In this document: one piece after another, positions 1 through 64,000 of the stretch | Position numbering within the stretch: position 1 is the stretch's first letter | Layout of the letters: every line of letters starts with the position of its first letter | NCBI GenBank assembly: GCA_016806715.1 | Contig: CP060531.1 | Coordinates: 1,101,966 to 1,165,965, forward strand | Direction: 5' to 3' | Source: Thermoplasmatales archaeon | GTDB taxonomy: Archaea; Thermoplasmatota; Thermoplasmata; Thermoplasmatales; Thermoplasmataceae | DNA: 64,000 nt | Notes under the pieces: generated by a model | Seen by the model: only the letters and a program-made list of their open reading frames with translations | Told to the model about the DNA's origin: nothing | Databases searched by the model: none | Program-made: the position numbers and the translations under genes

Positions 1-2
1 TT

Positions 3-752
3 GTTACGGAGCCATTGTCCGGTTTGAGCGAATTCATAGTAAAGAATAACAGGGTTTCAGCACCGGTAATTTCGGTACTTGCGTCCGTGGTCCTGATTTA
101 CGCGTCCCTCTTTATTTCAGAGATATTTCTTTTCATGGTTCCTGTAGCAGTTTTCCTCGTGATGCACTACACTAAAATGTACAGGATCAAGTCGAGAATC
201 TTTGGCAGCCTGATGATTTTCATAATTGTTGCAATTCTCGCAGCTGCTATATTCTCCGATAACGTTTACAGCTACAAGCAGTTACCTATATCCAGCACTT
301 CATCTTTTGGAACTATCTCAACCTACGTTACCCCATTCTCCGGTGTGAACGAGAACTACAATTTCACAATGGTGGTAAATGCAACTTCACCGGTGAACAT
401 AGGTCAATTCACTCCAACGATTAACATAACCAACGGGGCAAGCAACGTGGTAATACATCCGTCGGAAATCAGTCATTTGAACAAATCTTCTAAGGAGTAC
501 ATATTCTATTACGTCAGTAACAATCTGTCGGCTGGAATTTATACCTACAATTTTTCCCTGAACAACACACTATATATTTCCGACGGGCAAGGACCTATAA
601 ACACATACGAAACTACATATTTTGAGGCTAACGTTCCTGGTTACGTGATCAGTGACCTCATAATCTTCGAACTGGTATTCCTCATAGGAGTCTTTCTTGC
701 GAGAAGCATCTCAAACAGCAGGAGACATGATCCTCCGAAAAACACTAAATAA
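3..752 (+). CDS. Membrane-anchored protein with glycosylatable ectodomain, 5' partial
   Basis: I do not recognise the family. The frame is open to the left edge, so the true start may lie outside the window; a TTG at 15 is the first start-like codon inside it. Two hydrophobic segments at the N-terminus and a third soon after are followed by a soluble domain of about 120 residues rich in N-x-S/T sequons (NFT, NAT, NIT, NKS, NLS, NFS, NNT). A last membrane segment and a short basic tail (SNSRRH) close the protein. The layout suggests an extracytoplasmic beta-rich domain held between membrane helices. It ends 27 nt before the PhoU-type gene, which has its own TATA box, so co-transcription is not required. 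Confidence 0.7.
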   Translation, partial: VTEPLSGLSEFIVKNNRVSAPVISVLASVVLIYASLFISEIFLFMVPVAVFLVMHYTKMYRIKSRIFGSLMIFIIVAILAAAIFSDNVYSYKQLPISSTSSFGTISTYVTPFSGVNENYNFTMVVNATSPVNIGQFTPTINITNGASNVVIHPSEISHLNKSSKEYIFYYVSNNLSAGIYTYNFSLNNTLYISDGQGPINTYETTYFEANVPGYVISDLIIFELVFLIGVFLARSISNSRRHDPPKNTK

Positions 753-760
753 TTTATATA
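751..760 (+). promoter_or_regulatory. TATA-like box of the PhoU-type gene
   Basis: AATTTATATA is centred about 24 nt before the ATG at 780. That spacing fits an archaeal TATA box driving a leaderless transcript. Seen by eye only. Confidence 0.55.
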
Positions 761-779
761 GAAAATCAATCACATATAT

Positions 780-1757
780 ATGGAGAAAAGAGTCAGAAGG
801 ATCCAGTTGACAGGTGGGTCCACTTACATAGTTTCATTGCCCTCTGAATGGATAAAAGAAAATAAGTTGTCAAAGGGCAGCGAAGTCAGGTTGGAGGACA
901 TTAACGGCGACATTCTATTATCGTCAGATAAATATGCCAAGAAGGAAAACAACAAGATTCTCAGGATCTCTGACGGTATTGACCTGAAGGCCCTGGACCG
1001 AACACTGACATCACTTTATATCGCAAATTTTGACACAATAGTAGTGAAGAGCAAGGATCATATGAGTGCAACTGTGAGGGACGAGATAAGGAGATTCTCT
1101 AAACTTGTAATGGGTGTTGAGATATTCGAGGAATCATCGGATTCCATAGTATTGCAAAATGTTCTTGACTCATCATCTTTCCCGATATCCAATGCGATCA
1201 GGAGGATGTCTCTCAACGTCACAACCATGATAGCTGACGTGATAGAAGCTATCAAGAAGAGGGACGAAGCTCTATTCAGCAGCGTAATGGACAGGGACGA
1301 TGACGTCGATCGATATCAATGGTACATATACAGGGAAGTCAGAAAAAAGGGGAGAGACCTGGAGTCCAACCTCTTCTACCTGATCGTCTCCAGAATCCTC
1401 GAAAGGATCGCAGATCATGCAGTCAACATATGCGGGCTCTGGCTGGAGAATAGCTCCGGGAATATCGCAAAAGCTGACGGAATACTCGGCCCGCTTGAAA
1501 CATCTTTTAAGTTATACCAGGAATCCATGGAGGCATTTTATTCCAGGAATTATCCGGTCCTTAACGCACTGATAAGCAGAAAAGCCGAAATATCAGACCT
1601 TAAACGGGAGAAGTTGAACGAATTCAAAAAGGACAGAAACGTAACCCTCCTCTCCACTTCGATGGAAGAGGTTACGAGGATAGGCCATTATGCCACAGAT
1701 ATCGCTGAACTTGCCATGGACATGATACTTTCTGATCAGGACGACATAACGATCTAG
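780..1757 (+). CDS. PhoU-like regulator with N-terminal AbrB-type domain
   Basis: Likely a phosphate-uptake or stress regulator of the archaeal AbrB-PhoU type. Residues ~1-50 (RRIQLTGGSTYIVSLPSEW, then KGSEVRLE) match the swapped-hairpin SpoVT/AbrB DNA-binding fold. Residues ~115-320 are helical with PhoU-like repeats, including an ERIADHAVNI motif and a second HYATDIAEL motif. The length of 325 aa is normal for this fusion. No pst transporter genes lie nearby, so the phosphate link rests on the family only. The ATG sits about 24 nt after a TATA box, so translation is probably leaderless. The 3' end overlaps the convergent hydrolase gene by 4 nt. Confidence 0.82.
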   Translation: MEKRVRRIQLTGGSTYIVSLPSEWIKENKLSKGSEVRLEDINGDILLSSDKYAKKENNKILRISDGIDLKALDRTLTSLYIANFDTIVVKSKDHMSATVRDEIRRFSKLVMGVEIFEESSDSIVLQNVLDSSSFPISNAIRRMSLNVTTMIADVIEAIKKRDEALFSSVMDRDDDVDRYQWYIYREVRKKGRDLESNLFYLIVSRILERIADHAVNICGLWLENSSGNIAKADGILGPLETSFKLYQESMEAFYSRNYPVLNALISRKAEISDLKREKLNEFKKDRNVTLLSTSMEEVTRIGHYATDIAELAMDMILSDQDDITI

Positions 1758-2563
1758 AAATCTACCTTTTCTATTTTTACGTTCCCTGGCTCTCCGCTGA
1801 GGTAAGCAGCCTTAGTCTCGACATCGTGATTGAAAATGCACAGCGCATGGTCTCTTATAGCCTTGGCAATCAGCTTCTTTTTCCAGTACAGGGTATCCAT
1901 GGGGAAGCCATCGATGGCTGTTATATATGGCAGTTTTAGATGGAAAGCGGTTGGAATAAGATCTCCAAAGTACAATAGCTCCTCAGCTCCGGTTCTGTAA
2001 ACTATTACCTGGTGTCCGCGAGTATGTCCGCCCGTTTTCAGGACAGAAAGCCCGCCCTTTATACGCACTGACCCGTCAACAGGGTGGATCACTCCGCTGG
2101 ATTTTGGGTACCGCCTGTAACTACTCCTGGTGATTTCGTTTGGATGCCTCATGCCCAGTATCTCCTCCTTCTGTGCTATCAGAATGGCATTCTTGAACTG
2201 TGGCTTACCCTCTGCATTTAATGAATTTCCTACATGGTCAAAATGCAGGTGCGAATGAACGACGAAATCAAGGTTAACAGGATCCAGGTACTTCTCAACC
2301 TGTCTATATAGTCCATCTCCCCTCTCGACTTCGTAGATCCTGTTAAATTTCTCATCATCGACATTGCCGATTCCAGAATCAATCAGTGCACTGAATTCAC
2401 TATTCATGATCAGCGGTATGTTAAGGGCAAGACGCACCCTGAAATTGGAATTTGCGGTAAATGACTTGGACCAGACAGGCCTTGGAACAATCCCGAAGAA
2501 TGCACCGGGATCAAGCGAAAAATATCCATCAGACAGTAGTCTTACTTCAGACTGGAGAGACAT
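1754..2563 (-). CDS. Metallo-beta-lactamase-fold hydrolase
   Basis: A zinc-dependent hydrolase of the MBL superfamily, closest in layout to the N-acyl homoserine lactonase/glyoxalase II-like group; the substrate is unknown. The metal motif HSHLHFDH (around residue 95) is present, followed by the later ligands in HTRGHQ, FGD and FNHD. At 269 aa it is a typical single-domain size. No signal peptide is seen, so it is likely cytoplasmic. It is convergent with the PhoU-type gene (4-nt overlap) and divergent from the SHOCT membrane protein. Confidence 0.82.
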   Translation of the reverse strand: MSLQSEVRLLSDGYFSLDPGAFFGIVPRPVWSKSFTANSNFRVRLALNIPLIMNSEFSALIDSGIGNVDDEKFNRIYEVERGDGLYRQVEKYLDPVNLDFVVHSHLHFDHVGNSLNAEGKPQFKNAILIAQKEEILGMRHPNEITRSSYRRYPKSSGVIHPVDGSVRIKGGLSVLKTGGHTRGHQVIVYRTGAEELLYFGDLIPTAFHLKLPYITAIDGFPMDTLYWKKKLIAKAIRDHALCIFNHDVETKAAYLSGEPGNVKIEKVDF

Positions 2564-2645
2564 AATTCCACATGTGCTTCAGAGTATAAAATCCTCTGAA
2601 ACCAATAAACATACTTATGTACCTGCGCAGTTGGTTGTGAGAAAT

Positions 2646-2653
2646 ATTTATAT
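2646..2653 (+). promoter_or_regulatory. TATA-like box of the SHOCT membrane protein gene
   Basis: ATTTATAT lies about 29 nt before the ATG at 2679, in the divergent region between the hydrolase and this gene. Visual call. Confidence 0.5.
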
Positions 2654-2678
2654 ACATTCTAATTAGTTAACGCTTACT

Positions 2679-3251
2679 ATGGACGATAATGATCAGGGAA
2701 GCATGACTGCGGGTTTGATAACTGCCCTGCTGTTGATGCTGGTCCTTGGTTTGTTTTATTTCGTTTATGCCCTTATAGCCGGCATCATAGCCGGAATAGT
2801 CTCGCGTCGTACTGCAAAGGGCGCCATCGGATCACTTATCGGTTCAGCAATAGTAGCGGCCGTTATTTTGATATTGTCTTTATATGAATTTTCATCAGCT
2901 AAATCATTCCTGACAAGCGACCTTGGGAATGGACCATATGTGTCCGGACTCATCGGTTTACTGCAATCTTACAGTTCACTGACCCTGACCGGGGCCATCA
3001 TAACTTCGGTCGTGAATCTTGTAATTCCTGTCACTGCTGGAGGTTATATCGGCGGGTCACTGGTTGGAAGGCGGTACGCAATTGAGAACGCCCCGGTTGT
3101 AGAAGTCAGCAAGCCAGCCCCTGCCAAGACACAAGCACCCCCTCCCGATCAGGACAAACAGTTGCAGAGACTGAAAAAGATGCACGAGTCTGGAACCATA
3201 TCAAACGAGGAGTACGAGAATCTCAAGAACAGGTTCACCGGTGATCGCTGA
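2679..3251 (+). CDS. Membrane protein with C-terminal SHOCT motif
   Basis: Four or so hydrophobic segments fill residues ~12-125, with glycine-rich packing (GSLIGSAIVAAVIL, GGYIGGSLVG). A proline-rich linker (PAPAKTQAPPPDQ) follows, then a SHOCT-type C-terminus of about 30 residues (LQRLKKMHESGTISNEEYE). SHOCT motifs are short helical modules thought to mediate oligomerisation; no enzymatic role is implied. The next gene starts about 25 nt downstream and ends in a similar motif, so the two products may work together. Confidence 0.75.
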   Translation: MDDNDQGSMTAGLITALLLMLVLGLFYFVYALIAGIIAGIVSRRTAKGAIGSLIGSAIVAAVILILSLYEFSSAKSFLTSDLGNGPYVSGLIGLLQSYSSLTLTGAIITSVVNLVIPVTAGGYIGGSLVGRRYAIENAPVVEVSKPAPAKTQAPPPDQDKQLQRLKKMHESGTISNEEYENLKNRFTGDR

Positions 3252-3276
3252 TTCAACGATTTGGAGAAAGTATAAA

Positions 3277-4014
3277 ATGGCAAAGTTATTCAATAAAAAA
3301 ACTGGAAAAAAACAAAGGGAAGAGGTAAGGACAAAGATTGAGGTGATCACGGTCGGAGACACTCCGCCTATTGTTGAAGCAAGAAAGATGATAGGGGATA
3401 ACAATCCACGCGGCGCAATAATAAATTCATTTAATGCTGTCAAGTCAGATTATATAAAGTTCTTTGGGCTAAAGCAGGCCGGAAGAGAAACCGCAAGGCA
3501 ATTCCTTTTAAGGTCGTTCAGGGAGATAAACGTGATTGTTCCCGAAGACTCAATGATGGATACAGTTATTTTCCTGGATTCGGTAAAATCTCCACCCTCA
3601 ACCCTGCCAAAGGATCTGGAAAACAGGTTCACGGTACTGAAGAAAATAACTAATTTTTGCCTGAACTATTATGAAAGGGCCAAATTCTCTGACCCGATGG
3701 AGGTTGATGAAGGGAAAATCATAGAGAAGCTCGAGGACATCTACACTTATATGGATATAACCAAGCTTTATTTCCCATATGGAAAAGTATCTTCAAGGGA
3801 AGTCAACGAGGTTGTTTCACACACAGGAACGGCCGAAGAAATCCAGGCTTTTTCATCCGAAGACAATCTCTCCGGATCCGAGGCGGACGCCGGCATGGTA
3901 GAAGACATGCTCAAATCAGGCATCATAAACCAGGAAGAGTACGAAAAACTGATATCAAAAGTTAATGGTAACAGCGGGGAAAAAAAGGACGGAGAGACGG
4001 ATCAGTCGCCTTGA
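3277..4014 (+). CDS. Soluble protein with SHOCT-like tail, unknown function
   Basis: I do not recognise the body of this protein. I chose ATG 3277 (MAKLFNKKTGKK) over an upstream GTG at 3241, which would overlap the preceding gene. The first ~200 residues look globular and helical with no membrane segment. The C-terminus (MVEDMLKSGIINQEEYEKL) resembles the SHOCT tail of the gene just upstream. The pair probably forms one transcription unit, and the shared tail suggests a membrane-recruited partner. Its 3' end overlaps the convergent synthetase gene by 13 nt. Confidence 0.68.
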   Translation: MAKLFNKKTGKKQREEVRTKIEVITVGDTPPIVEARKMIGDNNPRGAIINSFNAVKSDYIKFFGLKQAGRETARQFLLRSFREINVIVPEDSMMDTVIFLDSVKSPPSTLPKDLENRFTVLKKITNFCLNYYERAKFSDPMEVDEGKIIEKLEDIYTYMDITKLYFPYGKVSSREVNEVVSHTGTAEEIQAFSSEDNLSGSEADAGMVEDMLKSGIINQEEYEKLISKVNGNSGEKKDGETDQSP

Positions 4015-5897
4015 CCGGTTGCTCTCAGTTCCCTGCCTATCTGCGAGACCTCATTGATTATTGCAAGGTCTTCCATGTTGCTTGTATCACCAATATTTTC
4101 GCCAATAAATGCTTTTTTCAGTATTCGCCGCATTATCTTACCATTTTTTGTTTTTGGCAATCGCTCAAGATGAATTATGTATTTTGGAGAAAACGATTTT
4201 CCAAGGTCGTTCTCAATTTGTTTTTTCACTCCCTGTTTCAAGTCCTCACTTTCCATTCCGAGGTAGAAGACGCATATCGCTTCCCCCTTTATGTCGTCGG
4301 GTATTCCAGTCGCGGCACTTTCCAGTACCCCATTCACTTTCATCACAACATTTTCTATTTCGTTAGGTCCGATCCGCTTCCCTGATACTTTTATTACTTC
4401 GTCGGATCTGCCATATAGATAGAAATATCCCTCGTCATCCATCTCCGCCCAGTCACCCTGCGACCATGTGTCTGCAAACTTTCCCCAGTACGCTTCCCTG
4501 TACCTTTCCGGGTCTTTCCACAATCCTCTCGTCATCGAGGGGCAGTGACTTCTGGATACAAGGTATCCTACCTCGTTATGCACCTCATTTCCCTCTTCGC
4601 TAAACACTGATACATTCATCCCCAACCCCCTGTAAAGGCATCTTGGCTTGAGAGAAATGGCAGGGTTTGATGCGAGAAAGCATCCTATTATGTCAGTTCC
4701 ACCGGAGACGTTTGATATGGGGGTGGTCGACCCTCCCAGATGCTCGAACAACCACATCCATGATTCATTGTCCCACGGTTCCCCTGTAGATCCGAACACC
4801 CTGATCCCCTTCATTGGAGCCTTGATGCCCCTGTGCTTCATCAGCCTGACGTATGTTGGAGAAAGACCGAGAAGTGTTATGCCGTTATTTTCTATAAGCT
4901 TCCAGACTCTGGTAGAGTCGGGATAATCCACAGCTCCATCGTACACAAAAATTGCTCCGCCGAGGGCATTGGCCCCAATAATTGCCCATGGCCCCATCAT
5001 CCAGCCTAAATCCGTGATCCAGAAAAGGCGATCTCCTTTCCTGAAATCCATATAGTATTTTACTTCCTTGACTATGTTGATAAAGCTTCCGCCATGGACG
5101 TGCATTGTTCCCTTGGGCTTTCCGGTGGTCCCTGAAGTGTAGAGCATTATTGCAGGGTCCTCACTCTCCATTTCAATGCTTTTCGTGTAAGTTCCGGAAG
5201 AAGCAAGGCTGTAGAAGTCGTACTCATCTTTTCCAGGCGCCTTGAGATCAAGTGCTATTATCTTAATGCCCTCAACAGCCCTGACGCCATCGATGACATC
5301 AATATTCCTGCCCTTTCTCGAGGTTGAGGATACTGTGAACAGAATTTTTATTCCCGCATCCTGGACCCGGGTGCGGACTGCATCTATTCCATACCCGGAA
5401 AACATTGGTACTGCTATAGCACCTATTCTCATTATGGAATACAGTGCCATGATGCTCTCTTTCACAAGGGGCATGTAAATGCCTATGCGGTCTCCGCGCT
5501 TAACGCCAAGTTTCTTCAGAGAGCCGGCCAGCTTCCCCGTAATCATGTCGAGTTCGGCAAACGATACCTGTCCTCGTATTCCGCTCTCCGTTTCATAAAC
5601 AATGGCTGCTTCATTGCTTTCACTGTATCTTTCAACACAGTTTCTCACTATATTTATTCCGCCTCCAACAAACCATCTTGTCCACATTTTTCCAAGTGAA
5701 TCGTCAAATACTTTCAGGTACGGTTTTGTGAAATCTATGTTGCAATCCTCTATCACAGCATTCCAGAACCACTCCTGTTCATTATCGGCCCGGTCATACA
5801 GTTCACTGACAGTATTCATTCCGTGTCTGGCAGCCAGTTTCATGATATTTGTGCTCCTGACTTTCTCAGCATCTGGGACGTAAACGTACTTGCTCAT
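4002..5897 (-). CDS. Acetyl/acyl-CoA synthetase (AMP-forming)
   Basis: Activates a short-chain carboxylate to its CoA thioester through an acyl-adenylate, using ATP and CoA in the cytoplasm. The P-loop-like motif YTSGTTGKPKGT is at residues ~253-264, and the adenylate motifs YLYGRSDEVIKVSGKRIGP and PKTKNGKIMRR are both present. In the last motif K587 is the catalytic lysine that acyltransferases can modify. The length of 631 aa fits acetyl-CoA synthetase-like enzymes (ACS/acetoacetyl-CoA synthetase size). Substrate choice cannot be settled from sequence reading alone. It is a single gene, convergent with the SHOCT pair. Confidence 0.85.
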   Translation of the reverse strand: MSKYVYVPDAEKVRSTNIMKLAARHGMNTVSELYDRADNEQEWFWNAVIEDCNIDFTKPYLKVFDDSLGKMWTRWFVGGGINIVRNCVERYSESNEAAIVYETESGIRGQVSFAELDMITGKLAGSLKKLGVKRGDRIGIYMPLVKESIMALYSIMRIGAIAVPMFSGYGIDAVRTRVQDAGIKILFTVSSTSRKGRNIDVIDGVRAVEGIKIIALDLKAPGKDEYDFYSLASSGTYTKSIEMESEDPAIMLYTSGTTGKPKGTMHVHGGSFINIVKEVKYYMDFRKGDRLFWITDLGWMMGPWAIIGANALGGAIFVYDGAVDYPDSTRVWKLIENNGITLLGLSPTYVRLMKHRGIKAPMKGIRVFGSTGEPWDNESWMWLFEHLGGSTTPISNVSGGTDIIGCFLASNPAISLKPRCLYRGLGMNVSVFSEEGNEVHNEVGYLVSRSHCPSMTRGLWKDPERYREAYWGKFADTWSQGDWAEMDDEGYFYLYGRSDEVIKVSGKRIGPNEIENVVMKVNGVLESAATGIPDDIKGEAICVFYLGMESEDLKQGVKKQIENDLGKSFSPKYIIHLERLPKTKNGKIMRRILKKAFIGENIGDTSNMEDLAIINEVSQIGRELRATGQGD

Positions 5898-6008
5898 CTT
5901 TTGGTCTATACGATAAACTGCTATAATTTTTTGTGGAAATTGTGATGGTGAACCTTGAGGGTTTCAGGAAATTTTAAAATAGAGCTTGACCAATAACTGT
6001 GGGATTAA

Positions 6009-6524
6009 TTGAATGGAAGTATTTATGAACGTGAGCTTGCGACCCTATTGTCCGGTAACCCTGCATATATCAGCAAAATGTATAAAAATGCCGGGGAGAA
6101 CGCCATAGCAATAATGCGCACTCTCGAGGAAAGGCCATTCTACGTCACGAGGGCCGCCGGATCGCTTGGAGCAGATCTGATAGCCCTCAGGAATGATCTA
6201 TCGCTTGTCATAGAAGTAAAGTCATCAATAAAGAACAACCTTATGTTTACGGAAGCGTCCGGACAGAGACAGGAGCAGGCTGAAAGACTCCAGGAGAAAT
6301 GCTCAAAATCCGGGCTCTTCATTACTTACGCATACAGGCTGAAAGGTTATCATGGCGATTCCTGGAGGCTGTTCTCAATTCCGGGAAATCCAAAGGGAAA
6401 TTTGCGCTATACTTACGAGATTTTACCAAAAATACAAAAAACACGGGACGGGAATTTCACTCTCCACTGGGAAGAGGGAATCCCGCTTGTAAAGTTTATA
6501 GATTATGTCAATCAAAAAATATAA
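6009..6524 (+). CDS. hjc: Holliday junction resolvase Hjc-like nuclease
   Basis: A structure-specific endonuclease that cuts four-way junctions in archaeal recombination. The nuclease core is visible: YEREL near the N-terminus, then RAAGSLGADLIAL and VIEVKSS, giving the E...GxD...ExK metal-binding set. It is 171 aa, longer than many Hjc proteins (about 125-145), because of an insert of ~25 residues after YEREL and a C-terminal extension. The TTG at 6009 directly follows an in-frame stop and is needed to include YEREL; the next ATG (6078) would remove that motif. The gene is convergent with the aminotransferase. Confidence 0.8.
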   Translation: MNGSIYERELATLLSGNPAYISKMYKNAGENAIAIMRTLEERPFYVTRAAGSLGADLIALRNDLSLVIEVKSSIKNNLMFTEASGQRQEQAERLQEKCSKSGLFITYAYRLKGYHGDSWRLFSIPGNPKGNLRYTYEILPKIQKTRDGNFTLHWEEGIPLVKFIDYVNQKI

Positions 6525-7904
6525 TTATTGAAGGGACTGCTTGATTGCTTTTTCCAGAGTCTCAATGCCCATTTCAACCTGTATCTTGTTGACATTGAGT
6601 GCGGGGATCAGTCTTATTGCACTAACGCCGGTTGAAAGCAGCAGGAGGCCATTTTTGTAACTGGACATTTCCACTTTGTCTCTAAGTTTTGCATCCGGCT
6701 CTCTTGTCCTCTGATCCTTAACAAAGTCAATGGCAAGCATCAATCCCATACCCCGTACGTCACCTATCTGAGGATATTTTTCCTGGAGTTCATTCAGTCT
6801 CTTCTTCATGTATTCTCCCTGGAGCTTGGCATTCTCTACAGCTCTCTCCTTCTTCATTGCTTCTACAGTTGCTATACAGGCAACTGATGCAAGAAGGTTT
6901 CCGCCAAAGGTGTTTGAGTGCAAGCCCTGCTGGGGGAAGTCCAGGTCTGCCCTGACAACCGAAGCACCCATGGGTATTCCGGATGCGATCGACTTGGCAA
7001 GTGACATTATCTCAGGTTCCACTCCAAAGTGCTCGGACGCAAACATTTTACCGGTTCTTCCAAATCCGGACTGAACTTCATCCATTATTGTAATAATGCC
7101 ATTGTCCTCAGCAAGCTTTTTCAGTTTCTTGTGGAAATTCATCGGTGGAACTATGTACCCTCCCTCTCCCTGTATCGGCTCAACCAGGAATGCAGCAATG
7201 TCTTCTGGAGGAACCTGCATCTTGAAAACGTACGTTTCTATGTAGTCCAGGACCCTGTTTGTGAGTTCATCCGGGCTCTCGTAACCATCTATGCCGAACG
7301 GGTTTCTGTATGGGTTCGGGAAAGGTACATGTGTAACGCCTCCCATCCAGGGGAACAGCCCCTTGTGCTGGGTTGACTTGGATGCGGTGAAGGCAAGGGA
7401 ACCCTGCGTCCTGCCATGAAATCCGCCTATAAATGCAATGAATTGCTGTCTTCCCCTGTGAATCTTCGCAAGCTTAAGTGATGCTTCATTAGCCTCGGTT
7501 CCGCTATTCGAGAAAAATACCTTCTTGTCAAATTTTCCCGGTGTTATTTCTGTAAGTACCTTGGCGGCGTCTACCTGCTCCCTGTAGTAATAGTCGGTTC
7601 CGGCAAAATGCCATAGCAATTTCAGCTGCTGCTGTACTTTTTCAGTGATGTAGGGGTGCACGTGTCCCATATTTGTAACGCTTATCCCGCTTGCAAAATC
7701 CAAAAATACATTACCGTCAACGTCTTCGACAAAAACCCCACTGCCTCTCTTTCCGACAACCGGAAGTGACTTTGTGCTAGTCACGAGATACTTTGAGTCC
7801 AATTCAATTACTTTCCTTGCTTCTGGCCCAGGCAATTCAGTCTTTATTGAGATCCTCGTCATCTTGTTTGGTTCTGTTTTTCCCGCTTCAGTTAATGTGT
7901 CCAT
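6525..7904 (-). CDS. Class III PLP aminotransferase (GabT/ArgD-like)
   Basis: A PLP enzyme of the acetylornithine/4-aminobutyrate aminotransferase family. Diagnostic stretches are SNSGTEANEASLKLAK (phosphate binding), FIGGFHGRTQGSL, IIMDEVQSGFGRTG (Asp that contacts the PLP nitrogen) and AKSIASGIPMGA (the Schiff-base lysine). The length of 459 aa fits the archaeal GABA-type group, which also includes amino-acid racemases, so the substrate is open. The ATG is 27 nt from a TATA box on the same strand, pointing to a leaderless message. There are no arginine or polyamine genes next to it. Confidence 0.83.
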   Translation of the reverse strand: MDTLTEAGKTEPNKMTRISIKTELPGPEARKVIELDSKYLVTSTKSLPVVGKRGSGVFVEDVDGNVFLDFASGISVTNMGHVHPYITEKVQQQLKLLWHFAGTDYYYREQVDAAKVLTEITPGKFDKKVFFSNSGTEANEASLKLAKIHRGRQQFIAFIGGFHGRTQGSLAFTASKSTQHKGLFPWMGGVTHVPFPNPYRNPFGIDGYESPDELTNRVLDYIETYVFKMQVPPEDIAAFLVEPIQGEGGYIVPPMNFHKKLKKLAEDNGIITIMDEVQSGFGRTGKMFASEHFGVEPEIMSLAKSIASGIPMGASVVRADLDFPQQGLHSNTFGGNLLASVACIATVEAMKKERAVENAKLQGEYMKKRLNELQEKYPQIGDVRGMGLMLAIDFVKDQRTREPDAKLRDKVEMSSYKNGLLLLSTGVSAIRLIPALNVNKIQVEMGIETLEKAIKQSLQ

Positions 7905-7924
7905 ATGTGTTCATTTTTAGCATT

Positions 7925-7937
7925 AATATATATTTAA
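7925..7937 (-). promoter_or_regulatory. TATA-like box of the aminotransferase gene
   Basis: Read on the minus strand this is TTAAATATATATT, centred about 27 nt before the ATG at 7904. It fits a leaderless archaeal promoter. Confidence 0.55.
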
Positions 7938-8395
7938 CTGAATGAAAATCGAATTACTTATACGAATTTCGTAATAAACTCATCCTTCTCTTCTTAGTGC
8001 AAGTATCAAGGAATCTGGCTGAGTTGTGCCGATCAATGTAATTTTCAACGTGACTCGGAGAAATAATAGAGCCCCCATACCTGTTTCAGAAACATACGAC
8101 TCACTTATCACCGTATTTGAGCGATGACTCATTTACTCCAGTTGAAATGTCGCAGAGCGTAACCCTTCTGAGAGTTCATCCGGATTTCGAACGTCCAAGT
8201 AATGATGAACCCTTGGACTGTTCTATAACAACCTTAGAGAATCTGGAATATGGGCGGTCCGGAGGTAGTGGTGGATTTTTCATCGTAGTTAAGGATAAGT
8301 ATTTCAAGCCGCTGATTCCATGATACTTTGTAGCCATTAGTGCAGGAAGAAATGGATTAGAAAAAAGTAAATACGCAGATAAGAATAGAGATTCA
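7938..8395. other. Intergenic stretch without recognisable gene
   Basis: About 460 nt between the aminotransferase promoter and hicB. Short open frames exist on both strands, but none has a recognisable motif, start signal or typical composition. It marks the left edge of an accessory stretch of transposon debris and a damaged toxin-antitoxin pair. Confidence 0.4.
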
Positions 8396-8605
8396 ATGAC
8401 CTTGAAGTACAGAGTGATTCTGGAACCGGGTGAAGACGGATGGATAGTTGCAACGGTTCCCGCAGTCAACGGTTGTGTTTCTCAGGGCAAGACCAGGGAA
8501 GAGGCACTGGCAAACATCAAGGAGGCTCTAGAGGGTATTCTTGAGGTCAAGAAACAATTCGGGGATCCTATACCTGAGGAAACGGAAGTTGAGGTAAATG
8601 CCTAA
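8396..8605 (+). CDS. hicB: HicB-family antitoxin
   Basis: The antitoxin of a type II HicAB module: it binds and neutralises the HicA mRNA interferase and usually represses its own operon. The 69 aa form the typical partial RNase H-like HicB fold: KYRVILEPGEDGWIVATVP, then GCVSQGKTREEALANIKEA. The C-terminus is short, without the extra ribbon-helix-helix or HTH domain found in longer HicB proteins. The ATG overlaps an upstream frame with no clear function. Its last codons overlap the ATG of hicA by 8 nt. HicB precedes HicA here, an order seen in some modules. Confidence 0.82.
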   Translation: MTLKYRVILEPGEDGWIVATVPAVNGCVSQGKTREEALANIKEALEGILEVKKQFGDPIPEETEVEVNA

Positions 8606-8822
8606 ACTCCCCGTTGTTTCCGGAAAGGATTTCATTAAGGTTTTGGAAAAAATCGGCTTCGTGTAAATACGACAGGTGGGAAGCCACATAATCCTGAGGC
8701 GATCGGCAGACGCTTTATCGGTATCGGTACCAAACCACAGTGAACTGCATAAAGGATTGTTGAATTCTCTTTTGAAATCTGTTGGCCTGAGCAGGGAAGA
8801 GTTAATCAAGCTACTCAGATAA
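8598..8822 (+). pseudogene. hicA: HicA toxin with in-frame TAA stop
   Basis: HicA is a small dsRBD-like mRNA interferase. Codons 1-22 read MPKLPVVSGKDFIKVLEKIG then FV. Codon 23 is TAA (8664-8666), after which the same frame continues for 51 residues with all expected HicA features: IRQVGSHIILRR (the catalytic GSHxIL motif), VPNHSELHKGLL and LSREELIKLL, before a normal TAA at 8820. The total of 74 codons equals a full-length HicA. No frameshift is needed; one nonsense codon separates the N-terminal helix from the catalytic histidine. A truncated product would lack activity. A restart inside the gene looks unlikely, since no good start codon follows the stop. Confidence 0.82.
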
Positions 8823-9010
8823 TTTTTAGTCGTGCTCGAAAGAGCCAAGAGCGAGAGAATGGATAAAACGGGGTTTGGTGAAACTCCTGTGTTCATTACT
8901 GAGACTTGCTTCAGCGGATGGGCCACGGACCAAGTGAATGGTGTAGGGAAATGCGTCACGATCCCGTCGTAAGGAAGCTCCAGCCTTCAGGGTGGAGAGA
9001 AATTGTGGTA
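8823..9010 (+). mobile_element. Remnant of IS605-type tnpB 3' tail and right end
   Basis: The plus frame from about 8829 reads GETPVFITETCFSGWATDQ, then GVGKCVTIPS, a stop, then GSSSLQGGE. This looks like the C-terminal tail of TnpB proteins (typically ending in EAGSSSLxGGE-like sequence), with the catalytic part lost. The hairpin-forming segment at 8975-8989 shares a 15-nt identity with 15038-15052, beside the other TnpB-type remnant. I infer a decayed IS200/IS605 right end; the parent element cannot be delimited. Confidence 0.45.
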
Positions 9011-9464
9011 CTCTTATATTCCGTTCCGTCATTGCACATGGTAATACATCCTGACTCGCACGGGTTAAACCCAAGGTTGCTTGAGGGATTCGGTGGTAAC
9101 ACCGAGGGTTATAAAGCATATGCCTCTGCCCGACTGGCGAGGGCTTGCCATCCCGCGGCATGACTGGTAAGGGCTGTTCCCTGAAGTCAACCGGCCTATT
9201 GTGCTCCGTTCCCGCAATGGTTGCCATGCCTACAAATCTGGAAGTGCAAGCTCAGAAGCTTTAGCGAAGAGTGGTTGACTCAGCCTAGAATGTGCTAATA
9301 AGTGATCCATGATAACAAGATAAATCGAAGATGCCTCATCGCATCAATAGTTTCTTTTATCCGGTTCTTCCGGTTTAATGGAATTTCTCTCATGATCTTT
9401 GTACTGCGTCTTGGAATTACACAAAATTCGGATCCTACCATGCTTTACTCTGGTAATGTTAATG
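9011..9464. other. Accessory intergenic DNA, no gene recognised
   Basis: This stretch is GC-richer than its surroundings and contains inverted segments such as CCCGACTGGCGAGGGCTTGCC. Long open frames on the minus strand appear to be antisense of transposon debris. No conserved protein motif was seen. It lies between the TnpB tail remnant and the 3' end of an ABC permease gene. Confidence 0.35.
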
Positions 9465-10208
9465 TCAGGCGAGCATTCTTTCGTTTGACATCAACCTTGT
9501 AACGATCACTAAGAGTATTACGAATGCCGCGAAGATCACAATAGAAAATAATCCGCCTACCAGGTCTATATTTCCCGAGAACAGTCCAGATCCAATAACT
9601 ACTAACAGGAATAACAGAGTCGGAATAACGCCTATCAATGTCCCAATGCCACCGGGTGCGTTGACTCCAACGTATCTTTTAGACAGTGATGACCATGTGA
9701 GCATTGCAAGTACGGAGATAAGGGATGCAAAGTATGCAACTGGAATGGAGTAAACGATTACTATGAATAAAAGGCCATGCAGGAGTGAAGGGACCTTTAA
9801 TGCGAGGGTAACGTATACAACTGCGAGATCGACTCCAAGAATGGCTGATACAACTACGGCATCTATTATTGAATAAGAAAGGAAAATGTCTCTGATCTTG
9901 ATCTTCCTTGTGGCAATAAGGTATTCGTAAAGCCCGTTGGATCGGTCCGTGGAAAACAGGTATGCCACTCCGGTACTTCCAGTTGTGGCAAATAATGGGA
10001 GAATTGCTGGAATTAAGGAGGAAACAATAGGTACCTGCGTAACAACCTGCTGACTCCCGATCTCGCTTGAAATAGGGAGTATCATGGCAATAGGGACAGC
10101 CATTCCTATCACTAGGTAAAGCAAGCCGTAAACGGATGTGAAAGTTCTACGTAAATTGAAGCGCAACAATAACGCAATTCCAGATCCTGATTCACTCTTT
10201 GCTTTCAT
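9465..10208 (-). CDS. ABC-2 type transporter permease
   Basis: Membrane subunit of an ABC exporter with about six predicted helices and no periplasmic domain. I chose ATG 10208 (MKAKSESGSG), which overlaps the end of the ATPase gene by 17 nt; the longer frame runs into the ATPase coding region. A short polar motif between helices (STDRSNGLYEYLIATRKIK) resembles the coupling-helix region of ABC-2 permeases that move CcmB-like or drug-like substrates. Its partner is the ATPase directly upstream. The substrate is unknown. Confidence 0.75.
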   Translation of the reverse strand: MKAKSESGSGIALLLRFNLRRTFTSVYGLLYLVIGMAVPIAMILPISSEIGSQQVVTQVPIVSSLIPAILPLFATTGSTGVAYLFSTDRSNGLYEYLIATRKIKIRDIFLSYSIIDAVVVSAILGVDLAVVYVTLALKVPSLLHGLLFIVIVYSIPVAYFASLISVLAMLTWSSLSKRYVGVNAPGGIGTLIGVIPTLLFLLVVIGSGLFSGNIDLVGGLFSIVIFAAFVILLVIVTRLMSNERMLA

Positions 10209-11040
10209 CGTAAAACCTCTCCAGCGTATTGCTGATGTCCCTAACTTCATACAATTTTGCACCTGAACTGGTCAGCCGTGAAACGAGATCAGCGGCTTCA
10301 TCTTGCGACTTAAGGTCGAAGACGTAGTACTTTCCATCTTTCGTATAATTGGATGTAACATCTTCTATTCCAGCCCCCCTGATCCCTATTCTGTAGTGAC
10401 CAGCTGAAAGGCCACTCATTTCACCGGCATAGAGGATCTTACCCTCGCTGATGGCAATAACTTCCGATCCAATATCTGTTGCTTCATAAAGGTTATGAGA
10501 TGAATATAATATTATCCTGTCCTTAGATTCCTGCTTCATTAATTCCCTGATTTCCGATGATATCTTGGGGTCCAGGCCTGATGTTGGTTCATCAAGTATC
10601 ATAAGTTCTTTTTCACCAAGCAGGCTCTTTGCCAGGGAAACTCTCCTTCTCTGCCCCTGGCTGAGGTTTAGGTAGCTTTGCCCAAGGAACTTCTTCAGGC
10701 CAAATCTTTCTATTACATCATTTATGGATTCATCAGGAACACCTTCCACCCTTGCAAAGAACTTGAGGGCGTTCTCTACGCTCAATCCTGTTGGAATTGA
10801 GTCCCTGTGTCCAAGATATGCTATTTTTACGTCCGATTTCTCAAGTTCAACGTCATTGTATCTTATTGTGCCGGAATATGGCTTGAGCAACCCAGTCATG
10901 GACCTGAATAATGTGGTTTTCCCAGCTCCGTTCTTCCCAAGTACTACATATATTCCCGGACTGGAGACTTCAAACGTTAGGTCATGAAGGATTTCCTTTC
11001 CCGAGTATCCGGTTGAAAAATGATCTAAGTTTATTTTCAT
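10192..11040 (-). CDS. ABC transporter ATP-binding protein
   Basis: Drives the adjacent ABC-2 permease. Walker A is GKNGAGKTT, the signature is LSQGQRRR, Walker B is LMILDEPTSGLDP and the switch histidine is in YSSHNL. I chose the start MKINLDHF at 11040, because the longer frame adds a basic leader (KKKLN) without family similarity. About 282 aa: one nucleotide-binding domain plus a C-terminal extension of ~70 residues, as in exporters of the CcmA/DrrA group. It overlaps the permease start by 17 nt, indicating coupled translation. Confidence 0.85.
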   Translation of the reverse strand: MKINLDHFSTGYSGKEILHDLTFEVSSPGIYVVLGKNGAGKTTLFRSMTGLLKPYSGTIRYNDVELEKSDVKIAYLGHRDSIPTGLSVENALKFFARVEGVPDESINDVIERFGLKKFLGQSYLNLSQGQRRRVSLAKSLLGEKELMILDEPTSGLDPKISSEIRELMKQESKDRIILYSSHNLYEATDIGSEVIAISEGKILYAGEMSGLSAGHYRIGIRGAGIEDVTSNYTKDGKYYVFDLKSQDEAADLVSRLTSSGAKLYEVRDISNTLERFYDESKE

Positions 11041-11145
11041 GATTTCACCAACTACATTTAATTTTTTTTTTAAAGTGAATGGAAGGTCAGATTTTGAAAC
11101 ACTAGTCACACTGCAGTTTATGCATGCTGGGAATCAATTTAATGC

Positions 11146-11322
11146 CTAGTCTTCAGCATCTTCCACCACTGCATACTCGCTTCTCTTAGCTTTGTTTCCA
11201 CAATATGGGCACTTGATTACACCAAGTCCGGGCGGACTCCAGCCAAACCCGAAGTTCCTAATATCCATCTTGGGTCTGTCAAATTTTTTACCACATTTAG
11301 GGCAAATTATTTGGGCTTTCAT
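11146..11322 (-). CDS. Small two-CxxC zinc-ribbon protein
   Basis: A 58-aa protein that reads MKAQIICPKCGKKFDRPK at the start and ends in KRSEYAVVEDAED. Two pairs, CPKC and CPYC, are separated by ~30 residues containing FGFGWSPPG, giving a four-cysteine zinc ribbon. Such small proteins occur widely in archaea as presumed nucleic-acid or protein-binding factors; I cannot name this family. It lies upstream of the ABC genes on the same strand, about 100 nt away, and is divergent from the channel gene. Confidence 0.68.
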   Translation of the reverse strand: MKAQIICPKCGKKFDRPKMDIRNFGFGWSPPGLGVIKCPYCGNKAKRSEYAVVEDAED

Positions 11323-11540
11323 GATGTTCTATAATATCTAGACCATATTTATTTTTTTTGATAAGGCTCTGTTGGATAAATGAACCCTATTTTCCCTGTT
11401 TCCAGCGACTTTTTATATTTTTTGCCCCACCTGGTATTTTACCCAGATTCCTAATTCCCGATACTTGCGTCTCGTATTCAGGAAAAATCAATGCGTCAAG
11501 GGTCTTATTGGCGAAAGTGTGGGATGCCCATTCATAAGCT

Positions 11541-11550
11541 CATTTATATC
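11541..11550 (+). promoter_or_regulatory. TATA-like box of the K+ channel gene
   Basis: CATTTATATC is centred about 26 nt before ATG 11572. This supports that ATG over the upstream TTG at 11563. Confidence 0.5.
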
Positions 11551-11571
11551 TGAGCTGGTAATTTGATTGAC

Positions 11572-12690
11572 ATGACTTATGCCAAGCAGAAAATCAGCAT
11601 AAACCTGATGATTGCGGTCATGGGAATACTTACCATGCTGCTTGGGGCTCTGCTCACAAGTTCTACACACATCTACTCCATAAGTCTATTTAATTTTCCT
11701 TTTCTCATAGATGAGCGAAGTTTTTCCATTTTCACTCTTTTTGACGGATTCTTTCTTCTAATTCTAGGTTTCCTTGCTCTCCAGAAAACGAAAGCATCCT
11801 GGAGATTACTCCTGTTTGTAATGTTAATCACATTTGCTCTCCTTGCTATCAACAGTGAAAGGCGCTTCCATCTTACACTAATTGGTGTGGCCCTTAACCT
11901 GTTCATTATTTTCCTGCTTTTCAGGAGGAGAAAAGAGTATACAATGCCCTCAGTCACTATTGGCAGACCAGAGATTTATGTCGCCATAATAACGGTCATA
12001 TTCACAATTTCATACGGGGCTGGGGGGGCTCTCTTATTCGGTAACGAATTCAGTCCACACATAACGAGCCTGGGGAATGCCCTTTACTTTACCGGAGAGA
12101 CAGTCACAACACTTGGTTTCGGTGACATACTTCCAGTAACCCTAACGGCACGAATGTTTACCATATCTCTTTCAATACTGGGAGTAGCAATATTCTTTGG
12201 AGCAATGACAATACTCATAACGCCAATAATCCAAAGAAGACTTGGTGGAGTGGTGACGCGAATGGAGAAACATCAGCTTGACAGCTTAAAGAACTACACC
12301 CTTGTTCTGGGATACTCTGAATTCGTGCATGCGTACGTTTCAGACCTGCAGAAGAAAGGTAAGACCTGTGTCATTGTGGAACGATCACAGCAGGAGAGCG
12401 AGAAGCTCCGTGGGGAAGGATTCATGGTCATAAACCAGAATGCAGATGATGAGGATTTGATAGCATCATTTAACCTCAGCAACTGTGAAAGGATACTGGT
12501 GGCCTCCAACGATGACGGATATAATATCCTGATTGCAGCAACAATAAATCAGGCAGTGCACAACAGCAGCACAAATGAAAATGTGGTCGTTCTCGTATCT
12601 AGTTACAGGAATATGAACAAATTTTCAGTATTTGGATTCCAGTTAGTGGATGTTTCCTCTGTTATCAGCAAATTCCTTTCCGGGAAATAA
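11572..12690 (+). CDS. Potassium channel with cytoplasmic RCK (TrkA-N) domain
   Basis: Likely a K+ channel of the MthK/Kch type with extra N-terminal helices. Four hydrophobic segments (~10-115) precede the pore. The selectivity filter reads TLGFGD (~residue 182), a variant of TVGYGD, in the context TGETVTTLGFGDILP. After the last pore helix (~200-220) a Rossmann-like RCK domain begins (YTLVLGYSEFVHAYVSDL). Its dinucleotide motif is degenerate: GxS rather than GxGxxG. About 372 aa. Role: K+ flux or voltage/ligand sensing in the cell membrane. It is a single gene with its own TATA box. Confidence 0.85.
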   Translation: MTYAKQKISINLMIAVMGILTMLLGALLTSSTHIYSISLFNFPFLIDERSFSIFTLFDGFFLLILGFLALQKTKASWRLLLFVMLITFALLAINSERRFHLTLIGVALNLFIIFLLFRRRKEYTMPSVTIGRPEIYVAIITVIFTISYGAGGALLFGNEFSPHITSLGNALYFTGETVTTLGFGDILPVTLTARMFTISLSILGVAIFFGAMTILITPIIQRRLGGVVTRMEKHQLDSLKNYTLVLGYSEFVHAYVSDLQKKGKTCVIVERSQQESEKLRGEGFMVINQNADDEDLIASFNLSNCERILVASNDDGYNILIAATINQAVHNSSTNENVVVLVSSYRNMNKFSVFGFQLVDVSSVISKFLSGK

Positions 12691-12776
12691 ACCCTCTACA
12701 GGCCTTTCCTATTAACTCGCTATTTCATCATTTTTCCATGCGGAATTATGATTGGCGTACTTTCATTCCTAAAAAA

Positions 12777-12885
12777 GGATCTCTTTAACATTGCGTGAGC
12801 GAAAAGATTTTACGTGCTCACACAGGAGTTGGTGAGGCATTGCGTTTCGGCGGCATCCTTTGGTTTACCACAGGATATAATAACA
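12777..12885 (+). repeat. ~100-bp repeat, copy A
   Basis: Starts AGGATCTCTTTAACATTG and closely matches copy B at 14926-15025 (about 90% by eye). It contains an imperfect hairpin around AAAAGATTTTACG (arms GCGTGAGCG and TGCTCACAC). Copy B sits just upstream of the IS605 tnpA gene and runs into a TnpB-tail-like sequence, so both copies are probably IS605 right-end or guide-RNA-type remnants. With copy B it brackets the wHTH/nucleotidyltransferase cassette. Confidence 0.75.
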
Positions 12886-13190
12886 AAGTCTCAAATTCTA
12901 TGTCAATTCAAACGTTTCCAGAGTAATTTAAAATTCTCAAGCTACCCATAATAAACTGAAGAGAACCTATTAATTTAACCCTAGATTTTGGCAAATTAAC
13001 ATAACCATACGTTGATAGGGATTAATAGTATTAAAAAATGCAAAAACATAAGAAGAAACCGGAAGACGATGGAAGAGTTTGGCAATCTAATAAAGTTTTC
13101 AGGGACTATTACCAGGTTCTCTAGGATCAAAGTGGATTCGGAATGAAAAAGAAGTCGTACATATATTTCAAGACATGACAAGTGAATTTT
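12886..13190. other. AT-rich intergenic DNA
   Basis: About 300 nt of low-GC sequence between repeat copy A and the nucleotidyltransferase remnant. Only very short open frames are present, for example a ~28-codon one around 13038. No motif was recognised. Confidence 0.4.
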
Positions 13191-13878
13191 TCATAACGTA
13201 CGCTTCCTGGCATTGATCAATTTATCTTCGGAAATTTTCCTTAATTTATTACGTATTGGAACGTCGATTCCATATTTTCCCCTCAATTCCACGCACTTCT
13301 CGTAAAGTGATGACTCCCAAATATTGCCTCTTATATCCTTTTCAGATTGCTCCACGCATTCGTTGAGAATCAAATTGTAGTCTATACCTGATCTTGCAAT
13401 CAGCGCCATGTCCTCTAAATCTCTGTCTCTCTCAGTCATGCCTTTCATTAGAAACATGTCTTCATTTGATAATCTAAGGACAATGAGTTTTTCACCTGAG
13501 AATATTTTCACAGCACGTTTCTTAATTGTATTGGTCAAGGACATTTTTTTCGCAACATACTCAACGAATATCTCCCATCTGAAGCCGTCAAAGGTTCTGA
13601 GTGGCAGTTGCAGAGAGTTCATTGTATGGTCTGGACAAATCTTGCGGTTGTAACAAGTAATATCCGCATTTTTCAAGAGAGCTAACTAAGATTCCATGAT
13701 CCCGCTCATCTTGAACTATCACATCAATGTCCTTTGTTCCCGGTTTCAGTCCTTCCATAGCCATAACAGCTCCACCAAGCAAATAGATACTTAGTTTTTC
13801 TCTGATGACATTTTCTAACCTCATCAGTTCTTTTGTAACATATTCTCGATCAAAATTTCCTCGATATGGTCCGGTCAT
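13191..13878 (-). pseudogene. Nucleotidyltransferase-fold protein, frameshifted
   Basis: The N-terminal part (13878 down to 13588) contains IYLLGGAVMAMEGLKPGTKD then IDVIV, the GG...DxD core of the polymerase-beta-like nucleotidyltransferase fold, and ends in LSRPYNELSATATQNL plus a stop. A second frame continues with RTFDGFRWEIFVEYVAKKM and a helical tail to 13191. The join falls near 13595-13605 and needs one small indel. Joined, the protein would be ~225 aa, like the nucleotidyltransferases paired with wHTH proteins in toxin-antitoxin-like operons. It overlaps the wHTH gene stop/start by 4 nt. The alternative, two separate proteins, is less likely because neither half looks complete. Confidence 0.65.
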
Positions 13879-14849
13879 CCTATTACCACTCCATACAAAT
13901 CAGCCTGTTCCCGGAGATCTTTCAGGTCAGGCAATGGCCATTCTCTGGTTCTTCCATTGCTTTTGATATACCTGACTAAATTTCTAGTCCTGTCCACAAG
14001 GTTATACTTGCGTGCCTTGTCTATGAGTATATTCAAGTCTATCTCTCTTTCATTCTTGAAAGCCATCAGGAGTGCGTAGGTGGAATATGTTTGGCTTTCC
14101 GGGTCTATGAGCAATGTATGGAGAATTGCATCTTCAATAGTCAACTTATTAAGTTTCGGATCATGGAAATAATATGAATCCGAAGTCATGAACGGTATTC
14201 CATATTCCCGTGAAACGGTAATAGCAGTGGGAAATATTTTAGCTGGTAGGGGCCTAGCATCCTCCTGGGAATAGCTCCTTGTCTTGAAAAGGCACCGATA
14301 ACCGCTCCGCCAAAGAATGACTGCATCTCCTGGCAGCTTCTCTTTCAGGTACTTCCTGCTTACGTGATCTGAAAACTCAATGATAAAGTGTGAGAGGTTT
14401 CTATTTCCGGCTAATTGCTTTTCTGGTGAGGTTATATACATTCCATACATAGCCAGATCACGAATTGATCTCCACGAAGTAATGGAAGATATCCCATAGT
14501 CGAAGCTGTCTTCTCCCGTTATGTTCTTGAACAGAACTGCAATATTTGAATTCGAAATCAATTTTTCCCATGGAACATATGGTTCTGCCCTGAACATTTG
14601 CTGCAGCGAGAGGGCATAATTTCTGTCAGATATATCCACTAATTTCTTCATCCCCATACTTTCCGTTTTAATGATTCCTTTCGTTTCAAGACTTTTAACT
14701 GTTAGAGAAATGGAACTTTCTGACTTACCTAATTCAGTCGAAAGATCACGAATAGAGAGGAACGGGTGATTAGAGACCGCCCTTGCAGTAGCAATTTCAC
14801 CTTTTGAAAAAGCGAACGGTAACATTTGTTCTTTCATTTTACATTTCAT
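13875..14849 (-). CDS. wHTH protein paired with a nucleotidyltransferase
   Basis: Residues ~15-80 form a MarR/IclR-like winged helix (FSKGEIATARAVSNH, LSTELGKSESSISLTVKSLE, KGIIKTESMG). The remaining ~240 residues are unrecognised, mixed alpha/beta. Its stop overlaps the start of the nucleotidyltransferase gene, so the two are translationally coupled. This layout is typical of toxin-antitoxin-like pairs in which the wHTH protein is the antitoxin/repressor (as in AbiE-type systems). Here that is inference from gene order and fold. A TATA-like AT-rich block at 14859-14874 precedes it; an ATG at 14837 would fit a leaderless start better. Confidence 0.65.
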   Translation of the reverse strand: MKCKMKEQMLPFAFSKGEIATARAVSNHPFLSIRDLSTELGKSESSISLTVKSLETKGIIKTESMGMKKLVDISDRNYALSLQQMFRAEPYVPWEKLISNSNIAVLFKNITGEDSFDYGISSITSWRSIRDLAMYGMYITSPEKQLAGNRNLSHFIIEFSDHVSRKYLKEKLPGDAVILWRSGYRCLFKTRSYSQEDARPLPAKIFPTAITVSREYGIPFMTSDSYYFHDPKLNKLTIEDAILHTLLIDPESQTYSTYALLMAFKNEREIDLNILIDKARKYNLVDRTRNLVRYIKSNGRTREWPLPDLKDLREQADLYGVVIG

Positions 14850-14925
14850 AATTACGAATATATATTTAAATAATTTTGATTTATGAAATGTCTACAAAGT
14901 TAGGCTGCACAACCAACAAGTAAAT

Positions 14926-15065
14926 GAAGGATCTCTTTAACATTGTGTGAGCAAAAAGATTTTACGTGCTCACACAAGAGTTGGTGGGGCATTGCGTTTC
15001 AGCGGCATCCTTGGGTTTACCGGGGAATCTAGCAAGAAAGCTCCAGCCTTCATGGAGGAGATGAA
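14926..15065 (+). repeat. ~100-bp repeat, copy B, with perfect 9-bp hairpin and TnpB-tail remnant
   Basis: Matches copy A (12777-12885) over its first ~100 nt. The arms GTGTGAGCA and TGCTCACAC are perfectly complementary across a 13-nt loop. Beyond the shared part it contains GAAAGCTCCAGCCTTCA, which is also found near 8973-8989; one frame reads ESSSLHGGDE, like the end of a TnpB protein. I infer the right end of a decayed TnpB element, directly abutting the live IS605 element. Confidence 0.7.
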
Positions 15066-15079
15066 TTGCGGAGACAAAT

Positions 15080-15105
15080 AATATATAATAACATGTTATA
15101 TATCT
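15080..15105 (+). promoter_or_regulatory. Palindromic AT-rich region upstream of tnpA
   Basis: Contains the palindrome ATAACATGTTAT within a longer TATA-rich stretch, ending shortly before ATG 15116. It could be the tnpA promoter, the subterminal hairpin of the IS left end, or both. Confidence 0.4.
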
Positions 15106-15115
15106 AAATAGAAAT

Positions 15116-15529
15116 ATGGAGATAAGAAACAGTGAAAAAGAATATCATCACATACCACATTTGGTGTACAGTTGCCAGTATCATGTGATATTCTGCCCTA
15201 AATACAGGAGGCGTGTGCTGAAAGACGGAATAGATACACGCTTGAGGGAGTTAATCCTGGAAAAACAGGATGAATATCAGTACAGGGTGCTTGAGATGGA
15301 GATCATGCCGGATCATGTGCATCTTCTCATGGATGTAAACCCCAAACTCGGCGTGTATTATGTTGTCAACCGGATCAAGGGCTACAGTTCTTCTGTCCTC
15401 AGAAATGAGTTTCCCTCGTTGAAACGGAAGCTCCCAACGCTGTGGACGCACTCAAAATTCATATCATCTGTGGGTGCTGTAACCCTTGAAGCTGTCAGGA
15501 AGTACATAGAGGATCAGAAGAACGTATGA
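15116..15529 (+). CDS. tnpA: TnpA, Y1 HUH transposase
   Basis: Transposase of IS200/IS605 elements; it nicks and joins single-stranded ends through a phosphotyrosine. The HUH motif is H67-V-H69 (MPDHVHLLMDV) and the catalytic tyrosine is Y130 (VRKYIEDQ). At 137 aa it is full length for the family (about 130-150). The N-terminal LVYSCQYHVIFCPKYRRRVL is typical. No damage is seen, so it may be active. It overlaps tnpB by ATGA. Confidence 0.93.
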   Translation: MEIRNSEKEYHHIPHLVYSCQYHVIFCPKYRRRVLKDGIDTRLRELILEKQDEYQYRVLEMEIMPDHVHLLMDVNPKLGVYYVVNRIKGYSSSVLRNEFPSLKRKLPTLWTHSKFISSVGAVTLEAVRKYIEDQKNV

Positions 15530-16542
15530 TACTCACCTATAAGATCAAGCACGGCAGTGATTTCTCGAAAGAATTAGAAAGGGCTAAGCAGATTGCAGAG
15601 TTTGCCATAAAAACTAAATCCATTTCATCTAAGGATGTCAGGCAATTTGGCCTTAAATCAGTAATATCAAACCAGATACTCAGGAAATATTCCAGAAGCC
15701 AGAGAGCAAAGGATGTCCGTAGTGTAAAATTAACATTGCCCAATCAGGGAATACATTTCAACCATGAAGACCGGACCATAACCATACCTTCTTTGAAACT
15801 CACCTTAAGCTACTATTTCAGGAATGATTTCGTAAAGATTAACCAGATTGAACTCGATGGTGAATTTGCATACATTTCTGTGACCGTACCTGAAAACGCA
15901 TTGATCGAACCGAAGGGATATCTCGGAGTAGATAGGAATACAACGGCACACATTGCCGTTGTTGCAAATCCCCTGAACGGAAAGGTCATGAAGATCGGTA
16001 AGAAGGCGGAACACACCCACAGGAAATACAAGAATGTCAGGAAAAATCTCCAGAAGAAGGGAAAATACAGGAAGGTGAAAGAAACAAAGGATCGTGAGAG
16101 GAAAATCGAGAGGGACATAAACCACAAAGTATCGAAGAAGATAGTGCAGGAAGCAAAACAGAATGGAATGGGAATCAAGCTCGAATATCTAAAAGGAATA
16201 AGGAATGCAAAGTCGGGCAGAAATTTCAGGTACTCCCTGAATAGCTGGTCATTCTATCGTCTTGAACAGATGATAGAATACAAGGCCAGACTACTTGGAG
16301 TTCCCGTGGAACATGTTGATCCGTACAACACTTCAAAGGAGTGTTCAAGATGCGGACTCATAGGTCACCGTTCAGGAAAGAGTTTTAAGTGCCCTGATTG
16401 CGGGCACGTTGATCATGCCGATGCCAATGCTTCGTTCAACATAGCATTGCGTCCAATATTTGAGGAAGGCATGGATCGATTGCATGCAGACAGGGATGCA
16501 TGCAAGGGGAGCACTGATACCCACAGAGAGGCAACGTTATGA
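15526..16542 (+). CDS. tnpB: TnpB, RNA-guided RuvC-type nuclease of the IS605 element
   Basis: TnpB proteins are transposon-encoded nucleases guided by an RNA from the element's right end, and ancestors of Cas12. The RuvC triad is intact by position: D136 (YLGVDRNTT), E220 (GIKLEYLKG) and D299 (HADANASFN). The zinc finger is C273/C276 and C289/C292. At 338 aa it is somewhat shorter than most (about 370-400), mainly at the N-terminus, so the first wedge/REC part may be reduced. The ATG overlaps the tnpA stop. Confidence 0.9.
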   Translation: MILTYKIKHGSDFSKELERAKQIAEFAIKTKSISSKDVRQFGLKSVISNQILRKYSRSQRAKDVRSVKLTLPNQGIHFNHEDRTITIPSLKLTLSYYFRNDFVKINQIELDGEFAYISVTVPENALIEPKGYLGVDRNTTAHIAVVANPLNGKVMKIGKKAEHTHRKYKNVRKNLQKKGKYRKVKETKDRERKIERDINHKVSKKIVQEAKQNGMGIKLEYLKGIRNAKSGRNFRYSLNSWSFYRLEQMIEYKARLLGVPVEHVDPYNTSKECSRCGLIGHRSGKSFKCPDCGHVDHADANASFNIALRPIFEEGMDRLHADRDACKGSTDTHREATL

Positions 16543-16610
16543 GCGATAGCGACCTTAGAACCTCCGAAGCTTCGGCGAGGAGAGTATGTCAGTTTTCTTA
16601 TTCGCCTGAC
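16450..16610 (+). ncRNA. Possible omega RNA / right-end structured region
   Basis: Guide RNAs of TnpB elements derive from the 3' part of tnpB and the right end. Here the tnpB stop is followed by the perfect palindrome CCGAAGCTTCGG (16564-16575) and then GAGGAGAG. Location and structure fit, but no transcript boundary can be seen, so this is an inference from family knowledge. Confidence 0.35.
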
Positions 16611-16716
16611 AGCGATGTGAAAGCCTTTGGTGGTTCTACCATGGTTGTATCAAATCCTCTGGTACATAAAGAAGCAAAGTTTCCGTGATGCTGGCCTCAC
16701 AGTGCAGTGTCACCCT

Positions 16717-16726
16717 TATTATATTA
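16717..16726 (+). promoter_or_regulatory. TATA-like box of the VIT-type transporter gene
   Basis: TTATTATATT is centred 26 nt before ATG 16748. It supports the shorter start and a leaderless transcript. Confidence 0.5.
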
Positions 16727-16747
16727 TTAAAGATAAAGGATAAACCC

Positions 16748-17734
16748 ATGGAGAGCAAAGACTTGATCTTGAGGAGGGAGTTCCTCCGTGATGAACTAAC
16801 TGACATGGTGTTTTATGCCAAGTTAGCTCCGACAATTAAGGACGAACAGTTCAGCAAGAATCTAAAGCGGCTCTCTGCCATAGAGAAGAAACATTCGGAC
16901 TTCTGGCGCTCTTCGCTGGAAGAAAATGGCATCGAGACGAAGAAAATCAGGCCTAAACGATTCAAGATAGCCATATTGCTGATTCTAAGATGGCTAGTTG
17001 GAAGTAACCTGGCCATTAAGATGGTTGAGTATGGGGAAGTTGGATCGATACTGAAATATTCTCAATATATGGAAAAGGCCGAGGAAACCCCTGAATTCAA
17101 GGAAAGACTGGGAAATATAATAAAGGACGAGAGGGAGCACGAAGAGACATTCAAGAATGAACTTATCAGGATAGAGGACAAACTAGAGTGGAACCGTAAC
17201 GTGATATACAGCATGAGCGACGGGCTTGTTGAGGTTCTGGCGGCTCTGGCTGGTCTGTCTGCGGTGATCAGTGATCACATCTACGTTGCGATCAGTGGTA
17301 TGGTAGTGGGACTTGGAGGAGCAATGAGCATGACACTGGGGGCTTACCTGTCCAAGAAAAATGAAGTCGATTACAGCATAACCCAGATGAAGAAAAACCA
17401 TGAGAACCATGATAGCAGACTTGAGAAATCAGAACTCAGGAGGCTCAATTCAGGTACTTCCAGAACCACAAGAGTAACAGCACTATCATACGGCTTGGGA
17501 GCCGCTGTTCCAATAATACCGTTTGTATTCTTTTCCGGAATTGATCCTCTGATCATAGCTGTGATTCTTGTTGGAATAGTGCAGGCTATCACAAATGCCA
17601 TCACGGCAATTTCCGTCAACAACCGTGCTCTATTTTCATCAATCAGGGCCGCCGGCTTATCTCTACTCGTTGCTGCCAGTACTTACGCTCTGGGAGAAAT
17701 ATTCCACATTGTTCTTGGCGTTTCGTTTGTGTAA
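16748..17734 (+). CDS. VIT1/CCC1-type transporter with N-terminal ferritin-like domain
   Basis: Probably exports or sequesters Fe2+/Mn2+. Residues ~1-150 are a ferritin/rubrerythrin-like helical domain with iron-type carboxylates (KLAPTIKDEQF, AIEKKHSDFW, DEREHEETFKNEL). From ~160 a CCC1-type membrane domain follows: SMSDGLVEVLAALAGLS (family signature), GGAMSMTLGAYLSKKNE and three C-terminal helices. About 328 aa. I chose ATG 16748 by the TATA spacing; the longer frame starts inside IS-flanking DNA. The ferritin-VIT fusion is a known family, thought to link iron sensing or oxidation to transport. Confidence 0.8.
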   Translation: MESKDLILRREFLRDELTDMVFYAKLAPTIKDEQFSKNLKRLSAIEKKHSDFWRSSLEENGIETKKIRPKRFKIAILLILRWLVGSNLAIKMVEYGEVGSILKYSQYMEKAEETPEFKERLGNIIKDEREHEETFKNELIRIEDKLEWNRNVIYSMSDGLVEVLAALAGLSAVISDHIYVAISGMVVGLGGAMSMTLGAYLSKKNEVDYSITQMKKNHENHDSRLEKSELRRLNSGTSRTTRVTALSYGLGAAVPIIPFVFFSGIDPLIIAVILVGIVQAITNAITAISVNNRALFSSIRAAGLSLLVAASTYALGEIFHIVLGVSFV

Positions 17735-17818
17735 CCCCATGAGCGTAACAGAAGAAAATACCTGCAGTAAAACCTTTTAATGATGCTCAATCTCAGAACC
17801 CAATAAAGGGTTGGTATT

Positions 17819-18598
17819 TTGTCAGTTTCAGTAAGCATAAGGGACCTGCACAAGAGGTACGGCAGCAACATCGCTCTTGACAGCATTAATCTGGACATTG
17901 AGGCCGGCCAGGTGTTCGGTATACTTGGCCCGAATGGATCGGGTAAAACAACCATCCTCAGGATAATATGCTCCATCCTGAACCAGACATCGGGGAAGGT
18001 CAACGTTCTTGGATACGATACATCTCTGAGCAAGAATGAAGTCAAGAAAAGAATTGGATACGTGCCAGAGACACCACTGCTTTATGAATCTCTTACTCCA
18101 TCCGAGTACTTTTCATTTACAGCGTCTGTTAGAGAAATTGATCAGAAAACACTCACAGACAGGGTAAGCAACTTTTCTACTGCATTAGGTATCAATGGAT
18201 CATTAAATGATCTAATTGGATCACTGTCGTTTGGAACAAAGCAAAAGGTCGCGATTATAGGGGCTCTCCTTCATGATCCTGAGATTATTGTTCTGGATGA
18301 AGGCATGAATGGTCTGGATCCTTTATCGGCAAAAATTCTTAAGGATCTGCTGGCAGACCTTGCAGCAAGAGGCAAGACCGTAATATTCTCAACCCACATA
18401 ATGGAAGTCGCCGAAAGTGTATGCGACAGGATAGCAATTCTATACCATGGAAATATAGTCTCAGTTGGAACAATGAAGGACCTGAAAGAGTCAGCGGGGA
18501 CAGCTGAAACAAACCTCGAGGATATCTTCATCAAGTTGACCGGGAATGAGAATATTCACGAAATAGTTTCGTCCCTGAAGGAATCGCTGAGAAGATGA
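17819..18598 (+). CDS. ABC transporter ATP-binding protein
   Basis: ATPase of an ABC-2 exporter. Walker A GPNGSGKTT, Walker B IIVLDEGMNGLDP and the switch histidine FSTHIME are present. The signature is degenerate: LSFGTKQK in place of LSGGQ. About 259 aa with the start at TTG 17819, which is required to keep the first beta-strand (SVSIRDLHKRYG). The stop overlaps the permease ATG by 4 nt, so the two form one unit. The substrate is unknown. Confidence 0.85.
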   Translation: MSVSVSIRDLHKRYGSNIALDSINLDIEAGQVFGILGPNGSGKTTILRIICSILNQTSGKVNVLGYDTSLSKNEVKKRIGYVPETPLLYESLTPSEYFSFTASVREIDQKTLTDRVSNFSTALGINGSLNDLIGSLSFGTKQKVAIIGALLHDPEIIVLDEGMNGLDPLSAKILKDLLADLAARGKTVIFSTHIMEVAESVCDRIAILYHGNIVSVGTMKDLKESAGTAETNLEDIFIKLTGNENIHEIVSSLKESLRR

Positions 18599-20205
18599 GC
18601 TCTTCAAGGCATCTAATTGAGAGAACCCTCATTGTTGAACAGAGGTACCTGGGAATGCGGAATTCGGTGCAATTCCAGAATAAGATTAACCGACTGAATT
18701 ACGGGCCGAAAAAATATTTCGACAGGATGATCTTTTTGAATTATGGCTTCACGGCAGTAATGCTGATAATTTTTTCCATAGTAATGGTCTTCCCTGCACT
18801 GTTTTCAACAAGCCCGGAAACTGCAGTAGCCGATGTTGGCTTTGTCCTTTTTGCTTATACGCTTTCCATGAGCATATACAATTCGTTCATATTTTTTAAC
18901 ACAATAGGCAACCATCGCCTGGTGGAGCCACTTGGGGTATTACCCGTAAAGAACGGCGACGACATCCTGTTCATGTCATGGCTGAAATACAATGGTTCAT
19001 CGTCCATATTCATAGTTGTTCCTGTCCTGGTTCTGTACGCTATAAAATTCTCATCTTATGAAACCCTTTTCATGGGGTCAATATGGCTCCTTTCTATCAT
19101 AATATTGGGATACTCCGTCGGTGCTATAATTTATATGTCAGTGAGAAAGAGGATATCCGGTGACCGTTCACCGATCATGAGCTCCATCAAGGGTGCGCTC
19201 AGGATGATGGTAATAATAGGGATATTCGCGATGTTTGAAATCATGATCTATTTTCCAGGGGTATTGATAAATTACATACCAAGGGCGGCTGGATTGCCTG
19301 GTATGCTTGTCCCCCTTCTTAATGTTACCACCGTTGTTTTCCAGGCCTCTCCTGTGAATCTGAATTTCATCTCAGATATTGGGGTTACGACATTTTATCT
19401 GGCTGTGTTCCTTGTTGCATTTTCCCTCATCAAGTCAAGGATATTCACAGTGCTTTCAAATTCCCCTGACTCAATTCCAGGAAACAGGCAATTACCCGTG
19501 AACCTGAGAGTATATGGGTTTTTCTACTCATTATTCATGAAGGACATACGCGGCATCTTGAGGAAATCCCAGAATATCATACTAATATTTCTTCCTGCAA
19601 TTTTTGTTCTGCCGACTATCTTGCCCCTGCTCGTATTCGGAACCGCCAGGAATACAGATGTGTCATCACTCTACTACTCGCTGCTCTCCATAGTCATAAT
19701 ATCATCAACTTTCTATTCAATTGTGCTGATGGCATCTGAAGGAAACGGAATTGAAGTCATAAATTCGCTTCCGCTCAGCAATAGTGACCAGATCATCTCA
19801 AAGTCGGTGGTTGGAATTTTTCTTTTCGTGTTGATAGTTTCGCCCCTGACTATACTGATCACAGCGCTCAACGGAATGGGGGTTATTGTCACATTCTTCC
19901 TTCTTTTCAATATTATTGTGGCATATTCATACACTTCACTGTTTAACCTGAAATGGCTCAGGGGAAAGATTTCAGACGGCACCAGGACCATAAATTTCTA
20001 TTCCTTTGGCGGGAATATTGTATATGTGCTACTGTTTATTTATTCTCTTTCGCTCATTGCTCTCTCTGCAATGGCAGGGAACTTCGCCACTTTTGCTGTT
20101 TTTCACTCATTCTATACAAACTCCAATTCATTCATATATTTTGAGTCTATATTCAATATCCTGATCTTCCTTGGTATATTCTGGAGTGTCGTATCTGCTC
20201 GTTAG
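18595..20205 (+). CDS. Large ABC-2 type permease
   Basis: A membrane protein of 536 aa with about twelve hydrophobic segments in two clusters (~45-250 and ~310-535), separated by a polar stretch (KDIRGILRKSQN). The size suggests the two permease halves are fused in one chain. It follows the ATPase gene by an ATGA overlap and is its likely partner. The N-terminal cytoplasmic leader (LIERTLIVEQRYLGM) may contact the ATPase. I cannot assign the substrate. Confidence 0.75.
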   Translation: MSSSRHLIERTLIVEQRYLGMRNSVQFQNKINRLNYGPKKYFDRMIFLNYGFTAVMLIIFSIVMVFPALFSTSPETAVADVGFVLFAYTLSMSIYNSFIFFNTIGNHRLVEPLGVLPVKNGDDILFMSWLKYNGSSSIFIVVPVLVLYAIKFSSYETLFMGSIWLLSIIILGYSVGAIIYMSVRKRISGDRSPIMSSIKGALRMMVIIGIFAMFEIMIYFPGVLINYIPRAAGLPGMLVPLLNVTTVVFQASPVNLNFISDIGVTTFYLAVFLVAFSLIKSRIFTVLSNSPDSIPGNRQLPVNLRVYGFFYSLFMKDIRGILRKSQNIILIFLPAIFVLPTILPLLVFGTARNTDVSSLYYSLLSIVIISSTFYSIVLMASEGNGIEVINSLPLSNSDQIISKSVVGIFLFVLIVSPLTILITALNGMGVIVTFFLLFNIIVAYSYTSLFNLKWLRGKISDGTRTINFYSFGGNIVYVLLFIYSLSLIALSAMAGNFATFAVFHSFYTNSNSFIYFESIFNILIFLGIFWSVVSAR

Positions 20206-20367
20206 AGCCCAGAAAACAATTGGCCAGGATTCACGACGATGTCAGGCTGGTTCAAAGAACATTGTTCCCGGGCGTCCCGGTGAATTTAGGCAAAGATAAG
20301 AAGCAGGAGTGTTTTCTCGCGAAAGGATTATTAATTGTATTTTAATATCGCAAGGTCGTGATGATAA

Positions 20368-20820
20368 ATGGCAGATGTTAAAAAAGCTCCCACACAGAAA
20401 CTGATAAACACTATGGCGGAAGCTTTCAGTGAAGATAAGAGACTCGAGTCACCTGATTGGTTAAAGTATGTAAAGGCGGGCATTCATAAGGAAAAGGCAT
20501 GGGAGCAGCCTGACTGGTATTACAGGCGATTGGCATCCACGTTGAGGAAAGTTTACGTAATGGGCCCAATTGGAATATCAAGACTTAGTGCTGAATATGG
20601 CGGTCGTGTGGACAGAGGATCAAGAATGTACCATCCCGGAACCGGTAGCAGAGCCATAGTAAGACACATGCTCGAAACGTTGGAAAAGTTGGGATATGTT
20701 AAGAAAAACCAGCGAGGAAGACAGATATCTCCGCAGGGACAGGCGTTCATAGACAAGGCTGTGAATGGAGTCATGAAGGCGGTCGTTGAGACAGACAAAT
20801 CAATGGAAAAATACCTCTGA
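20368..20820 (+). CDS. rps19e: Ribosomal protein S19e
   Basis: An archaeal/eukaryotic small-subunit protein that binds the head of the 30S. The wHTH-like fold is recognisable: ESPDWLKYVKAGIHKEKAWE, DWYYRRLASTLRKVY, GPIGISRLSAEYGG and the GSRAIVRHMLETLEKLGY helix. 150 aa is full length. A TATA-like TTTAATAT lies ~23 nt upstream. It opens the conserved archaeal cluster S19e-PDCD5-L39e-L31e-aIF6 present here. Confidence 0.95.
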   Translation: MADVKKAPTQKLINTMAEAFSEDKRLESPDWLKYVKAGIHKEKAWEQPDWYYRRLASTLRKVYVMGPIGISRLSAEYGGRVDRGSRMYHPGTGSRAIVRHMLETLEKLGYVKKNQRGRQISPQGQAFIDKAVNGVMKAVVETDKSMEKYL

Positions 20821-20933
20821 TAAATTGGTAACAGTTTTATAGGTTTTTTCAATCAGTTATTTAACATCTGTTCATTGAGGCAACATTTCAATGATAAACA
20901 TGCCATACAAGGTTCTTCGGATGAGTGATTAAG

Positions 20934-21281
20934 ATGGAAAATGATGACGAGCTCAACGAAATAAGACGCAGGAAAATGGAGGAACTTAGCAGATCCTCAA
21001 ACGATCAGCAACTTGCTGAACAGCAAAGGCAGGCTCAAGAGCTGGAACGCGCGAGAAGGCAGCAGGTTCTGAGGCAAATACTTTCACCAGAGGCGAGAGA
21101 CAGGCTCAGCAATGTACGCCTTGTGCGGCCGGATCTTGCTGAGAATGTAGAAAATCAGCTGATCCAGCTTGCAAATATGGGAAGAGTTAATAGGTTACTC
21201 ACTGATACGGACATAAAGGATATACTTTCAAAATTTCTCGAAAACAAGAGGGAAACCAAGATAGAGAGGAGAGATAAATGA
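20934..21281 (+). CDS. PDCD5-family DNA-binding protein
   Basis: Archaeal homologue of human PDCD5/TFAR19, a small helical nucleic-acid-binding protein. A charged N-terminal helix ([18 protein letters not shown]) leads into the conserved core [20 protein letters not shown] and a C-terminal helix. I chose ATG 20934 (MENDDEL) over a GTG three codons earlier. About 115 aa, normal for the family. It ends 4 nt into the start of rpl39e (ATGA), showing translational coupling in the ribosomal cluster. Confidence 0.92.
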
Positions 21282-21433
21282 GCCGAAACAAAGAGACTGG
21301 AAGAAAAATAAGATTAATGAAGAGAATCAAAGAAAACAGGAGAGTTCCTGGTTGGGTAATGATGAGAACAGACAGGCACGTAACGCAGAATCCGAGAAGG
21401 CGAAGCTGGAGAAGAAACGGGCTTAAGCTCTGA
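21278..21433 (+). CDS. rpl39e: Ribosomal protein L39e
   Basis: A 51-aa, very basic protein that lines the large-subunit exit tunnel in archaea and eukaryotes. It reads [20 protein letters not shown] at the start and contains the family motifs [11 protein letters not shown] and [14 protein letters not shown]. The ATG overlaps the stop of the PDCD5 gene, and rpl31e starts 9 nt later with a GAGGTG ribosome site between. Confidence 0.95.
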
Positions 21434-21442
21434 GGTGGTTAA

Positions 21443-21712
21443 ATGGTTGAAAATCAGGTCAGCAATGAAATGCTTTTGATGATTCCGCTCAGGAAAGCCA
21501 AATTATCCTCACGTTCAAGAAGAGCTGACACGGCAATCAGCATAATAAAGGAAAATGTTGCCAGATTTGCCAAGGCAGAACCGGATAAGATATGGGTAGA
21601 TAACAGGGTCAATGAACTCATCTGGTCGAAGGGCAAGAAGAAGATACCATCTTCCATACAAGTAAAGATTATAAAACTTCAAGAAGGAACAACAGAAGTC
21701 CTGTTGCCGTAG
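21443..21712 (+). CDS. rpl31e: Ribosomal protein L31e
   Basis: A large-subunit protein near the exit tunnel. 89 aa, with RSRRADTAISIIKENVARF, DKIWVDNRVNELIWSKG and KIPSSIQVKIIKL covering the whole L31e domain. A GAGGTGG ribosome-binding site (21432-21438) precedes the ATG, overlapping the rpl39e stop. It is the fourth gene of the conserved cluster. Confidence 0.95.
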   Translation: MVENQVSNEMLLMIPLRKAKLSSRSRRADTAISIIKENVARFAKAEPDKIWVDNRVNELIWSKGKKKIPSSIQVKIIKLQEGTTEVLLP

Positions 21713-21723
21713 AATTAAATTGC

Positions 21724-22377
21724 ATGATAAAAAAATTATCTATTTTAGACAGTGATTTTATTGGTGTTTATTCCCGGGTATGGGAAGACATTGCTTTGAT
21801 ACCCAAAACTATGCCGGATTCTGCTGACAAGGAATTCGAGGAAATACTGGGTGTAAAGGTCATAAGGACGATAATAGATAATTCATACCTTATAGGGTGT
21901 CTTTCAGTAATGAACTCCAATGGTATAATTCTCTCGAGCAGTGCCGAGAACGGGATATCACGTGAAACTTATGGTGACAGGAATATCCTCTTTCTGAAGG
22001 ACAAAATAAATGCCATAGGAAATGACATAATTACAAATGACCATGGCGCCATGATTCACAAATCATTCACCGAATCCTCTAAGAAGAAGATCGAGGACGC
22101 CCTGGGAGTAGAAGTTGTAAAAGATACTATCGGTGGTGTAAAAACCGTTGGTAGTGTTGGCGTTGTGACAAATAAGGGTATGCTGGTCTCGCCAGAAGCT
22201 ACGGAAGAAGAAATTAAGAAGATCAGCGATCTGTTCAGGGTTAGTGTCAAGCCGGGCACCGCAAATTTCGGCAGCATATTCGTGGGATCATCGATCCTCG
22301 CCAACAGCAAGGGAATATTCATCGGAAAATCAACCACTCCAATAGAGATTGGAAGGATCGACGATTCCCTCAGTTAA
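21724..22377 (+). CDS. eif6: Translation initiation factor 6 (aIF6)
   Basis: The anti-association factor that binds L14/L24 of the 50S and blocks premature 70S formation. The pentein-fold repeats are visible: GVKVIRTIIDNSYLIGCLSV, SNGIILSSSAE, TNDHGAMIH, GVEVVKDTIGGVKTVGSVG and TNKGMLVSPEATEEE. 217 aa is full length. Last gene of the S19e-aIF6 cluster. Its 3' end overlaps the convergent pyrE by 8 nt. Confidence 0.95.
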   Translation: MIKKLSILDSDFIGVYSRVWEDIALIPKTMPDSADKEFEEILGVKVIRTIIDNSYLIGCLSVMNSNGIILSSSAENGISRETYGDRNILFLKDKINAIGNDIITNDHGAMIHKSFTESSKKKIEDALGVEVVKDTIGGVKTVGSVGVVTNKGMLVSPEATEEEIKKISDLFRVSVKPGTANFGSIFVGSSILANSKGIFIGKSTTPIEIGRIDDSLS

Positions 22378-22876
22378 TGTGTTCCAGGTCAGAAATTTTC
22401 AGCAGTGGAACAAGTTCCACCCCGTTTTCTTTCAATAACTCAGATCCTCCATCCATGCGGTCAACGACACAGATCGCTCTCTTCACTATGCCTCCATTTT
22501 CCCTGATAAGATTGACTGCCTTCAGCAGTGAGTTCCCGGTTGTGACAACATCCTCAACCATATCTATGGTCTCGCCAGTATCGATCTTTCCTACTGTAAG
22601 TTTTTTTGTACCGTGTGTTATACTTTTCCTTAGGATAACATACGGAATAGTCTTTAAAATTGACACCGATACAATGAGTGGAACTGCCCCAAGCTCCATG
22701 CCTGCAATTTTTCCGGCTGTTATTTTTTTAGCAATTTCCTCCGATATTGCCTTCAGTACCATTGGATCCGTTGCAGCCTCCTTTATGTCCACATAATACG
22801 ACGATTTCTTGCCCGATGTAAGGACAAAATCACCGATTTTAATTGCCCCTGAACTCAAGAGGATATCCTTCAACAT
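22370..22876 (-). CDS. pyrE: Orotate phosphoribosyltransferase
   Basis: Makes OMP from orotate and PRPP in UMP synthesis. The PRPP loop is VEDVVTTGNS; the substrate region shows LTSGKKSSYYVDIKEA and GMELGAVPL. I chose ATG 22876 (MLKDILLSS), giving 168 aa, the usual archaeal size; upstream codons add a hydrophobic leader without family similarity. pyrF, the next pathway step, lies ~1.9 kb away on the other strand, beyond ftsZ. Confidence 0.9.
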   Translation of the reverse strand: MLKDILLSSGAIKIGDFVLTSGKKSSYYVDIKEAATDPMVLKAISEEIAKKITAGKIAGMELGAVPLIVSVSILKTIPYVILRKSITHGTKKLTVGKIDTGETIDMVEDVVTTGNSLLKAVNLIRENGGIVKRAICVVDRMDGGSELLKENGVELVPLLKISDLEHIN

Positions 22877-23030
22877 ATATTGCGGTATCAAAGGGAGATA
22901 AAAAATAATTCGCATCACCGATTGAAGTTTATTGGCGTATTTTGTCTGACAAATTATGTCACATATGCTTTCATCGTAAAATTTAATGTTTTCATAATGG
23001 CTTGAAAAGGCAAAGATTTTGAAAACAAAC

Positions 23031-23041
23031 ATTTAAATATA
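23031..23041 (+). promoter_or_regulatory. TATA-like box of ftsZ
   Basis: ATTTAAATATA is centred about 29 nt before ATG 23065, giving a short or absent leader. Confidence 0.5.
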
Positions 23042-23064
23042 GTTTTAAGCATATTATCAGACAT

Positions 23065-24216
23065 ATGAATGACATAATGGATATAATTTCTAAATCTGTG
23101 ATGCTTGAAGAAGAGGTATCCGAGTCAGGATTCTGGGACGGTTTTGAAAACTTCCCTCCGGCACCCGAAGATGCGCGTATTGCTGAAATAGCAAACAAGC
23201 AGAAGGTAAGGATAAAAATTGTGGGCTGCGGAGGCGGAGGTTGTAACACGGTTGAACGCCTAAACCTTACCGGTGTTAAAGGAGCAGAGCTCATTGCGGT
23301 TAACACAGATGCCAAGCACCTTCTCAGTCTTGGCACACGCAGGAAGATGTTGATTGGAAGGAATCTCATGGGCGGGGACGGAACTGGCGCAGAACCAAAA
23401 ATAGGAGAGAACTGTGCACTTGAAGACATTATTCCTATACAGAAACTTACGTACGGAACCGATATCACTTTCATAACTTGCGGTCTCGGAGGGGGCACTG
23501 GAACAGGTGCGTCCCCCGTAATAGCCAAATCAGCAAAGGATGCAGGCTCAACGGTGATTTCCATAGTAACGCTGCCATTCAAATCAGAAGGGGATATAAG
23601 AACGGAGAACGCTCTGAATGGGCTGGAAAAACTTGCTCAGTACTCTGACACAGTAATTGCCATCCCCAATGACAAACTCCTGGAAGAGGTACCAGGTCTC
23701 TCAATAGAAACAGCATTTGGATATGCTGATACACTGCTTGGAGAAACAATAAAAGGTATGACTGAGCTTATAACCCTTACTGGAATAATAAACGTGGACT
23801 ATGCTGATGTAAAGGCTGTAATGAAGGATGGCGGTGTCGCCATGGTGGGTACCGGAGAATCCAGTGTCGGTGACGACAGGGTGCTGCGGGCCATAAACGA
23901 AGCCCTGACCTCAAGGCTCGTGGAAGCAGACATAAGTGATGCCAGGAACTGCATTGTAAGGATAATAGGTGGCTATGACATGACGGTGAGCGAAGCAGAG
24001 AGTGCCACAAACGAAGTGCAGAAACGCATTAATCCAAACGCAAAGATAATATGGGGAGCCAGTGTGGAAAAGTACTACAACAAGAAGATACGTGTACTTG
24101 TGCTTCTAACAGGAGTTAAATCCCCATACATGCTTGCAAACCGCGCGGATGCAAAACAACTCAGGAAACTACTTTCCAACGCAGAGCAGGAACAGGAGAT
24201 TGACATAGTCTCCTGA
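23065..24216 (+). CDS. ftsZ: Cell division GTPase FtsZ
   Basis: A tubulin-like GTPase that polymerises at the division site. Motifs: IKIVGCGGGGCNTV (nucleotide-binding loop), the tubulin signature GGGTGTGASP (~142-151), NAL/T3-T6 loops around LPFKSEGDIRTENA, and the T7 loop NVDYADVKAVMKDGG, which supplies catalytic Asp residues. 383 aa, with a ~45-residue acidic N-terminal extension and a short C-terminal tail (EQEQEIDIVS) in place of the bacterial anchor peptide. Its 3' end is ~50 nt from pyrF on the same strand. Confidence 0.95.
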   Translation: MNDIMDIISKSVMLEEEVSESGFWDGFENFPPAPEDARIAEIANKQKVRIKIVGCGGGGCNTVERLNLTGVKGAELIAVNTDAKHLLSLGTRRKMLIGRNLMGGDGTGAEPKIGENCALEDIIPIQKLTYGTDITFITCGLGGGTGTGASPVIAKSAKDAGSTVISIVTLPFKSEGDIRTENALNGLEKLAQYSDTVIAIPNDKLLEEVPGLSIETAFGYADTLLGETIKGMTELITLTGIINVDYADVKAVMKDGGVAMVGTGESSVGDDRVLRAINEALTSRLVEADISDARNCIVRIIGGYDMTVSEAESATNEVQKRINPNAKIIWGASVEKYYNKKIRVLVLLTGVKSPYMLANRADAKQLRKLLSNAEQEQEIDIVS

Positions 24217-24265
24217 TTTCACGAATCTGCAGAATTTTTAAATAGTCCCTAAAATTAAGAAGAAC

Positions 24266-24898
24266 ATGCCCCGGCATAAGAGAGTGATTGCTGCGCTGGA
24301 CGTTTTTGAATCCAGTGAAGCTATCCGAATCGCAGACCAGATAAAGGAAGAAATAGCATTCATAAAGGTCAACTGGCCTCTTGTCATGAATGAGGGGATA
24401 GGGATTGTCGGAAAGCTCTCGAGATTCTCTCCAGTAATCTGCGACTTCAAGATTGCGGATGTTCCTAACACAAATGCCCTCATTGCAAGAAAATCCCGGG
24501 AGAATGGCGCGTGGGGTATTATATCGCATCAATTCACCGGGAGAGACTCCATGGAGGCGCTGATCAAGGAAGCCGGGGATATGAAGGTTTTTTCCGTCGT
24601 GTCAATGAGCAATGCAGGATCCAGGGATTTCATTGATCTCCATACTGATGAAATGATAGATATGTCAAAAGAATGCGGTGTCTATGGTTTTGTTGCACCA
24701 GGGAATAATACAAAAATGCTTGAATACATCAGGTCACGCGTTGGGAACAGCTGCATAATTTCTCCAGGAATAGGGGCGCAGGGCGGAACGCCGGCAGAGG
24801 CTATCAAACATGGCGCTGATTACATTATAATCGGGAGATCGATATATGAATCCGGGGATCCGGTATCTTACCTGCGGGAGATAAATTCGGGCTTGTAG
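24266..24898 (+). CDS. pyrF: Orotidine 5'-phosphate decarboxylase
   Basis: Converts OMP to UMP. The catalytic set D-K-D-K is visible in VIAALDV, FIKVNWPL and CDFKIADVPNTNA; the phosphate-binding end reads SPGIGAQGG and YIIIGRSIYESGDP. 210 aa is a typical archaeal length. It is read in the same direction as ftsZ and may be co-transcribed with it. An 8-bp hairpin candidate (CGGCTCTA/TAGA..GCCG) lies ~100 nt downstream. Confidence 0.93.
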   Translation: MPRHKRVIAALDVFESSEAIRIADQIKEEIAFIKVNWPLVMNEGIGIVGKLSRFSPVICDFKIADVPNTNALIARKSRENGAWGIISHQFTGRDSMEALIKEAGDMKVFSVVSMSNAGSRDFIDLHTDEMIDMSKECGVYGFVAPGNNTKMLEYIRSRVGNSCIISPGIGAQGGTPAEAIKHGADYIIIGRSIYESGDPVSYLREINSGL

Positions 24899-25596
24899 GG
24901 AATAGCAGCGTGTGGTACAGAAAAGAACCCGCATCCGTAGTGCGCGTGATTTTGGTTTATTTATGAAAAGTGAGCGGAAAAACATCCCCCCTTGGGTTTC
25001 GGCTCTAGCGGTTAGAGTGCCGTTAAACATTGGTGTTAAATAATAAGACTTCCTCAAAAAAAAAACAGGTCAAATTTCCGAAGCTTCCTATTCCTGTTAT
25101 CAATCTGGATCTGTATTTTTTCTGTCCTTATAGCCATTATTCGCAGTGGTATCTTTGTTCATGCCTGTTCCATGCTTGCAATTATGAGTTCAATGAACGA
25201 TTCCACTCGCCTCGATGTGTACAGACGGGTCAGTGGCACTTAGATACTTGCCAGATTCGAACCGCTGGTATATTGAAATCCCCTTAAGCCAATGGTACTC
25301 CAGCTCTTCTATAAAGATGCCAATAAGGGGAAGACCCAGCTTCAACGGGTATCCCTTATAATTATTGAATTTTTGAACGAATTTGTACCTATTAAGGTTT
25401 TAGATAATATAAGAAGATGCGAATATTCCCATCCTTATCACTAGATCCACAATCCTCACCCAAGTCCTGTCCACCGGGAGAGTATAGGTAAAGAACGGAA
25501 TCCCCGTGTCCGGAACCTTCATTATCAGGCTAATTTAACTGAACGCAATAATTCACTTTCTGAACGTAACATCACTGTCGGTCTTATGAGGCACAT
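24899..25596. other. ~700-nt intergenic region with a possible decayed minus-strand ORF
   Basis: No recognised gene. On the minus strand, one frame runs from an ATG near 25522 (MKVPDTGIPFFTYTLPVDRT) and has a single in-frame TAA around 25400. It then continues for ~70 codons (YKFVQKFNNYKGYPLKLG, then GIFIEELEYHWLKGISIYQR) to a stop near 25192. This could be a small decayed gene or chance. A hairpin near 25008-25030 could end pyrF transcription. Confidence 0.35.
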
Positions 25597-26232
25597 CTAC
25601 GGATCTTTCTTATCTTTTGTTCTATTTGAAGCACGTTTCTCTATCCATTTGCTCCAGTCCGCGCGAGAGATCATGTATGACAGGGCAATCGCAATGATCG
25701 CAAATATAACTCCAGCAACGATTAAGTCTATGGTGCTGGACGCATCCCCTCCAAGAAATATCGTTCCAAAGGCTGAATTCAACAGGAATGATGCGCCATA
25801 AACTATCATAAGCGTAATGACGATCTTCCCTGAAAGAAGGGCAATAAAGAATCTAACTCTGTTGTACCTGGCAAGTCCAAGCGGCGTATATACGATATCA
25901 TCTGGAATTGGTGTTGCGGCAGCTAAGAAGACTGCCATCCATGCGTAACGGGAGAATATAGTTCTAAAGGCTGTCAGGTTTTTCCTCGTCTCTGGCTTGA
26001 CTATTCTCGATCCTGTATAAAATGACTGAAAAACAATCATTTTTCCAGCTGCAGCACCGGACGCACTGGATACGACCAATAATGCCGGATCAAACTGGCC
26101 ACTCAGGGTTACAGCCAGTATTAGAAAGAGATAGGGTACTGGAATGTACACAATTAGGTTGGACCCCAAACTGAGTGCAAATATTCCCAGATACCCAAGT
26201 GAAAACAGGATTGCTAACGACAGATCGAGCAT
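25597..26232 (-). CDS. VTT/DedA-like membrane protein
   Basis: A polytopic membrane protein of the VTT (SNARE-associated, DedA/YdjX-like) superfamily, whose members include lipid scramblase or flippase-type transporters. About six hydrophobic segments; the central signature FSRYAWMAVFLAAATPIPDD then IVYTPLGLARYNRVRFF fits the R/F...PxPDD..Y..G pattern of this family in archaea. 211 aa, with a basic C-terminal tail (EKRASNRTKDKKDP). It is divergent from the P-type ATPase gene; the physiological substrate is unknown. Confidence 0.75.
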   Translation of the reverse strand: MLDLSLAILFSLGYLGIFALSLGSNLIVYIPVPYLFLILAVTLSGQFDPALLVVSSASGAAAGKMIVFQSFYTGSRIVKPETRKNLTAFRTIFSRYAWMAVFLAAATPIPDDIVYTPLGLARYNRVRFFIALLSGKIVITLMIVYGASFLLNSAFGTIFLGGDASSTIDLIVAGVIFAIIAIALSYMISRADWSKWIEKRASNRTKDKKDP

Positions 26233-26319
26233 AGCGATACTTAGAGGTCATCCTTTTTAAGCGTAATAAGGATGTGTTAAATATTCACCAAATATAGATT
26301 AAAATCTCGATTGGCAGGG

Positions 26320-29082
26320 ATGAACTTGGATCAAGAAATAAATGCACCGATTACAATCAACAATGCCCACTCCGTGGGTGTCGAAGATGCATTATCTCTT
26401 TTAAAAACAAGTCGTATGGCCGGGCTTAAAGCCACAGAGGCAAGCAGGAGATTGACGGTATACGGACCAAACAAACTCGAAAGAGAACCTGCTCATTCTG
26501 CGCTTAGAATTCTTGTGTCCCAATTCAACAGTTCTCTCGTAATAATCCTATTAGGTGCCACTATCATATCATTTTTTCTGGGGGAAATTGTGGACTCCAT
26601 TGTAATCCTGATAATAGTAGCCCTGGTGGCTGCACTCGGTTTTTCACAGGAATACAGAACAGAAGGAGTGCTTTCTGCCCTCAAGAAAATGCGTAGCCTC
26701 AGGGCTTTCGTGGTAAGAGATGGCAATACTGTCGACATAGACGTGGAAGAGATTGTCCCCGGTGATGTTGTCATTATCTCTGCTGGAGACAAAATCTCAG
26801 CCGATATGCGTTTGCTGGAATCATTTAACCTCCTCGTGGATGAAGCACCCCTGACAGGAGAGTCTACGCAGGTAGAGAAGTCTGTTCCGGCTCTGGCTGA
26901 AAATACACCGGTCGCGGATCGTTGTAACATGCTGTTTTCGGGCACTTCGGTTACAAATGGCAAAGGCGTTGCAGTCTGTATTTCCACTGGAATGAATACA
27001 GAACTTGGGAAGATAACAAGGAAAGTCACGGAGAGATATCCAAAGAGCTCTTCAAATATTGAGAAAAGAATGAACGAGATAGGCAGGAGAATAGGAATTA
27101 TCGTCCTGATCCTAATCATTATTATAGTAACGATCGCCCTGAGCGAGCAACTCTACCTCACTGGTAGCATATCATCCGGTGATGTCATATCAATTCTGCT
27201 CTTTGGGGTTGCACTAGGGGTGGCAGCGATACCCGAGGCACTTCCAGCAGTCCTTGCAGGCAGCCTTGCGATTGGAGCTTACAGAATGGCTAAAGAAAAT
27301 GCGCTCACAAGAAATCTGTCCGCAGTCGAAACACTAGGTTCAACACAGGTTATCTGCACGGATAAGACAGGAACCCTTACTAAGGGAGAGATGACAGCTG
27401 TGGAGATCCGCACCGTTGGGAATACATTTTCTGTGAGCGGAACCGGATACGATCCGTCAGGGACTGTTGAAGATAGAGAAAACGGGCAGACAATAAGTAT
27501 CCCAGGCGATCTTGGGTTGGCAATGTCACTTTGCAATGATGCATTGTTGATGAGAGACGAAGATGACAAGCGATGGATTATCAAAGGGGATACTACTGAG
27601 GGCGCTCTTGTGGTACTTGCAGAAAAACTGGGGTTCAGGCATCAAACTATAAGATCGGGCTTTCCCCGAACCTGGGAAATACCATTCAGTTCCGAAAGCA
27701 AGAGAATGATAACGGTTCACAGACCGGATTCTGGAGAAGAGATCGCTTACATGAAAGGGGCGCCGGAAACGGTACTAGAAGTATGTACCCAGGTACTGGG
27801 GAGAAATGGTATTGAAAGCATCGATGAGAGTTTGAAAAGAAACATAATGGGAAATGCAGAATCAATGGCAGAAAGATCCTTTCGAGTGCTTGCAATAGCT
27901 ATGAGGCATCTGTCTGGTCAACAGCATACACCTGAGTTAATTGAGAGGGAATTTACTTTTCTCGGTCTGGTCGGCATGATTGATCCTCCACGACCAGAGG
28001 CAATAGAAGCCATCAGCAAAGCAAAGAAGATTGGCATTCGACCCATAATGATTACCGGGGACCACCGGACGACGGCAATAGCTATAGGGACACAAATGGG
28101 CATATTCCAGGTTGGAGATCTGTCTCTCACAGGTGAACAATTACAGAGGATGGACGAAAAAGAGTACGAAACAATAGTTGAGGACGTTACTGTATATGCC
28201 AGAGTTACACCATTTGACAAACTTCGTATTGTGGAAGCCTGGCAGAAGAAGAACAAGCTAGTTGCCATGACAGGAGATGGGGTAAATGATGCACCTGCTT
28301 TGAAAAGGGCAGACATTGGTATAGCCATGGGAATCGCTGGGACAGAAGTCGCAAAGGAAGCCTCGGACATGATACTCCTTGACGACAATTTTGCAACTAT
28401 CCTGAAAGCGGTCAGTTTGGGAAGATGGGTGCAAGACAATGTCAAGAAATACCTTGCATATTTGCTCTCTGCTAATCTGGTTGAAATAGTGGTTCTGAGC
28501 ATGGGGGCTCTTATAGCGTCTCTGTTCATGACGGGCACTTCTTCCGAACCTCTAGTCCCGCTTCTAGCTGTTCAGATTTTATATATCAACCTGGCTACTG
28601 ATGGGATCCCTGCACTACAAATAGGGATCTCCCCACCGGAGCCTGACCTTATGGAAAGAAAGGTACAGGAAACTAGAGAAACAACAGTCTTTAGTCCAGA
28701 AGTTCGCAGGTTCATTTACCTGGTACTGGCAGCGGAAGTTCCACTGCTTTTCATTATCTATCTCACTGGAATTCCTGCAGGTATCGAAGAGGCAAGGACC
28801 CGTCTTTTCCTCGCCATCATACTTGTTGAACTTGCATTGGCTCTCACTTTAGGCTCACTCAGGTATCCAGTTTACAAAGTCAGGCCTCACAAATGGCTGG
28901 TCGTATCAATAGTCTGGGAAGTTATCCTCATGGTTGGTTTGATTATAACACCAACTACTCGACATGCACTCCAGCTCGTTTATCCTACAATTGGCGATAT
29001 AGAGTGGGCAATTTTTGCGGCAATCTTCTCCTTTGCCTATATTGAGATCTTGAAACATTTTCCCGCCAGAGATGCAAGATAA
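26320..29082 (+). CDS. P-type cation-transporting ATPase (Ca2+-ATPase-like, P2)
   Basis: A cation pump in the cell membrane. The phosphorylation motif CTDKTGTLTKGE has its Asp at ~348. Others are PGDVVIISAGDKISADMRL (actuator), DEAPLTGES, the ATP-site KGAPE, and the hinge MTGDGVNDAPALKRADIGIA. The M4 helix reads GVAAIPEALPAV, the PEALP-type motif of Ca2+/Na+ P2 pumps. N-terminal cation-ATPase domain present; ~920 aa is full length. I prefer ATG 26320 over TTG 26311 because an AT-rich TATA-like block (26290-26301) lies about 25 nt upstream. Ion specificity (Ca2+, Mn2+ or H+/Na+) is not proven. Confidence 0.88.
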   Translation: MNLDQEINAPITINNAHSVGVEDALSLLKTSRMAGLKATEASRRLTVYGPNKLEREPAHSALRILVSQFNSSLVIILLGATIISFFLGEIVDSIVILIIVALVAALGFSQEYRTEGVLSALKKMRSLRAFVVRDGNTVDIDVEEIVPGDVVIISAGDKISADMRLLESFNLLVDEAPLTGESTQVEKSVPALAENTPVADRCNMLFSGTSVTNGKGVAVCISTGMNTELGKITRKVTERYPKSSSNIEKRMNEIGRRIGIIVLILIIIIVTIALSEQLYLTGSISSGDVISILLFGVALGVAAIPEALPAVLAGSLAIGAYRMAKENALTRNLSAVETLGSTQVICTDKTGTLTKGEMTAVEIRTVGNTFSVSGTGYDPSGTVEDRENGQTISIPGDLGLAMSLCNDALLMRDEDDKRWIIKGDTTEGALVVLAEKLGFRHQTIRSGFPRTWEIPFSSESKRMITVHRPDSGEEIAYMKGAPETVLEVCTQVLGRNGIESIDESLKRNIMGNAESMAERSFRVLAIAMRHLSGQQHTPELIEREFTFLGLVGMIDPPRPEAIEAISKAKKIGIRPIMITGDHRTTAIAIGTQMGIFQVGDLSLTGEQLQRMDEKEYETIVEDVTVYARVTPFDKLRIVEAWQKKNKLVAMTGDGVNDAPALKRADIGIAMGIAGTEVAKEASDMILLDDNFATILKAVSLGRWVQDNVKKYLAYLLSANLVEIVVLSMGALIASLFMTGTSSEPLVPLLAVQILYINLATDGIPALQIGISPPEPDLMERKVQETRETTVFSPEVRRFIYLVLAAEVPLLFIIYLTGIPAGIEEARTRLFLAIILVELALALTLGSLRYPVYKVRPHKWLVVSIVWEVILMVGLIITPTTRHALQLVYPTIGDIEWAIFAAIFSFAYIEILKHFPARDAR

Positions 29083-29298
29083 CATTCATGTGTCCAGAAT
29101 TTAATCAGCTTGAGCCAGAGAACAGGGTTATTATCCTGCTGTCAACGCTGATATCCCCGTCTCAATAATGTGCATGACAGTATCTGTTCACGCCACTGTT
29201 AAACAGACGAAGCTTTTTTGCCTGTTTGTTGAATGAACATTGGAGGAAAATATTGTGTAAAGGCTGCTTGAGTAAGCTGTCACAGAATTTCCGGTGTT
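29083..29298. other. Intergenic region between two convergent genes
   Basis: About 215 nt between the ATPase stop and the cobT-like stop. No open frame or clear terminator structure stands out. Confidence 0.35.
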
Positions 29299-30252
29299 TT
29301 AATCTGAAGTCGCCTGTGTGTTTCTTAACCTATCATAAAGAAGTGAAATTTCATTGTAAAGTCCCTGCATATTGCCGTCAAGGATACTGTATATGGCAAA
29401 TGCACCTCCCATTCCAGCCCCTTCTCTTACATGCCCATTTTCATATTCTCTAAGTCCCTGTTGAGGCATGGCACTGAAATCAATGTTTGACACGACAATA
29501 TTCTCACTACCGACGAGCTTATCCATTGTCTCCGCACGGTGATCCATGACCCACTTTGTTGTTGCTACATAGCGCTTTCCAGTTGGAAGGTTCACTATCC
29601 TGTCAAGGTTGAACACGTTAGCCATCTGTGTCCCGCCGCAGTATATTACGGTGTTTTCCCTCAAGGCATTGCTTATTCCGAGTGCCACAGGCATCATGTA
29701 ATCGCCATATTCCTCCACACATTGCTCGGCGTCAAGATCTGCATTGCCCACTCTCTTTTCCGCTTTGCGTATTACATTTAGTTTTGTATTATCCGGGTTT
29801 TGCCGGAGGCTGCTACTGGTGTTGAGGTCATTTCCCAGGCATTTCATGACAGCCTGTGCAGTTGTGGTTCCTCCAGGCACACTCTCCCCTATGAATATTG
29901 CCCTGTACCCGGTAATCAGCGATCCAATGTATCTCCCGAATTCCAGAGCTTTCCTGTAGTCCGGGAGGGCCTTTTCGAGGGATGGATCGAGAGATGGGTG
30001 CAGGTTTCCCGAGAAGAAAGGGGTGAGAGGATGTGATGCAAGCCCCGCATCAACAATCATTACTTTTATTCCAGTCCTCTCCAGAGCCGCTCTTGTTATT
30101 ATGGATGGCGTCGGTATGCCTTCAGGTGTCATTGGCGGCCCGTTCAGGCTCATGCACTTTCCCGTGAAAATTATCTCCGAATCAACAACAGGCGTAAGCC
30201 TGGTAAGTTCCGGTGTCGCTCCGGCAGCAGAAATTCCCTCATTCAAGGACAC
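29299..30252 (-). CDS. CobT-like nicotinate-nucleotide:DMB phosphoribosyltransferase family (UPF0284)
   Basis: Archaeal CobT-type protein, expected to activate the lower-ligand base for cobamide assembly. Features: GISAAGATPELTRLTPVVDS, GESVPGGTTTAQAVMKCLG and YCGGTQMANV. The given start is GTG 30252, but the frame upstream (to a TGA near 30358) encodes RIRDEIASAGNSIIFLLLAG, which looks like the missing first strand of the fold (compare FLLVxGNT in relatives). Yet it holds no ATG, GTG or TTG. So the true start is either a rare codon or lost. It is the last gene of the cobalamin operon, following cbiB. Confidence 0.8.
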   Translation of the reverse strand: MSLNEGISAAGATPELTRLTPVVDSEIIFTGKCMSLNGPPMTPEGIPTPSIITRAALERTGIKVMIVDAGLASHPLTPFFSGNLHPSLDPSLEKALPDYRKALEFGRYIGSLITGYRAIFIGESVPGGTTTAQAVMKCLGNDLNTSSSLRQNPDNTKLNVIRKAEKRVGNADLDAEQCVEEYGDYMMPVALGISNALRENTVIYCGGTQMANVFNLDRIVNLPTGKRYVATTKWVMDHRAETMDKLVGSENIVVSNIDFSAMPQQGLREYENGHVREGAGMGGAFAIYSILDGNMQGLYNEISLLYDRLRNTQATSD

Positions 30253-30347
30253 ATTTGAAGTTCCGGCAAGAAGCAGGAAGATAATGCTGTTTCCAGCAGA
30301 TGCTATTTCATCCCTGATCCTGCCGCTGCCGAAAGTTACGCATTCCG

Positions 30348-31292
30348 TTAAATCACCTCAAGAAAGAAGACAATGATCATTATTGGCAAAATGAAAATGA
30401 GGAATGACAGGTATATGGAGGTGTAGTAAATATTCATAGTTCGTTTAATATCCCCGACTGTTGGATCAAATCCGTTTTCGTTCAGCACGTACTGCCCATA
30501 TTTTTCAAGCTTGACATTCAGTGAAGTGGCTATCGACCCCATGGGCCATCCCGCATTTGTGCTTTCTGTAAGTACCCTTACATCCTTCAGTGGTACACTC
30601 TGTACTCTGTAGTTGAGAAGTTCTGAACTGAATGCGATAATTGCTGCAGAAACTCTTGCGGGTATATAGTTGATGATGGTGTCGGCTATGGCTGTCCATC
30701 TCCCAAACTCAAAATATTCGCGATTTCGGTATCCTATCATGGAATCCATCGTGTTGATGATCCTTGCCACCAGTGCGCCTATGATGCCAAATAATGCAAA
30801 GAACATCATTGGTGTGAGGAATCCATCAACAAAACCTTCTGATACGGTCTCTATGGTCGCTGAGCAGATATGTGTGGCATCCATGTTGCTCGTGTCCCTT
30901 CTCACGATTAGCGAAAGCTTTGTTCGTGCTGTCTCCAGATCTTCGGTTTCCAGTGCCTTTATGATTGGCTTCACGTGGTTTCCCATGGAGGTGATTGAAA
31001 AAGTCGTTTTGAATAAAATCATTGCCACGATAAAGTACAGAAATTGAACCGGGGATATTATTCTTAAAACTATATACGCGGGAAGGGTAAAAATGAGGAT
31101 TATGACTACAAGGAACGCAAAACCGGCAAGTACTTTGTTGCCTGCCTTCATGAATGCCTTTTCCGTTCTAGTAGAGAATTTTCCGACAAGTGCCACGGGG
31201 TGAACATATTCCTTTGGTTCACCGAATATCATATCTATAATTACTGCCCCGATCAGGATAATCAGTGCAACAAGAATAGAAGGAATTACCAT
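30348..31292 (-). CDS. cbiB: Adenosylcobinamide-phosphate synthase CbiB/CobD
   Basis: A membrane enzyme that attaches aminopropanol (phosphate) to adenosylcobyric acid. Hydrophobic segments alternate with the conserved polar parts IIDMIFGEPKEYVHPVALVG, RRDTSNMDATHICSATIETV, ENFVDG-like SEGFVDGFLTP and TMDSMIGYRNREY. 314 aa is full length. Its ATG overlaps the stop of the small upstream ORF, and its own 3' end runs next to the cobT-like gene. The substrate L-threonine-phosphate decarboxylation product would come from the aminotransferase-like gene in the same operon. Confidence 0.92.
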   Translation of the reverse strand: MVIPSILVALIILIGAVIIDMIFGEPKEYVHPVALVGKFSTRTEKAFMKAGNKVLAGFAFLVVIILIFTLPAYIVLRIISPVQFLYFIVAMILFKTTFSITSMGNHVKPIIKALETEDLETARTKLSLIVRRDTSNMDATHICSATIETVSEGFVDGFLTPMMFFALFGIIGALVARIINTMDSMIGYRNREYFEFGRWTAIADTIINYIPARVSAAIIAFSSELLNYRVQSVPLKDVRVLTESTNAGWPMGSIATSLNVKLEKYGQYVLNENGFDPTVGDIKRTMNIYYTSIYLSFLIFILPIMIIVFFLEVI

Positions 31293-31501
31293 TCAACACC
31301 CTCCACAGCAATATTGGCAACATTTATCTGGTCTGTAACAAATGAGTTATGCAACACTCTCCCCCTGAAAGCCTCGGGCAATGCACCGTAATTCCCTGCA
31401 GATGCACTGAAATTGTATATGGTTATACCATCCGCTGGTCCCATGAATTCCATTTCCTGGATCAAGTTCTCTTTCTCCGTATCTCCCTGCCTCCCGATCA
31501 C
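31286..31501 (-). CDS. Small unknown ORF in the cobalamin operon
   Basis: I do not recognise it. 71 aa, starting at GTG 31501 immediately after an in-frame TAG; it contains ENLIQEMEFMGPADGITIYN and ends VANIAVEGVEW. The stop overlaps the cbiB ATG by 7 nt, which suggests translational coupling and therefore a real or once-real gene. It sits where cobalamin operons often carry a guanylyltransferase (cobY) or amidohydrolase (cbiZ), but I see no motif of either. It could be the tail of a gene that has lost its front. Confidence 0.5.
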   Translation of the reverse strand: MIGRQGDTEKENLIQEMEFMGPADGITIYNFSASAGNYGALPEAFRGRVLHNSFVTDQINVANIAVEGVEW

Positions 31502-31534
31502 CTACTGGCGAATATCCAGAGATTCAATTATTGC

Positions 31535-32983
31535 TCACTTTCGGTTAACCGGTTCAGCAAGTTTTTCTATCTCTCTAATATCCATGTTGTCAATAAAAAT
31601 ATTGGTCAGCCTGTTGATGTTGGCATCAAGGAGTTCTTCATATCTAACTTCGAGATCTATTCCACCAATAAGGTATTGCAAAAACTCACCATTTTCCAAT
31701 ATGCCGTGAACATTGGTTCCCATCACCCTGCCATCTTCCGTCACCGATCCCTCCTCGCCATGGTCAGTAACCAGGAGCGGTCTCTCACCGTTCCTGCCTA
31801 TGCGTCCATAATGTATCTCATATCCGCTGTACATCTTCACCTCAGGGACAAGTGCCGGGGAAATCCGGTAAGAAACTTCACGGGTGGTTTTCTCCTTCTC
31901 GTAGATTGTGTCCACATCCAGAAGCCCAAGGCCTCGCATTGTACGATTCGCCTGGACTTCATGGGGATCAGCAATCACCTTGCCAAGCATCTGGTAACCA
32001 CCGCATATCCCAAGGACTTTAGCTCCTTTCGCCAGAGCCGATGAAATAGCTCTATCAATCCCGGATTCAATGACATAGTCAAGATCGGCGCCAACAATCT
32101 TGGAACCTGGGAGAACTATGAGGCTGGCATTGCCAATGGACTCAACATTGCCTGTATCAACAAAATTTACGCTACCCATCATCATAAGAAGGTCAAAGTC
32201 GCTGTAATTCTCCATATTCGGATACTTTACAACTGCGACTTTTGCATCGCTATTCCTGGAAGCAGGATAATCAAGCGAATCCTCCCCGGGTAAATTTATA
32301 TTGTTGACATATGGTATTATCCCCGCGGTTTTGACTCCTGTTAACTTTTCCAGCATTTCTATACCGGTCTCAAGAAGTTTGAAATCTCCTCTCATCCTGT
32401 TAATTATGAAGAATTTCACGAGATTCCTGTCAGGCATGAGGCTGTATGTTCCATAAAGGGACGCAAATACGCCGCCACGGTCTATATCCCCGACCAGGAG
32501 TACCGGAAAACTTCCCTGCCTAGCAATGAACACATTTGCGAGATCCCGATTCTCAATGTTGATTTCAGCTGGCGATCCTGCGCCCTCTGCTATTACCAGG
32601 TCGTAATTCTCAAGCATATGATTAAGTGACTTAAGGACAAGGTCTCTTCCGTGGTCATTCATCCATTCATAATATCCTGCAATCGTCATCTTTCCCATTG
32701 ACCGGCCATCCGCTATAACCTGAGACCCGTTTCCCTGCGGCTTAAGAAGTATGGGATTCATCTCCTTTACTGGAGGTGTTCTTGCAGCAAGTGCCTGGAG
32801 CCATTGCGCCCTTGAAATTTCAGATCCGTCACGCAACGATATGGAGTTTAGGGACATATTCACGGCCTTGAAAGGCGCTACGCGTAAGCCAGTATTGCTG
32901 AAATACCTGCAGAGAGAGAGCACAAGGGTAGTTTTGCCTGCCCCAGATGATGTTCCCACTACCTGGATCAATTTACCCTTCAT
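31535..32983 (-). CDS. cbiP: Cobyric acid synthase
   Basis: Glutamine-dependent amidation of adenosylcobyrinic a,c-diamide at four carboxamides. N-terminal dethiobiotin-synthetase-like ATPase: IQVVGTSSGAGKTTLVLSLC, with later LLVGDIDRGGVFASLYGT. C-terminal class I glutamine amidotransferase-like domain: GICGGYQMLG (nucleophile Cys) and the His in NVHGILENGEF. 482 aa is full length. I chose ATG 32983 (MKGKLIQ) over TTG 32989; both overlap the upstream gene by about 10-17 nt. This is a core step of the operon. Confidence 0.93.
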   Translation of the reverse strand: MKGKLIQVVGTSSGAGKTTLVLSLCRYFSNTGLRVAPFKAVNMSLNSISLRDGSEISRAQWLQALAARTPPVKEMNPILLKPQGNGSQVIADGRSMGKMTIAGYYEWMNDHGRDLVLKSLNHMLENYDLVIAEGAGSPAEINIENRDLANVFIARQGSFPVLLVGDIDRGGVFASLYGTYSLMPDRNLVKFFIINRMRGDFKLLETGIEMLEKLTGVKTAGIIPYVNNINLPGEDSLDYPASRNSDAKVAVVKYPNMENYSDFDLLMMMGSVNFVDTGNVESIGNASLIVLPGSKIVGADLDYVIESGIDRAISSALAKGAKVLGICGGYQMLGKVIADPHEVQANRTMRGLGLLDVDTIYEKEKTTREVSYRISPALVPEVKMYSGYEIHYGRIGRNGERPLLVTDHGEEGSVTEDGRVMGTNVHGILENGEFLQYLIGGIDLEVRYEELLDANINRLTNIFIDNMDIREIEKLAEPVNRK

Positions 32984-34031
32984 TCTCAAACAACCTCATC
33001 ACTTGCAGGAACCTGTCCGTGAACTCTCTCCGCTTTATGGCGATCCTGAAGCACGAATCCTCGAAAGACATAAAACTTCCCACGCAACGGATCATTATGC
33101 CACGTTTTCCAACGAAACGTTGCAGATCGTCGCATTTAACACCTTCAGGGGCCGTGAATGTTACGAAATTGGCAGCCGGATCTCCCACAACCCCGTATCC
33201 AAGCCCTTTCATTCTCATGATTAGGTAATCCCTCTCCTTCTTTACAATGGCTGGAAGGTTTTTCACGAAAGAGAAGTCGATTGCCCTCAACACACTGAGA
33301 TCAAACTGGCCAACGCCCCAGGGTTTTCCTCCGGTCTCTATGTCATCTATGGATTTTCGTGATGCAAGCACGTATCCCAACCTCAGCCCGGGAAAAGGCA
33401 GGATCTTGGTCAGTGATCTTCCCAGGTAAAGTGAAGGGTGTTCACCAATCAATTTCAGGGCTTCACCTCTGTCGTAACCATTTACAAAATCTATGAAAGC
33501 CTCATCAATCAGGGTCGAGGCTCCTGCCCTGTCTGCTATTTTCAGAATGGTTTCCACCTTATCCAGATCCGTAAAATTACCTGTGGGAGGCTCCGGCCTG
33601 GATATTATCAAAGAGGAAAACCTGTAATTGTTAAGCACCTCAGGGTTCCTGTAAACCAATTCTGACGGAAGGTAAACTGTCCGGACTCCGCTTACCTGGC
33701 CCGCTTTTCTGAATTCTCCATATGATGGGGTCAGAACGATGACAATTTTACCGGTGTACCGGCTCATGTACTTATATACAAAGTCTGTCAGGCCTGCGGT
33801 GATAGCAACATTTTCCATTCCAGTCTGGCACAGCCTCGAAATCTTCTCCCTGTATTCAGAAAGATCTACTTCAGGATAATATCGAATAGATGTGGGCGCA
33901 TCTGCGAAGTTAATTTCCGGGGAAAAGAAGTCATTGGCATTCGAGCTAAGGTCTACAACATCCGTAATGCGGAACCCGGAGCTCCTGGAAAAACTCCATA
34001 TGTCACCGCCATGTTTTTCAGATTCCGGCAC
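32973..34031 (-). CDS. Threonine-phosphate decarboxylase-like PLP enzyme (CobC/CobD family)
   Basis: A fold-type I PLP enzyme of the histidinol-phosphate aminotransferase family. Within a cobalamin operon its likely task is decarboxylating L-threonine O-3-phosphate to aminopropanol phosphate. Motifs: VDLSSNANDFFSP (substrate entry), AITAGLTDFVY, TLIDEAFIDF (PLP Asp) and the Schiff-base lysine in GRSLTKILPFPGLRLGY. 352 aa is normal. First gene of the operon; it ends inside the start of cbiP. True histidinol-phosphate aminotransferase function is the alternative, disfavoured by context. Confidence 0.85.
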   Translation of the reverse strand: MPESEKHGGDIWSFSRSSGFRITDVVDLSSNANDFFSPEINFADAPTSIRYYPEVDLSEYREKISRLCQTGMENVAITAGLTDFVYKYMSRYTGKIVIVLTPSYGEFRKAGQVSGVRTVYLPSELVYRNPEVLNNYRFSSLIISRPEPPTGNFTDLDKVETILKIADRAGASTLIDEAFIDFVNGYDRGEALKLIGEHPSLYLGRSLTKILPFPGLRLGYVLASRKSIDDIETGGKPWGVGQFDLSVLRAIDFSFVKNLPAIVKKERDYLIMRMKGLGYGVVGDPAANFVTFTAPEGVKCDDLQRFVGKRGIMIRCVGSFMSFEDSCFRIAIKRREFTDRFLQVMRLFENEG

Positions 34032-34145
34032 GGTTTGTTTATGTTTCTTTGGTAAATAAACTTCATTCAGGATAAAAACACTTCACAATCATGATTGAAA
34101 TATTTGGTCACGAAATATGGGAATGAGTCACTGCGTTTGCACTGT

Positions 34146-35003
34146 TCAGGAAGGACGAACAAGGAGGCCTTCCAGCATCTCATTTCCCGGAGGGTGTGGA
34201 ACATCGCCAAACGGCCGGTTCATGTAGTTTCTGGGGTTCTTTTCCCCAAGTATCTGTGTCCTGAAAAGATAGTTTTGAATTGATGGTGTTTCATACTTTC
34301 CGATGAGTCCCATCAACTTTTCCGTCTTTGCTGAAATAACAGAAGAATCCACGGAATTCCTGGCTATACGCAGGGTATTCAGGCAGAAGTTGGCAGATGA
34401 GCATACTCCTCCAGACGCGCCAAGCTTTATGGACTCCTCAAGAAGAACATCCTTCCCCTGGTATACTTTCAGTCCAGGTATCTTCAGGAACTCCCTGAAC
34501 CGATCCATGTTATTTCCACTGTCTTTCAGTCCAACAAGGTTATCATGCTTTTCCCTTACCTTCCTCATTGTTTCAGGGAGTATCTCATTTCCGCTCAGAG
34601 AAGGATTGTTGTATGCGTATACTTCGTGATCGCATTGCGCGAGCACATCATCATAAAATCTGATTATTGAGTCCTGTGAATACTTGTGATAAAAAGGATT
34701 TATGGCAACAATCCTTTCATAGCCAAGATCCACTGCAAATTTTGTCAAGCGCATGGTCTCGTCAAGGCTGCTCCTTGTTACTCCTGCATACAGCTTTATT
34801 TCCTGGCTCAACTCCATCACCCACCTCAGGAATTCCCTGTGCTGATCAAATGAAAGGGAAGCAAACCCTCCTGTAGAACTCCCAGCGAAAATTCCGTCAA
34901 AATGGTTTTTTTCAGCATAGCTAATGAAGGCTTGCAGCCCTTCCCTGTCTATCTGGTTATTCTTGAATGGGGTGATCATCGGTATTATCAATTCATGGTC
35001 CAT
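34146..35003 (-). CDS. DapA-superfamily aldolase, likely 2-keto-3-deoxygluconate aldolase
   Basis: A class I aldolase of the DHDPS/NAL superfamily. The Schiff-base lysine is K160 (LVGLKDSGNN), the partner Tyr is Y131 (VYAYNNPS) and the substrate loop is GSSTGGFASLS. 285 aa. In Thermoplasmatales such enzymes cleave KDG to pyruvate and glyceraldehyde in the non-phosphorylative Entner-Doudoroff route; that role is inferred, as dihydrodipicolinate synthase is a close relative. No other sugar genes are adjacent, though an aldehyde dehydrogenase lies ~10 kb away. Confidence 0.78.
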   Translation of the reverse strand: MDHELIIPMITPFKNNQIDREGLQAFISYAEKNHFDGIFAGSSTGGFASLSFDQHREFLRWVMELSQEIKLYAGVTRSSLDETMRLTKFAVDLGYERIVAINPFYHKYSQDSIIRFYDDVLAQCDHEVYAYNNPSLSGNEILPETMRKVREKHDNLVGLKDSGNNMDRFREFLKIPGLKVYQGKDVLLEESIKLGASGGVCSSANFCLNTLRIARNSVDSSVISAKTEKLMGLIGKYETPSIQNYLFRTQILGEKNPRNYMNRPFGDVPHPPGNEMLEGLLVRPS

Positions 35004-35395
35004 TGTTTAGAATGCTGTGCGATAATTATAATCTATCTGTAAGCCGCTTTCAAGGGAAAAATGATCCAGCGTGAATTACATCCTATTAGCAGCAAAGCCC
35101 TTCCGCAACGGAGAGTTGATCAATTGTGGTCATCTGCTTAAGCATGGTGCCATGGAGTAAAATAAGGGGGTCGTTCCGTAAGATTCGCAACCAAAGTCAA
35201 TTAAAAAATCGCCCACAGACCGCCAAACTGGAGCGTAATAAGCCTCCCATGTCGGCCTAGGGTCGTAGGCATAAGCCATGACAGTATATCCAGGTTATAC
35301 CGTGTATATATCAGGACATACCTTGCTGCGCTATCTGTAGAAAATTATATATCTTGAAGCAAGATTAAGGTAAAATTTTAATTCGATGTGTAAAC
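35004..35395. other. Intergenic region, no gene recognised
   Basis: About 390 nt holding short stop-rich frames only. A late AT-rich block (AAATTATATATCTTG near 35342) could be the TATA box of the coiled-coil gene. The middle part is GC-richer with small inverted segments but no assignable structure. Confidence 0.4.
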
Positions 35396-36283
35396 ATGAC
35401 TGATCTCCTTCAAGAAATTGAGCAGAAACGGGACGTTGTTCGAAAAATCGTCGACGAGGAAATTCGTAAGCGGGACGAGGCCTCTGATGATAGCCATCAT
35501 TTTGCGGAACAAAGGGACATTCTTAACGCCAAGGTTCGTGAAATGAGGGAAGACGTCAAGAAAAAAATTGCAGAAAAGAATGAGCTTATCGACAAAGTCC
35601 AGAAAATGAGGGCCGACAAGGAAGACCACTATGCCAAACTTTCTGAATTAAGGAAGGAATACAGACGTATAAGGGACACTTCGAATATTCAAGGCATCGA
35701 TCCAAAGGACCTCAGAATGATGGAGAAGGAACTTCAGAGACTTGAAATCAGGCAACAGACCACTGAACTCAACAAGGCAGAGGAACTGAAAATCGTGTCA
35801 GAGATTAAGAAACTGACAATTGAAATCAAGAAAATGAAGAAACAGAGGGACGTGGAGCTTGAAGGCAACGATAAAATCAAGGCAATAAACGATCAGATCA
35901 AGGTAGAGAAGGACAGCGGAGAAGCCCTGAAAAAGGACATAGAGGGAATTTCAAACCAGATAACTGAAATTAGTGAGTCCATTAACTCCCAGCTCCAGGA
36001 ACTGGATGAAGTAAGGAAGAAAGCTGACGAATATCATGAGCAGTTCATCAAGCTGAGCCAGGAATCAGAGCGCCGACACGAAGCATTTATCCAGGCAAGG
36101 AACGACTTGCGCGATATGGAGAAAGTAATATCAAGCATAAGGACAAAGACAAAAACCACCAAGAAAAAGGAGAAGGAAGGAGAATTACAGAAAACTGCAA
36201 CCACTCTCTTTGAAAAATTCAAGAATGGTGAGCAGTTGACCACAGAAGATCTGCTCGTCCTCCAAAAAGCAGGTTTCCTGTAA
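35396..36283 (+). CDS. Archaeal coiled-coil protein (COG1340-like)
   Basis: Nearly the whole 295 aa is predicted coiled coil, with heptad-like KKIAEKNELIDKVQKMRADK, ELNKAEELKIVSEIKKLTIE and similar stretches. A short non-coil end reads LFEKFKNGEQLTTEDLLVLQ, a helical hairpin often seen at the C-terminus of this archaeal family. The function is unknown; such proteins are proposed scaffolds or ribosome-associated factors. It is a single gene with its own AT-rich upstream region. Confidence 0.8.
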   Translation: MTDLLQEIEQKRDVVRKIVDEEIRKRDEASDDSHHFAEQRDILNAKVREMREDVKKKIAEKNELIDKVQKMRADKEDHYAKLSELRKEYRRIRDTSNIQGIDPKDLRMMEKELQRLEIRQQTTELNKAEELKIVSEIKKLTIEIKKMKKQRDVELEGNDKIKAINDQIKVEKDSGEALKKDIEGISNQITEISESINSQLQELDEVRKKADEYHEQFIKLSQESERRHEAFIQARNDLRDMEKVISSIRTKTKTTKKKEKEGELQKTATTLFEKFKNGEQLTTEDLLVLQKAGFL

Positions 36284-36515
36284 ATTCAGCAGTATGCAGG
36301 AATTTTGACAGGAGTATATAGATGACCCACTGGGCCTAATGTGGGTGTTGTTCTGGCCCTTATTTGTTTAAATAATTTCTACTATAGCCCGTTTAACGGT
36401 TTCTATGCCAAGATCCTTCCCGTAAAAGTTGACTCCTTAGCGACTCGTTACACGTTCACGGCAGGAAGGTTCAAACAACTGTCCGCCCAAGAGTAGGAAA
36501 AATATAGATTTCCAG
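36284..36515. other. Intergenic region after the coiled-coil gene
   Basis: About 230 nt between convergent genes. No open frame or RNA-like structure is recognised. Confidence 0.35.
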
Positions 36516-37607
36516 TCAGGCTTCGTCATCCAGTATCTCGGATGAAAGAGAGACATTGTATATTCTTGATTTGCTTTGAAGATTGAGCTTAGGAGAAAGA
36601 ACGCTTTCGATGATCTCACAGTCTTCCCCTATGGCTGTGTGTTTCATTATCACTGATTTCTCTATCCTGCTACCGCGTTGAACTCTTGTATTGTCCATCA
36701 TTATGGAATCCTCTATGGTCACGTTATCCCCGATGTTCACGCCGTTATAAATCGCGGACCCCTTTATGGTTACATCCTTCCCGATAGTTACATTTTCCCC
36801 TATAAATATGGGTCCATCCACCCTGAGACCGTCAACTGTCTCAATCGGAGTCTTTATTATGGCCTTTCCAGTGAACCCATTTCCTGTGATCTTTGTGCCG
36901 TATTTTTCTGTCATCAGCTGGTTTGCCAGGATCATGTCCTTTGGCCTGCCTGCATCCAGCCATGTTCCCTCTGCAGGATAGCCCACGATCCTCAACCCCT
37001 CCTTCAGCAGCTTTGGAAAAAGGTCTTTAGCAAAATCATATGGTATACCCGATGGAATTGAATCAAGGATTTCAGGTTCCATGACATATATGCCTGTGTT
37101 TATCAGGTTCGAAAATGATTGATCGGGTGAAGGTTTCTCAAGGAATCTTGTAATAGTATTATCCTTAAGCTCCACGATACCAAACTGCGACGTGTCATCT
37201 ACGCGTGTAAGTGCTATTGTTAGCTTAGCTTTCTCCTTTCTGTGAAATTTTATTATCTCTCCAATATTGAAATCGGACAGTGTGTCGCCACTCCCCACTA
37301 TAAACGTATCATCGATGAATTTTGAGACTAGCTTGACGCTTCCTGCTGTGCCGGCGGGTTCCTTCTCGACGGAAAAAAGGATATTCTGATCCTCATTCTT
37401 GAACGCAAGAACTCCATTTATTAAGGATTCAAATTTATAACCGGTCGTTATGATAGCATCCTTTATTCCTGCCCTGAAGTAGGAATCCAGCGCGAAGCCT
37501 ATGCAGGGTTTCCCTGCTATTGGAACAAGTGGTTTTGGTATAGAATAAGTTATCGGTCGTAACCTGGTGCCTTTTCCTCCGGCCATGATGACCGCTTTCA
37601 GAGTCAT
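36516..37607 (-). CDS. NDP-sugar pyrophosphorylase (nucleotidyltransferase plus hexapeptide domain)
   Basis: Transfers a nucleotide to a sugar 1-phosphate to make an activated sugar for glycan or lipid glycosylation. The N-terminal catalytic signature AVIMAGGKGTRLRPIT is followed by KPLVPIAGKP; the central GSGDTLSDFNIGEII supplies the Mg2+ Asp. From ~240 left-handed beta-helix hexapeptide repeats follow (IFIGENVTIGKDVTIKGSAI, NVTIEDSIM). 363 aa. The sugar cannot be told (mannose-1-P or glucose-1-P type). An insertion element begins about 60 nt upstream of its start. Confidence 0.85.
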   Translation of the reverse strand: MTLKAVIMAGGKGTRLRPITYSIPKPLVPIAGKPCIGFALDSYFRAGIKDAIITTGYKFESLINGVLAFKNEDQNILFSVEKEPAGTAGSVKLVSKFIDDTFIVGSGDTLSDFNIGEIIKFHRKEKAKLTIALTRVDDTSQFGIVELKDNTITRFLEKPSPDQSFSNLINTGIYVMEPEILDSIPSGIPYDFAKDLFPKLLKEGLRIVGYPAEGTWLDAGRPKDMILANQLMTEKYGTKITGNGFTGKAIIKTPIETVDGLRVDGPIFIGENVTIGKDVTIKGSAIYNGVNIGDNVTIEDSIMMDNTRVQRGSRIEKSVIMKHTAIGEDCEIIESVLSPKLNLQSKSRIYNVSLSSEILDDEA

Positions 37608-37667
37608 TATTTATCGATCGCTATATTATAGATTAATCTTTAGGCTAACAAGCAGTTCTAAGGAAAA

Positions 37668-39039
37668 GACATTTTCTAAAAACCCCCTCGCATCTTCAGT
37701 ACCGTCTGACTCATGTTCACGGGTCAATGTTCTTTGGAATGCCTATTTTGGAGGTAAATTTGCATAAATTTAGACCAGAAGGTTTATTCATGCGATCCCG
37801 ATCATTATGCATGGACATAATGAATTACGGTCTCCGCGAGAAATATGAACAGTTGAAGAAGTTTGGAGACAGGCTTTCAGACATGAAGATAATAATCGAT
37901 TGGGACCGGATCAGTCCCATGCTCAATGACCTTTACAGAAATGACACTGAAAAGGGAGGCAGACCCAATTTTGATCCCGTATTCATGATCAGGATCATGT
38001 TCCTCCAGTCTCTATACGGCCTGGTTGACGAGGCCATGGAGATCGAACTCTACTCAAATATAAGATTCATCAACTTCCTTGATTATCCAGATAGGGTACC
38101 GGATGCCAGAACCATATGGCTGTTCCGGGAACGGTTATCTGAAAACAGCAAGGACAAGAAGATATGGAAAGAGATATGGAATCAATTCCGGGAGAAGGGC
38201 ATCACCATAAAGAAGGGAACAATACAGGATGCCACATTCATTGAATCCGATCCAGGCCATGGAAAGAGGAAGAAAGGTGACGGAACCACACCGATCGATC
38301 CTGTATTCCAGGAGAAACCGGCTGAACAGGAAAAACAGGAAGCGGGGATGTCAAAGAAAGAGTTGAAAGCGGCAAAGAAGATCGAGAAGGAACGAAAAAA
38401 GAAAGAGAGATCAGAAGAAAGGAAGAACGCAAGGACCCGTCGATCCAAAGACGGAACATGGACTGTGAAGAACAAGAAGTCGCACTTCGGGTACAAGCTC
38501 CACACGATCCAGGATGCAGGCAACGACATGATACTGAACTATGCCACGACCACAGCCTCCGTACATGATTCACAGATCGATCTTTCCATTCCAGGTATCG
38601 TGAATTACAAGGACAAGGGCTATTTCGGTGTCGATGGAAGGGGGATAGACGCAGCCATGGATAAGGCTGTCAGAGGGCATAAGCTTCCGATGAAGAGTAT
38701 CCGCCGCAACCGGCGGATAACAAGAAAACGATCAAGAGGTGAAAGACCATATTCTGTCATGAAGGGAATATTCCACGGCGGTCATGTATTCATTACTACG
38801 GTGCCGAGGGTGAGGGTCAAGAACATGTTCATGTGCCTGGGGCACAACCTGATCTGCATGGTAGGAATGAAAAGGAAGGGCGTGATAGGATGATCTCTAT
38901 AAGACTCGTAAAAAATGATAAAAGATAAAGGACGGATTGAAAGAAATAACGATCCTTGACCAGCTTTATACATGAATTTATGATGTTTCAACCTGACAGG
39001 AAAACCCTTGACAAAATTAATAAGTTGTTAGAAATTGTC
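37668..39039 (+). mobile_element. IS5-like insertion sequence
   Basis: A 1372-bp element with imperfect terminal inverted repeats: left GACATTTTCTAAAAAC (37668-37683) and, read outward from the right, GACAATTTCTAACAAC (39039 back to 39024), matching at 14 of 16 positions. Both ends abut AAAA, a possible 4-bp target duplication. It encloses one transposase gene. It inserted between the NDP-sugar gene and the 3' end of the urocanase gene without cutting either. Confidence 0.6.
37790..38893 (+). CDS. IS5-family DDE transposase
   Basis: Cut-and-paste transposase. N-terminal IS5-type region: FDPVFMIRIMFLQSLYGLVD, then RFINFLDYPDRVPDARTIW. The DDE core begins at IQDATFIESD; TWTVKNKKSHFGYKLHTIQD holds the usual conserved stretch, and NYKDKGYFG contributes the second Asp. 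The C-terminal RNRRITRKRSRGERPYSVMK carries the conserved R...E. A highly charged insert (KKELKAAKKIEKERKKKERS) lies in the middle. About 367 aa from ATG 37790; ATG 37811 is also possible. No frameshift is seen, so it may be active. Confidence 0.88.
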   Translation: MRSRSLCMDIMNYGLREKYEQLKKFGDRLSDMKIIIDWDRISPMLNDLYRNDTEKGGRPNFDPVFMIRIMFLQSLYGLVDEAMEIELYSNIRFINFLDYPDRVPDARTIWLFRERLSENSKDKKIWKEIWNQFREKGITIKKGTIQDATFIESDPGHGKRKKGDGTTPIDPVFQEKPAEQEKQEAGMSKKELKAAKKIEKERKKKERSEERKNARTRRSKDGTWTVKNKKSHFGYKLHTIQDAGNDMILNYATTTASVHDSQIDLSIPGIVNYKDKGYFGVDGRGIDAAMDKAVRGHKLPMKSIRRNRRITRKRSRGERPYSVMKGIFHGGHVFITTVPRVRVKNMFMCLGHNLICMVGMKRKGVIG

Positions 39040-39044
39040 AAAAA

Positions 39045-40700
39045 TTAGAAATATGGGGTCCTGAATTTCGGTTTCCCCTTTATTAGGTTGATAGACGATT
39101 CATATCCGGCATCTGCATGCCTGATGACTCCAAGCCCCGGATCTGCGTTCAATACTCTCCTCATCCTTTTTTCAGCATCCCGGGTTCCATCCGCCACAAT
39201 AACGAACCCTCCGTGTATGGCATTCCCGATGCCTGTTCCGCCTCCGTGATGCAGTGACACCCAGGACGCCCCAGATATTGCATTCAGGATCACATTCAGG
39301 ACCGGCCAGTCTGCAATTGCGTCACTGCCGTCCTTCATTGCCTCTGTTTCACGGTAAGGTGAGGCAACTGATCCAGTGTCATGGTGATCCCTTCCTATGG
39401 CTACGGGACCACTGATTTTGCCATCATGAACCATGTTATTGATCATTACCCCAATCTGTTCCCTCTCACCGTATGCAGCATAACATATCCTTGCAGGAAG
39501 TCCCTGAAAGTGCACCTTTTCCTTTGCAAGCGAGATCCATGCTGCAAGGTGCGGGTTCGATTTTGAAAACATCCTGATGAGCTCGTCATCTATCCTGTAA
39601 ATATCTTCCTTTTCACCGGTCAGTGCAACCCACCTGAATGGTCCCGATCCAACCGCGAACAGGTCTCTTATGTATGCTGGAACATAGCCTGGTATCTGGA
39701 AAGCATCCTTCATCCCCGCCTCCTGTGCTCTTCCCCGAAGGTTATTTCCATAGTCAAATACTTTTGACCCTCCCGCTTTAAACCTGAGTATGGCCTGGAC
39801 TTCCTTCACGATTGATGCATAAACCATCTTGTGATATCTATCAATATCGCTGGATCTCAATGAATCTGCCTCACTCAGCGAGAGACCTTCCGGGATATAA
39901 CCTATATTTATATCATGGGCAGCAGTTTGGTCTGTTACAACATCAGGAACTATCCCCATCTTGTTCAGCTCTGTATATACTGTTGCTGCGTTTCCCAGAA
40001 GTCCAATAGATAGCGCTCTTCCATCCCTTATTGCATCGTCCTTCATTTTGAGGGCTTTTTCCAGGGAATCAGTCTCTACGTCGAGATACCGGTCGTGAAG
40101 CCTTCTTTTTATCTTTGTCTCATCAATCTCAACGATTATTCCTACGCCATTGTTCATTGTTATAGCCAGTGGCTGTGCGCCTCCCATCTCCCCAAGCCCC
40201 GAGGAAAGTACCCATTTTCCACTGAGGTCACTCATTCCGAACTCTTTGTTTGCAAGGGCATACAGTGTTTCATAGGTTCCCTGTAACACTCCCTGTGTGC
40301 CGATATAAATCCACGAACCAGCGGTCATCTGGCCGAACATTGTGAGTCCCTTACGTTCAAGCTCCCAGAATATATCATCAGTAGCCCATTTTGGCACTAT
40401 CTGTGCATTTGATATTATAACGCGGGGCACGTCGGTACTGGTCCTGAAAATGCCCACGGGCTTTCCTGACTGTATAAGGAGTGTTTCGTCGTTGTCCATT
40501 GATTTCAGCGAAGCAACAATCCTGTCAAAGGCATCCCAGTTCCTTGCTGCCTTTCCTTTACCCCCATAAACGATCAGATTTTCCGGGTCCTTGGCAACCT
40601 CCGGGTCGAGATTGTTCATCAAGAGTCTGAGTGCACCTTCCTGCTGCCATCCCTTTGTATTCAGGGTCTTGCCCCTTGGGGCACTAACTGTATCATGCAT
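39045..40700 (-). CDS. hutU: Urocanate hydratase
   Basis: Second step of histidine breakdown: urocanate to imidazolonepropionate, using a tightly bound NAD+. The family is unmistakable over 551 aa: [67 protein letters not shown] and [19 protein letters not shown]. No hutH, hutI or formiminoglutamase gene is adjacent, so the rest of the pathway must lie elsewhere. Its 3' end is 5 nt from the IS5-like right end. Confidence 0.93.
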
Positions 40701-41060
40701 AAGATCAGATGTTTATCCCAATAACGGTGATTAATTTTTACTATAGTCCTCACTGGAAAATTTCCAATCCTACTGTCGGGGAAGACGAAAGAGGTCATTG
40801 CAAAATACGGCGTCAAGAGTGTCTTATGCTTCCCACAATGACGTTTTGTGTTCCTTTGATTACATCTTTCCTTCTACATTTGTAGAAGAAACTGGTATGT
40901 TTGTTCCTTTACATGACTTCGTACATGCGGTGCCGTTAAACACTGAGCAATTCAACAAGCAATTCATGGAAATTCAAAGAGTATTTCCTCCCACTCTTGC
41001 AATCTGTGTTGGGTTCAATCATTATAAATAAGTACTTTGAATATTCTTGACCTGACAGTT
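40701..41060. other. Intergenic region upstream of the exonuclease III gene
   Basis: About 360 nt. A 77-codon frame (40798-41031, TTG start) is present, but I see no family motif. A TATA-like ATTATAAATA at 41021-41030 probably drives xth with a short leader. Confidence 0.4.
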
Positions 41061-41816
41061 ATGAAGTTTATTTCCTGGAACGTAAACGGCGTAAGATCTG
41101 CAGTGCAGAAAGGGCTCGTATCATTTATATTGGAAAGGAAACCAGATATCCTGGCGATTCAGGAGACAAAGTCCGATCACTTCGACATGCCATCTGATCT
41201 GGCAGAAGCTGGCTACAGGGTCTTCATAAATCCTGCAAGGAAGAAGGGATACAGCGGAACAATGATTCTGTCAAGGATTCCAGGAACAAGCGTGGTAAAC
41301 GGTATCGGGGACAACAGGTTTGACGATGAGGGAAGACTGCAGACAGCAGAAGTAAATGGCATTTACTTTGTAAACTCCTACTTCCCCAATTCACAAAGAG
41401 ACCTTGCAAGACTTGGCTTCAAGGAGGATTTTAACAGGCTGTTCCTGAATTACATATCCGGGCTTCAAAAGAGGATGCCGGTAATTGCCTGCGGTGATTT
41501 TAACGTAGCTCATACGGAACTCGACATTGCAAGGCCAAGAGAAAATAATGGAACGCACGGTTTTACGAAAGAAGAGCGCGATTCATTCGACACATTCCTT
41601 CAGGCTGGTTTCGTGGACACTTTCAGGATATTTACAAAGGATGGCGGGCACTACAGCTGGTGGTCCAACATGAACAACGCCAGGCAGAGAAACATAGGCT
41701 GGAGAATAGACTACTTCATTGCCTCCTTGCCACTGATATCAAGGATAAGGTCCTCTTCCATACTTGAAGATGTGAAAGGTTCTGATCATGCACCAATAGA
41801 GCTTGTTGTCGATTAG
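41061..41816 (+). CDS. xth: Exodeoxyribonuclease III (AP endonuclease)
   Basis: Repairs abasic sites by cutting 5' of them and has 3'-5' exonuclease activity. The endonuclease/exonuclease/phosphatase fold is complete: FISWNVNGVRSAVQKG, the metal Glu in LAIQETKSD, the N/D pair in CGDFNVAHTELDI, and the catalytic D-H in GSDHAPIEL. 251 aa from ATG 41061 (MKFISWN); the TTG at 41037 would add a non-family leader. It is convergent with purA, 3 nt apart. Confidence 0.93.
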   Translation: MKFISWNVNGVRSAVQKGLVSFILERKPDILAIQETKSDHFDMPSDLAEAGYRVFINPARKKGYSGTMILSRIPGTSVVNGIGDNRFDDEGRLQTAEVNGIYFVNSYFPNSQRDLARLGFKEDFNRLFLNYISGLQKRMPVIACGDFNVAHTELDIARPRENNGTHGFTKEERDSFDTFLQAGFVDTFRIFTKDGGHYSWWSNMNNARQRNIGWRIDYFIASLPLISRIRSSSILEDVKGSDHAPIELVVD

Positions 41817-41819
41817 GGT

Positions 41820-43103
41820 TTACATTTTCCTATGTATGGTCATCTCACGATTTTCTCCTATGGAGGCGACTTCTATCTTCTTCCCGGTTCCCTCCTCAAT
41901 ATAACGTAGATAATCGTACATCTCATCCGGGAGTGACTCAAAGCCGGTTTTCACGTATTTCAAGGCATCTTCCTTGCCAAATGTTTTCCATGGCTTAAGA
42001 TCCACATAAACAGGTTCTACAGATCCAATGTCCATGGATCCATCGAATTCATCAACGGTCTTCCCGTTTACTCTGTAGGATTCACATATCCTGAGTTTAT
42101 CTATTCCGCCAAGTGTGTCCAGCCTCGTTATTGCAAGAGTGTCAACATCGTTAAGTTTTATTGAGTACCTTAGGAGTGGAAAATCAAGCCATCCCATTCT
42201 CCTGGGCCTACCGGTTGTGGTTCCAAATTCCTGTCCCTTTTCCCTGAGATAATCTGATTCTTTTCCAGATATTTCCGTTGGAAATGGCCCGGATCCGACT
42301 TTTGATGTAAAGGCCTTCACAACTCCCATTATCCGCTCAACTTTCCTGACTGGAAAGCCCGTGCCGGACCATACAGATCCTGCAATTGTGTTTGACGAAG
42401 TTACGAATGGATAAATGCCAAAATCGACATCAAGCAAGGTCCCATTGGCCCCTTCGAACAGGATGCTCTTACCGTGTTCCAGATGCTGGTTAAGCACAAT
42501 CTGTACGTCGCAGAAATATTCTTGAAGCTTCTTTCCAGCTTCATACAGCTGGTCAGCAACCTTTTCCCTCTCAACAATGCCAGAAAACGGGGACCCTTCA
42601 AGAAGGGATTGTTTCATGGAATATATTATTCCTATTTTCTGTTTTAACAATTCCCTGGAGAGCAAGTCAATGACCCTGATTCCGGTTCTTGCGTATTTAT
42701 CCTCATAAGTTGGCCCTATGCCTTTCGCCGTTGTACCAATATTTCCAGACGATCTTTTAGACTCCTCAGCCTTGTCAAGGTACCTGTGTATCTCCGAAAC
42801 AACATGCGCCTTCTTGCTCAATAATATCTTCAGGTTTGGTCTGGATTTTTTCAGCATCTTGATCTCATCCACCAGGCTGATCGGATCGATCACCATCCCA
42901 TTTCCCAGCACAACTTCTCCAGCCCTTAGACTTCCAGAAGGGAGGAGGTGAAATTTGAACTTTCCAAGTTCACTGACTACTGTGTGGCCGGCATTGTTCC
43001 CTCCATTGAACCGCACGACAGAATCGTACTGGTCGCTGAGGTAATCGGTTATCTTGCCTTTACCCTCGTCGCCAAACTGAAGCCCGACCACGATAGTTAT
43101 CAT
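41820..43103 (-). CDS. purA: Adenylosuccinate synthetase
   Basis: Makes adenylosuccinate from IMP and aspartate with GTP, the first committed AMP step. Motifs: GLQFGDEGKGKITDYLS (P-loop with the catalytic Asp), NGGNNAGHTVV, GTTAKGIGPTYEDKYARTGI and FGTTTGRPRRMGWLD. 427 aa is the longer, bacterial/eukaryotic-sized form rather than the ~340-aa type of some archaea. I chose ATG 43103 (MITIVVGLQ) over GTG 43115. Confidence 0.94.
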   Translation of the reverse strand: MITIVVGLQFGDEGKGKITDYLSDQYDSVVRFNGGNNAGHTVVSELGKFKFHLLPSGSLRAGEVVLGNGMVIDPISLVDEIKMLKKSRPNLKILLSKKAHVVSEIHRYLDKAEESKRSSGNIGTTAKGIGPTYEDKYARTGIRVIDLLSRELLKQKIGIIYSMKQSLLEGSPFSGIVEREKVADQLYEAGKKLQEYFCDVQIVLNQHLEHGKSILFEGANGTLLDVDFGIYPFVTSSNTIAGSVWSGTGFPVRKVERIMGVVKAFTSKVGSGPFPTEISGKESDYLREKGQEFGTTTGRPRRMGWLDFPLLRYSIKLNDVDTLAITRLDTLGGIDKLRICESYRVNGKTVDEFDGSMDIGSVEPVYVDLKPWKTFGKEDALKYVKTGFESLPDEMYDYLRYIEEGTGKKIEVASIGENREMTIHRKM

Positions 43104-43306
43104 AACCTTACGCACTCCTTTCTTTCGTTAATTCTGAATTACCTGAGGCTAAAACAGATGTCCACAATTCTACCTCCACTCAATCTTCTCGACAGATAAA
43201 AATAATTTGATATCCGGCAGGATCGGAATTATTTATAATGCATATAAGCTGGTCAGAATATCAGGGAAAAGTATAATTTCCAATCTGCGATCATGAACGG
43301 ATCAAT

Positions 43307-44524
43307 TTGGCAGCAATCGAAGTAAGAAATAATTCTGAACTATTCGTTCCTGATAATCCCAGCATTGGTTATATTGAGGGAGACGGTATCGGACCCGATA
43401 TTTCAAAGACAGCCATTTCTGTATTAAATGCAGCCGTGGAAGTCGCTTATGGTGGTTCAAAGCATATTGAATGGAAGAAAATAATGGCTGGTGAAGAGGC
43501 ATATAAGAGCACGGGAAAGCATCTTCCACAGGAGTCGCTTGACGAGATTCGGAAGTCAGTAATCGTGCTCAAGGGTCCACTCACAACACCAATAGGTGAG
43601 GGATTCAGGAGCCTTAACGTCACCCTCAGGTTGCAGTTTGACCTGTATGCCAATATAAGGCCTGTCAGGTACTTTCCCGGTGTCCCGTCACCGGTCAAGA
43701 ATCCGGAAAAAATGAACATGGTTGTTTTTAGGGAAAATACCGAGGATCTATACGCAGGAATTGAGTGGAAGTATAATTCCGAAGAAGCTGCCAAGTTCAG
43801 GAAGTTCCTCTCAGATACTTACTCAGTAAAGCTGACTGATGACACTGGGGTTGGAGTTAAGCCCATCAGCAGGTTCAGGTCCAACCGGCTCGTGAGAATG
43901 GCCATTAAATATGCCATTAGCAACAAGAGGAGAAGCGTCACTCTCGTCCACAAGGGAAACATAATGAAGTATACGGAGGGAGCATTCAAGGAATGGGGTT
44001 ACGAGGTAGCAGCCTCCGAATTCAAGGATCAAACTGTAACTGAAGCAGAATACCTTAAAGCTCCTGAAAAATATTCAGATAAGATAGTTATAAAGGACAG
44101 GATCACCGACAATATGTTCCAGCAGGTTCTAACGAGAACAGAAGACTACGATGTCATAGCCACAACCAACCTGAATGGCGACTACCTTTCCGATGCTCTG
44201 GCGGCACAGGTAGGCGGACTGGGGATTGCACCAGGAGCCAATATCGGTGATGCATATGCGATATTTGAGGCTGTTCACGGAACTGCACCGAAGTATGCAA
44301 GCATGGATGTCGCAAATCCAACCTCTCTATTGCTTTCAGGCGCAATGATGCTCAAGCATATCGGCTGGGATGCCCCTTCCGAGATACTTGACAGTGCCAT
44401 AACTTTGGCGTACAAGGATCAGAAAGTAACCCAGGATCTTGCAAGGGTTCTCAACATAAAACCTCTCAAGTGTTCGGAATTTGGAAACGAGGTTATAAAG
44501 AGAATGAAACCGATCAAGCAGTGA
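43307..44524 (+). CDS. icd: Isocitrate dehydrogenase (NADP-type)
   Basis: Oxidises isocitrate to 2-oxoglutarate in the citric acid cycle. Features: IEGDGIGPDISKTAISVL (N-terminus), the phosphorylation/substrate loop RSLNVTLRLQFDLYANIRPV, VVFRENTEDLYAGIEW, LVHKGNIMKYTEG and GDAYAIFEAVHGTAPKYA. 405 aa is full length. The start is TTG 43307; the family N-terminus needs this frame, and the nearby ATG is in another frame. A strong hairpin with a T-run follows the stop. Confidence 0.93.
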   Translation: MAAIEVRNNSELFVPDNPSIGYIEGDGIGPDISKTAISVLNAAVEVAYGGSKHIEWKKIMAGEEAYKSTGKHLPQESLDEIRKSVIVLKGPLTTPIGEGFRSLNVTLRLQFDLYANIRPVRYFPGVPSPVKNPEKMNMVVFRENTEDLYAGIEWKYNSEEAAKFRKFLSDTYSVKLTDDTGVGVKPISRFRSNRLVRMAIKYAISNKRRSVTLVHKGNIMKYTEGAFKEWGYEVAASEFKDQTVTEAEYLKAPEKYSDKIVIKDRITDNMFQQVLTRTEDYDVIATTNLNGDYLSDALAAQVGGLGIAPGANIGDAYAIFEAVHGTAPKYASMDVANPTSLLLSGAMMLKHIGWDAPSEILDSAITLAYKDQKVTQDLARVLNIKPLKCSEFGNEVIKRMKPIKQ

Positions 44525-44539
44525 TTGGTTCAGAATGAG

Positions 44540-44560
44540 CCCCCGCTTGGGGGATTTTTT
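44540..44560 (+). terminator. Hairpin plus T-run terminator after icd
   Basis: CCCCC (44540-44544), loop GCTT, GGGGG (44549-44553), then A and six T. It lies 16 nt after the icd stop, between two convergent genes. It looks like a bacterial intrinsic terminator; in archaea the T-run alone can act. The stem would be read from either strand, but the T-run serves the icd side. Confidence 0.75.
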
Positions 44561-44571
44561 ACCGTTACTGC

Positions 44572-45897
44572 CTATATAATCAACCTTTTCTGTGGTTTCA
44601 GTTCGAGGGGGTTTCCCGGCAGTCCGAATGATATTCTTGGCACCATTGACATTACCGTGTTGCGCCGAGGCAGGGTGTTAATGTACACTGATGAGTAGTT
44701 CAGGCGACAAACGGCATTCTTCACAATATCAATATCGTTGACATACAGAGCACACCCAGAACCCGGGGTTACGTAATTGGCCTGTTCAATTGCGCCATCT
44801 ATTGAGTCAGCCTCCGCAAGCATTGTGAATGGCACTCCAATATTGGGGTTTTCGAGATCAATTCTCTCACCAGGCACGACAAAGGTTGGTCGCATAACAT
44901 TGCCCTCAACCTTCCCGTCCATGACAACCTCTCCAAGCCCACTTTTTACCTTTCCCGAAAAAATAGAAGCAGCAAGAAGTTCGTTACTGTCAGTTACGGG
45001 TCCCATGGAATTCATCGGGTCTCTCGGGTCTCCAACGTTTATATTACCGGAAATTTCCGCTATCCTGTTCCTGGCATATTCAAAGATTTCTTTCTTCACT
45101 ATCACTTTCCATGCCCTGTCGTAGTAGCAGTTTCCTGCGTAGTATGAGGATTTGGTAACTTCCTCAATTATGCTATCTATATTCTCCTCATCCCAGATTA
45201 TTACGGGATAGTTCTCCTGCAGGCTTGAGAAATAATTCCTGATCCCTATTCTTTTCACGAAACCATTTAAATCTGAAGGTTTTCCGGAAAACCCATACGT
45301 CCCAAAATTGGCCGACTCCATCACCTTATTGAACGCTGTACCTTCGGCTATGACAATGTTAACCAGTCCTTCAGGCAGTTCACCTATTAACTTGCCCAAT
45401 ATCATCCAGGGTGAGAGTGGCGCTAACCTGTCTGGAACAAATACAACTGCCATTCCAGTAGAAAGTCCAATTCCGGCTGCCATAATAAAGTCTAGAGCTG
45501 GGTGGGCGTATCCGGCCCTGTAAAGCAAAGAACCTGACAACCCCGGATTTCGTAGAAACGATCCATTTGATGAAAAAAGCCCATCTTCTTGATGCTCCGT
45601 TAGTCCGGAAGCCAGTCGTCTTAATGTGTTAAGAGAATCTGTAACCTCCATTCTCGAGTATTCAATCGGCTTGCCGGTTTCTGCCGTAACCAGTGCAGTC
45701 AGTTCTTCGGAGAAAGCGGCGATTAACGAAGATAGCTTTTCTATAATCAGTTTCCTGTCTTCCATTTCAACACTGGAAAAAGAATCTGCAGATTCTGGTA
45801 ATCTCCTCCCCAGATCTGCTATTCCCGTCAGGGGAGTTTTTTTCACCTGGCCTATTTTTTCCAGCGTGAATTTATCAAAGACATCCATGATCGTCAA
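44572..45897 (-). CDS. Divergent aldehyde dehydrogenase family protein
   Basis: An NAD(P)-dependent aldehyde dehydrogenase fold: RKLIIEKLSSLIAAFSEELT, VTAETGKPIEYSRMEV, GLVNIVIAEG and GTYGFSGKPSDLN (coenzyme-binding region). The nucleophile Cys is probably in SSYYAGNCYYDRAWKVIV. The usual LELGGK glutamate motif is replaced by LQENYPVI, and the chain is only 441 aa (normal 470-500), shortened at the N-terminus and between motifs. Activity may therefore be altered. In this lineage such enzymes oxidise glyceraldehyde in the Entner-Doudoroff route; that role is only a possibility here. Confidence 0.75.
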   Translation of the reverse strand: MTIMDVFDKFTLEKIGQVKKTPLTGIADLGRRLPESADSFSSVEMEDRKLIIEKLSSLIAAFSEELTALVTAETGKPIEYSRMEVTDSLNTLRRLASGLTEHQEDGLFSSNGSFLRNPGLSGSLLYRAGYAHPALDFIMAAGIGLSTGMAVVFVPDRLAPLSPWMILGKLIGELPEGLVNIVIAEGTAFNKVMESANFGTYGFSGKPSDLNGFVKRIGIRNYFSSLQENYPVIIWDEENIDSIIEEVTKSSYYAGNCYYDRAWKVIVKKEIFEYARNRIAEISGNINVGDPRDPMNSMGPVTDSNELLAASIFSGKVKSGLGEVVMDGKVEGNVMRPTFVVPGERIDLENPNIGVPFTMLAEADSIDGAIEQANYVTPGSGCALYVNDIDIVKNAVCRLNYSSVYINTLPRRNTVMSMVPRISFGLPGNPLELKPQKRLII

Positions 45898-45976
45898 TCT
45901 TTGCGGGCATAAAAATTATGCCCACACTTTTAGAAATCGGGTAAATAATAGAGTCTAATCTTTTGAAGACCCTAAT

Positions 45977-46336
45977 TCAGTTCTGAATTTCCGACAGTTT
46001 CTTCCTGTATTCTTCCTCGCTTATTTCTCCTCGTGCATATCTCTGTTTCAGGATTTCAACTGCCTGAGAGTCTTGCGGCATTACATGGTCAGCATGACCA
46101 AAGAGTCCGAAGACAAAATATAGTATCAGGAATATTACCAGGATTGACATTGCTGCCATTATTGGCATGAATATAAACATCCCATACGCGGGAAAAGAGC
46201 CCATGTAGCCATACGGTCCGGGATAGGTGGTGTAAGGCGTACCTCTGTACAGAAATATCCATACTATGCTCAATGCTGCCATTACAGCAATGAATGCGAC
46301 AACTATCCATATCATTCTGTTAAAGTTTGTTTTCAT
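45977..46336 (-). CDS. Small membrane protein with SHOCT tail
   Basis: Two hydrophobic helices (MIWIVVAFIAVMAALSIVWI and IMAAMSILVIFLILYFVFG) flank a Tyr/Pro/Gly-rich loop (TPYTTYPGPYGYMGSFP). The C-terminus (AVEILKQRYARGEISEEEYR) is a clear SHOCT motif. I chose ATG 46336 (MKTNFNRM), giving 119 aa; the longer frame adds a Cys-rich leader of doubtful value. It resembles the widespread small SHOCT membrane proteins of unknown role. It is divergent from the surface-protein cluster. Confidence 0.78.
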   Translation of the reverse strand: MKTNFNRMIWIVVAFIAVMAALSIVWIFLYRGTPYTTYPGPYGYMGSFPAYGMFIFMPIMAAMSILVIFLILYFVFGLFGHADHVMPQDSQAVEILKQRYARGEISEEEYRKKLSEIQN

Positions 46337-46492
46337 AATTATACAAATGGTGAAAGGGCATTTAACCATTAACTGAAATGCATTTCAAAATTGGCTAAAA
46401 AGGAAGATCAGGTAATGAATCCTGCTCTTACTGAAGCCGACAATTCTCCGTTGACAGCCTCCTCCTTCCAGTTATTTACTCTAACTACGAAT

Positions 46493-46502
46493 ATTTTTAT
46501 AA
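46493..46502 (+). promoter_or_regulatory. TATA-like box of the surface-protein cluster
   Basis: ATTTTTATAA-like sequence about 28 nt before ATG 46527. It is the only obvious promoter before the first gene of the cluster. Confidence 0.45.
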
Positions 46503-46526
46503 TTAAGAGGCGTAGAGAAATGGTAG

Positions 46527-47258
46527 ATGAGCATGCCGATCTCCAGCAGGAAGAAAAGAACTGCGATCTATTCTACCATCATTGTCCTTGTTATCATATT
46601 TGGCATCATATTTCCCGTGTATCATCTCTATGATCCACTGTTCAGGAACAATCCTGCAATAACTGTCAATGGCGGTCATTATAATGTGACGTACGCTGAG
46701 GACTTCAAAAACATAAATGGTACCTACTTTCATTTCTCAACAAGTGCATCCACATCCACGGTAGTGGATAATGATTATCCGAACTCTACACTTGGAGTCA
46801 GTCTATCCAATGGCGTTATATTCTACACCCCCAGCTCAGCTTCCCCGGCGAATGCTCTAAATATAAATTATAACCTCGTGATCTACGGTCATTTTACAGG
46901 TGATCTTCATCCAGATTCCATTACAATATCTTTTGGCGCAATTGGAAAGAATCAGAGTAGCGTCATCTTGACAACGTTCGCACCGCCGTTGTCCAACGCC
47001 ATTCCAAAGGCTGTAAATCTGTCGCCTTATAATCTTGGCAACCTCATACTCGCCGGTGCTGGCAATGTGAGTGCAAAAGCAGGATTGGTCAACGAAAGCA
47101 GCAACGCTCAATTCTATAATTTCTATGTTTCAGTAATGATGCAAGTATTTGTAAAGTGGCTTACTGGAAGTTCTCATCAATTTGATCTCAGTGCACAAGT
47201 AAATGGTCTGAGCAAGCCAGTCAATTCTACCTTATCAATGACAGTTGTGGAGACGTAG
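46527..47258 (+). CDS. Membrane-anchored surface protein, paralogue 1
   Basis: Unknown family. A short basic start (SRKKR), one N-terminal hydrophobic segment (AIYSTIIVLVIIFGIIFPVY), then about 205 residues outside the cell, with many Asn/Ser/Thr and N-x-S/T sequons. It shares its plan and end pattern with the genes at 47344 and 49169: basic start, one TM helix, an F-x-P/Y linker, a beta-rich ectodomain with a 'H(L/F)xPxLxPxS(I/V)xL'-type stretch, and a hydrophobic beta end. Probably an uncleaved signal anchor. Likely cell-surface partner of the secreted proteins encoded downstream. Confidence 0.7.
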   Translation: MSMPISSRKKRTAIYSTIIVLVIIFGIIFPVYHLYDPLFRNNPAITVNGGHYNVTYAEDFKNINGTYFHFSTSASTSTVVDNDYPNSTLGVSLSNGVIFYTPSSASPANALNINYNLVIYGHFTGDLHPDSITISFGAIGKNQSSVILTTFAPPLSNAIPKAVNLSPYNLGNLILAGAGNVSAKAGLVNESSNAQFYNFYVSVMMQVFVKWLTGSSHQFDLSAQVNGLSKPVNSTLSMTVVET

Positions 47259-47343
47259 TCGACAATTTAGGAGGTAAAATATGAAGAGAGACAGTAAGGA
47301 ATATAGAAAAAGCCAGAGTTAGCTGCGGTAAGAGGAGAATGAC

Positions 47344-48057
47344 ATGGCAGTATTAAACCGAAAAACATCAGCTTTGATTGCTACCAGCATAATAGTTGTC
47401 GTACTGATTATTGCATTAGTACCGTTCAATGAAATAATCGGACCACATTTCTCTGTTACAGAAAAAGAGGTGCAGTCCACGATGACAGGAGTTTTTGCAA
47501 ATTCTTCTTCAACCAACAACTCAATTTTTGGTTCCGATGCACAGTCAACCACACTCATCATTGAACCCAATAAAGTGACTTCATCCTTGCAGATGAATCT
47601 GAGTAGAATTTTTGCTTTCCTTGATGTCGTCGGCAATACTATACAGATTTTATTCAACCTATCTATCTCCGGAACTATTTCATCGACCCTAAATCCTTCC
47701 AGTGTCACTCTTGAAGCGAACACTATTGCCCCGAACCTTTCCTATGCCCAGCCATTGAAACAGTGGCTTTCATTCTCGACATTCTTTTCGAGATACAATA
47801 ACGCGTCAATTGAAGGAGCATCCGCACTGCCAAATATGGCTGGAGTCTCTAACACTTACCATCTCCTGAACAGACCGACCTGGAATATATTTACCGGCTA
47901 TAGCGAGCCAACGTATCACTTTTCCATATCCGGTGAGGTGAACCTTATGATCATTCCATATATCGGGGAACACATAATCAACATATCCGCCCAGATGAAC
48001 ATATACAGTCACACTGTGTTTTCCTCGGTCAACCTGACCCTGATTAACGAGGTATAG
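47344..48057 (+). CDS. Membrane-anchored surface protein, paralogue 2
   Basis: Same plan as paralogue 1: basic start (NRKTS), signal-anchor helix (ALIATSIIVVVLIIALVPFN), then an ectodomain of ~205 residues with sequons (NSS, NNS, NLS, NAS). The motif ISGTISSTLNPSSVTLEANT parallels similar stretches in paralogues 1 and 3. A GAGGAGA ribosome site lies before the ATG. The stop is followed 3 nt later by the ATG of the decayed secreted protein, whose ribosome site GAGGT overlaps this gene's last codons. This pairing is repeated downstream (49169 with 49908). Confidence 0.7.
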   Translation: MAVLNRKTSALIATSIIVVVLIIALVPFNEIIGPHFSVTEKEVQSTMTGVFANSSSTNNSIFGSDAQSTTLIIEPNKVTSSLQMNLSRIFAFLDVVGNTIQILFNLSISGTISSTLNPSSVTLEANTIAPNLSYAQPLKQWLSFSTFFSRYNNASIEGASALPNMAGVSNTYHLLNRPTWNIFTGYSEPTYHFSISGEVNLMIIPYIGEHIINISAQMNIYSHTVFSSVNLTLINEV

Positions 48058-48059
48058 TT

Positions 48060-48834
48060 ATGAGAACAAAAGAAGTGAAGAACTTTAGGATTTTGGAAGT
48101 ATGCATAATTGCTTCTGTTGCGATTTTTCTACATTTGGCAAAGGCTTGGCAGGCGTTGTTTTTGGTCAATCTTGTTCCGCCTCTGTTTCCACACACACCG
48201 GTTGGGCAGGGTACAATGGAAATGACTCCATATATATGACAACAGCACTAACTAATATTGCTAACGTTTATCTGCTTCCACAAGAGAACAAAACGGTGTA
48301 CCAGAGTAACGTCGATGGAGTAATAAATACTTCAAATCAGGTAGCTCTTACCTTTGGAACAAGTTTATTGTCAGCGTCTGGAACTACCGTCAGCCATGAG
48401 TTTTATGATGCCTCCGACAATCAACTAACCATCGTGTACGGGCTTTCAATCGCGACTGCCACGGATACCTTCTCGGAAAGCAATGAAATCACACAGAGTT
48501 ATCAGACAGATACATTAGGCAAGTCGGTCATTTCCTCGGAAGTAACAGGCAGCGGGCTTTCTATGGTTTCAGGGGATACCCAGGGACAAGATTGCGCCTC
48601 GGCAGTGAATGAGAGTATAACCAGATAGCTGCTTCCAACGCAACTCTTAGCCTGGCCGAGAGCATTTTAATGGCAGGAATTGGAGCCATTCCACATCCCG
48701 GATATTTCACTATACCGGTTTCGATAGCTATGAGTGACATAGGCGTAAGTTCACAGAATAATAACACTGTTTTGTTCGATGGGAACATGGAACACACATC
48801 CCTGTTGTATCATATAGAACAGGTTGTGCAATAG
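48060..48834 (+). pseudogene. Secreted surface protein with two frameshifts
   Basis: Frame 1 starts at ATG 48060 with a signal peptide (MRTKEVKNFRILEVCIIASV then AIF). The body continues in another frame from about 48125 (GLAGVVFGQ, then THTGWAGYNGNDSIYMTT) to 48628. A third frame resumes near 48610 (EYNQIAASNATLSLAESILM, GIGAIPHPGYFTIP) and ends at 48834. Joined, it gives ~255 aa. The GWAGYNGN motif is shared with the Hint-domain protein at 49908, so they are paralogues. Two independent shifts argue for gene decay rather than programmed frameshifting; sequencing error cannot be excluded. Confidence 0.72.
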
Positions 48835-48910
48835 GCCTGAGCAGAATAGTGTGTTATCTATCCTGTCATCCCTTTCCTTCCCGGGATGATCCATGGATAA
48901 CCATGTAACG

Positions 48911-49156
48911 ATGGTGAGAAAACTGTAGGTTGAATCAGGTAGGCTGATACTGTCAGAGGATGAGATAGAGGGATTCCTGGAGAGGACAGTTACACCCATA
49001 GAAATGTCTGGGAAGGCAGACAATCCCAGTAGATACATCGGCAGGAGAGTCTACGTTATAATTACGAAAAACGGGGAACCATCAATTCAGACAGAAAAAA
49101 GGGATAGTGTACCACGCTCATTGGCTGTGAAATATTTATATAATTTCACTTCTTAG
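48911..49156 (+). pseudogene. DUF2080-like transposon-encoded protein with in-frame TAG
   Basis: From ATG 48911 the frame reads MVRKL, TAG (48926-48928), then VESGRLILSEDEIEGFLERT, VTPIEMSGKADNPSRYIGRR and VYVIITKNGE. The VEGFLExTVTPxxxSxKxxxPxxYIGRRVYVII pattern is that of DUF2080, short proteins encoded beside archaeal transposases. No transposase is found here, so this is probably a remnant of an insertion element. The stop replaces a residue five codons from the start. The last codons overlap the promoter of paralogue 3, and the family's normal end is probably near ITKNGE. Confidence 0.68.
49131..49141 (+). promoter_or_regulatory. TATA-like box of paralogue 3
   Basis: ATATTTATATAAT-like sequence (AATATTTATATAATT) about 31 nt before GTG 49169, inside the end of the DUF2080 remnant. 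Confidence 0.5.
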
Positions 49157-49168
49157 AAGTGTCAAAGA

Positions 49169-49894
49169 GTGATCTCAACGTCACGAAGAAAGATTTATAT
49201 TACAGCGGCGGTGATTTTTGTCATTGCTCTCCTTATCCTGTCATTCTTCCCATACAGAGAATTTATTGAGCCTGATATTTCCGTAAACAGAGGGTATTCT
49301 TCTGCAAATTTGACCGGAAACCTGTCAGGCGTAAGTATTAATTCTCCAATTAAGTTCGGCATTAACGGCGCTTCTACTTCCATCAACGACGGCAATTTCC
49401 CTGAGTCATTTCTTAACATTTCGCTGAACGGTTTATCATGGCACAATGGACCGCCTTTTGGCGGTTATCCGGGAAATGAAAGCAGCGGAGTGTTTTACAT
49501 CTGGGTCAACTTGACCGTTGCAGGACATCTTGCACCCAATTTGGACCCAATGAACCTGGTTCTGGAGACAAACGCTTCGGGACCGGATTCACTGGGTTAT
49601 ATTACTTCCAGTGGTCTTGCATCGGAATTCACAGGCGTAAATGCTACACAGGATTGGACAACCAGCTTCGCTGGCTATAACTCATCTTCTGCAGAATTCA
49701 GTTTTAATAATGAACCCAAATTGTCTATTTTTGGCAACTATCCTCATAGTTTCTATAATTTCGAGATTCACACTGTTTTCCTTGTAATGATAGCCAGTTA
49801 TTCCGGTACGCATGACTTCGGGTACAGTGCCGAGCTTACAGGTCTCCGGCAAGCCGCTTCCGTTGGAATCACTCTTATTCTGATCGACAATTGA
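49169..49894 (+). CDS. Membrane-anchored surface protein, paralogue 3
   Basis: Same plan as paralogues 1 and 2: basic start (STSRRK), signal-anchor helix (ITAAVIFVIALLILSFFPYR), then an ectodomain of ~200 residues with sequons (NLT, NLS, NGS-like, NAS, NSS, NAT). The stretch VAGHLAPNLDPMNLVLETNA matches the GHFTGDLHPDSITIS segment of paralogue 1 in position and type. The start is GTG 49169. The stop TGA (49892-49894) overlaps a GAGGTG ribosome site for the next gene, so the pair is coupled. Confidence 0.72.
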   Translation: MISTSRRKIYITAAVIFVIALLILSFFPYREFIEPDISVNRGYSSANLTGNLSGVSINSPIKFGINGASTSINDGNFPESFLNISLNGLSWHNGPPFGGYPGNESSGVFYIWVNLTVAGHLAPNLDPMNLVLETNASGPDSLGYITSSGLASEFTGVNATQDWTTSFAGYNSSSAEFSFNNEPKLSIFGNYPHSFYNFEIHTVFLVMIASYSGTHDFGYSAELTGLRQAASVGITLILIDN

Positions 49895-49898
49895 GGTG
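49893..49898 (+). promoter_or_regulatory. Ribosome-binding site of the Hint-domain surface protein
   Basis: GAGGTG nine nt before ATG 49908, overlapping the upstream stop codon. It fixes the start of the signal peptide and shows translational coupling. Confidence 0.6.
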
Positions 49899-49907
49899 AA
49901 TAGAAAG

Positions 49908-52515
49908 ATGAAACATTCGTTTGCAAGAACCAATGCACTGGTGTTAGCCCTGTTGCTTATTTTAATCGTGCTTTGGGTCGTTCCTGGAGAATCCTCGGCT
50001 CAAACTCCAACAGTAGCATACGTGCAATACGGCTGGGCAGGGTACAATGGGAATTATTCCGTGTACTTGTCGTACTCTAAGTATGAAGAATCCGTATGTG
50101 TTGCCAACAAAGACTGTACACACCGTTCAAGGAGGGAACCCCAATTATGAAACGAATGGCGTTGTATTGTCTACCCATCCTATTGATACGAACTCCGGAC
50201 CTATATCACTAAACGAACAGTACAACCCGGCTATTGGACAGATGCAGATTTATATCCCGATCGAGGTAGGAAGCGGAACTAATCAAACAAGGTTTAATGA
50301 CGTTAACGATGGAGGGTATAACGTTAATGGTGTAGGGAAACTAGTTTCTTCTGAGTCCATATCAGGATTCCCTGCGGATCAACTGAACTCTCTTTATACT
50401 GATAGTGGCGGTATTAACGTAACATTCCCTAATGGTGTTGTAGGCGGTACTTCCACTTCAGAATATAACGTAGTTAACCAATCACTAGTTATTGCGCTTG
50501 GACTGGTGCCAATTCTTGGGGCCTTCTTTTCATATGCAGGATTTGCGGCATCGTTTGCGAATTATGGAGCATCGTCCACCGCGACCCTAGGTGGAAATGG
50601 AAATGCCAGCATAATTGAGAGTCTGGCCGTAAATCCCAACTCTGGTAATTATAGTAAATGGATTAATGGAACGGGAGCAAACGAAGGGTACGACTCTGGA
50701 TTCGGTCAGAACGTTTTCGCATCTGAGATGATTGGGTCGCTGTTGATCGACAAAACAGACTTCGGTAGAGCAGGAGGTATGAATTTGAACTCCACAAACT
50801 ATCTTGGAGAATTTTTGGAACCCACGGGCTGGAATATAGAAGAAAGTGGGTCCAGCTGTAACATCAAAATTCCATTCGTTCCGGCAAACACAATTACAGG
50901 AACTGTCTATGAAAATGGTGTTATAGCCGCTAACCAAGATATAGTCCTGACCCAGACCAATGCAAACAACAGCGTCACACAATTTTACGAAACTACTAAC
51001 AGTAGCGGTCAGTATAGGTTCTTTGCCCAGCCCGGTGTTACGTACGAGATCCAGGCAATAATTCCGGGCGGGTTGTCCAACGGAGTTCAGGAGACCCTTG
51101 CTAATGACGAGAACGGTACTCCCATGAACTTAGCCATAACAGCGCCTGCAGGGGCTGTTTTCACGGAGTCTGGCCTCACATCCGGAGCCACCTGGTCTGT
51201 CACCATGAATGGTACCACAGTATCTGGAACCACGAGCACATTGACCATACCTGACCTGCAGTATGGTGACACATATTCATACAGCATCAACGCCCAGGGA
51301 TTCACTGCTGATCCATCAAGCGGTTCAGTCTCGGTGAACGATCTCACCACGTCAGAGAGTGTCGGGTTCAGCCCTTCCGACAGCCTCACCTTCTCTGAAT
51401 CCGGTCTCGCATCCGGTACTCAATGGTCCCTCAAGCTGACATATCCGGGCGGAACACAGAGTACACCAAGCACAACGGGTTCCAGCATTACCTTCAACAA
51501 TGTGCCATACGGTACCTATGACTGGACATACAGCATCCCATCTGGATACGGCATCCTCTACCAGTCCGGTACAGCGAGCATATCGCCGACCTCAAACACC
51601 GCAACGGAAACAGGGTCGTACTATGCCGTGGGTGACGTAACGTTCACTGAAACGGGGCTGTCTGGTCAGACCTGGGGGGTTTCCATCGGCACTTCATCAC
51701 AGTCCACATCAGCGTCAACCATCGTGTTTACAAATATAGCAGCGAATTCTGGGGTACCTTATACCGTGAGTGCACCATCCTCATACATCGCAAGCCCGCA
51801 GACAGGGGAAGCGCAGGAGGGTACCACAACAAACATCGCGTTCACGTATGAACCTGGTTATTCAGTGACGTTCACAGAGTCCGGATATCCCATAGCCCCA
51901 GGCGACGAATGGGGCGTTTCGATGGGTGGTACTACAATATGGTCACAGACCTCATCCCTGAGTTTCACCATGCATGACGGCTCGTACTCATATTCCGTAC
52001 CAAAAACGGCAAGTTCCAAATACTACTATATCGCCGACCCGAGCAGCGGCTCTGTGACCGTGAGCGGAAGCAATGTGAACGTACAGGTACATTTCTACGA
52101 AGATGGGCCAGTGAGGTGCGTCAACGCCACCACTGAGATACTCATGGCCAATGGCACATACATCCATGCTGACCAGGTCATTGCCGGCGATGAGATCATG
52201 ACCCTCAACACGACAACGGGAGCGATGCAGCCGGAGATCGTGCAGCATGTATATGTAACGGCGGAGACGTCGCAGTATACGATTAACGGATATCTAAGGA
52301 TCGCCCAAAACCAGGACGTATTGACACAGAACGGATACGTATCCGCTGACAACCTCACAACTCATGACTGGATGTACAATGTCTATTCGCATTCCTGGGA
52401 GAAGGTGCGCAGCATATCTTCATCCACTGGAACATACACAATGTACGACTTCCAGGTATCCGGCAACAGTGATTTCATCGCTTATTCAAGCGTAATAGAG
52501 AGCACCACCCCCTAG
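49908..52515 (+). pseudogene. Secreted repeat protein with C-terminal Hint domain, one frameshift
   Basis: Frame 1 from ATG 49908 encodes a signal peptide (ALVLALLLILIVLWVVPGES) and GWAGYNGNYSVYLSYSKY. Deleting one A in GAAGAA (~50085-50090) rejoins it to the long second frame (NPYVLPTKTVHTVQGGNP ... ) ending at 52515, ~870 aa in all. Order: unknown globular part; CarboxypepD_reg-like domain (TVYENGVIAANQDIVLTQTN); four ~80-residue FTESGL-type beta repeats starting near 51161, 51392, 51643 and 51871; then a Hint domain from 52111 (VRCVNATTEILMANGTYIHA, Cys codon 52117). The chain stops right after the last Hint strand. With one indel it may be recent decay or an assembly error. Confidence 0.75.
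51161..52105 (+). repeat. Four FTESGL-type beta repeats
   Basis: Protein-level tandem repeats of ~75-83 residues, each beginning F-T/S-E-S/T-G and continuing with a W-S/G-V/L strand (TWSVTMNG, QWSLKLTY, TWGVSIGT, EWGVSMGG) and ending in a hydrophobic strand (YSYSINAQGF type). Such repeats are common in secreted Thermoplasmata proteins and are probably Ig-like or PEGA-like stalk modules. Confidence 0.65.
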
Positions 52516-53040
52516 GCAAGCTTCGCATGATGACTATATCATGGTCAATCTCTGGCAAATGGTGACGGAGTTAAAGATGGATAGGGAGCCTTGAGGCTCC
52601 CACTCATTGTTAAATGAATCTGGTAATAGTACCGTTATTCTATCACCTGGTAGATTGATCAGCATCACTTTGCACGTGGTCTTACAAGAAGGATAGCGAA
52701 AGCTGATTGCATCCTCAAGATCTTCGCCAGGGACTTGGACAGGTAAACTGCGCTATTCCAGTTTAGCGGCATGAATCATCATGAGAGTTCACTTAATTTC
52801 ACGAGAGCAAGAAAAAACCCATTATTCCTTGAAAATGTATTAACAGAAAAAAACAGTAATGGGGCTTGGATCCTTTTCACGAGGCATGAATCCATAAAAT
52901 CATAGATTGAAAGTGGAGTTGCACTCAAACGCTCTTTCATGCTACAATAAGGCAATAATGACCTTTGGAAAGTCATTTTGAAAATAATGGTAATAAACAC
53001 CTGGCTTCTGACTTATCTGTATTATTTCACTCTTTAAATG
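52516..53040. other. Intergenic region with perfect 7-bp hairpin
   Basis: Directly after the Hint gene. GGGAGCC-TTGA-GGCTCCC (52584-52601) is a perfect stem-loop and could help end transcription, though no long T-run follows. The rest has short frames on both strands without recognised motifs. Confidence 0.4.
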
Positions 53041-53418
53041 GTGTGAGCGGGAAAACCAGATCTTCTTGGAGGAAATAGGAGCGAACCGAAACATTCATAG
53101 CCCTAATCGCTAAGCATCAATAATGTCCACACCTGAAATGGCAAGGCATTTCCCTTGAGGAGTAAGACGATTAAGTGGACTGTTCGAAAGGACACTGGTT
53201 TCAGTGGCATGCTCTACGTGAGGAAAGGGGATATACGCCTATACCCTCTACTGAAACCAGGCTGTGGAGCGTTGCCCGAAAGGGATAAAAATAGCCCCTT
53301 TCCTCTGGCAAGGGAAAGTCAACCAGCCAATCGTCGCGGTTAAATGATCTGCCCGTAGGCAGAGGAGAGACCAGCGACAAGTTCCGTCCGAAAGGGTCGG
53401 GTAGTTGACATACTGGTG
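53041..53418 (+). other. GC-richer structured stretch, possible IS605 right end or RNA
   Basis: The region has several short hairpins, for example CTGCC-CGTA-GGCAG near 53350 followed by AGGAGAGACC. That hairpin-plus-GGAGAG layout resembles the right ends of the TnpB elements in this window (16564-16590). A frame at 53155-53343 encodes a basic 62-residue peptide of no known family. It may be decayed tnpB 3' DNA or an unrecognised ncRNA; I cannot decide. Confidence 0.35.
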
Positions 53419-53979
53419 CTATTTATTTCTCAGGTAGATCTCGTTAGTCATTCCGTGCCTTGTTTTCTCGATGACACCCTTTTCCTCCAGGGAGGTCAAT
53501 ATCCTCGTCACTGTAGCACCAGAAAGTCCCGAACTTAGGACAATGGCATTTTGCAGTATCCTGCCGCCATTCCCCGTTATGATGCTCAGTATTATCTCCT
53601 CATTCTTGCTTAGTTCAATTGGCAGCCTACCGCTAGATTTTGGAATAGAGGCTGACCCCCGGCTCTTAATATCAGAAATAAGCTCCAGGAATCCACGATA
53701 CATGGCGACCAGTTTTGCGGCTGATGACGTCAGGATAAAAATGTCGGCTACAACTACTATAATGTAGAGCAAGTAATAGTAAAACCCGACGTGAACTCCC
53801 AGGCTAATGCTTGAGATAAGTATTGATGATGAGATTGCAATAGACAGAACGGCAAAGATGAAAATAGTCGCGAACGCTATTAATCCCAGCTCTTTTTCCT
53901 GATCCTGATAAATGTCTTTACTCATTTGGCTATTAAAGCAATACTGCTCACTTTGATTATTCTTTGTATGATTTGTCAC
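53419..53979 (-). CDS. Membrane-anchored winged-helix regulator
   Basis: Two hydrophobic helices near the N-terminus (IAFATIFIFAVLSIAISSSI and YYYLLYIIVVVADIFILTSS) anchor a cytoplasmic C-terminal wHTH of the MarR/ArsR type: ELSKNEEIILSIITGNGG, ILQNAIVLSSGLSGATVTRI, LEEKGVIEKTRHG. 186 aa; an internal ATG (MSKDIY) could be the true start. Proteins of this plan are common in archaea and link membrane or envelope state to transcription. It sits next to the surface-protein cluster, read towards it, and could control it (inference). Confidence 0.75.
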   Translation of the reverse strand: MTNHTKNNQSEQYCFNSQMSKDIYQDQEKELGLIAFATIFIFAVLSIAISSSILISSISLGVHVGFYYYLLYIIVVVADIFILTSSAAKLVAMYRGFLELISDIKSRGSASIPKSSGRLPIELSKNEEIILSIITGNGGRILQNAIVLSSGLSGATVTRILTSLEEKGVIEKTRHGMTNEIYLRNK

Positions 53980-54072
53980 AAATTCTATAGCGGTTTACTT
54001 GTCAAACTGGTAATCAGGTTACGGCTCAAAAAATGCCCTTCAGGCACAGAATAGTTTCAGGAAAGTTAATTA

Positions 54073-55005
54073 ATGTTCATGTCAATATTAATTATGTTGA
54101 TTGGTGAAGTTGATCGCCTGCTTGACAGACAGTGTACAGTATCATTTACAAATGATTATCAGATATTTGAAATTTCACGGAAGTTCGGCATTAAAGCTTC
54201 TTCAATTGTCCTTCTCAACAGTGATAATATCGAGGTCTTCTTCTATATCCAGAAGGGTGCGGAAAGATTCAGGGAGGTAAAGATATTGCTCGATGCCATG
54301 AATGCCAGGGAAATTTATGGCAATTGGGTATTCTCCAGCAAAAGTGATAGATACGAAGAACTCAGTATCGTCTCAGAATTAATACAGGTTCCCTCAGTAT
54401 CCATAGATGGGATCTACCTGAATGAAGGATACCTCAGTGTCAATTTCAGGTTTCATTCACATTTCAATGAACTTGTATCTCCAATAGTGAGCAGTTATGT
54501 CTCAAAGTTCCAGAATTTCCAGATAAAGAGAATGGGCCCATCTCCTGGGCTAATCAACATATTGAAAAGTGCAGTTGACTATACACCACTTTCACTGATA
54601 ACCACACTTAACACTCATGAGGGAGGGCCTGCTGAGGACAATCCCCTTGGGACAAACTGGATACGGGAGCTGAAATACATATCGACCGACGGGCAGATAC
54701 ACGCCATTTACAAGACTGATATTGAGCCTGAAAGTTTAGGAGGCAAAGTTACGGTGATCTCGCAGAAAGACGGTATTTATGAGGCTACGACAAAGAACAG
54801 TTTTGTGGACTTCTATTCCACGAAAACAAACAGTGACATGATCAGCTCATTAAGCCGTATACAGTCTGCCAGCGCAAATAAACTGGTTTCCAGCTCAATT
54901 TTTCCCCGTAGCTACCTGGGAAATTACCTCAGAATAATTTCGGAAGCAAAGAAGAAATTTGCAGACTGGAAAATATCACTGCTTGAGGTTCGTGATTTTC
55001 CTTAG
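54073..55005 (+). CDS. Unknown 310-aa cytoplasmic protein
   Basis: I do not recognise this family. Mixed alpha/beta composition, no membrane segment beyond the short hydrophobic start (MFMSILIMLIGEV). Parts such as GIKASSIVLLNSDNIEVFFY and SIDGIYLNEGYLSVNFRFHS suggest an N-terminal sensor-like domain of the kind found in archaeal HTH activators, but no HTH is seen at the C-terminus. ATGs at 54079 or 54094 are alternative starts. It is divergent from the membrane regulator and convergent with mqnD. Confidence 0.6.
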   Translation: MFMSILIMLIGEVDRLLDRQCTVSFTNDYQIFEISRKFGIKASSIVLLNSDNIEVFFYIQKGAERFREVKILLDAMNAREIYGNWVFSSKSDRYEELSIVSELIQVPSVSIDGIYLNEGYLSVNFRFHSHFNELVSPIVSSYVSKFQNFQIKRMGPSPGLINILKSAVDYTPLSLITTLNTHEGGPAEDNPLGTNWIRELKYISTDGQIHAIYKTDIEPESLGGKVTVISQKDGIYEATTKNSFVDFYSTKTNSDMISSLSRIQSASANKLVSSSIFPRSYLGNYLRIISEAKKKFADWKISLLEVRDFP

Positions 55006-55042
55006 TACATATCTGCACGTATAATTCAAGATTTTTCACGGA

Positions 55043-55861
55043 TCATACGATTTCCAGGTCTACATGTTGAAGCAGGTGCATCTCATTCGCTCTCTTGTAG
55101 TATTTTGCCAGAGCTTCTCTGCCTTCCCTGCCAAAATCTATGGAAAGGTCGTTCACATACATCCGAATGAATTTTCTCTCCAGTTCCATGTCGGAATATC
55201 TCGCATATTTAAGCGAATATTTCACTGCAGCATCCTCGTTCTGCATGGCGTATTTTATTGAATTCTCGAAATCTTCTTTGTAATTAGCTGCGACCTCTTT
55301 TCCCAGTGATTTCTTTATTGCATTGAACCCGAGTGGCACTGGAAGTGCACCGGCGAATTTCTTCCATTCGTCGTAGATATCGAAAACCTTTACCAGGCCC
55401 CTGTCCTGGTAAGTGAGCTGCTCATCATGAATGAGTATGCCCGCATCAACTTCTCCCGATAATACCGCTTCAGGTATTTTATCGAATCTTGTTTCTACAA
55501 AGCCATTACGCGGTTCAGGTGCAAACATTCTGTAAAGCAGGTGTGACGATGTCAGGAAACCGGGAGTTGCGATCTTCGCGTTCTTCAGGTCTATTTTTTT
55601 CTTGGCCACAACAATAGGTCCGTAGTTAAGCCCGAAGCTCGCTCCGGATGTTGTAAGACTATACTTGTCAGATACGGCAGCATAGCCATTAGCGGATATT
55701 GCGGTGACGTCGTATAACCCTTTCACGGACTCCTTGTTCAACGTTTCTATATCCTTCACGACCTGCTCATAGTCATAATGTGTCTTTATTTTGTGCTCGA
55801 ACATTCCATAAAACATGAACGAGTCGTCTGGATCCGGTGTGTGTGCAATTACAATCTTCAT
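55043..55861 (-). CDS. mqnD: 1,4-dihydroxy-6-naphthoate synthase (futalosine pathway)
   Basis: Forms 1,4-dihydroxy-6-naphthoate from cyclic dehypoxanthine futalosine in menaquinone synthesis. A solute-binding-protein-like fold with IAHTPDPDDSFMFYGMFEHK at the N-terminus, then KESVKGLYDVTAISANGYA, ATPGFLTSSHLLYRMF and GEVDAGILIHDEQLTYQD, which define MqnD. 272 aa from ATG 55861 (MKIVIAHTP); an upstream start adds six residues. No other mqn gene is adjacent, so the pathway is scattered. Confidence 0.87.
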   Translation of the reverse strand: MKIVIAHTPDPDDSFMFYGMFEHKIKTHYDYEQVVKDIETLNKESVKGLYDVTAISANGYAAVSDKYSLTTSGASFGLNYGPIVVAKKKIDLKNAKIATPGFLTSSHLLYRMFAPEPRNGFVETRFDKIPEAVLSGEVDAGILIHDEQLTYQDRGLVKVFDIYDEWKKFAGALPVPLGFNAIKKSLGKEVAANYKEDFENSIKYAMQNEDAAVKYSLKYARYSDMELERKFIRMYVNDLSIDFGREGREALAKYYKRANEMHLLQHVDLEIV

Positions 55862-55970
55862 GTCTGGTAATGTCAACATTGTAGATATGTTTTCAGTTAC
55901 AATCCGCTGCCGGCAGCGACAGATTCATGGTTAAATACTTGCGTGCGATGTGGTTCTTTCCGGGGTTATC

Positions 55971-56903
55971 ATGGAAAGAATAGTAATTGCATTCGGTGGA
56001 AACGCCCTTTTGAGGAAGGGCGATAGTGGAGATTTTGAAACACAATCCAGGAGGGCATACGAGGCTTTTTCCAGCCTTGGCTCAACCCTGGCGGAATATG
56101 AGGCTGTTATTTCTCACGGAAACGGACCGCAGGTTGGTAACATACTGCTTCAGAACGAGTTCTCCAGAAACGTTACGTCACCTATGCCTCTGTATTCATG
56201 CGGAGCAATGTCGCAGGGGCTCATAGGTCTCGCCCTTTCGATTGCGTACGAGAAGGCAAAGTATGAATTCGGGCTCTCCCGGGACATTTCTGTAATTATG
56301 ACACGAACCCTTGTGGATGAAGATGATCCATCCTTCAAAAGTCCGTCAAAACCGATAGGTCCATTTTATACAGAAGAGGAAGCAACAAAATCAATTACTG
56401 AGAAAAAGTGGGTCATGAAAGAAGACTCTGGCAGGGGCTGGAGAAGACTGGTGCCTTCACCGGATCCCAAAGAAATACTGGAACGGAAACAGGTACTCTC
56501 GCTCCTGTCTGACGGTTTCCTGCCGGTATGCAGCGGTGGCGGTGGAATTCCTGTAGTGAAGTCCAATGGTTTCTACATGGGGGTAGAAGCGGTGATAGAC
56601 AAGGACCTGGCATCTTCCGTACTTGCCACATCCATTTCGGCAAGGAGACTAATGATTCTTACTGACGTTGAAAACGCTTATCTGTCATATGGCAAGCCGG
56701 ACCAGGAGGCAATCGGCAGGGTGAGTCTCTCACAGATAATGGATTACTATGACAAGGGTGCCTTTGCGAAGGGAAGCATGGAACCAAAAATTATGGCCGC
56801 GATAAGGTTTGTAAAATCCGGCGGAAAGGAAGCTATCATAACGTCATTGGGCAACGCAAAAGCCGCATTGGCTGGTAAATCCGGCACAATAATACATGGA
56901 TGA
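55971..56903 (+). CDS. arcC: Carbamate kinase
   Basis: Interconverts carbamate plus ATP and carbamoyl phosphate plus ADP. Amino-acid kinase fold: RIVIAFGGNALLRKGD (ATP site), ISHGNGPQVGN (substrate site), PLYSCGAMSQGLIG, VCSGGGGIPVV and the C-terminal GSMEPKIMAAIRFV. 310 aa from ATG 55971, the family's normal length; the GTG at 55950 is less likely. A TATA-like TTAAATAC lies ~36 nt upstream. There are no arginine deiminase or ornithine carbamoyltransferase genes beside it, so direction and pathway are open. Confidence 0.92.
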   Translation: MERIVIAFGGNALLRKGDSGDFETQSRRAYEAFSSLGSTLAEYEAVISHGNGPQVGNILLQNEFSRNVTSPMPLYSCGAMSQGLIGLALSIAYEKAKYEFGLSRDISVIMTRTLVDEDDPSFKSPSKPIGPFYTEEEATKSITEKKWVMKEDSGRGWRRLVPSPDPKEILERKQVLSLLSDGFLPVCSGGGGIPVVKSNGFYMGVEAVIDKDLASSVLATSISARRLMILTDVENAYLSYGKPDQEAIGRVSLSQIMDYYDKGAFAKGSMEPKIMAAIRFVKSGGKEAIITSLGNAKAALAGKSGTIIHG

Positions 56904-56911
56904 ATGGAATA

Positions 56912-57556
56912 TCAGTTCTTTTTCCATTTTGATCCAGATTTGGAGATTTTGCCGGCCCTTTCCATTACAGTGAGAACCTGTTCCAGAACGTTATCATCTA
57001 CATCAAGATCATAATCCTGTTTTAGTGCTGACCTCAGTTCTTTGGTGCTCATTGGAGAAACCATTGTTCTACCAGAAAGATTGTCCAGGTCTTCGTAAAC
57101 GTTCCACGGAAATATGAACCAGACCCAGTTACTGTTATCAATTTCCTCTGCGAAGAAGTCCGGAACAAATTTGGAGCGATTTATATGGAGCATTGCCGCT
57201 GTCTTTACTTCCAGCGGTGAAAATTCCGAAAGATAGCCTTTAGCCAGTGACATACTTTCCCCTGTATCAGTTATATCATCGACCAGTAAGACTCTCTTTT
57301 TTTCCAGAAAAAGTATAGGCCTGTTCTTTATTGCTGCTTTTCCGTCAAGGGTTGCCGTGAGTCCCCAGTGTTCCGTCTTGACGGTCTGTAGATCCTTAAT
57401 CCACATCATGTCTGCAAGTATCCTTCCAGGAACCAGTCCACCACGGGATATGCCGACTATGGTGTCCGGCCTGAATGAAAGGGATACTTTTTCCCTGATA
57501 TTGTCGCACCATTTTTCAATTTCATTCCACTTAACGAGTTTAGCCCTGAACTGCAT
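56912..57556 (-). CDS. Purine-type phosphoribosyltransferase (Gpt/COG2236-like)
   Basis: Likely salvages hypoxanthine, guanine or xanthine with PRPP. The PRPP motif RVLLVDDITDTGES, the flexible-loop region DTIVGISRGGLVPGRILA and WVWFIFPWNVYED (purine pocket end) are visible. Longer than minimal Gpt proteins (214 aa): a C-terminal wHTH-like segment (RSALKQDYDLDVDDNVLEQV, ERAGKISKSGSKW) is appended, a pattern seen in the archaeal COG2236 group. It is convergent with arcC, 8 nt apart. Confidence 0.82.
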   Translation of the reverse strand: MQFRAKLVKWNEIEKWCDNIREKVSLSFRPDTIVGISRGGLVPGRILADMMWIKDLQTVKTEHWGLTATLDGKAAIKNRPILFLEKKRVLLVDDITDTGESMSLAKGYLSEFSPLEVKTAAMLHINRSKFVPDFFAEEIDNSNWVWFIFPWNVYEDLDNLSGRTMVSPMSTKELRSALKQDYDLDVDDNVLEQVLTVMERAGKISKSGSKWKKN

Positions 57557-57728
57557 ATAATGATCAACACCACAGTGTATCGCCGGTTAAATTATTTCTT
57601 ATCACTGATATGAAAACATGCTCCCTTCAGATACAAAAGAACCGAAGACTCAAGTTGGGCAGCATTAGCTGATTTTCTATTTCCGCGCTCAATGCAGACA
57701 GGTCAGTTATACTCCAAGTAGCAAATGG

Positions 57729-57736
57729 TTAAATAT
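57729..57736 (+). promoter_or_regulatory. TATA-like box of the stomatin-like gene
   Basis: TTAAATAT is centred 25 nt before ATG 57758 and overlaps the codons of an alternative longer start (57725). It favours the shorter, leaderless form. Confidence 0.55.
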
Positions 57737-57757
57737 CTTTTTTATTTATCTATCTTC

Positions 57758-58594
57758 ATGGCGATAAGTGGTTTAGACATATTCCTGATTTTTATAGCTA
57801 TTGTTATTATAATAATACTGCTATCTGGAATACACATCCTGAAAGAATGGGAAAGAGCTCCTGTACTTACACTTGGCAGGTACAGTGGAATGAAGGGACC
57901 CGGACTTATATATGTTACCCCGATAATAAGCAAGATAACTGCCGTTCTTTCAACAAGGATACAGGCGGTTGCGTTCAAGACAGAGTCCACATATTCCAAG
58001 GATAATGTTCCTCTGAATGTCGACGCAGTGATGTATTTCCAGATTATAGACCCAGAGAAAGCAATACTGAATGTTGAAAATTATTCAACAGCCACCAACC
58101 TGTCAGCTCAGACAACGCTAAGGGAAGTTCTTGGAAAGTCATCATTTGACGAGGTTCTATCCGAGAGAGAAAAGCTTGGCGAGTCTGCAAGGGAGATAAT
58201 CGACGAAAAGACCGAACACTGGGGAGTCAAGGTATCATCCGTGGAAATAAGGGACGTTATAGTTCCACAGGCACTTCAGGAAGCCATGTCAAGACAGGCA
58301 TCTGCTGAGAGGGAGAGAAGATCAAGGGTAACCCTGGCGGTAGCAGAAGTCGAAGCTGCGCAGAAGATGGTCGAGGCTGCTGCCCAGTACAGTTCAAACC
58401 CGACAGCTTTCCAGCTCAGATGGCTCAACATATTGTATGAAATAGGTCTGGAGGGCAAGGGCACACTGATGATGGTTCCATTCAACACTCCGGTTGCCGG
58501 TGGATTAACATCCAACCCAATCAGTGTAATGGGGCTTTCTGATATAGTGAACAAGACCAAGGGAACACAGGATTCCGCCAATAAGACCCAGTAA
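57758..58594 (+). CDS. SPFH-domain protein (stomatin/slipin)
   Basis: A membrane-anchored scaffold protein. One N-terminal helix (GLDIFLIFIAIVIIIILLSG) leads into the SPFH domain: EWERAPVLTLGRYSGMKGPG, TKDNVPLNVDAVMYFQI-type strand (YSKDNVPLNVDAVMYF), TTLREVLGKSSFDEVLSERE. The C-terminal coiled coil reads EAMSRQASAERERRSRVTLA. About 278 aa. Family members are usually paired with an NfeD-like protease, which is not seen here. Its 3' end is 4 nt from the convergent ksgA. Confidence 0.88.
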   Translation: MAISGLDIFLIFIAIVIIIILLSGIHILKEWERAPVLTLGRYSGMKGPGLIYVTPIISKITAVLSTRIQAVAFKTESTYSKDNVPLNVDAVMYFQIIDPEKAILNVENYSTATNLSAQTTLREVLGKSSFDEVLSEREKLGESAREIIDEKTEHWGVKVSSVEIRDVIVPQALQEAMSRQASAERERRSRVTLAVAEVEAAQKMVEAAAQYSSNPTAFQLRWLNILYEIGLEGKGTLMMVPFNTPVAGGLTSNPISVMGLSDIVNKTKGTQDSANKTQ

Positions 58595-58598
58595 TATT

Positions 58599-59339
58599 TT
58601 AATTCTGCAAAAATTTAAAAATTTTTATTATTTCCTCGGTGGTGAGTGTATCGGGTCTCCTTTCTGCGAGATCAGCGGGGTAAGTATCGAAGATACTTCT
58701 CACCATCTTTCTTCTATTTGAGAATAACCGGACAAGAATATTATCCAGTCGCTTGTAATCAAGGTCGTATTCCGGAGATTTCTTTTCGATGGATATGATA
58801 GTTGAATCCACCCTCGGCACTGGAGTAAAGAGCGTCCTTGACACTGACTTTAGCTTCCTTATCCTGAAATACAGTGAAGCATTGACGGTCAGCCGTGAGT
58901 ATTCACTTTTGCCAGGCAGTGCAACCAGTCTATTTGCAAACTCCTCCTGCACCATAAGTATGCAGAGATTGAAACTGAAATCTCTGAGGTGAAAAATAAT
59001 TGGAGATGAAATGTGATATGGAATGTTGCCAATAATTTTATCATAATGTGCAGGCGGAAAATCCAGAAAACTCTCTTTCAGAATTTTAACTCTACCATCC
59101 TCGATCTGTGTCTTGAAACGTTCCATCAGGTTTCCATAAAGGACGTGATCCGGTTCAAGTGCGGTGACGCTGGAAAAACTTCTTACAAGTTCCGAGGTTA
59201 TTATTCCCGGTCCTGGACCAATTTCAAGGACGCTTTCATCCGGTGAAGGCAGAAGGCTCTCAACCTCGAATTTGGCGATATCTATCCCCTTGAGAAAGAC
59301 CTGTCCGTACTTTTTGCTCGGTATTCGGCTTGATTTCAT
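58599..59339 (-). CDS. ksgA: 16S rRNA dimethyladenosine transferase
   Basis: Dimethylates the two adjacent adenosines near the 3' end of 16S rRNA (KsgA/Dim1). SAM motifs: KKYGQVFLKGIDIAKFEV, VLEIGPGPGIITSELV, the catalytic NIPY in KIIGNIPYHISSPIIF, and VQEEFANRLVALPGKSEYSR. 246 aa, slightly short at the C-terminus. Last gene of the minus-strand cluster, overlapping the DUF655 gene by 4 nt, a conserved archaeal arrangement. Confidence 0.93.
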   Translation of the reverse strand: MKSSRIPSKKYGQVFLKGIDIAKFEVESLLPSPDESVLEIGPGPGIITSELVRSFSSVTALEPDHVLYGNLMERFKTQIEDGRVKILKESFLDFPPAHYDKIIGNIPYHISSPIIFHLRDFSFNLCILMVQEEFANRLVALPGKSEYSRLTVNASLYFRIRKLKSVSRTLFTPVPRVDSTIISIEKKSPEYDLDYKRLDNILVRLFSNRRKMVRSIFDTYPADLAERRPDTLTTEEIIKIFKFLQN

Positions 59340-59893
59340 CTTGCTACAAATATACGGTGTTTCTCGAACCTGTCCTGAAGCTCATCCACTATTCTTCCAG
59401 CTATCATTTTTTGTGGGTTATGGATCGTTTTCACCCTCTCTGTCAGATCTGCGAATGAACTGAATTTCTTCTTCTTCCTCTCTTCTATTATGGTCCACAT
59501 GGTCTTATTTCCTAGTCCCGGAAGAAGTTCGAGCGAGTGCATTCTTGTGTTTATTGACTCGGCTTCATTGAAAAATTTCACGAAACGTTCTTCTTTCTGG
59601 TTCACTATGGATTCAAGAACAAACGGTAACTCGTTAACCGCAGCGCTTGTCAGTTCCTTAAACGATATTCTTCTTTTGACAGAGACTATCTTTGTTCTCA
59701 GTTCCGGATTCTTGCCTATGTAGATTTTCTCGCCTACCGATATCACGGCGTTTGGTTTTGGAATTATTTCGAGCAGCTTGAATTCCTCTTCCCCAACAGC
59801 CAGGACAACGGGTGAACTCCTGTACCCTCTTTCCTCGGGTCGACCCTGAGGCAGATAATCTAAAACATATACATATTCTTCCAAAACAAACAC
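59336..59893 (-). CDS. DUF655 family RNA-binding-type protein
   Basis: A conserved archaeal protein of unknown exact role, almost always next to ksgA and rpo4. N-terminal beta barrel-like part (EEYVYVLDYLPQG, VSVGEKIYIGKNPELRTKIV) and a C-terminal helix-hairpin-helix (LELLPGLGNKTMWTIIEERK) for nucleic-acid contact. 185 aa. The position suggests a task in ribosome maturation or RNA processing. It overlaps ksgA by 4 nt. Confidence 0.88.
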   Translation of the reverse strand: MFVLEEYVYVLDYLPQGRPEERGYRSSPVVLAVGEEEFKLLEIIPKPNAVISVGEKIYIGKNPELRTKIVSVKRRISFKELTSAAVNELPFVLESIVNQKEERFVKFFNEAESINTRMHSLELLPGLGNKTMWTIIEERKKKKFSSFADLTERVKTIHNPQKMIAGRIVDELQDRFEKHRIFVAR

Positions 59894-59909
59894 ACTCCAA
59901 GACTAAGCG

Positions 59910-60218
59910 CTATAGTAATTCAAAATAGCCCAAGAGCGTATTTAAATCTTTTTCCGGGATTATAATATTGTACGAGGAGAGAACACTGGTAAATTCTTCT
60001 TTGCTTTTTGGCACCGTGTCTATGAGTTTCTTCAGAACTTTTTCCGGAAGGTCCACTATAGCCAGTATATCTTTCTCAATTTTCTTGTTTTTCTTGGGAT
60101 CAATCTTGATAAATTTTTCGAGATATGCCAGGCTTTCACCTTCTATCTCACTGTGTTCCTTCTTCTCTGAGAGTATTTTGAAAACTTCACCCATGGAAAG
60201 GTAGCTTTTTTTTATCAT
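59910..60218 (-). CDS. rpo4: RNA polymerase subunit Rpo4 (RpoF)
   Basis: Forms the polymerase stalk with Rpo7. I chose ATG 60218 (MIKKSYLSMGEVFKIL) rather than the frame's first start inside rpl21e. 102 aa. EIEGESLAYLEKFIKIDPKK and DLPEKVLKKLIDTVPKSKEE match the HRDC-like Rpb4 fold. The neighbours L21e, DUF655 and KsgA are the classical archaeal context. It overlaps the end of rpl21e by 4 nt. Confidence 0.92.
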   Translation of the reverse strand: MIKKSYLSMGEVFKILSEKKEHSEIEGESLAYLEKFIKIDPKKNKKIEKDILAIVDLPEKVLKKLIDTVPKSKEEFTSVLSSYNIIIPEKDLNTLLGYFELL

Positions 60219-60514
60219 TGTCCCTCTATCTTTATGAGATGTGCCGGAGCTGCAAGGATGTTCTTTGTTACACTTCCTGCCTTTATTGTCAGGATATAAC
60301 ATCTGCCCTGTTTTCCTGTTATGCGACCGGTGTATCCATGAAAATTATGGAACGGAATCCCGGAATGTATTGACGGATTGATCTTTATTGCTGCAAGGTC
60401 ACCCACGTTAAATTCCTTAAGCATCGAATTTACTGTTGGCAAGCCTCTCTGCTTTATCTTCTTGGTCATTTTTTTTCTTGACCCAGCTCTTGGGCCATGC
60501 GACATTTTGGTCAT
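60215..60514 (-). CDS. rpl21e: Ribosomal protein L21e
   Basis: An archaeal/eukaryotic large-subunit protein near the central protuberance. 99 aa, with HGPRAGSRKKMTKKIKQRG, FNVGDLAAIKINPSIHSGIP and FHGYTGRITGKQGRCYIL matching L21e. The start at 60514 or 60505 (MSHGPRAG) cannot be decided; the shorter one looks more like the family. It is directly next to pus10 and overlaps rpo4 by 4 nt. Confidence 0.94.
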   Translation of the reverse strand: MTKMSHGPRAGSRKKMTKKIKQRGLPTVNSMLKEFNVGDLAAIKINPSIHSGIPFHNFHGYTGRITGKQGRCYILTIKAGSVTKNILAAPAHLIKIEGQ

Positions 60515-61684
60515 TTATTTTTCACTCCTGTGTATATTAACTACGTCAAGTTCTGAGACCCTGAGGTTGTTTCCGTATATGGAAGACATACTTGGATCTG
60601 TTCTTCCGCCATCCCCGTTTATCAGCTCCTTTATGTAAGTCCCGGATTCAGCGGTTATCTCCAAGGTGGCTCTTTTTCCCGAGATGTCCAGCAGATCAAC
60701 GGTTTCTATTTTTCTCTCCCTTATTATGTCTGCTCTGCGTCTCATTACTCTTATGGGGGTTCTCTGATATATAACTCTTCCACTTAAATATTTCTTTGTG
60801 TTTTCAAGTTTAGCCGGATCAAGTTCATTTTCGCACTCTACAATTACCCTGTAAGTCTTGTAATGCATCTCCATTTTTACTTTTTTGACTGATGTGGAAT
60901 CGGTTAATGTGAGATCTGATACCGTAACTCCAAGATTCTGGTTATTAATTCTGTCCCTGAGATTTACAAGATCGATCTGTCTTATTGAAGGTGAATATGC
61001 CTCAATCACAAATTCTCTTCCGTTACCCAGCATCCTGACATCCACATCTTCCCGGCCTGCTGCGTGGAGGTAGTAGTTGTGGCTTCTTGTCATCTCCTTC
61101 AGGGGCTCCCCTATTATTGATTCAACAGATTCATGCATGTCGCTGTCATGAATCCATCTGGTCTGCGGGAGATCTCTCCTGAACTTCATATAAGTTCCCC
61201 TGATGTATACGCTTCTCGCCTGGATATTGACAGAGTCATATTCTGTATCGACAAGTATGTTTATATCGGGAGTTTCGAATTCTGCCTCCCTTCCCGTTAT
61301 GGCTGTGAAAAATTTTCCAAATTCCCTGTTGAATTCCTTCTTTATGCTCTCGCCGAGCGAACCATACTCTTCCTGTATTCCCGCTTCCATTTCCATTATA
61401 TTAGCCGGGAACCGGGATCCAATCAGGATAGTCCTATACTCATACCCGGATAACTCAGAATTCACTATTTCATAATACTTTTCAAACTCAGTGAAAATAC
61501 CGTGGCATACGGGGCATTTTTTTTCTTCATTCTCCTGAACAGGCATTCCTGTTTCCGCCTTTATGGAAAAAAGTATCATCCTGCCCCTTTCGTGATTGGT
61601 AAGTCCAGTATCGATTGAAGCAAAGACTCTTCCAATGCATCTTGTGCAGAGTCCCTGCTGCAATAGTCTGGATAAATCCTTCAT
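60515..61684 (-). CDS. pus10: tRNA pseudouridine synthase Pus10
   Basis: Makes pseudouridine 54 and/or 55 in archaeal tRNAs. The N-terminal THUMP-type/zinc part has CTRCIGR and CPVCHGIF, giving a four-Cys zinc site. The catalytic Asp lies in AAGREDVDVRMLGNGREFVI, and the later motif RRRADIIRERKIETVDLLD closes the catalytic domain. 389 aa is full length. It lies between rpo12 and rpl21e on the minus strand, consistent with one long RNA-translation operon. Confidence 0.93.
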   Translation of the reverse strand: MKDLSRLLQQGLCTRCIGRVFASIDTGLTNHERGRMILFSIKAETGMPVQENEEKKCPVCHGIFTEFEKYYEIVNSELSGYEYRTILIGSRFPANIMEMEAGIQEEYGSLGESIKKEFNREFGKFFTAITGREAEFETPDINILVDTEYDSVNIQARSVYIRGTYMKFRRDLPQTRWIHDSDMHESVESIIGEPLKEMTRSHNYYLHAAGREDVDVRMLGNGREFVIEAYSPSIRQIDLVNLRDRINNQNLGVTVSDLTLTDSTSVKKVKMEMHYKTYRVIVECENELDPAKLENTKKYLSGRVIYQRTPIRVMRRRADIIRERKIETVDLLDISGKRATLEITAESGTYIKELINGDGGRTDPSMSSIYGNNLRVSELDVVNIHRSEK

Positions 61685-61687
61685 TGC

Positions 61688-61819
61688 TTATCTGGCAATA
61701 ATAACTTTTTCAATGGACGGCCTTTCCTTTATAAAAACCCTGGAACCGCACTCACATTCTATCTCTGCGGTACCAAACGATTTCTCAAGGGGCCTTCCAC
61801 ACCTGATGCATTTATACAT
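61688..61819 (-). CDS. rpo12: RNA polymerase subunit Rpo12 (RpoP)
   Basis: A 43-aa zinc-ribbon subunit of archaeal RNA polymerase. It starts [20 protein letters not shown] and holds CxxC (CIRC) and CxC (CEC) before [17 protein letters not shown], matching Rpb12. Its ATG overlaps the end of rpl37ae by 8 nt, and the stop lies 4 nt from the pus10 start. This L37Ae-Rpo12 pairing is standard in archaea. Confidence 0.93.
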
Positions 61820-62069
61820 TCTGCCTCATCTCTTCCACTACGGTGGGTGTGTATTCTGGTGTATATGATCCTCCGGCAAATTTATATCCACAATGCCTGC
61901 ATTCCCATATTCCCGAAGCAACCCTCTCTACCTTGGTCTGCTTGCACGAAGGGCACTTGTAAAGCATAATCTTCTGGCGGTATATGTCGAGCCACTCTCT
62001 TTTCTTCTTGACTCCATATCTTGGCCCAAATCTTCCGGCGGCGCCAACCTTCAATGTTCTTTTGCTCAT
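61812..62069 (-). CDS. rpl37ae: Ribosomal protein L37Ae
   Basis: A zinc-binding large-subunit protein (eL43). 85 aa: [20 protein letters not shown] at the start, then the zinc finger CPSC and CRHC around [11 protein letters not shown], and a variable tail ([18 protein letters not shown]). Its start follows rrp42 by 5 nt. Part of the exosome/ribosome superoperon. Confidence 0.95.
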
Positions 62070-62074
62070 TTAGA

Positions 62075-62866
62075 TCACTTCAGGTAATTTTTCCTGATTA
62101 TGCTACCCGTATCACTGCTCATTTTTATAGCTTTTCTAATTTCATCCATTTCGAAGTAACCAAGATCGCCTTTCTGCATCGCCCTTATATGTCCATCTTC
62201 AGTCGTTGTGATTGTTATTCTGGTCGTTGACATCTGTTCTTCCTCGAGATCGGGATCACACACCATTACGTCGTCAAGCTTAACGATAGTCACGGAAACC
62301 GGTGTATTGTTGATTGGTAACTGTGAATCCGTGCCTCCATACTTTGACCCGGGGACCACAGCTGTTTTGAGTGCAGCAACAGCGCCATAGCTGCAGGCAT
62401 CAAAGAGATTTCCATCGAAGTCCAGGACGTTTATGTCGACAAATACAACCCAAACTTTCTTTCCAGGCTCTATGACAAGTTTTCCGAAGTCAATCATTTT
62501 GGATTCTCTTATACCTCTATCAACTACTCTTGCAACCTCTATTGACATCTCGTTCGGAGGGCCAGATTCAAAAGTGGGAAAGGCCATGGGCAAAAGTTCC
62601 ACGTTTGTGGTGAATACACCAAGATTCGGAGTGTCAGGGAAAGGTTCTCCTGCATCTATTTTCACTCCGACGAGTATTTTGGTCTTTCCCAATTCTACAA
62701 GCGCAGATCCGTTTGCTCTTGGTACATAGTTGGTCTGTATACGGAGTTCCCTATATTCATCAGGTTTCCTTCCGTCTCCTCTCCTGCCTTCCTTTATCTG
62801 TTTGGTTATGAAACTTTTCTTGATTTCTGACAGCACTCCAAGTGCATCTTTAGGCATTTTATTCAC
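62075..62866 (-). CDS. rrp42: Exosome subunit Rrp42
   Basis: The non-catalytic RNase PH-fold partner of Rrp41 in the hexameric exosome ring. [20 protein letters not shown] and [20 protein letters not shown] are typical; the phosphate-site residues of active RNase PH are not conserved, as expected for Rrp42. 263 aa. It overlaps rrp41 by 8 nt. Confidence 0.94.
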
Positions 62867-63599
62867 CCTGCTCCTTCTCTTTGGTCTCGTATTTTTTAGT
62901 TAAGGCATCTCTCTGGATTTGCGCTATTCTCTTCGTTGCCTTCATAATCATCGATGTTGCCTGCTCAAATTCCTCAACTGAAAGGTCGCCGTCCATCTGC
63001 ATCAGAACCACCCTGTCAGACTTGGGGAGTATTCCTACTGGCAGGTCCGCCTGTCCGAAATTATCCTCTTCCTTGGAAAGGTCAAGTACAATCTTGTCTC
63101 CAACCTTGCCTGCAGTGCATCCTACAACCATGTCTCTCATTGGAATCCCTGCAGCAGCCACGGCTACTGAAGCTGCGGTCAATCCGGCAATTCTTGTTCC
63201 CGCATCTGCCTGGAGTACTTCAATGAACACGTCTATCTGTGCTCTTGGGAATAATTCAACCATTATTGCGGCTTCTAGAGCTTCAGAAACAACTTTAGAA
63301 ATTTCCACAGATCTCCTGTCGGGCCCGGGTCGCTTTCTTTCGTCTACGGAAAACGCAGCCATGTTGTACCTTGCCTTCACAATCGCCTTGTTTATGTCCT
63401 GGTTGTGTTTCGGGTATGCCTCCCTGGGTCCATAAACTGCTACCATTATCTTGTTTCCGCCCCATTCGATAAACGAGGAGCCGTCTGCCCTGTTCAGGAC
63501 ATTTGTCTCAATCTTTATTGGTCTTAGCTCTTCAGGCCCTCTTCCGTCAAGCCTGATGTTATTTTCATCAATTAACTTTATATCACTTGCTGTTCCCAT
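62859..63599 (-). CDS. rrp41: Exosome catalytic subunit Rrp41
   Basis: The phosphorolytic RNase PH-type subunit that degrades and tails RNA in the 3'-5' direction. [20 protein letters not shown] and [20 protein letters not shown] are family marks; the active-site stretch [20 protein letters not shown] and the metal Asp in [15 protein letters not shown] are present. 246 aa is full length. It overlaps both rrp4 (17 nt) and rrp42 (8 nt), so translation is coupled. Confidence 0.95.
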
Positions 63600-64000
63600 C
63601 TATTTCACCCTTCTTTGATTCCAGATATGCTCCCATCCTGTCTGTAAGGCCCACTGTGTGTGCCTCGTTTTCAACCATTTTTATGGCATCTATTGCTATC
63701 ATTATATTCTTTGGGATTCCGTCAAGCCATATCAGTCCGTTCTGGCCAACGACAATACGTGTTCCGGTTGCATCCTTTATCATGTTCACCATGGAACCGC
63801 CCTTGCCTATTATTCTCGGTACTTTTGGCGCCGGTATTGATATTATATGGCCCCCCTCGAGTTTTCTCAGCCCAGCATCCTTTAGCGTGACCCAACTTTC
63901 CCTCAGTTCATTAATGCTCATTATTTTTCCGTAAATATAGTCCCCAATCGCCAGATATCGCTTTATATCTCCTGCAGAAGTTCTCCATGGTGTGTCGTTC
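63583..64000 (-). CDS. rrp4: Exosome RNA-binding cap subunit Rrp4, 5' partial
   Basis: The frame runs off the right edge of the window: upstream of the internal ATG 63921 it continues with [19 protein letters not shown], the end of the S1 domain. The visible part holds this S1 end and a complete KH domain ([20 protein letters not shown] with the GxxG loop). Roughly 139 of the usual ~230 residues are seen. It caps the ring and feeds RNA to Rrp41-Rrp42, encoded directly downstream. Confidence 0.92.

What the first reader, a model, noticed from the sequence alone, without database searches (positions are those of the whole stretch)
52111..52515. C-terminal Hint domain on a secreted archaeal repeat protein
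After four FTESGL repeats the protein ends in a Hint fold beginning with Cys (codon 52117) in VRCVNATTEILMANG and ending in YDFQVSGNSDFIAYS. There is no C-extein and no HN end, and the block-B histidine place seems to hold Q (AQNQDVL). Hint domains self-cleave at the Cys, so this could release or ligate the surface region, but the missing His may reduce or alter the chemistry.
Basis: partly seen in the sequence, partly recalled or inferred. Interest (0 to 1): 0.6.

Follow-up and report, generated by a model that had tools for sequence, protein, structure and literature searches.

The report
Histidine-less Hint domain on secreted proteins
Many Thermoplasmata archaea, a group that includes extreme acidophiles, end secreted proteins with a Hedgehog/intein-type (Hint) self-processing domain in which the normally essential histidine has been replaced once, and kept, as glutamine; this suggests an altered way of cutting or attaching surface proteins, but activity is untested.

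Summary
Residues from Cys 52117 to the stop at 52515 form a Hint domain: a profile of its relatives hits solved inteins and bacterial intein-like (BIL) domains (E 2e-10), and an AlphaFold model (pLDDT 90.8) matches DnaB intein, BIL and Hedgehog structures. The block-B histidine is indeed Gln, and there is no C-terminal His-Asn.

About 50 relatives across the class Thermoplasmata form one clade (SH-aLRT 97). Gln sits at the block-B position in 47 of 49 (Glu in 2), Cys or Ser at position 1 in all but one, Asp at F:4 in 43 of 49, while the C-terminal Asn chemistry is gone. Secreted Hints from other Thermoplasmatota keep His, mostly with HN. The domain almost always ends its protein, often after a poly-Gly linker, on varied secreted proteins including two pro-kumamolisin-type proteases, and is under purifying selection.

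Best reading: a Hedgehog/BIL-like, N-terminal-only self-processing domain with a rebuilt, possibly acid-adapted active site. Cleavage is inferred, not shown. Both copies in this genome are interrupted upstream of the domain (frameshift; IS3-type insertion).

The parts
49908..50126 (+). Signal peptide and first residues of the N-terminal domain (GWAGYNGNYSVY motif), one frame away from the main ORF
50047..52515 (+). Main ORF of the secreted repeat protein with C-terminal Hint (822 aa as listed)
51160..52100 (+). Four FTESGL-like repeats (limits approximate)
   Evidence: read from the sequence
52117..52512 (+). Hint domain, Cys1 to the last residue
52117..52119 (+). Cys1, the would-be nucleophile (Cys or Ser in 46 of 47 relatives)
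52312..52314 (+). Gln at block B position 10 (His in inteins, BIL and Hedgehog); Gln in 47 of 49 relatives
52447..52449 (+). Asp at block F position 4 (43 of 49 relatives)
49169..49894 (+). Partner gene directly upstream: N-terminal membrane helix plus predicted beta domain
47344..48057 (+). Second copy of the partner gene
46527..47258 (+). Third copy of the partner gene

Best explanation
This is a secreted, C-terminal, Hedgehog/BIL-type processing domain of a Thermoplasmata-specific Hint clade. Proposed mechanism: after export, Cys1 (Ser1 in two lineages) attacks the preceding carbonyl (N-S or N-O acyl shift). The (thio)ester is then taken by water or another nucleophile, so the N-terminal surface or enzyme part is released, or attached at its new C-terminus to something on the cell. 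The C-terminal Asn step of inteins has been lost. The active site was rebuilt around Gln at B:10 and Asp at F:4; one reason may be that a His outside an extreme acidophile would be permanently protonated. Shown here: the fold, the homology, the one-clade distribution of Gln, conservation of the Cys/Ser1-GlnB10-AspF4 set, terminal position, modular use on different secreted proteins, purifying selection. Inferred: that cleavage happens, the acceptor, and the acid adaptation.
For: Fold and homology. Position 1 is Cys 42, Ser 4 (two lineages: L012+L072 and L126+L153), Tyr 1, i.e. it changes mostly to the other residue able to do an acyl shift. Gln B10 and residue 1 are the 2nd and 4th least variable columns, F4 the 7th. 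Asp F4 is enriched with Gln: 39/45 against 7/26. Residue 1 lies 130-173 residues before the stop in 46 of 47, Gly-rich linker in 26 of 47. Attached to unrelated secreted proteins, two with pro-kumamolisin domains. dN/dS about 0.03-0.14. [quoted passage not shown]
Against: The residue described as most conserved in inteins is gone in every member. No cleavage data. One member has Tyr at position 1 (L080).
Confidence: 0.48

Rival explanations
1. The domain is catalytically dead and kept as a stable beta-rich C-terminal cap or docking module, for example binding the membrane-anchored partner protein encoded just upstream.
For: Block-B His and the HN end are both lost; position 1 is Tyr in L080; Hint is not needed for export; a membrane partner gene is adjacent to 13 of 19 subfamily-I places in the window's family.
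Against: A dead pocket should drift, yet position 1, B10 and F4 are among the least variable columns. The partner tracks the N-terminal domain rather than the Hint, and other Hint subfamilies mostly lack it.
Confidence: 0.3
2. Cys1 and Gln B:10 close an internal Cys-Gln thioester, making the Hint a covalent adhesion or anchoring domain, as in thioester domains of Gram-positive adhesins and complement.
For: Cys and Gln are both nearly invariant and, in known Hints, residue 1 and B:10 lie close together (established knowledge). Thioesters form between Cys and Gln side chains in surface proteins (PMC4450167).
Against: Gln stays where Cys is Ser or Tyr, and Cys stays where Gln is Glu (L066, L022), so the two are not strictly tied. 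The fold is unrelated to known thioester domains. The Cys1-Gln distance was not measured.
Confidence: 0.1
3. A decaying relic of an intein or BIL element in fast-turning surface genes.
For: Several copies are broken: a frameshift in the window gene, an IS3-type insertion in the second copy, stops in G036:C37, G034, G070 and G039.
Against: One Gln clade kept over at least seven family codes (f1, f3, f5, f8, f14, f15, f27), low dN/dS, and repeated attachment to new partners. The breaks looked at in the window gene, its second copy and G039 lie upstream of the Hint.
Confidence: 0.07

Closest known systems
Bacterial intein-like (BIL) domains, e.g. 2lwy (C. thermocellum) and 6y75 (T. thermophila BUBL1 locus)
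   Same: Hint fold (TM about 0.85), Cys1, no +1 nucleophile, non-intein hosts
   Different: Gln instead of block-B His; no HN end; nothing follows the domain in 45 of 47 members beyond a short tail
Hedgehog C-terminal autoprocessing (Hog) domain, 1at0
   Same: C-terminal position on a secreted protein, Cys1, often Gly at -1, N-terminal chemistry only
   Different: No block-B His; about 132-150 residues with no sterol-recognition extension; no sequence-level match (Pfam Hint PF01079 only 0.05 in one member)
T. kodakarensis CDC21-1 intein
   Same: Hint with Cys1 that lacks the block-B His
   Different: A true splicing intein using a Lys outside the motifs (PMC4031507); here Gln is fixed in a whole secreted clade
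His-type Hints of other Thermoplasmatota families
   Same: Nearest relatives found; several with poly-Gly before Cys1 and in large extracellular-looking proteins
   Different: Keep His at B:10 and usually VHN, often internal and in tandem
Thioester domains of Gram-positive adhesins
   Same: Conserved Cys and Gln on surface proteins
   Different: Unrelated fold; not known to be a Hint (PMC4450167)

Membership tests
Hint superfamily | Hint fold | tested here: met
   pLDDT 90.8; Foldseek E 2e-9 to 1mi8 and TM 0.71-0.86 to inteins, BIL, Hog
Hint superfamily | Sequence-profile similarity with blocks A, B, F, G in order | tested here: met
   Profile A1 to 7cfv 2e-10, 2lwy 3e-7; below Pfam gathering scores for single members
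Hint superfamily | Cys or Ser at position 1 | tested here: met
   Cys 52117; 46 of 47 relatives
Class 1 intein | Block-B T-x-x-H | tested here: not met
   A-Q-N-Q in the window; Gln in 47/49, Glu in 2
Class 1 intein | C-terminal His-Asn followed by Cys/Ser/Thr and a C-extein | tested here: not met
   Ends VIESTTP; relatives ANGxLLDxK or similar at the C-terminus
BIL domain | Hint without a +1 nucleophile in a non-intein host | tested here: met
   No residue-1 follower of that kind; varied secreted hosts
BIL domain | Block-B His retained | tested here: not met
   Gln
BIL domain | Self-cleavage | not testable with these tools
   Needs expression
Hedgehog Hog domain | Block-B His and sterol-recognition region | tested here: not met
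   Gln at B:10; no C-terminal extension
Internal-thioester domain | Cys-Gln side-chain bond | not testable with these tools

The most novel reading that the evidence does not exclude
A Hint domain that works without the superfamily's catalytic histidine, with Gln B:10 (and Asp F:4) either driving an acid-tolerant acyl shift that releases or anchors surface proteins of extreme acidophiles, or closing an internal Cys-Gln thioester for covalent attachment.
Probability: 0.3. Interest if true: 0.82.

Novelty: new variant of a known kind. Interest (0 to 1): 0.56.

Why it matters
Block-B His is described as the most conserved intein residue, with two His-less inteins known in 2014, one of them a pseudogene (PMC4031507); a later review says several are known (PMC7664689). 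A whole secreted clade with Gln fixed there gives a natural experiment on how the Hint fold activates a peptide bond, perhaps at very low pH, and could supply acid-stable cleavage or ligation tags. It also offers a candidate route for releasing or anchoring surface proteins in Thermoplasmatales, most of which lack an S-layer or wall (PMC5155288).

Tried and rejected
True intein: no HN, no C-extein, unrelated extracellular hosts. Chance or low-complexity artefact: rejected by profile, model and conservation. Relic: rejected as the main reading by the single Gln clade, low dN/dS and modular spread. Viral origin: one scan of viral contigs with the window domain found no relative; a profile scan was not possible. 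The partner protein's fold gave no significant PDB match (best E 4.5e-3, TM 0.2) and no Pfam family. Literature: no paper in the library holds both 'Hint domain' and 'Thermoplasmatales', and two wider searches gave nothing on the family. L136 (Ser1, unclear His/Gln alignment) was left out of the counts; L045 and L130 lack the start of the domain.

Full report
OBSERVATION. The ORF at 50047-52515 ends with a 132-residue domain whose first residue is the Cys coded at 52117. Alone it scores only marginally against Hint families (Pfam Intein_splicing E 9e-4 below its gathering score; PDB 4o1r E 0.011). Fifteen relatives aligned as A1 give a profile that hits the DnaX mini-intein 7cfv at E 2e-10 and the BIL domain 2lwy at 3e-7, with the family's Gln opposite the block-B His. 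AlphaFold on that alignment gives pLDDT 90.8, and Foldseek against PDB returns DnaB intein 1mi8, BIL 6y75 and 2lwy, and Hedgehog 1at0 (TM 0.71-0.86).

THE GENE HERE IS BROKEN. The signal peptide (ATG 49908) and the first residues of the N-terminal domain lie one frame away from the main ORF. The start motif matches that of relatives, so a frame break near 50088-50100 is likely, either real or a sequencing error. The genome's only other member (G000:C1:611676-612137) has its N-terminal part separated from the rest by an IS3-like transposase ORF (the IS3 assignment is from reading the translation). A third related N-terminal domain at 48060-48835, without a Hint, is also out of frame.

FAMILY. 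Profile searches find the domain in 28 of 117 genomes of the order. Within the class, 69 of 400 genomes match, but those include ordinary inteins and His-type Hints that were told apart by reading them. Among 49 Gln-type domains block-B position 10 is Gln in 47 and Glu in 2. Position 1 is 42 Cys, 4 Ser and 1 Tyr of 47, after moving two sequences (L126, L153) whose Ser MAFFT had offset. Block F position 4 is Asp in 43. By column entropy B10 is the 2nd, position 1 the 4th and F4 the 7th least variable column. The C-terminal HN is gone. The motif is ANGxLLDxK in two subfamilies and more variable in the third, to which the window belongs.

ORIGIN. Hints from other families of the phylum, and from f17/f21 of the same class, have His at B:10 and usually VHN at the end. 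A tree built without the B10 column puts all 45 Gln-type rows on one side of a branch (SH-aLRT 97) and needs one change. This was a quick search with many open forks, and one origin is not proved. The starting profile was built from Gln-type rows, which could bias sampling, but His-type rows were still found well above threshold. Asp at F:4 goes with Gln (39/45 against 7/26, Fisher p 9e-7); rows are related, so the p value overstates the evidence. It suggests a coupled rebuild of the pocket.

ANATOMY. Residue 1 lies 130-173 residues before the stop in 46 of 47 proteins, with one exception (L111). Residue -1 is Gly in 35 of the 46 members with a letter there, and 26 of 47 have at least four Gly in the last ten residues; the window's copy, with Arg at -1, is atypical. 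Upstream parts differ: FTESGL repeat proteins, two proteins with pro-kumamolisin activation domains from different Hint subfamilies (L076, L122), CarboxypepD_reg and DUF2341 proteins, and unannotated ones. Several complete relatives begin with a signal-peptide-like stretch (read). The Hint changes more slowly than the rest (94% against 43% identity between the G072 paralogues), with dN/dS about 0.03-0.14 in unsaturated pairs.

PARTNER. Directly upstream of subfamily-I Hint genes lies a gene for a protein of about 240 residues with an N-terminal membrane helix and a predicted beta domain (pLDDT 72.5, no significant fold match). In the window's family, comparing positions, 13 of 19 subfamily-I places (fragments counted) have it adjacent; several of the rest are fragments or lie at contig ends. 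It also occurs away from Hint genes, in several cases upstream of proteins with the same N-terminal start motif, so it seems to track that N-terminal domain rather than the Hint. The window has three copies.

MECHANISM. Reading 1 (0.48): N-terminal-only processing as in Hedgehog and BIL domains, with a rebuilt pocket. Reading 2 (0.30): a dead, structural or docking domain. Reading 3 (0.10): an internal Cys-Gln thioester. Reading 4 (0.07): a relic. The best discriminator available here is that the would-be catalytic positions are among the most constant in the domain and that position 1 changes mostly to Ser, which favours a pocket with a job (readings 1 or 3). No tool here can show cleavage. 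The acid argument rests on known Thermoplasmatales growing near pH 1 (PMC5155288) and on the low acidic-residue content of Gln-type proteins (mean 0.068 against 0.083-0.132 for four His-type ones of the class; other His-type proteins range widely).

NOVELTY. The Hint superfamily is known. A secreted clade with Gln fixed at the His position was not found in the library searched, and His-less inteins are described as rare (PMC4031507, PMC7664689). It is best called a new variant of a known kind.

Noticed in passing
49908-50130: Signal peptide and main ORF of the Hint gene are in different frames; a one-base break near 50088-50100 is likely.
   Followed up: partly
48060-48835: A related N-terminal domain (GWAGYNGNDSIYMT) without a Hint, broken into at least three frames; probably a pseudogene.
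   Followed up: partly
L064 909-4144 (G000:C1 about 608908-612143): The genome's second Gln-type Hint gene is split by an IS3-like transposase ORF.
   Followed up: partly
46527-47258, 47344-48057, 49169-49894: Three copies of an unannotated family with an N-terminal membrane helix and beta domain, found in 21 of 77 genomes of the family, usually upstream of the repeat-protein genes.
   Followed up: partly
L076 8670-10940 (-), L122 1023-4205 (+): Pro-kumamolisin (S53-type) proteases carrying the Gln-type Hint at the C-terminus, from two different Hint subfamilies.
   Followed up: partly
L135 1798-7518, L164 1-2262: Large proteins with two (L135) or four (L164) tandem canonical His-type Hint domains in other Thermoplasmatota families.
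   Followed up: no
L072 6114-6116 (-): In-frame TGA separates the N-terminal domain from the Hint-bearing remainder in G039; several other copies in MAGs are also broken.
   Followed up: no
L111 85-2883: The one Gln-type Hint found that is not C-terminal: about 320 residues follow it.
   Followed up: no
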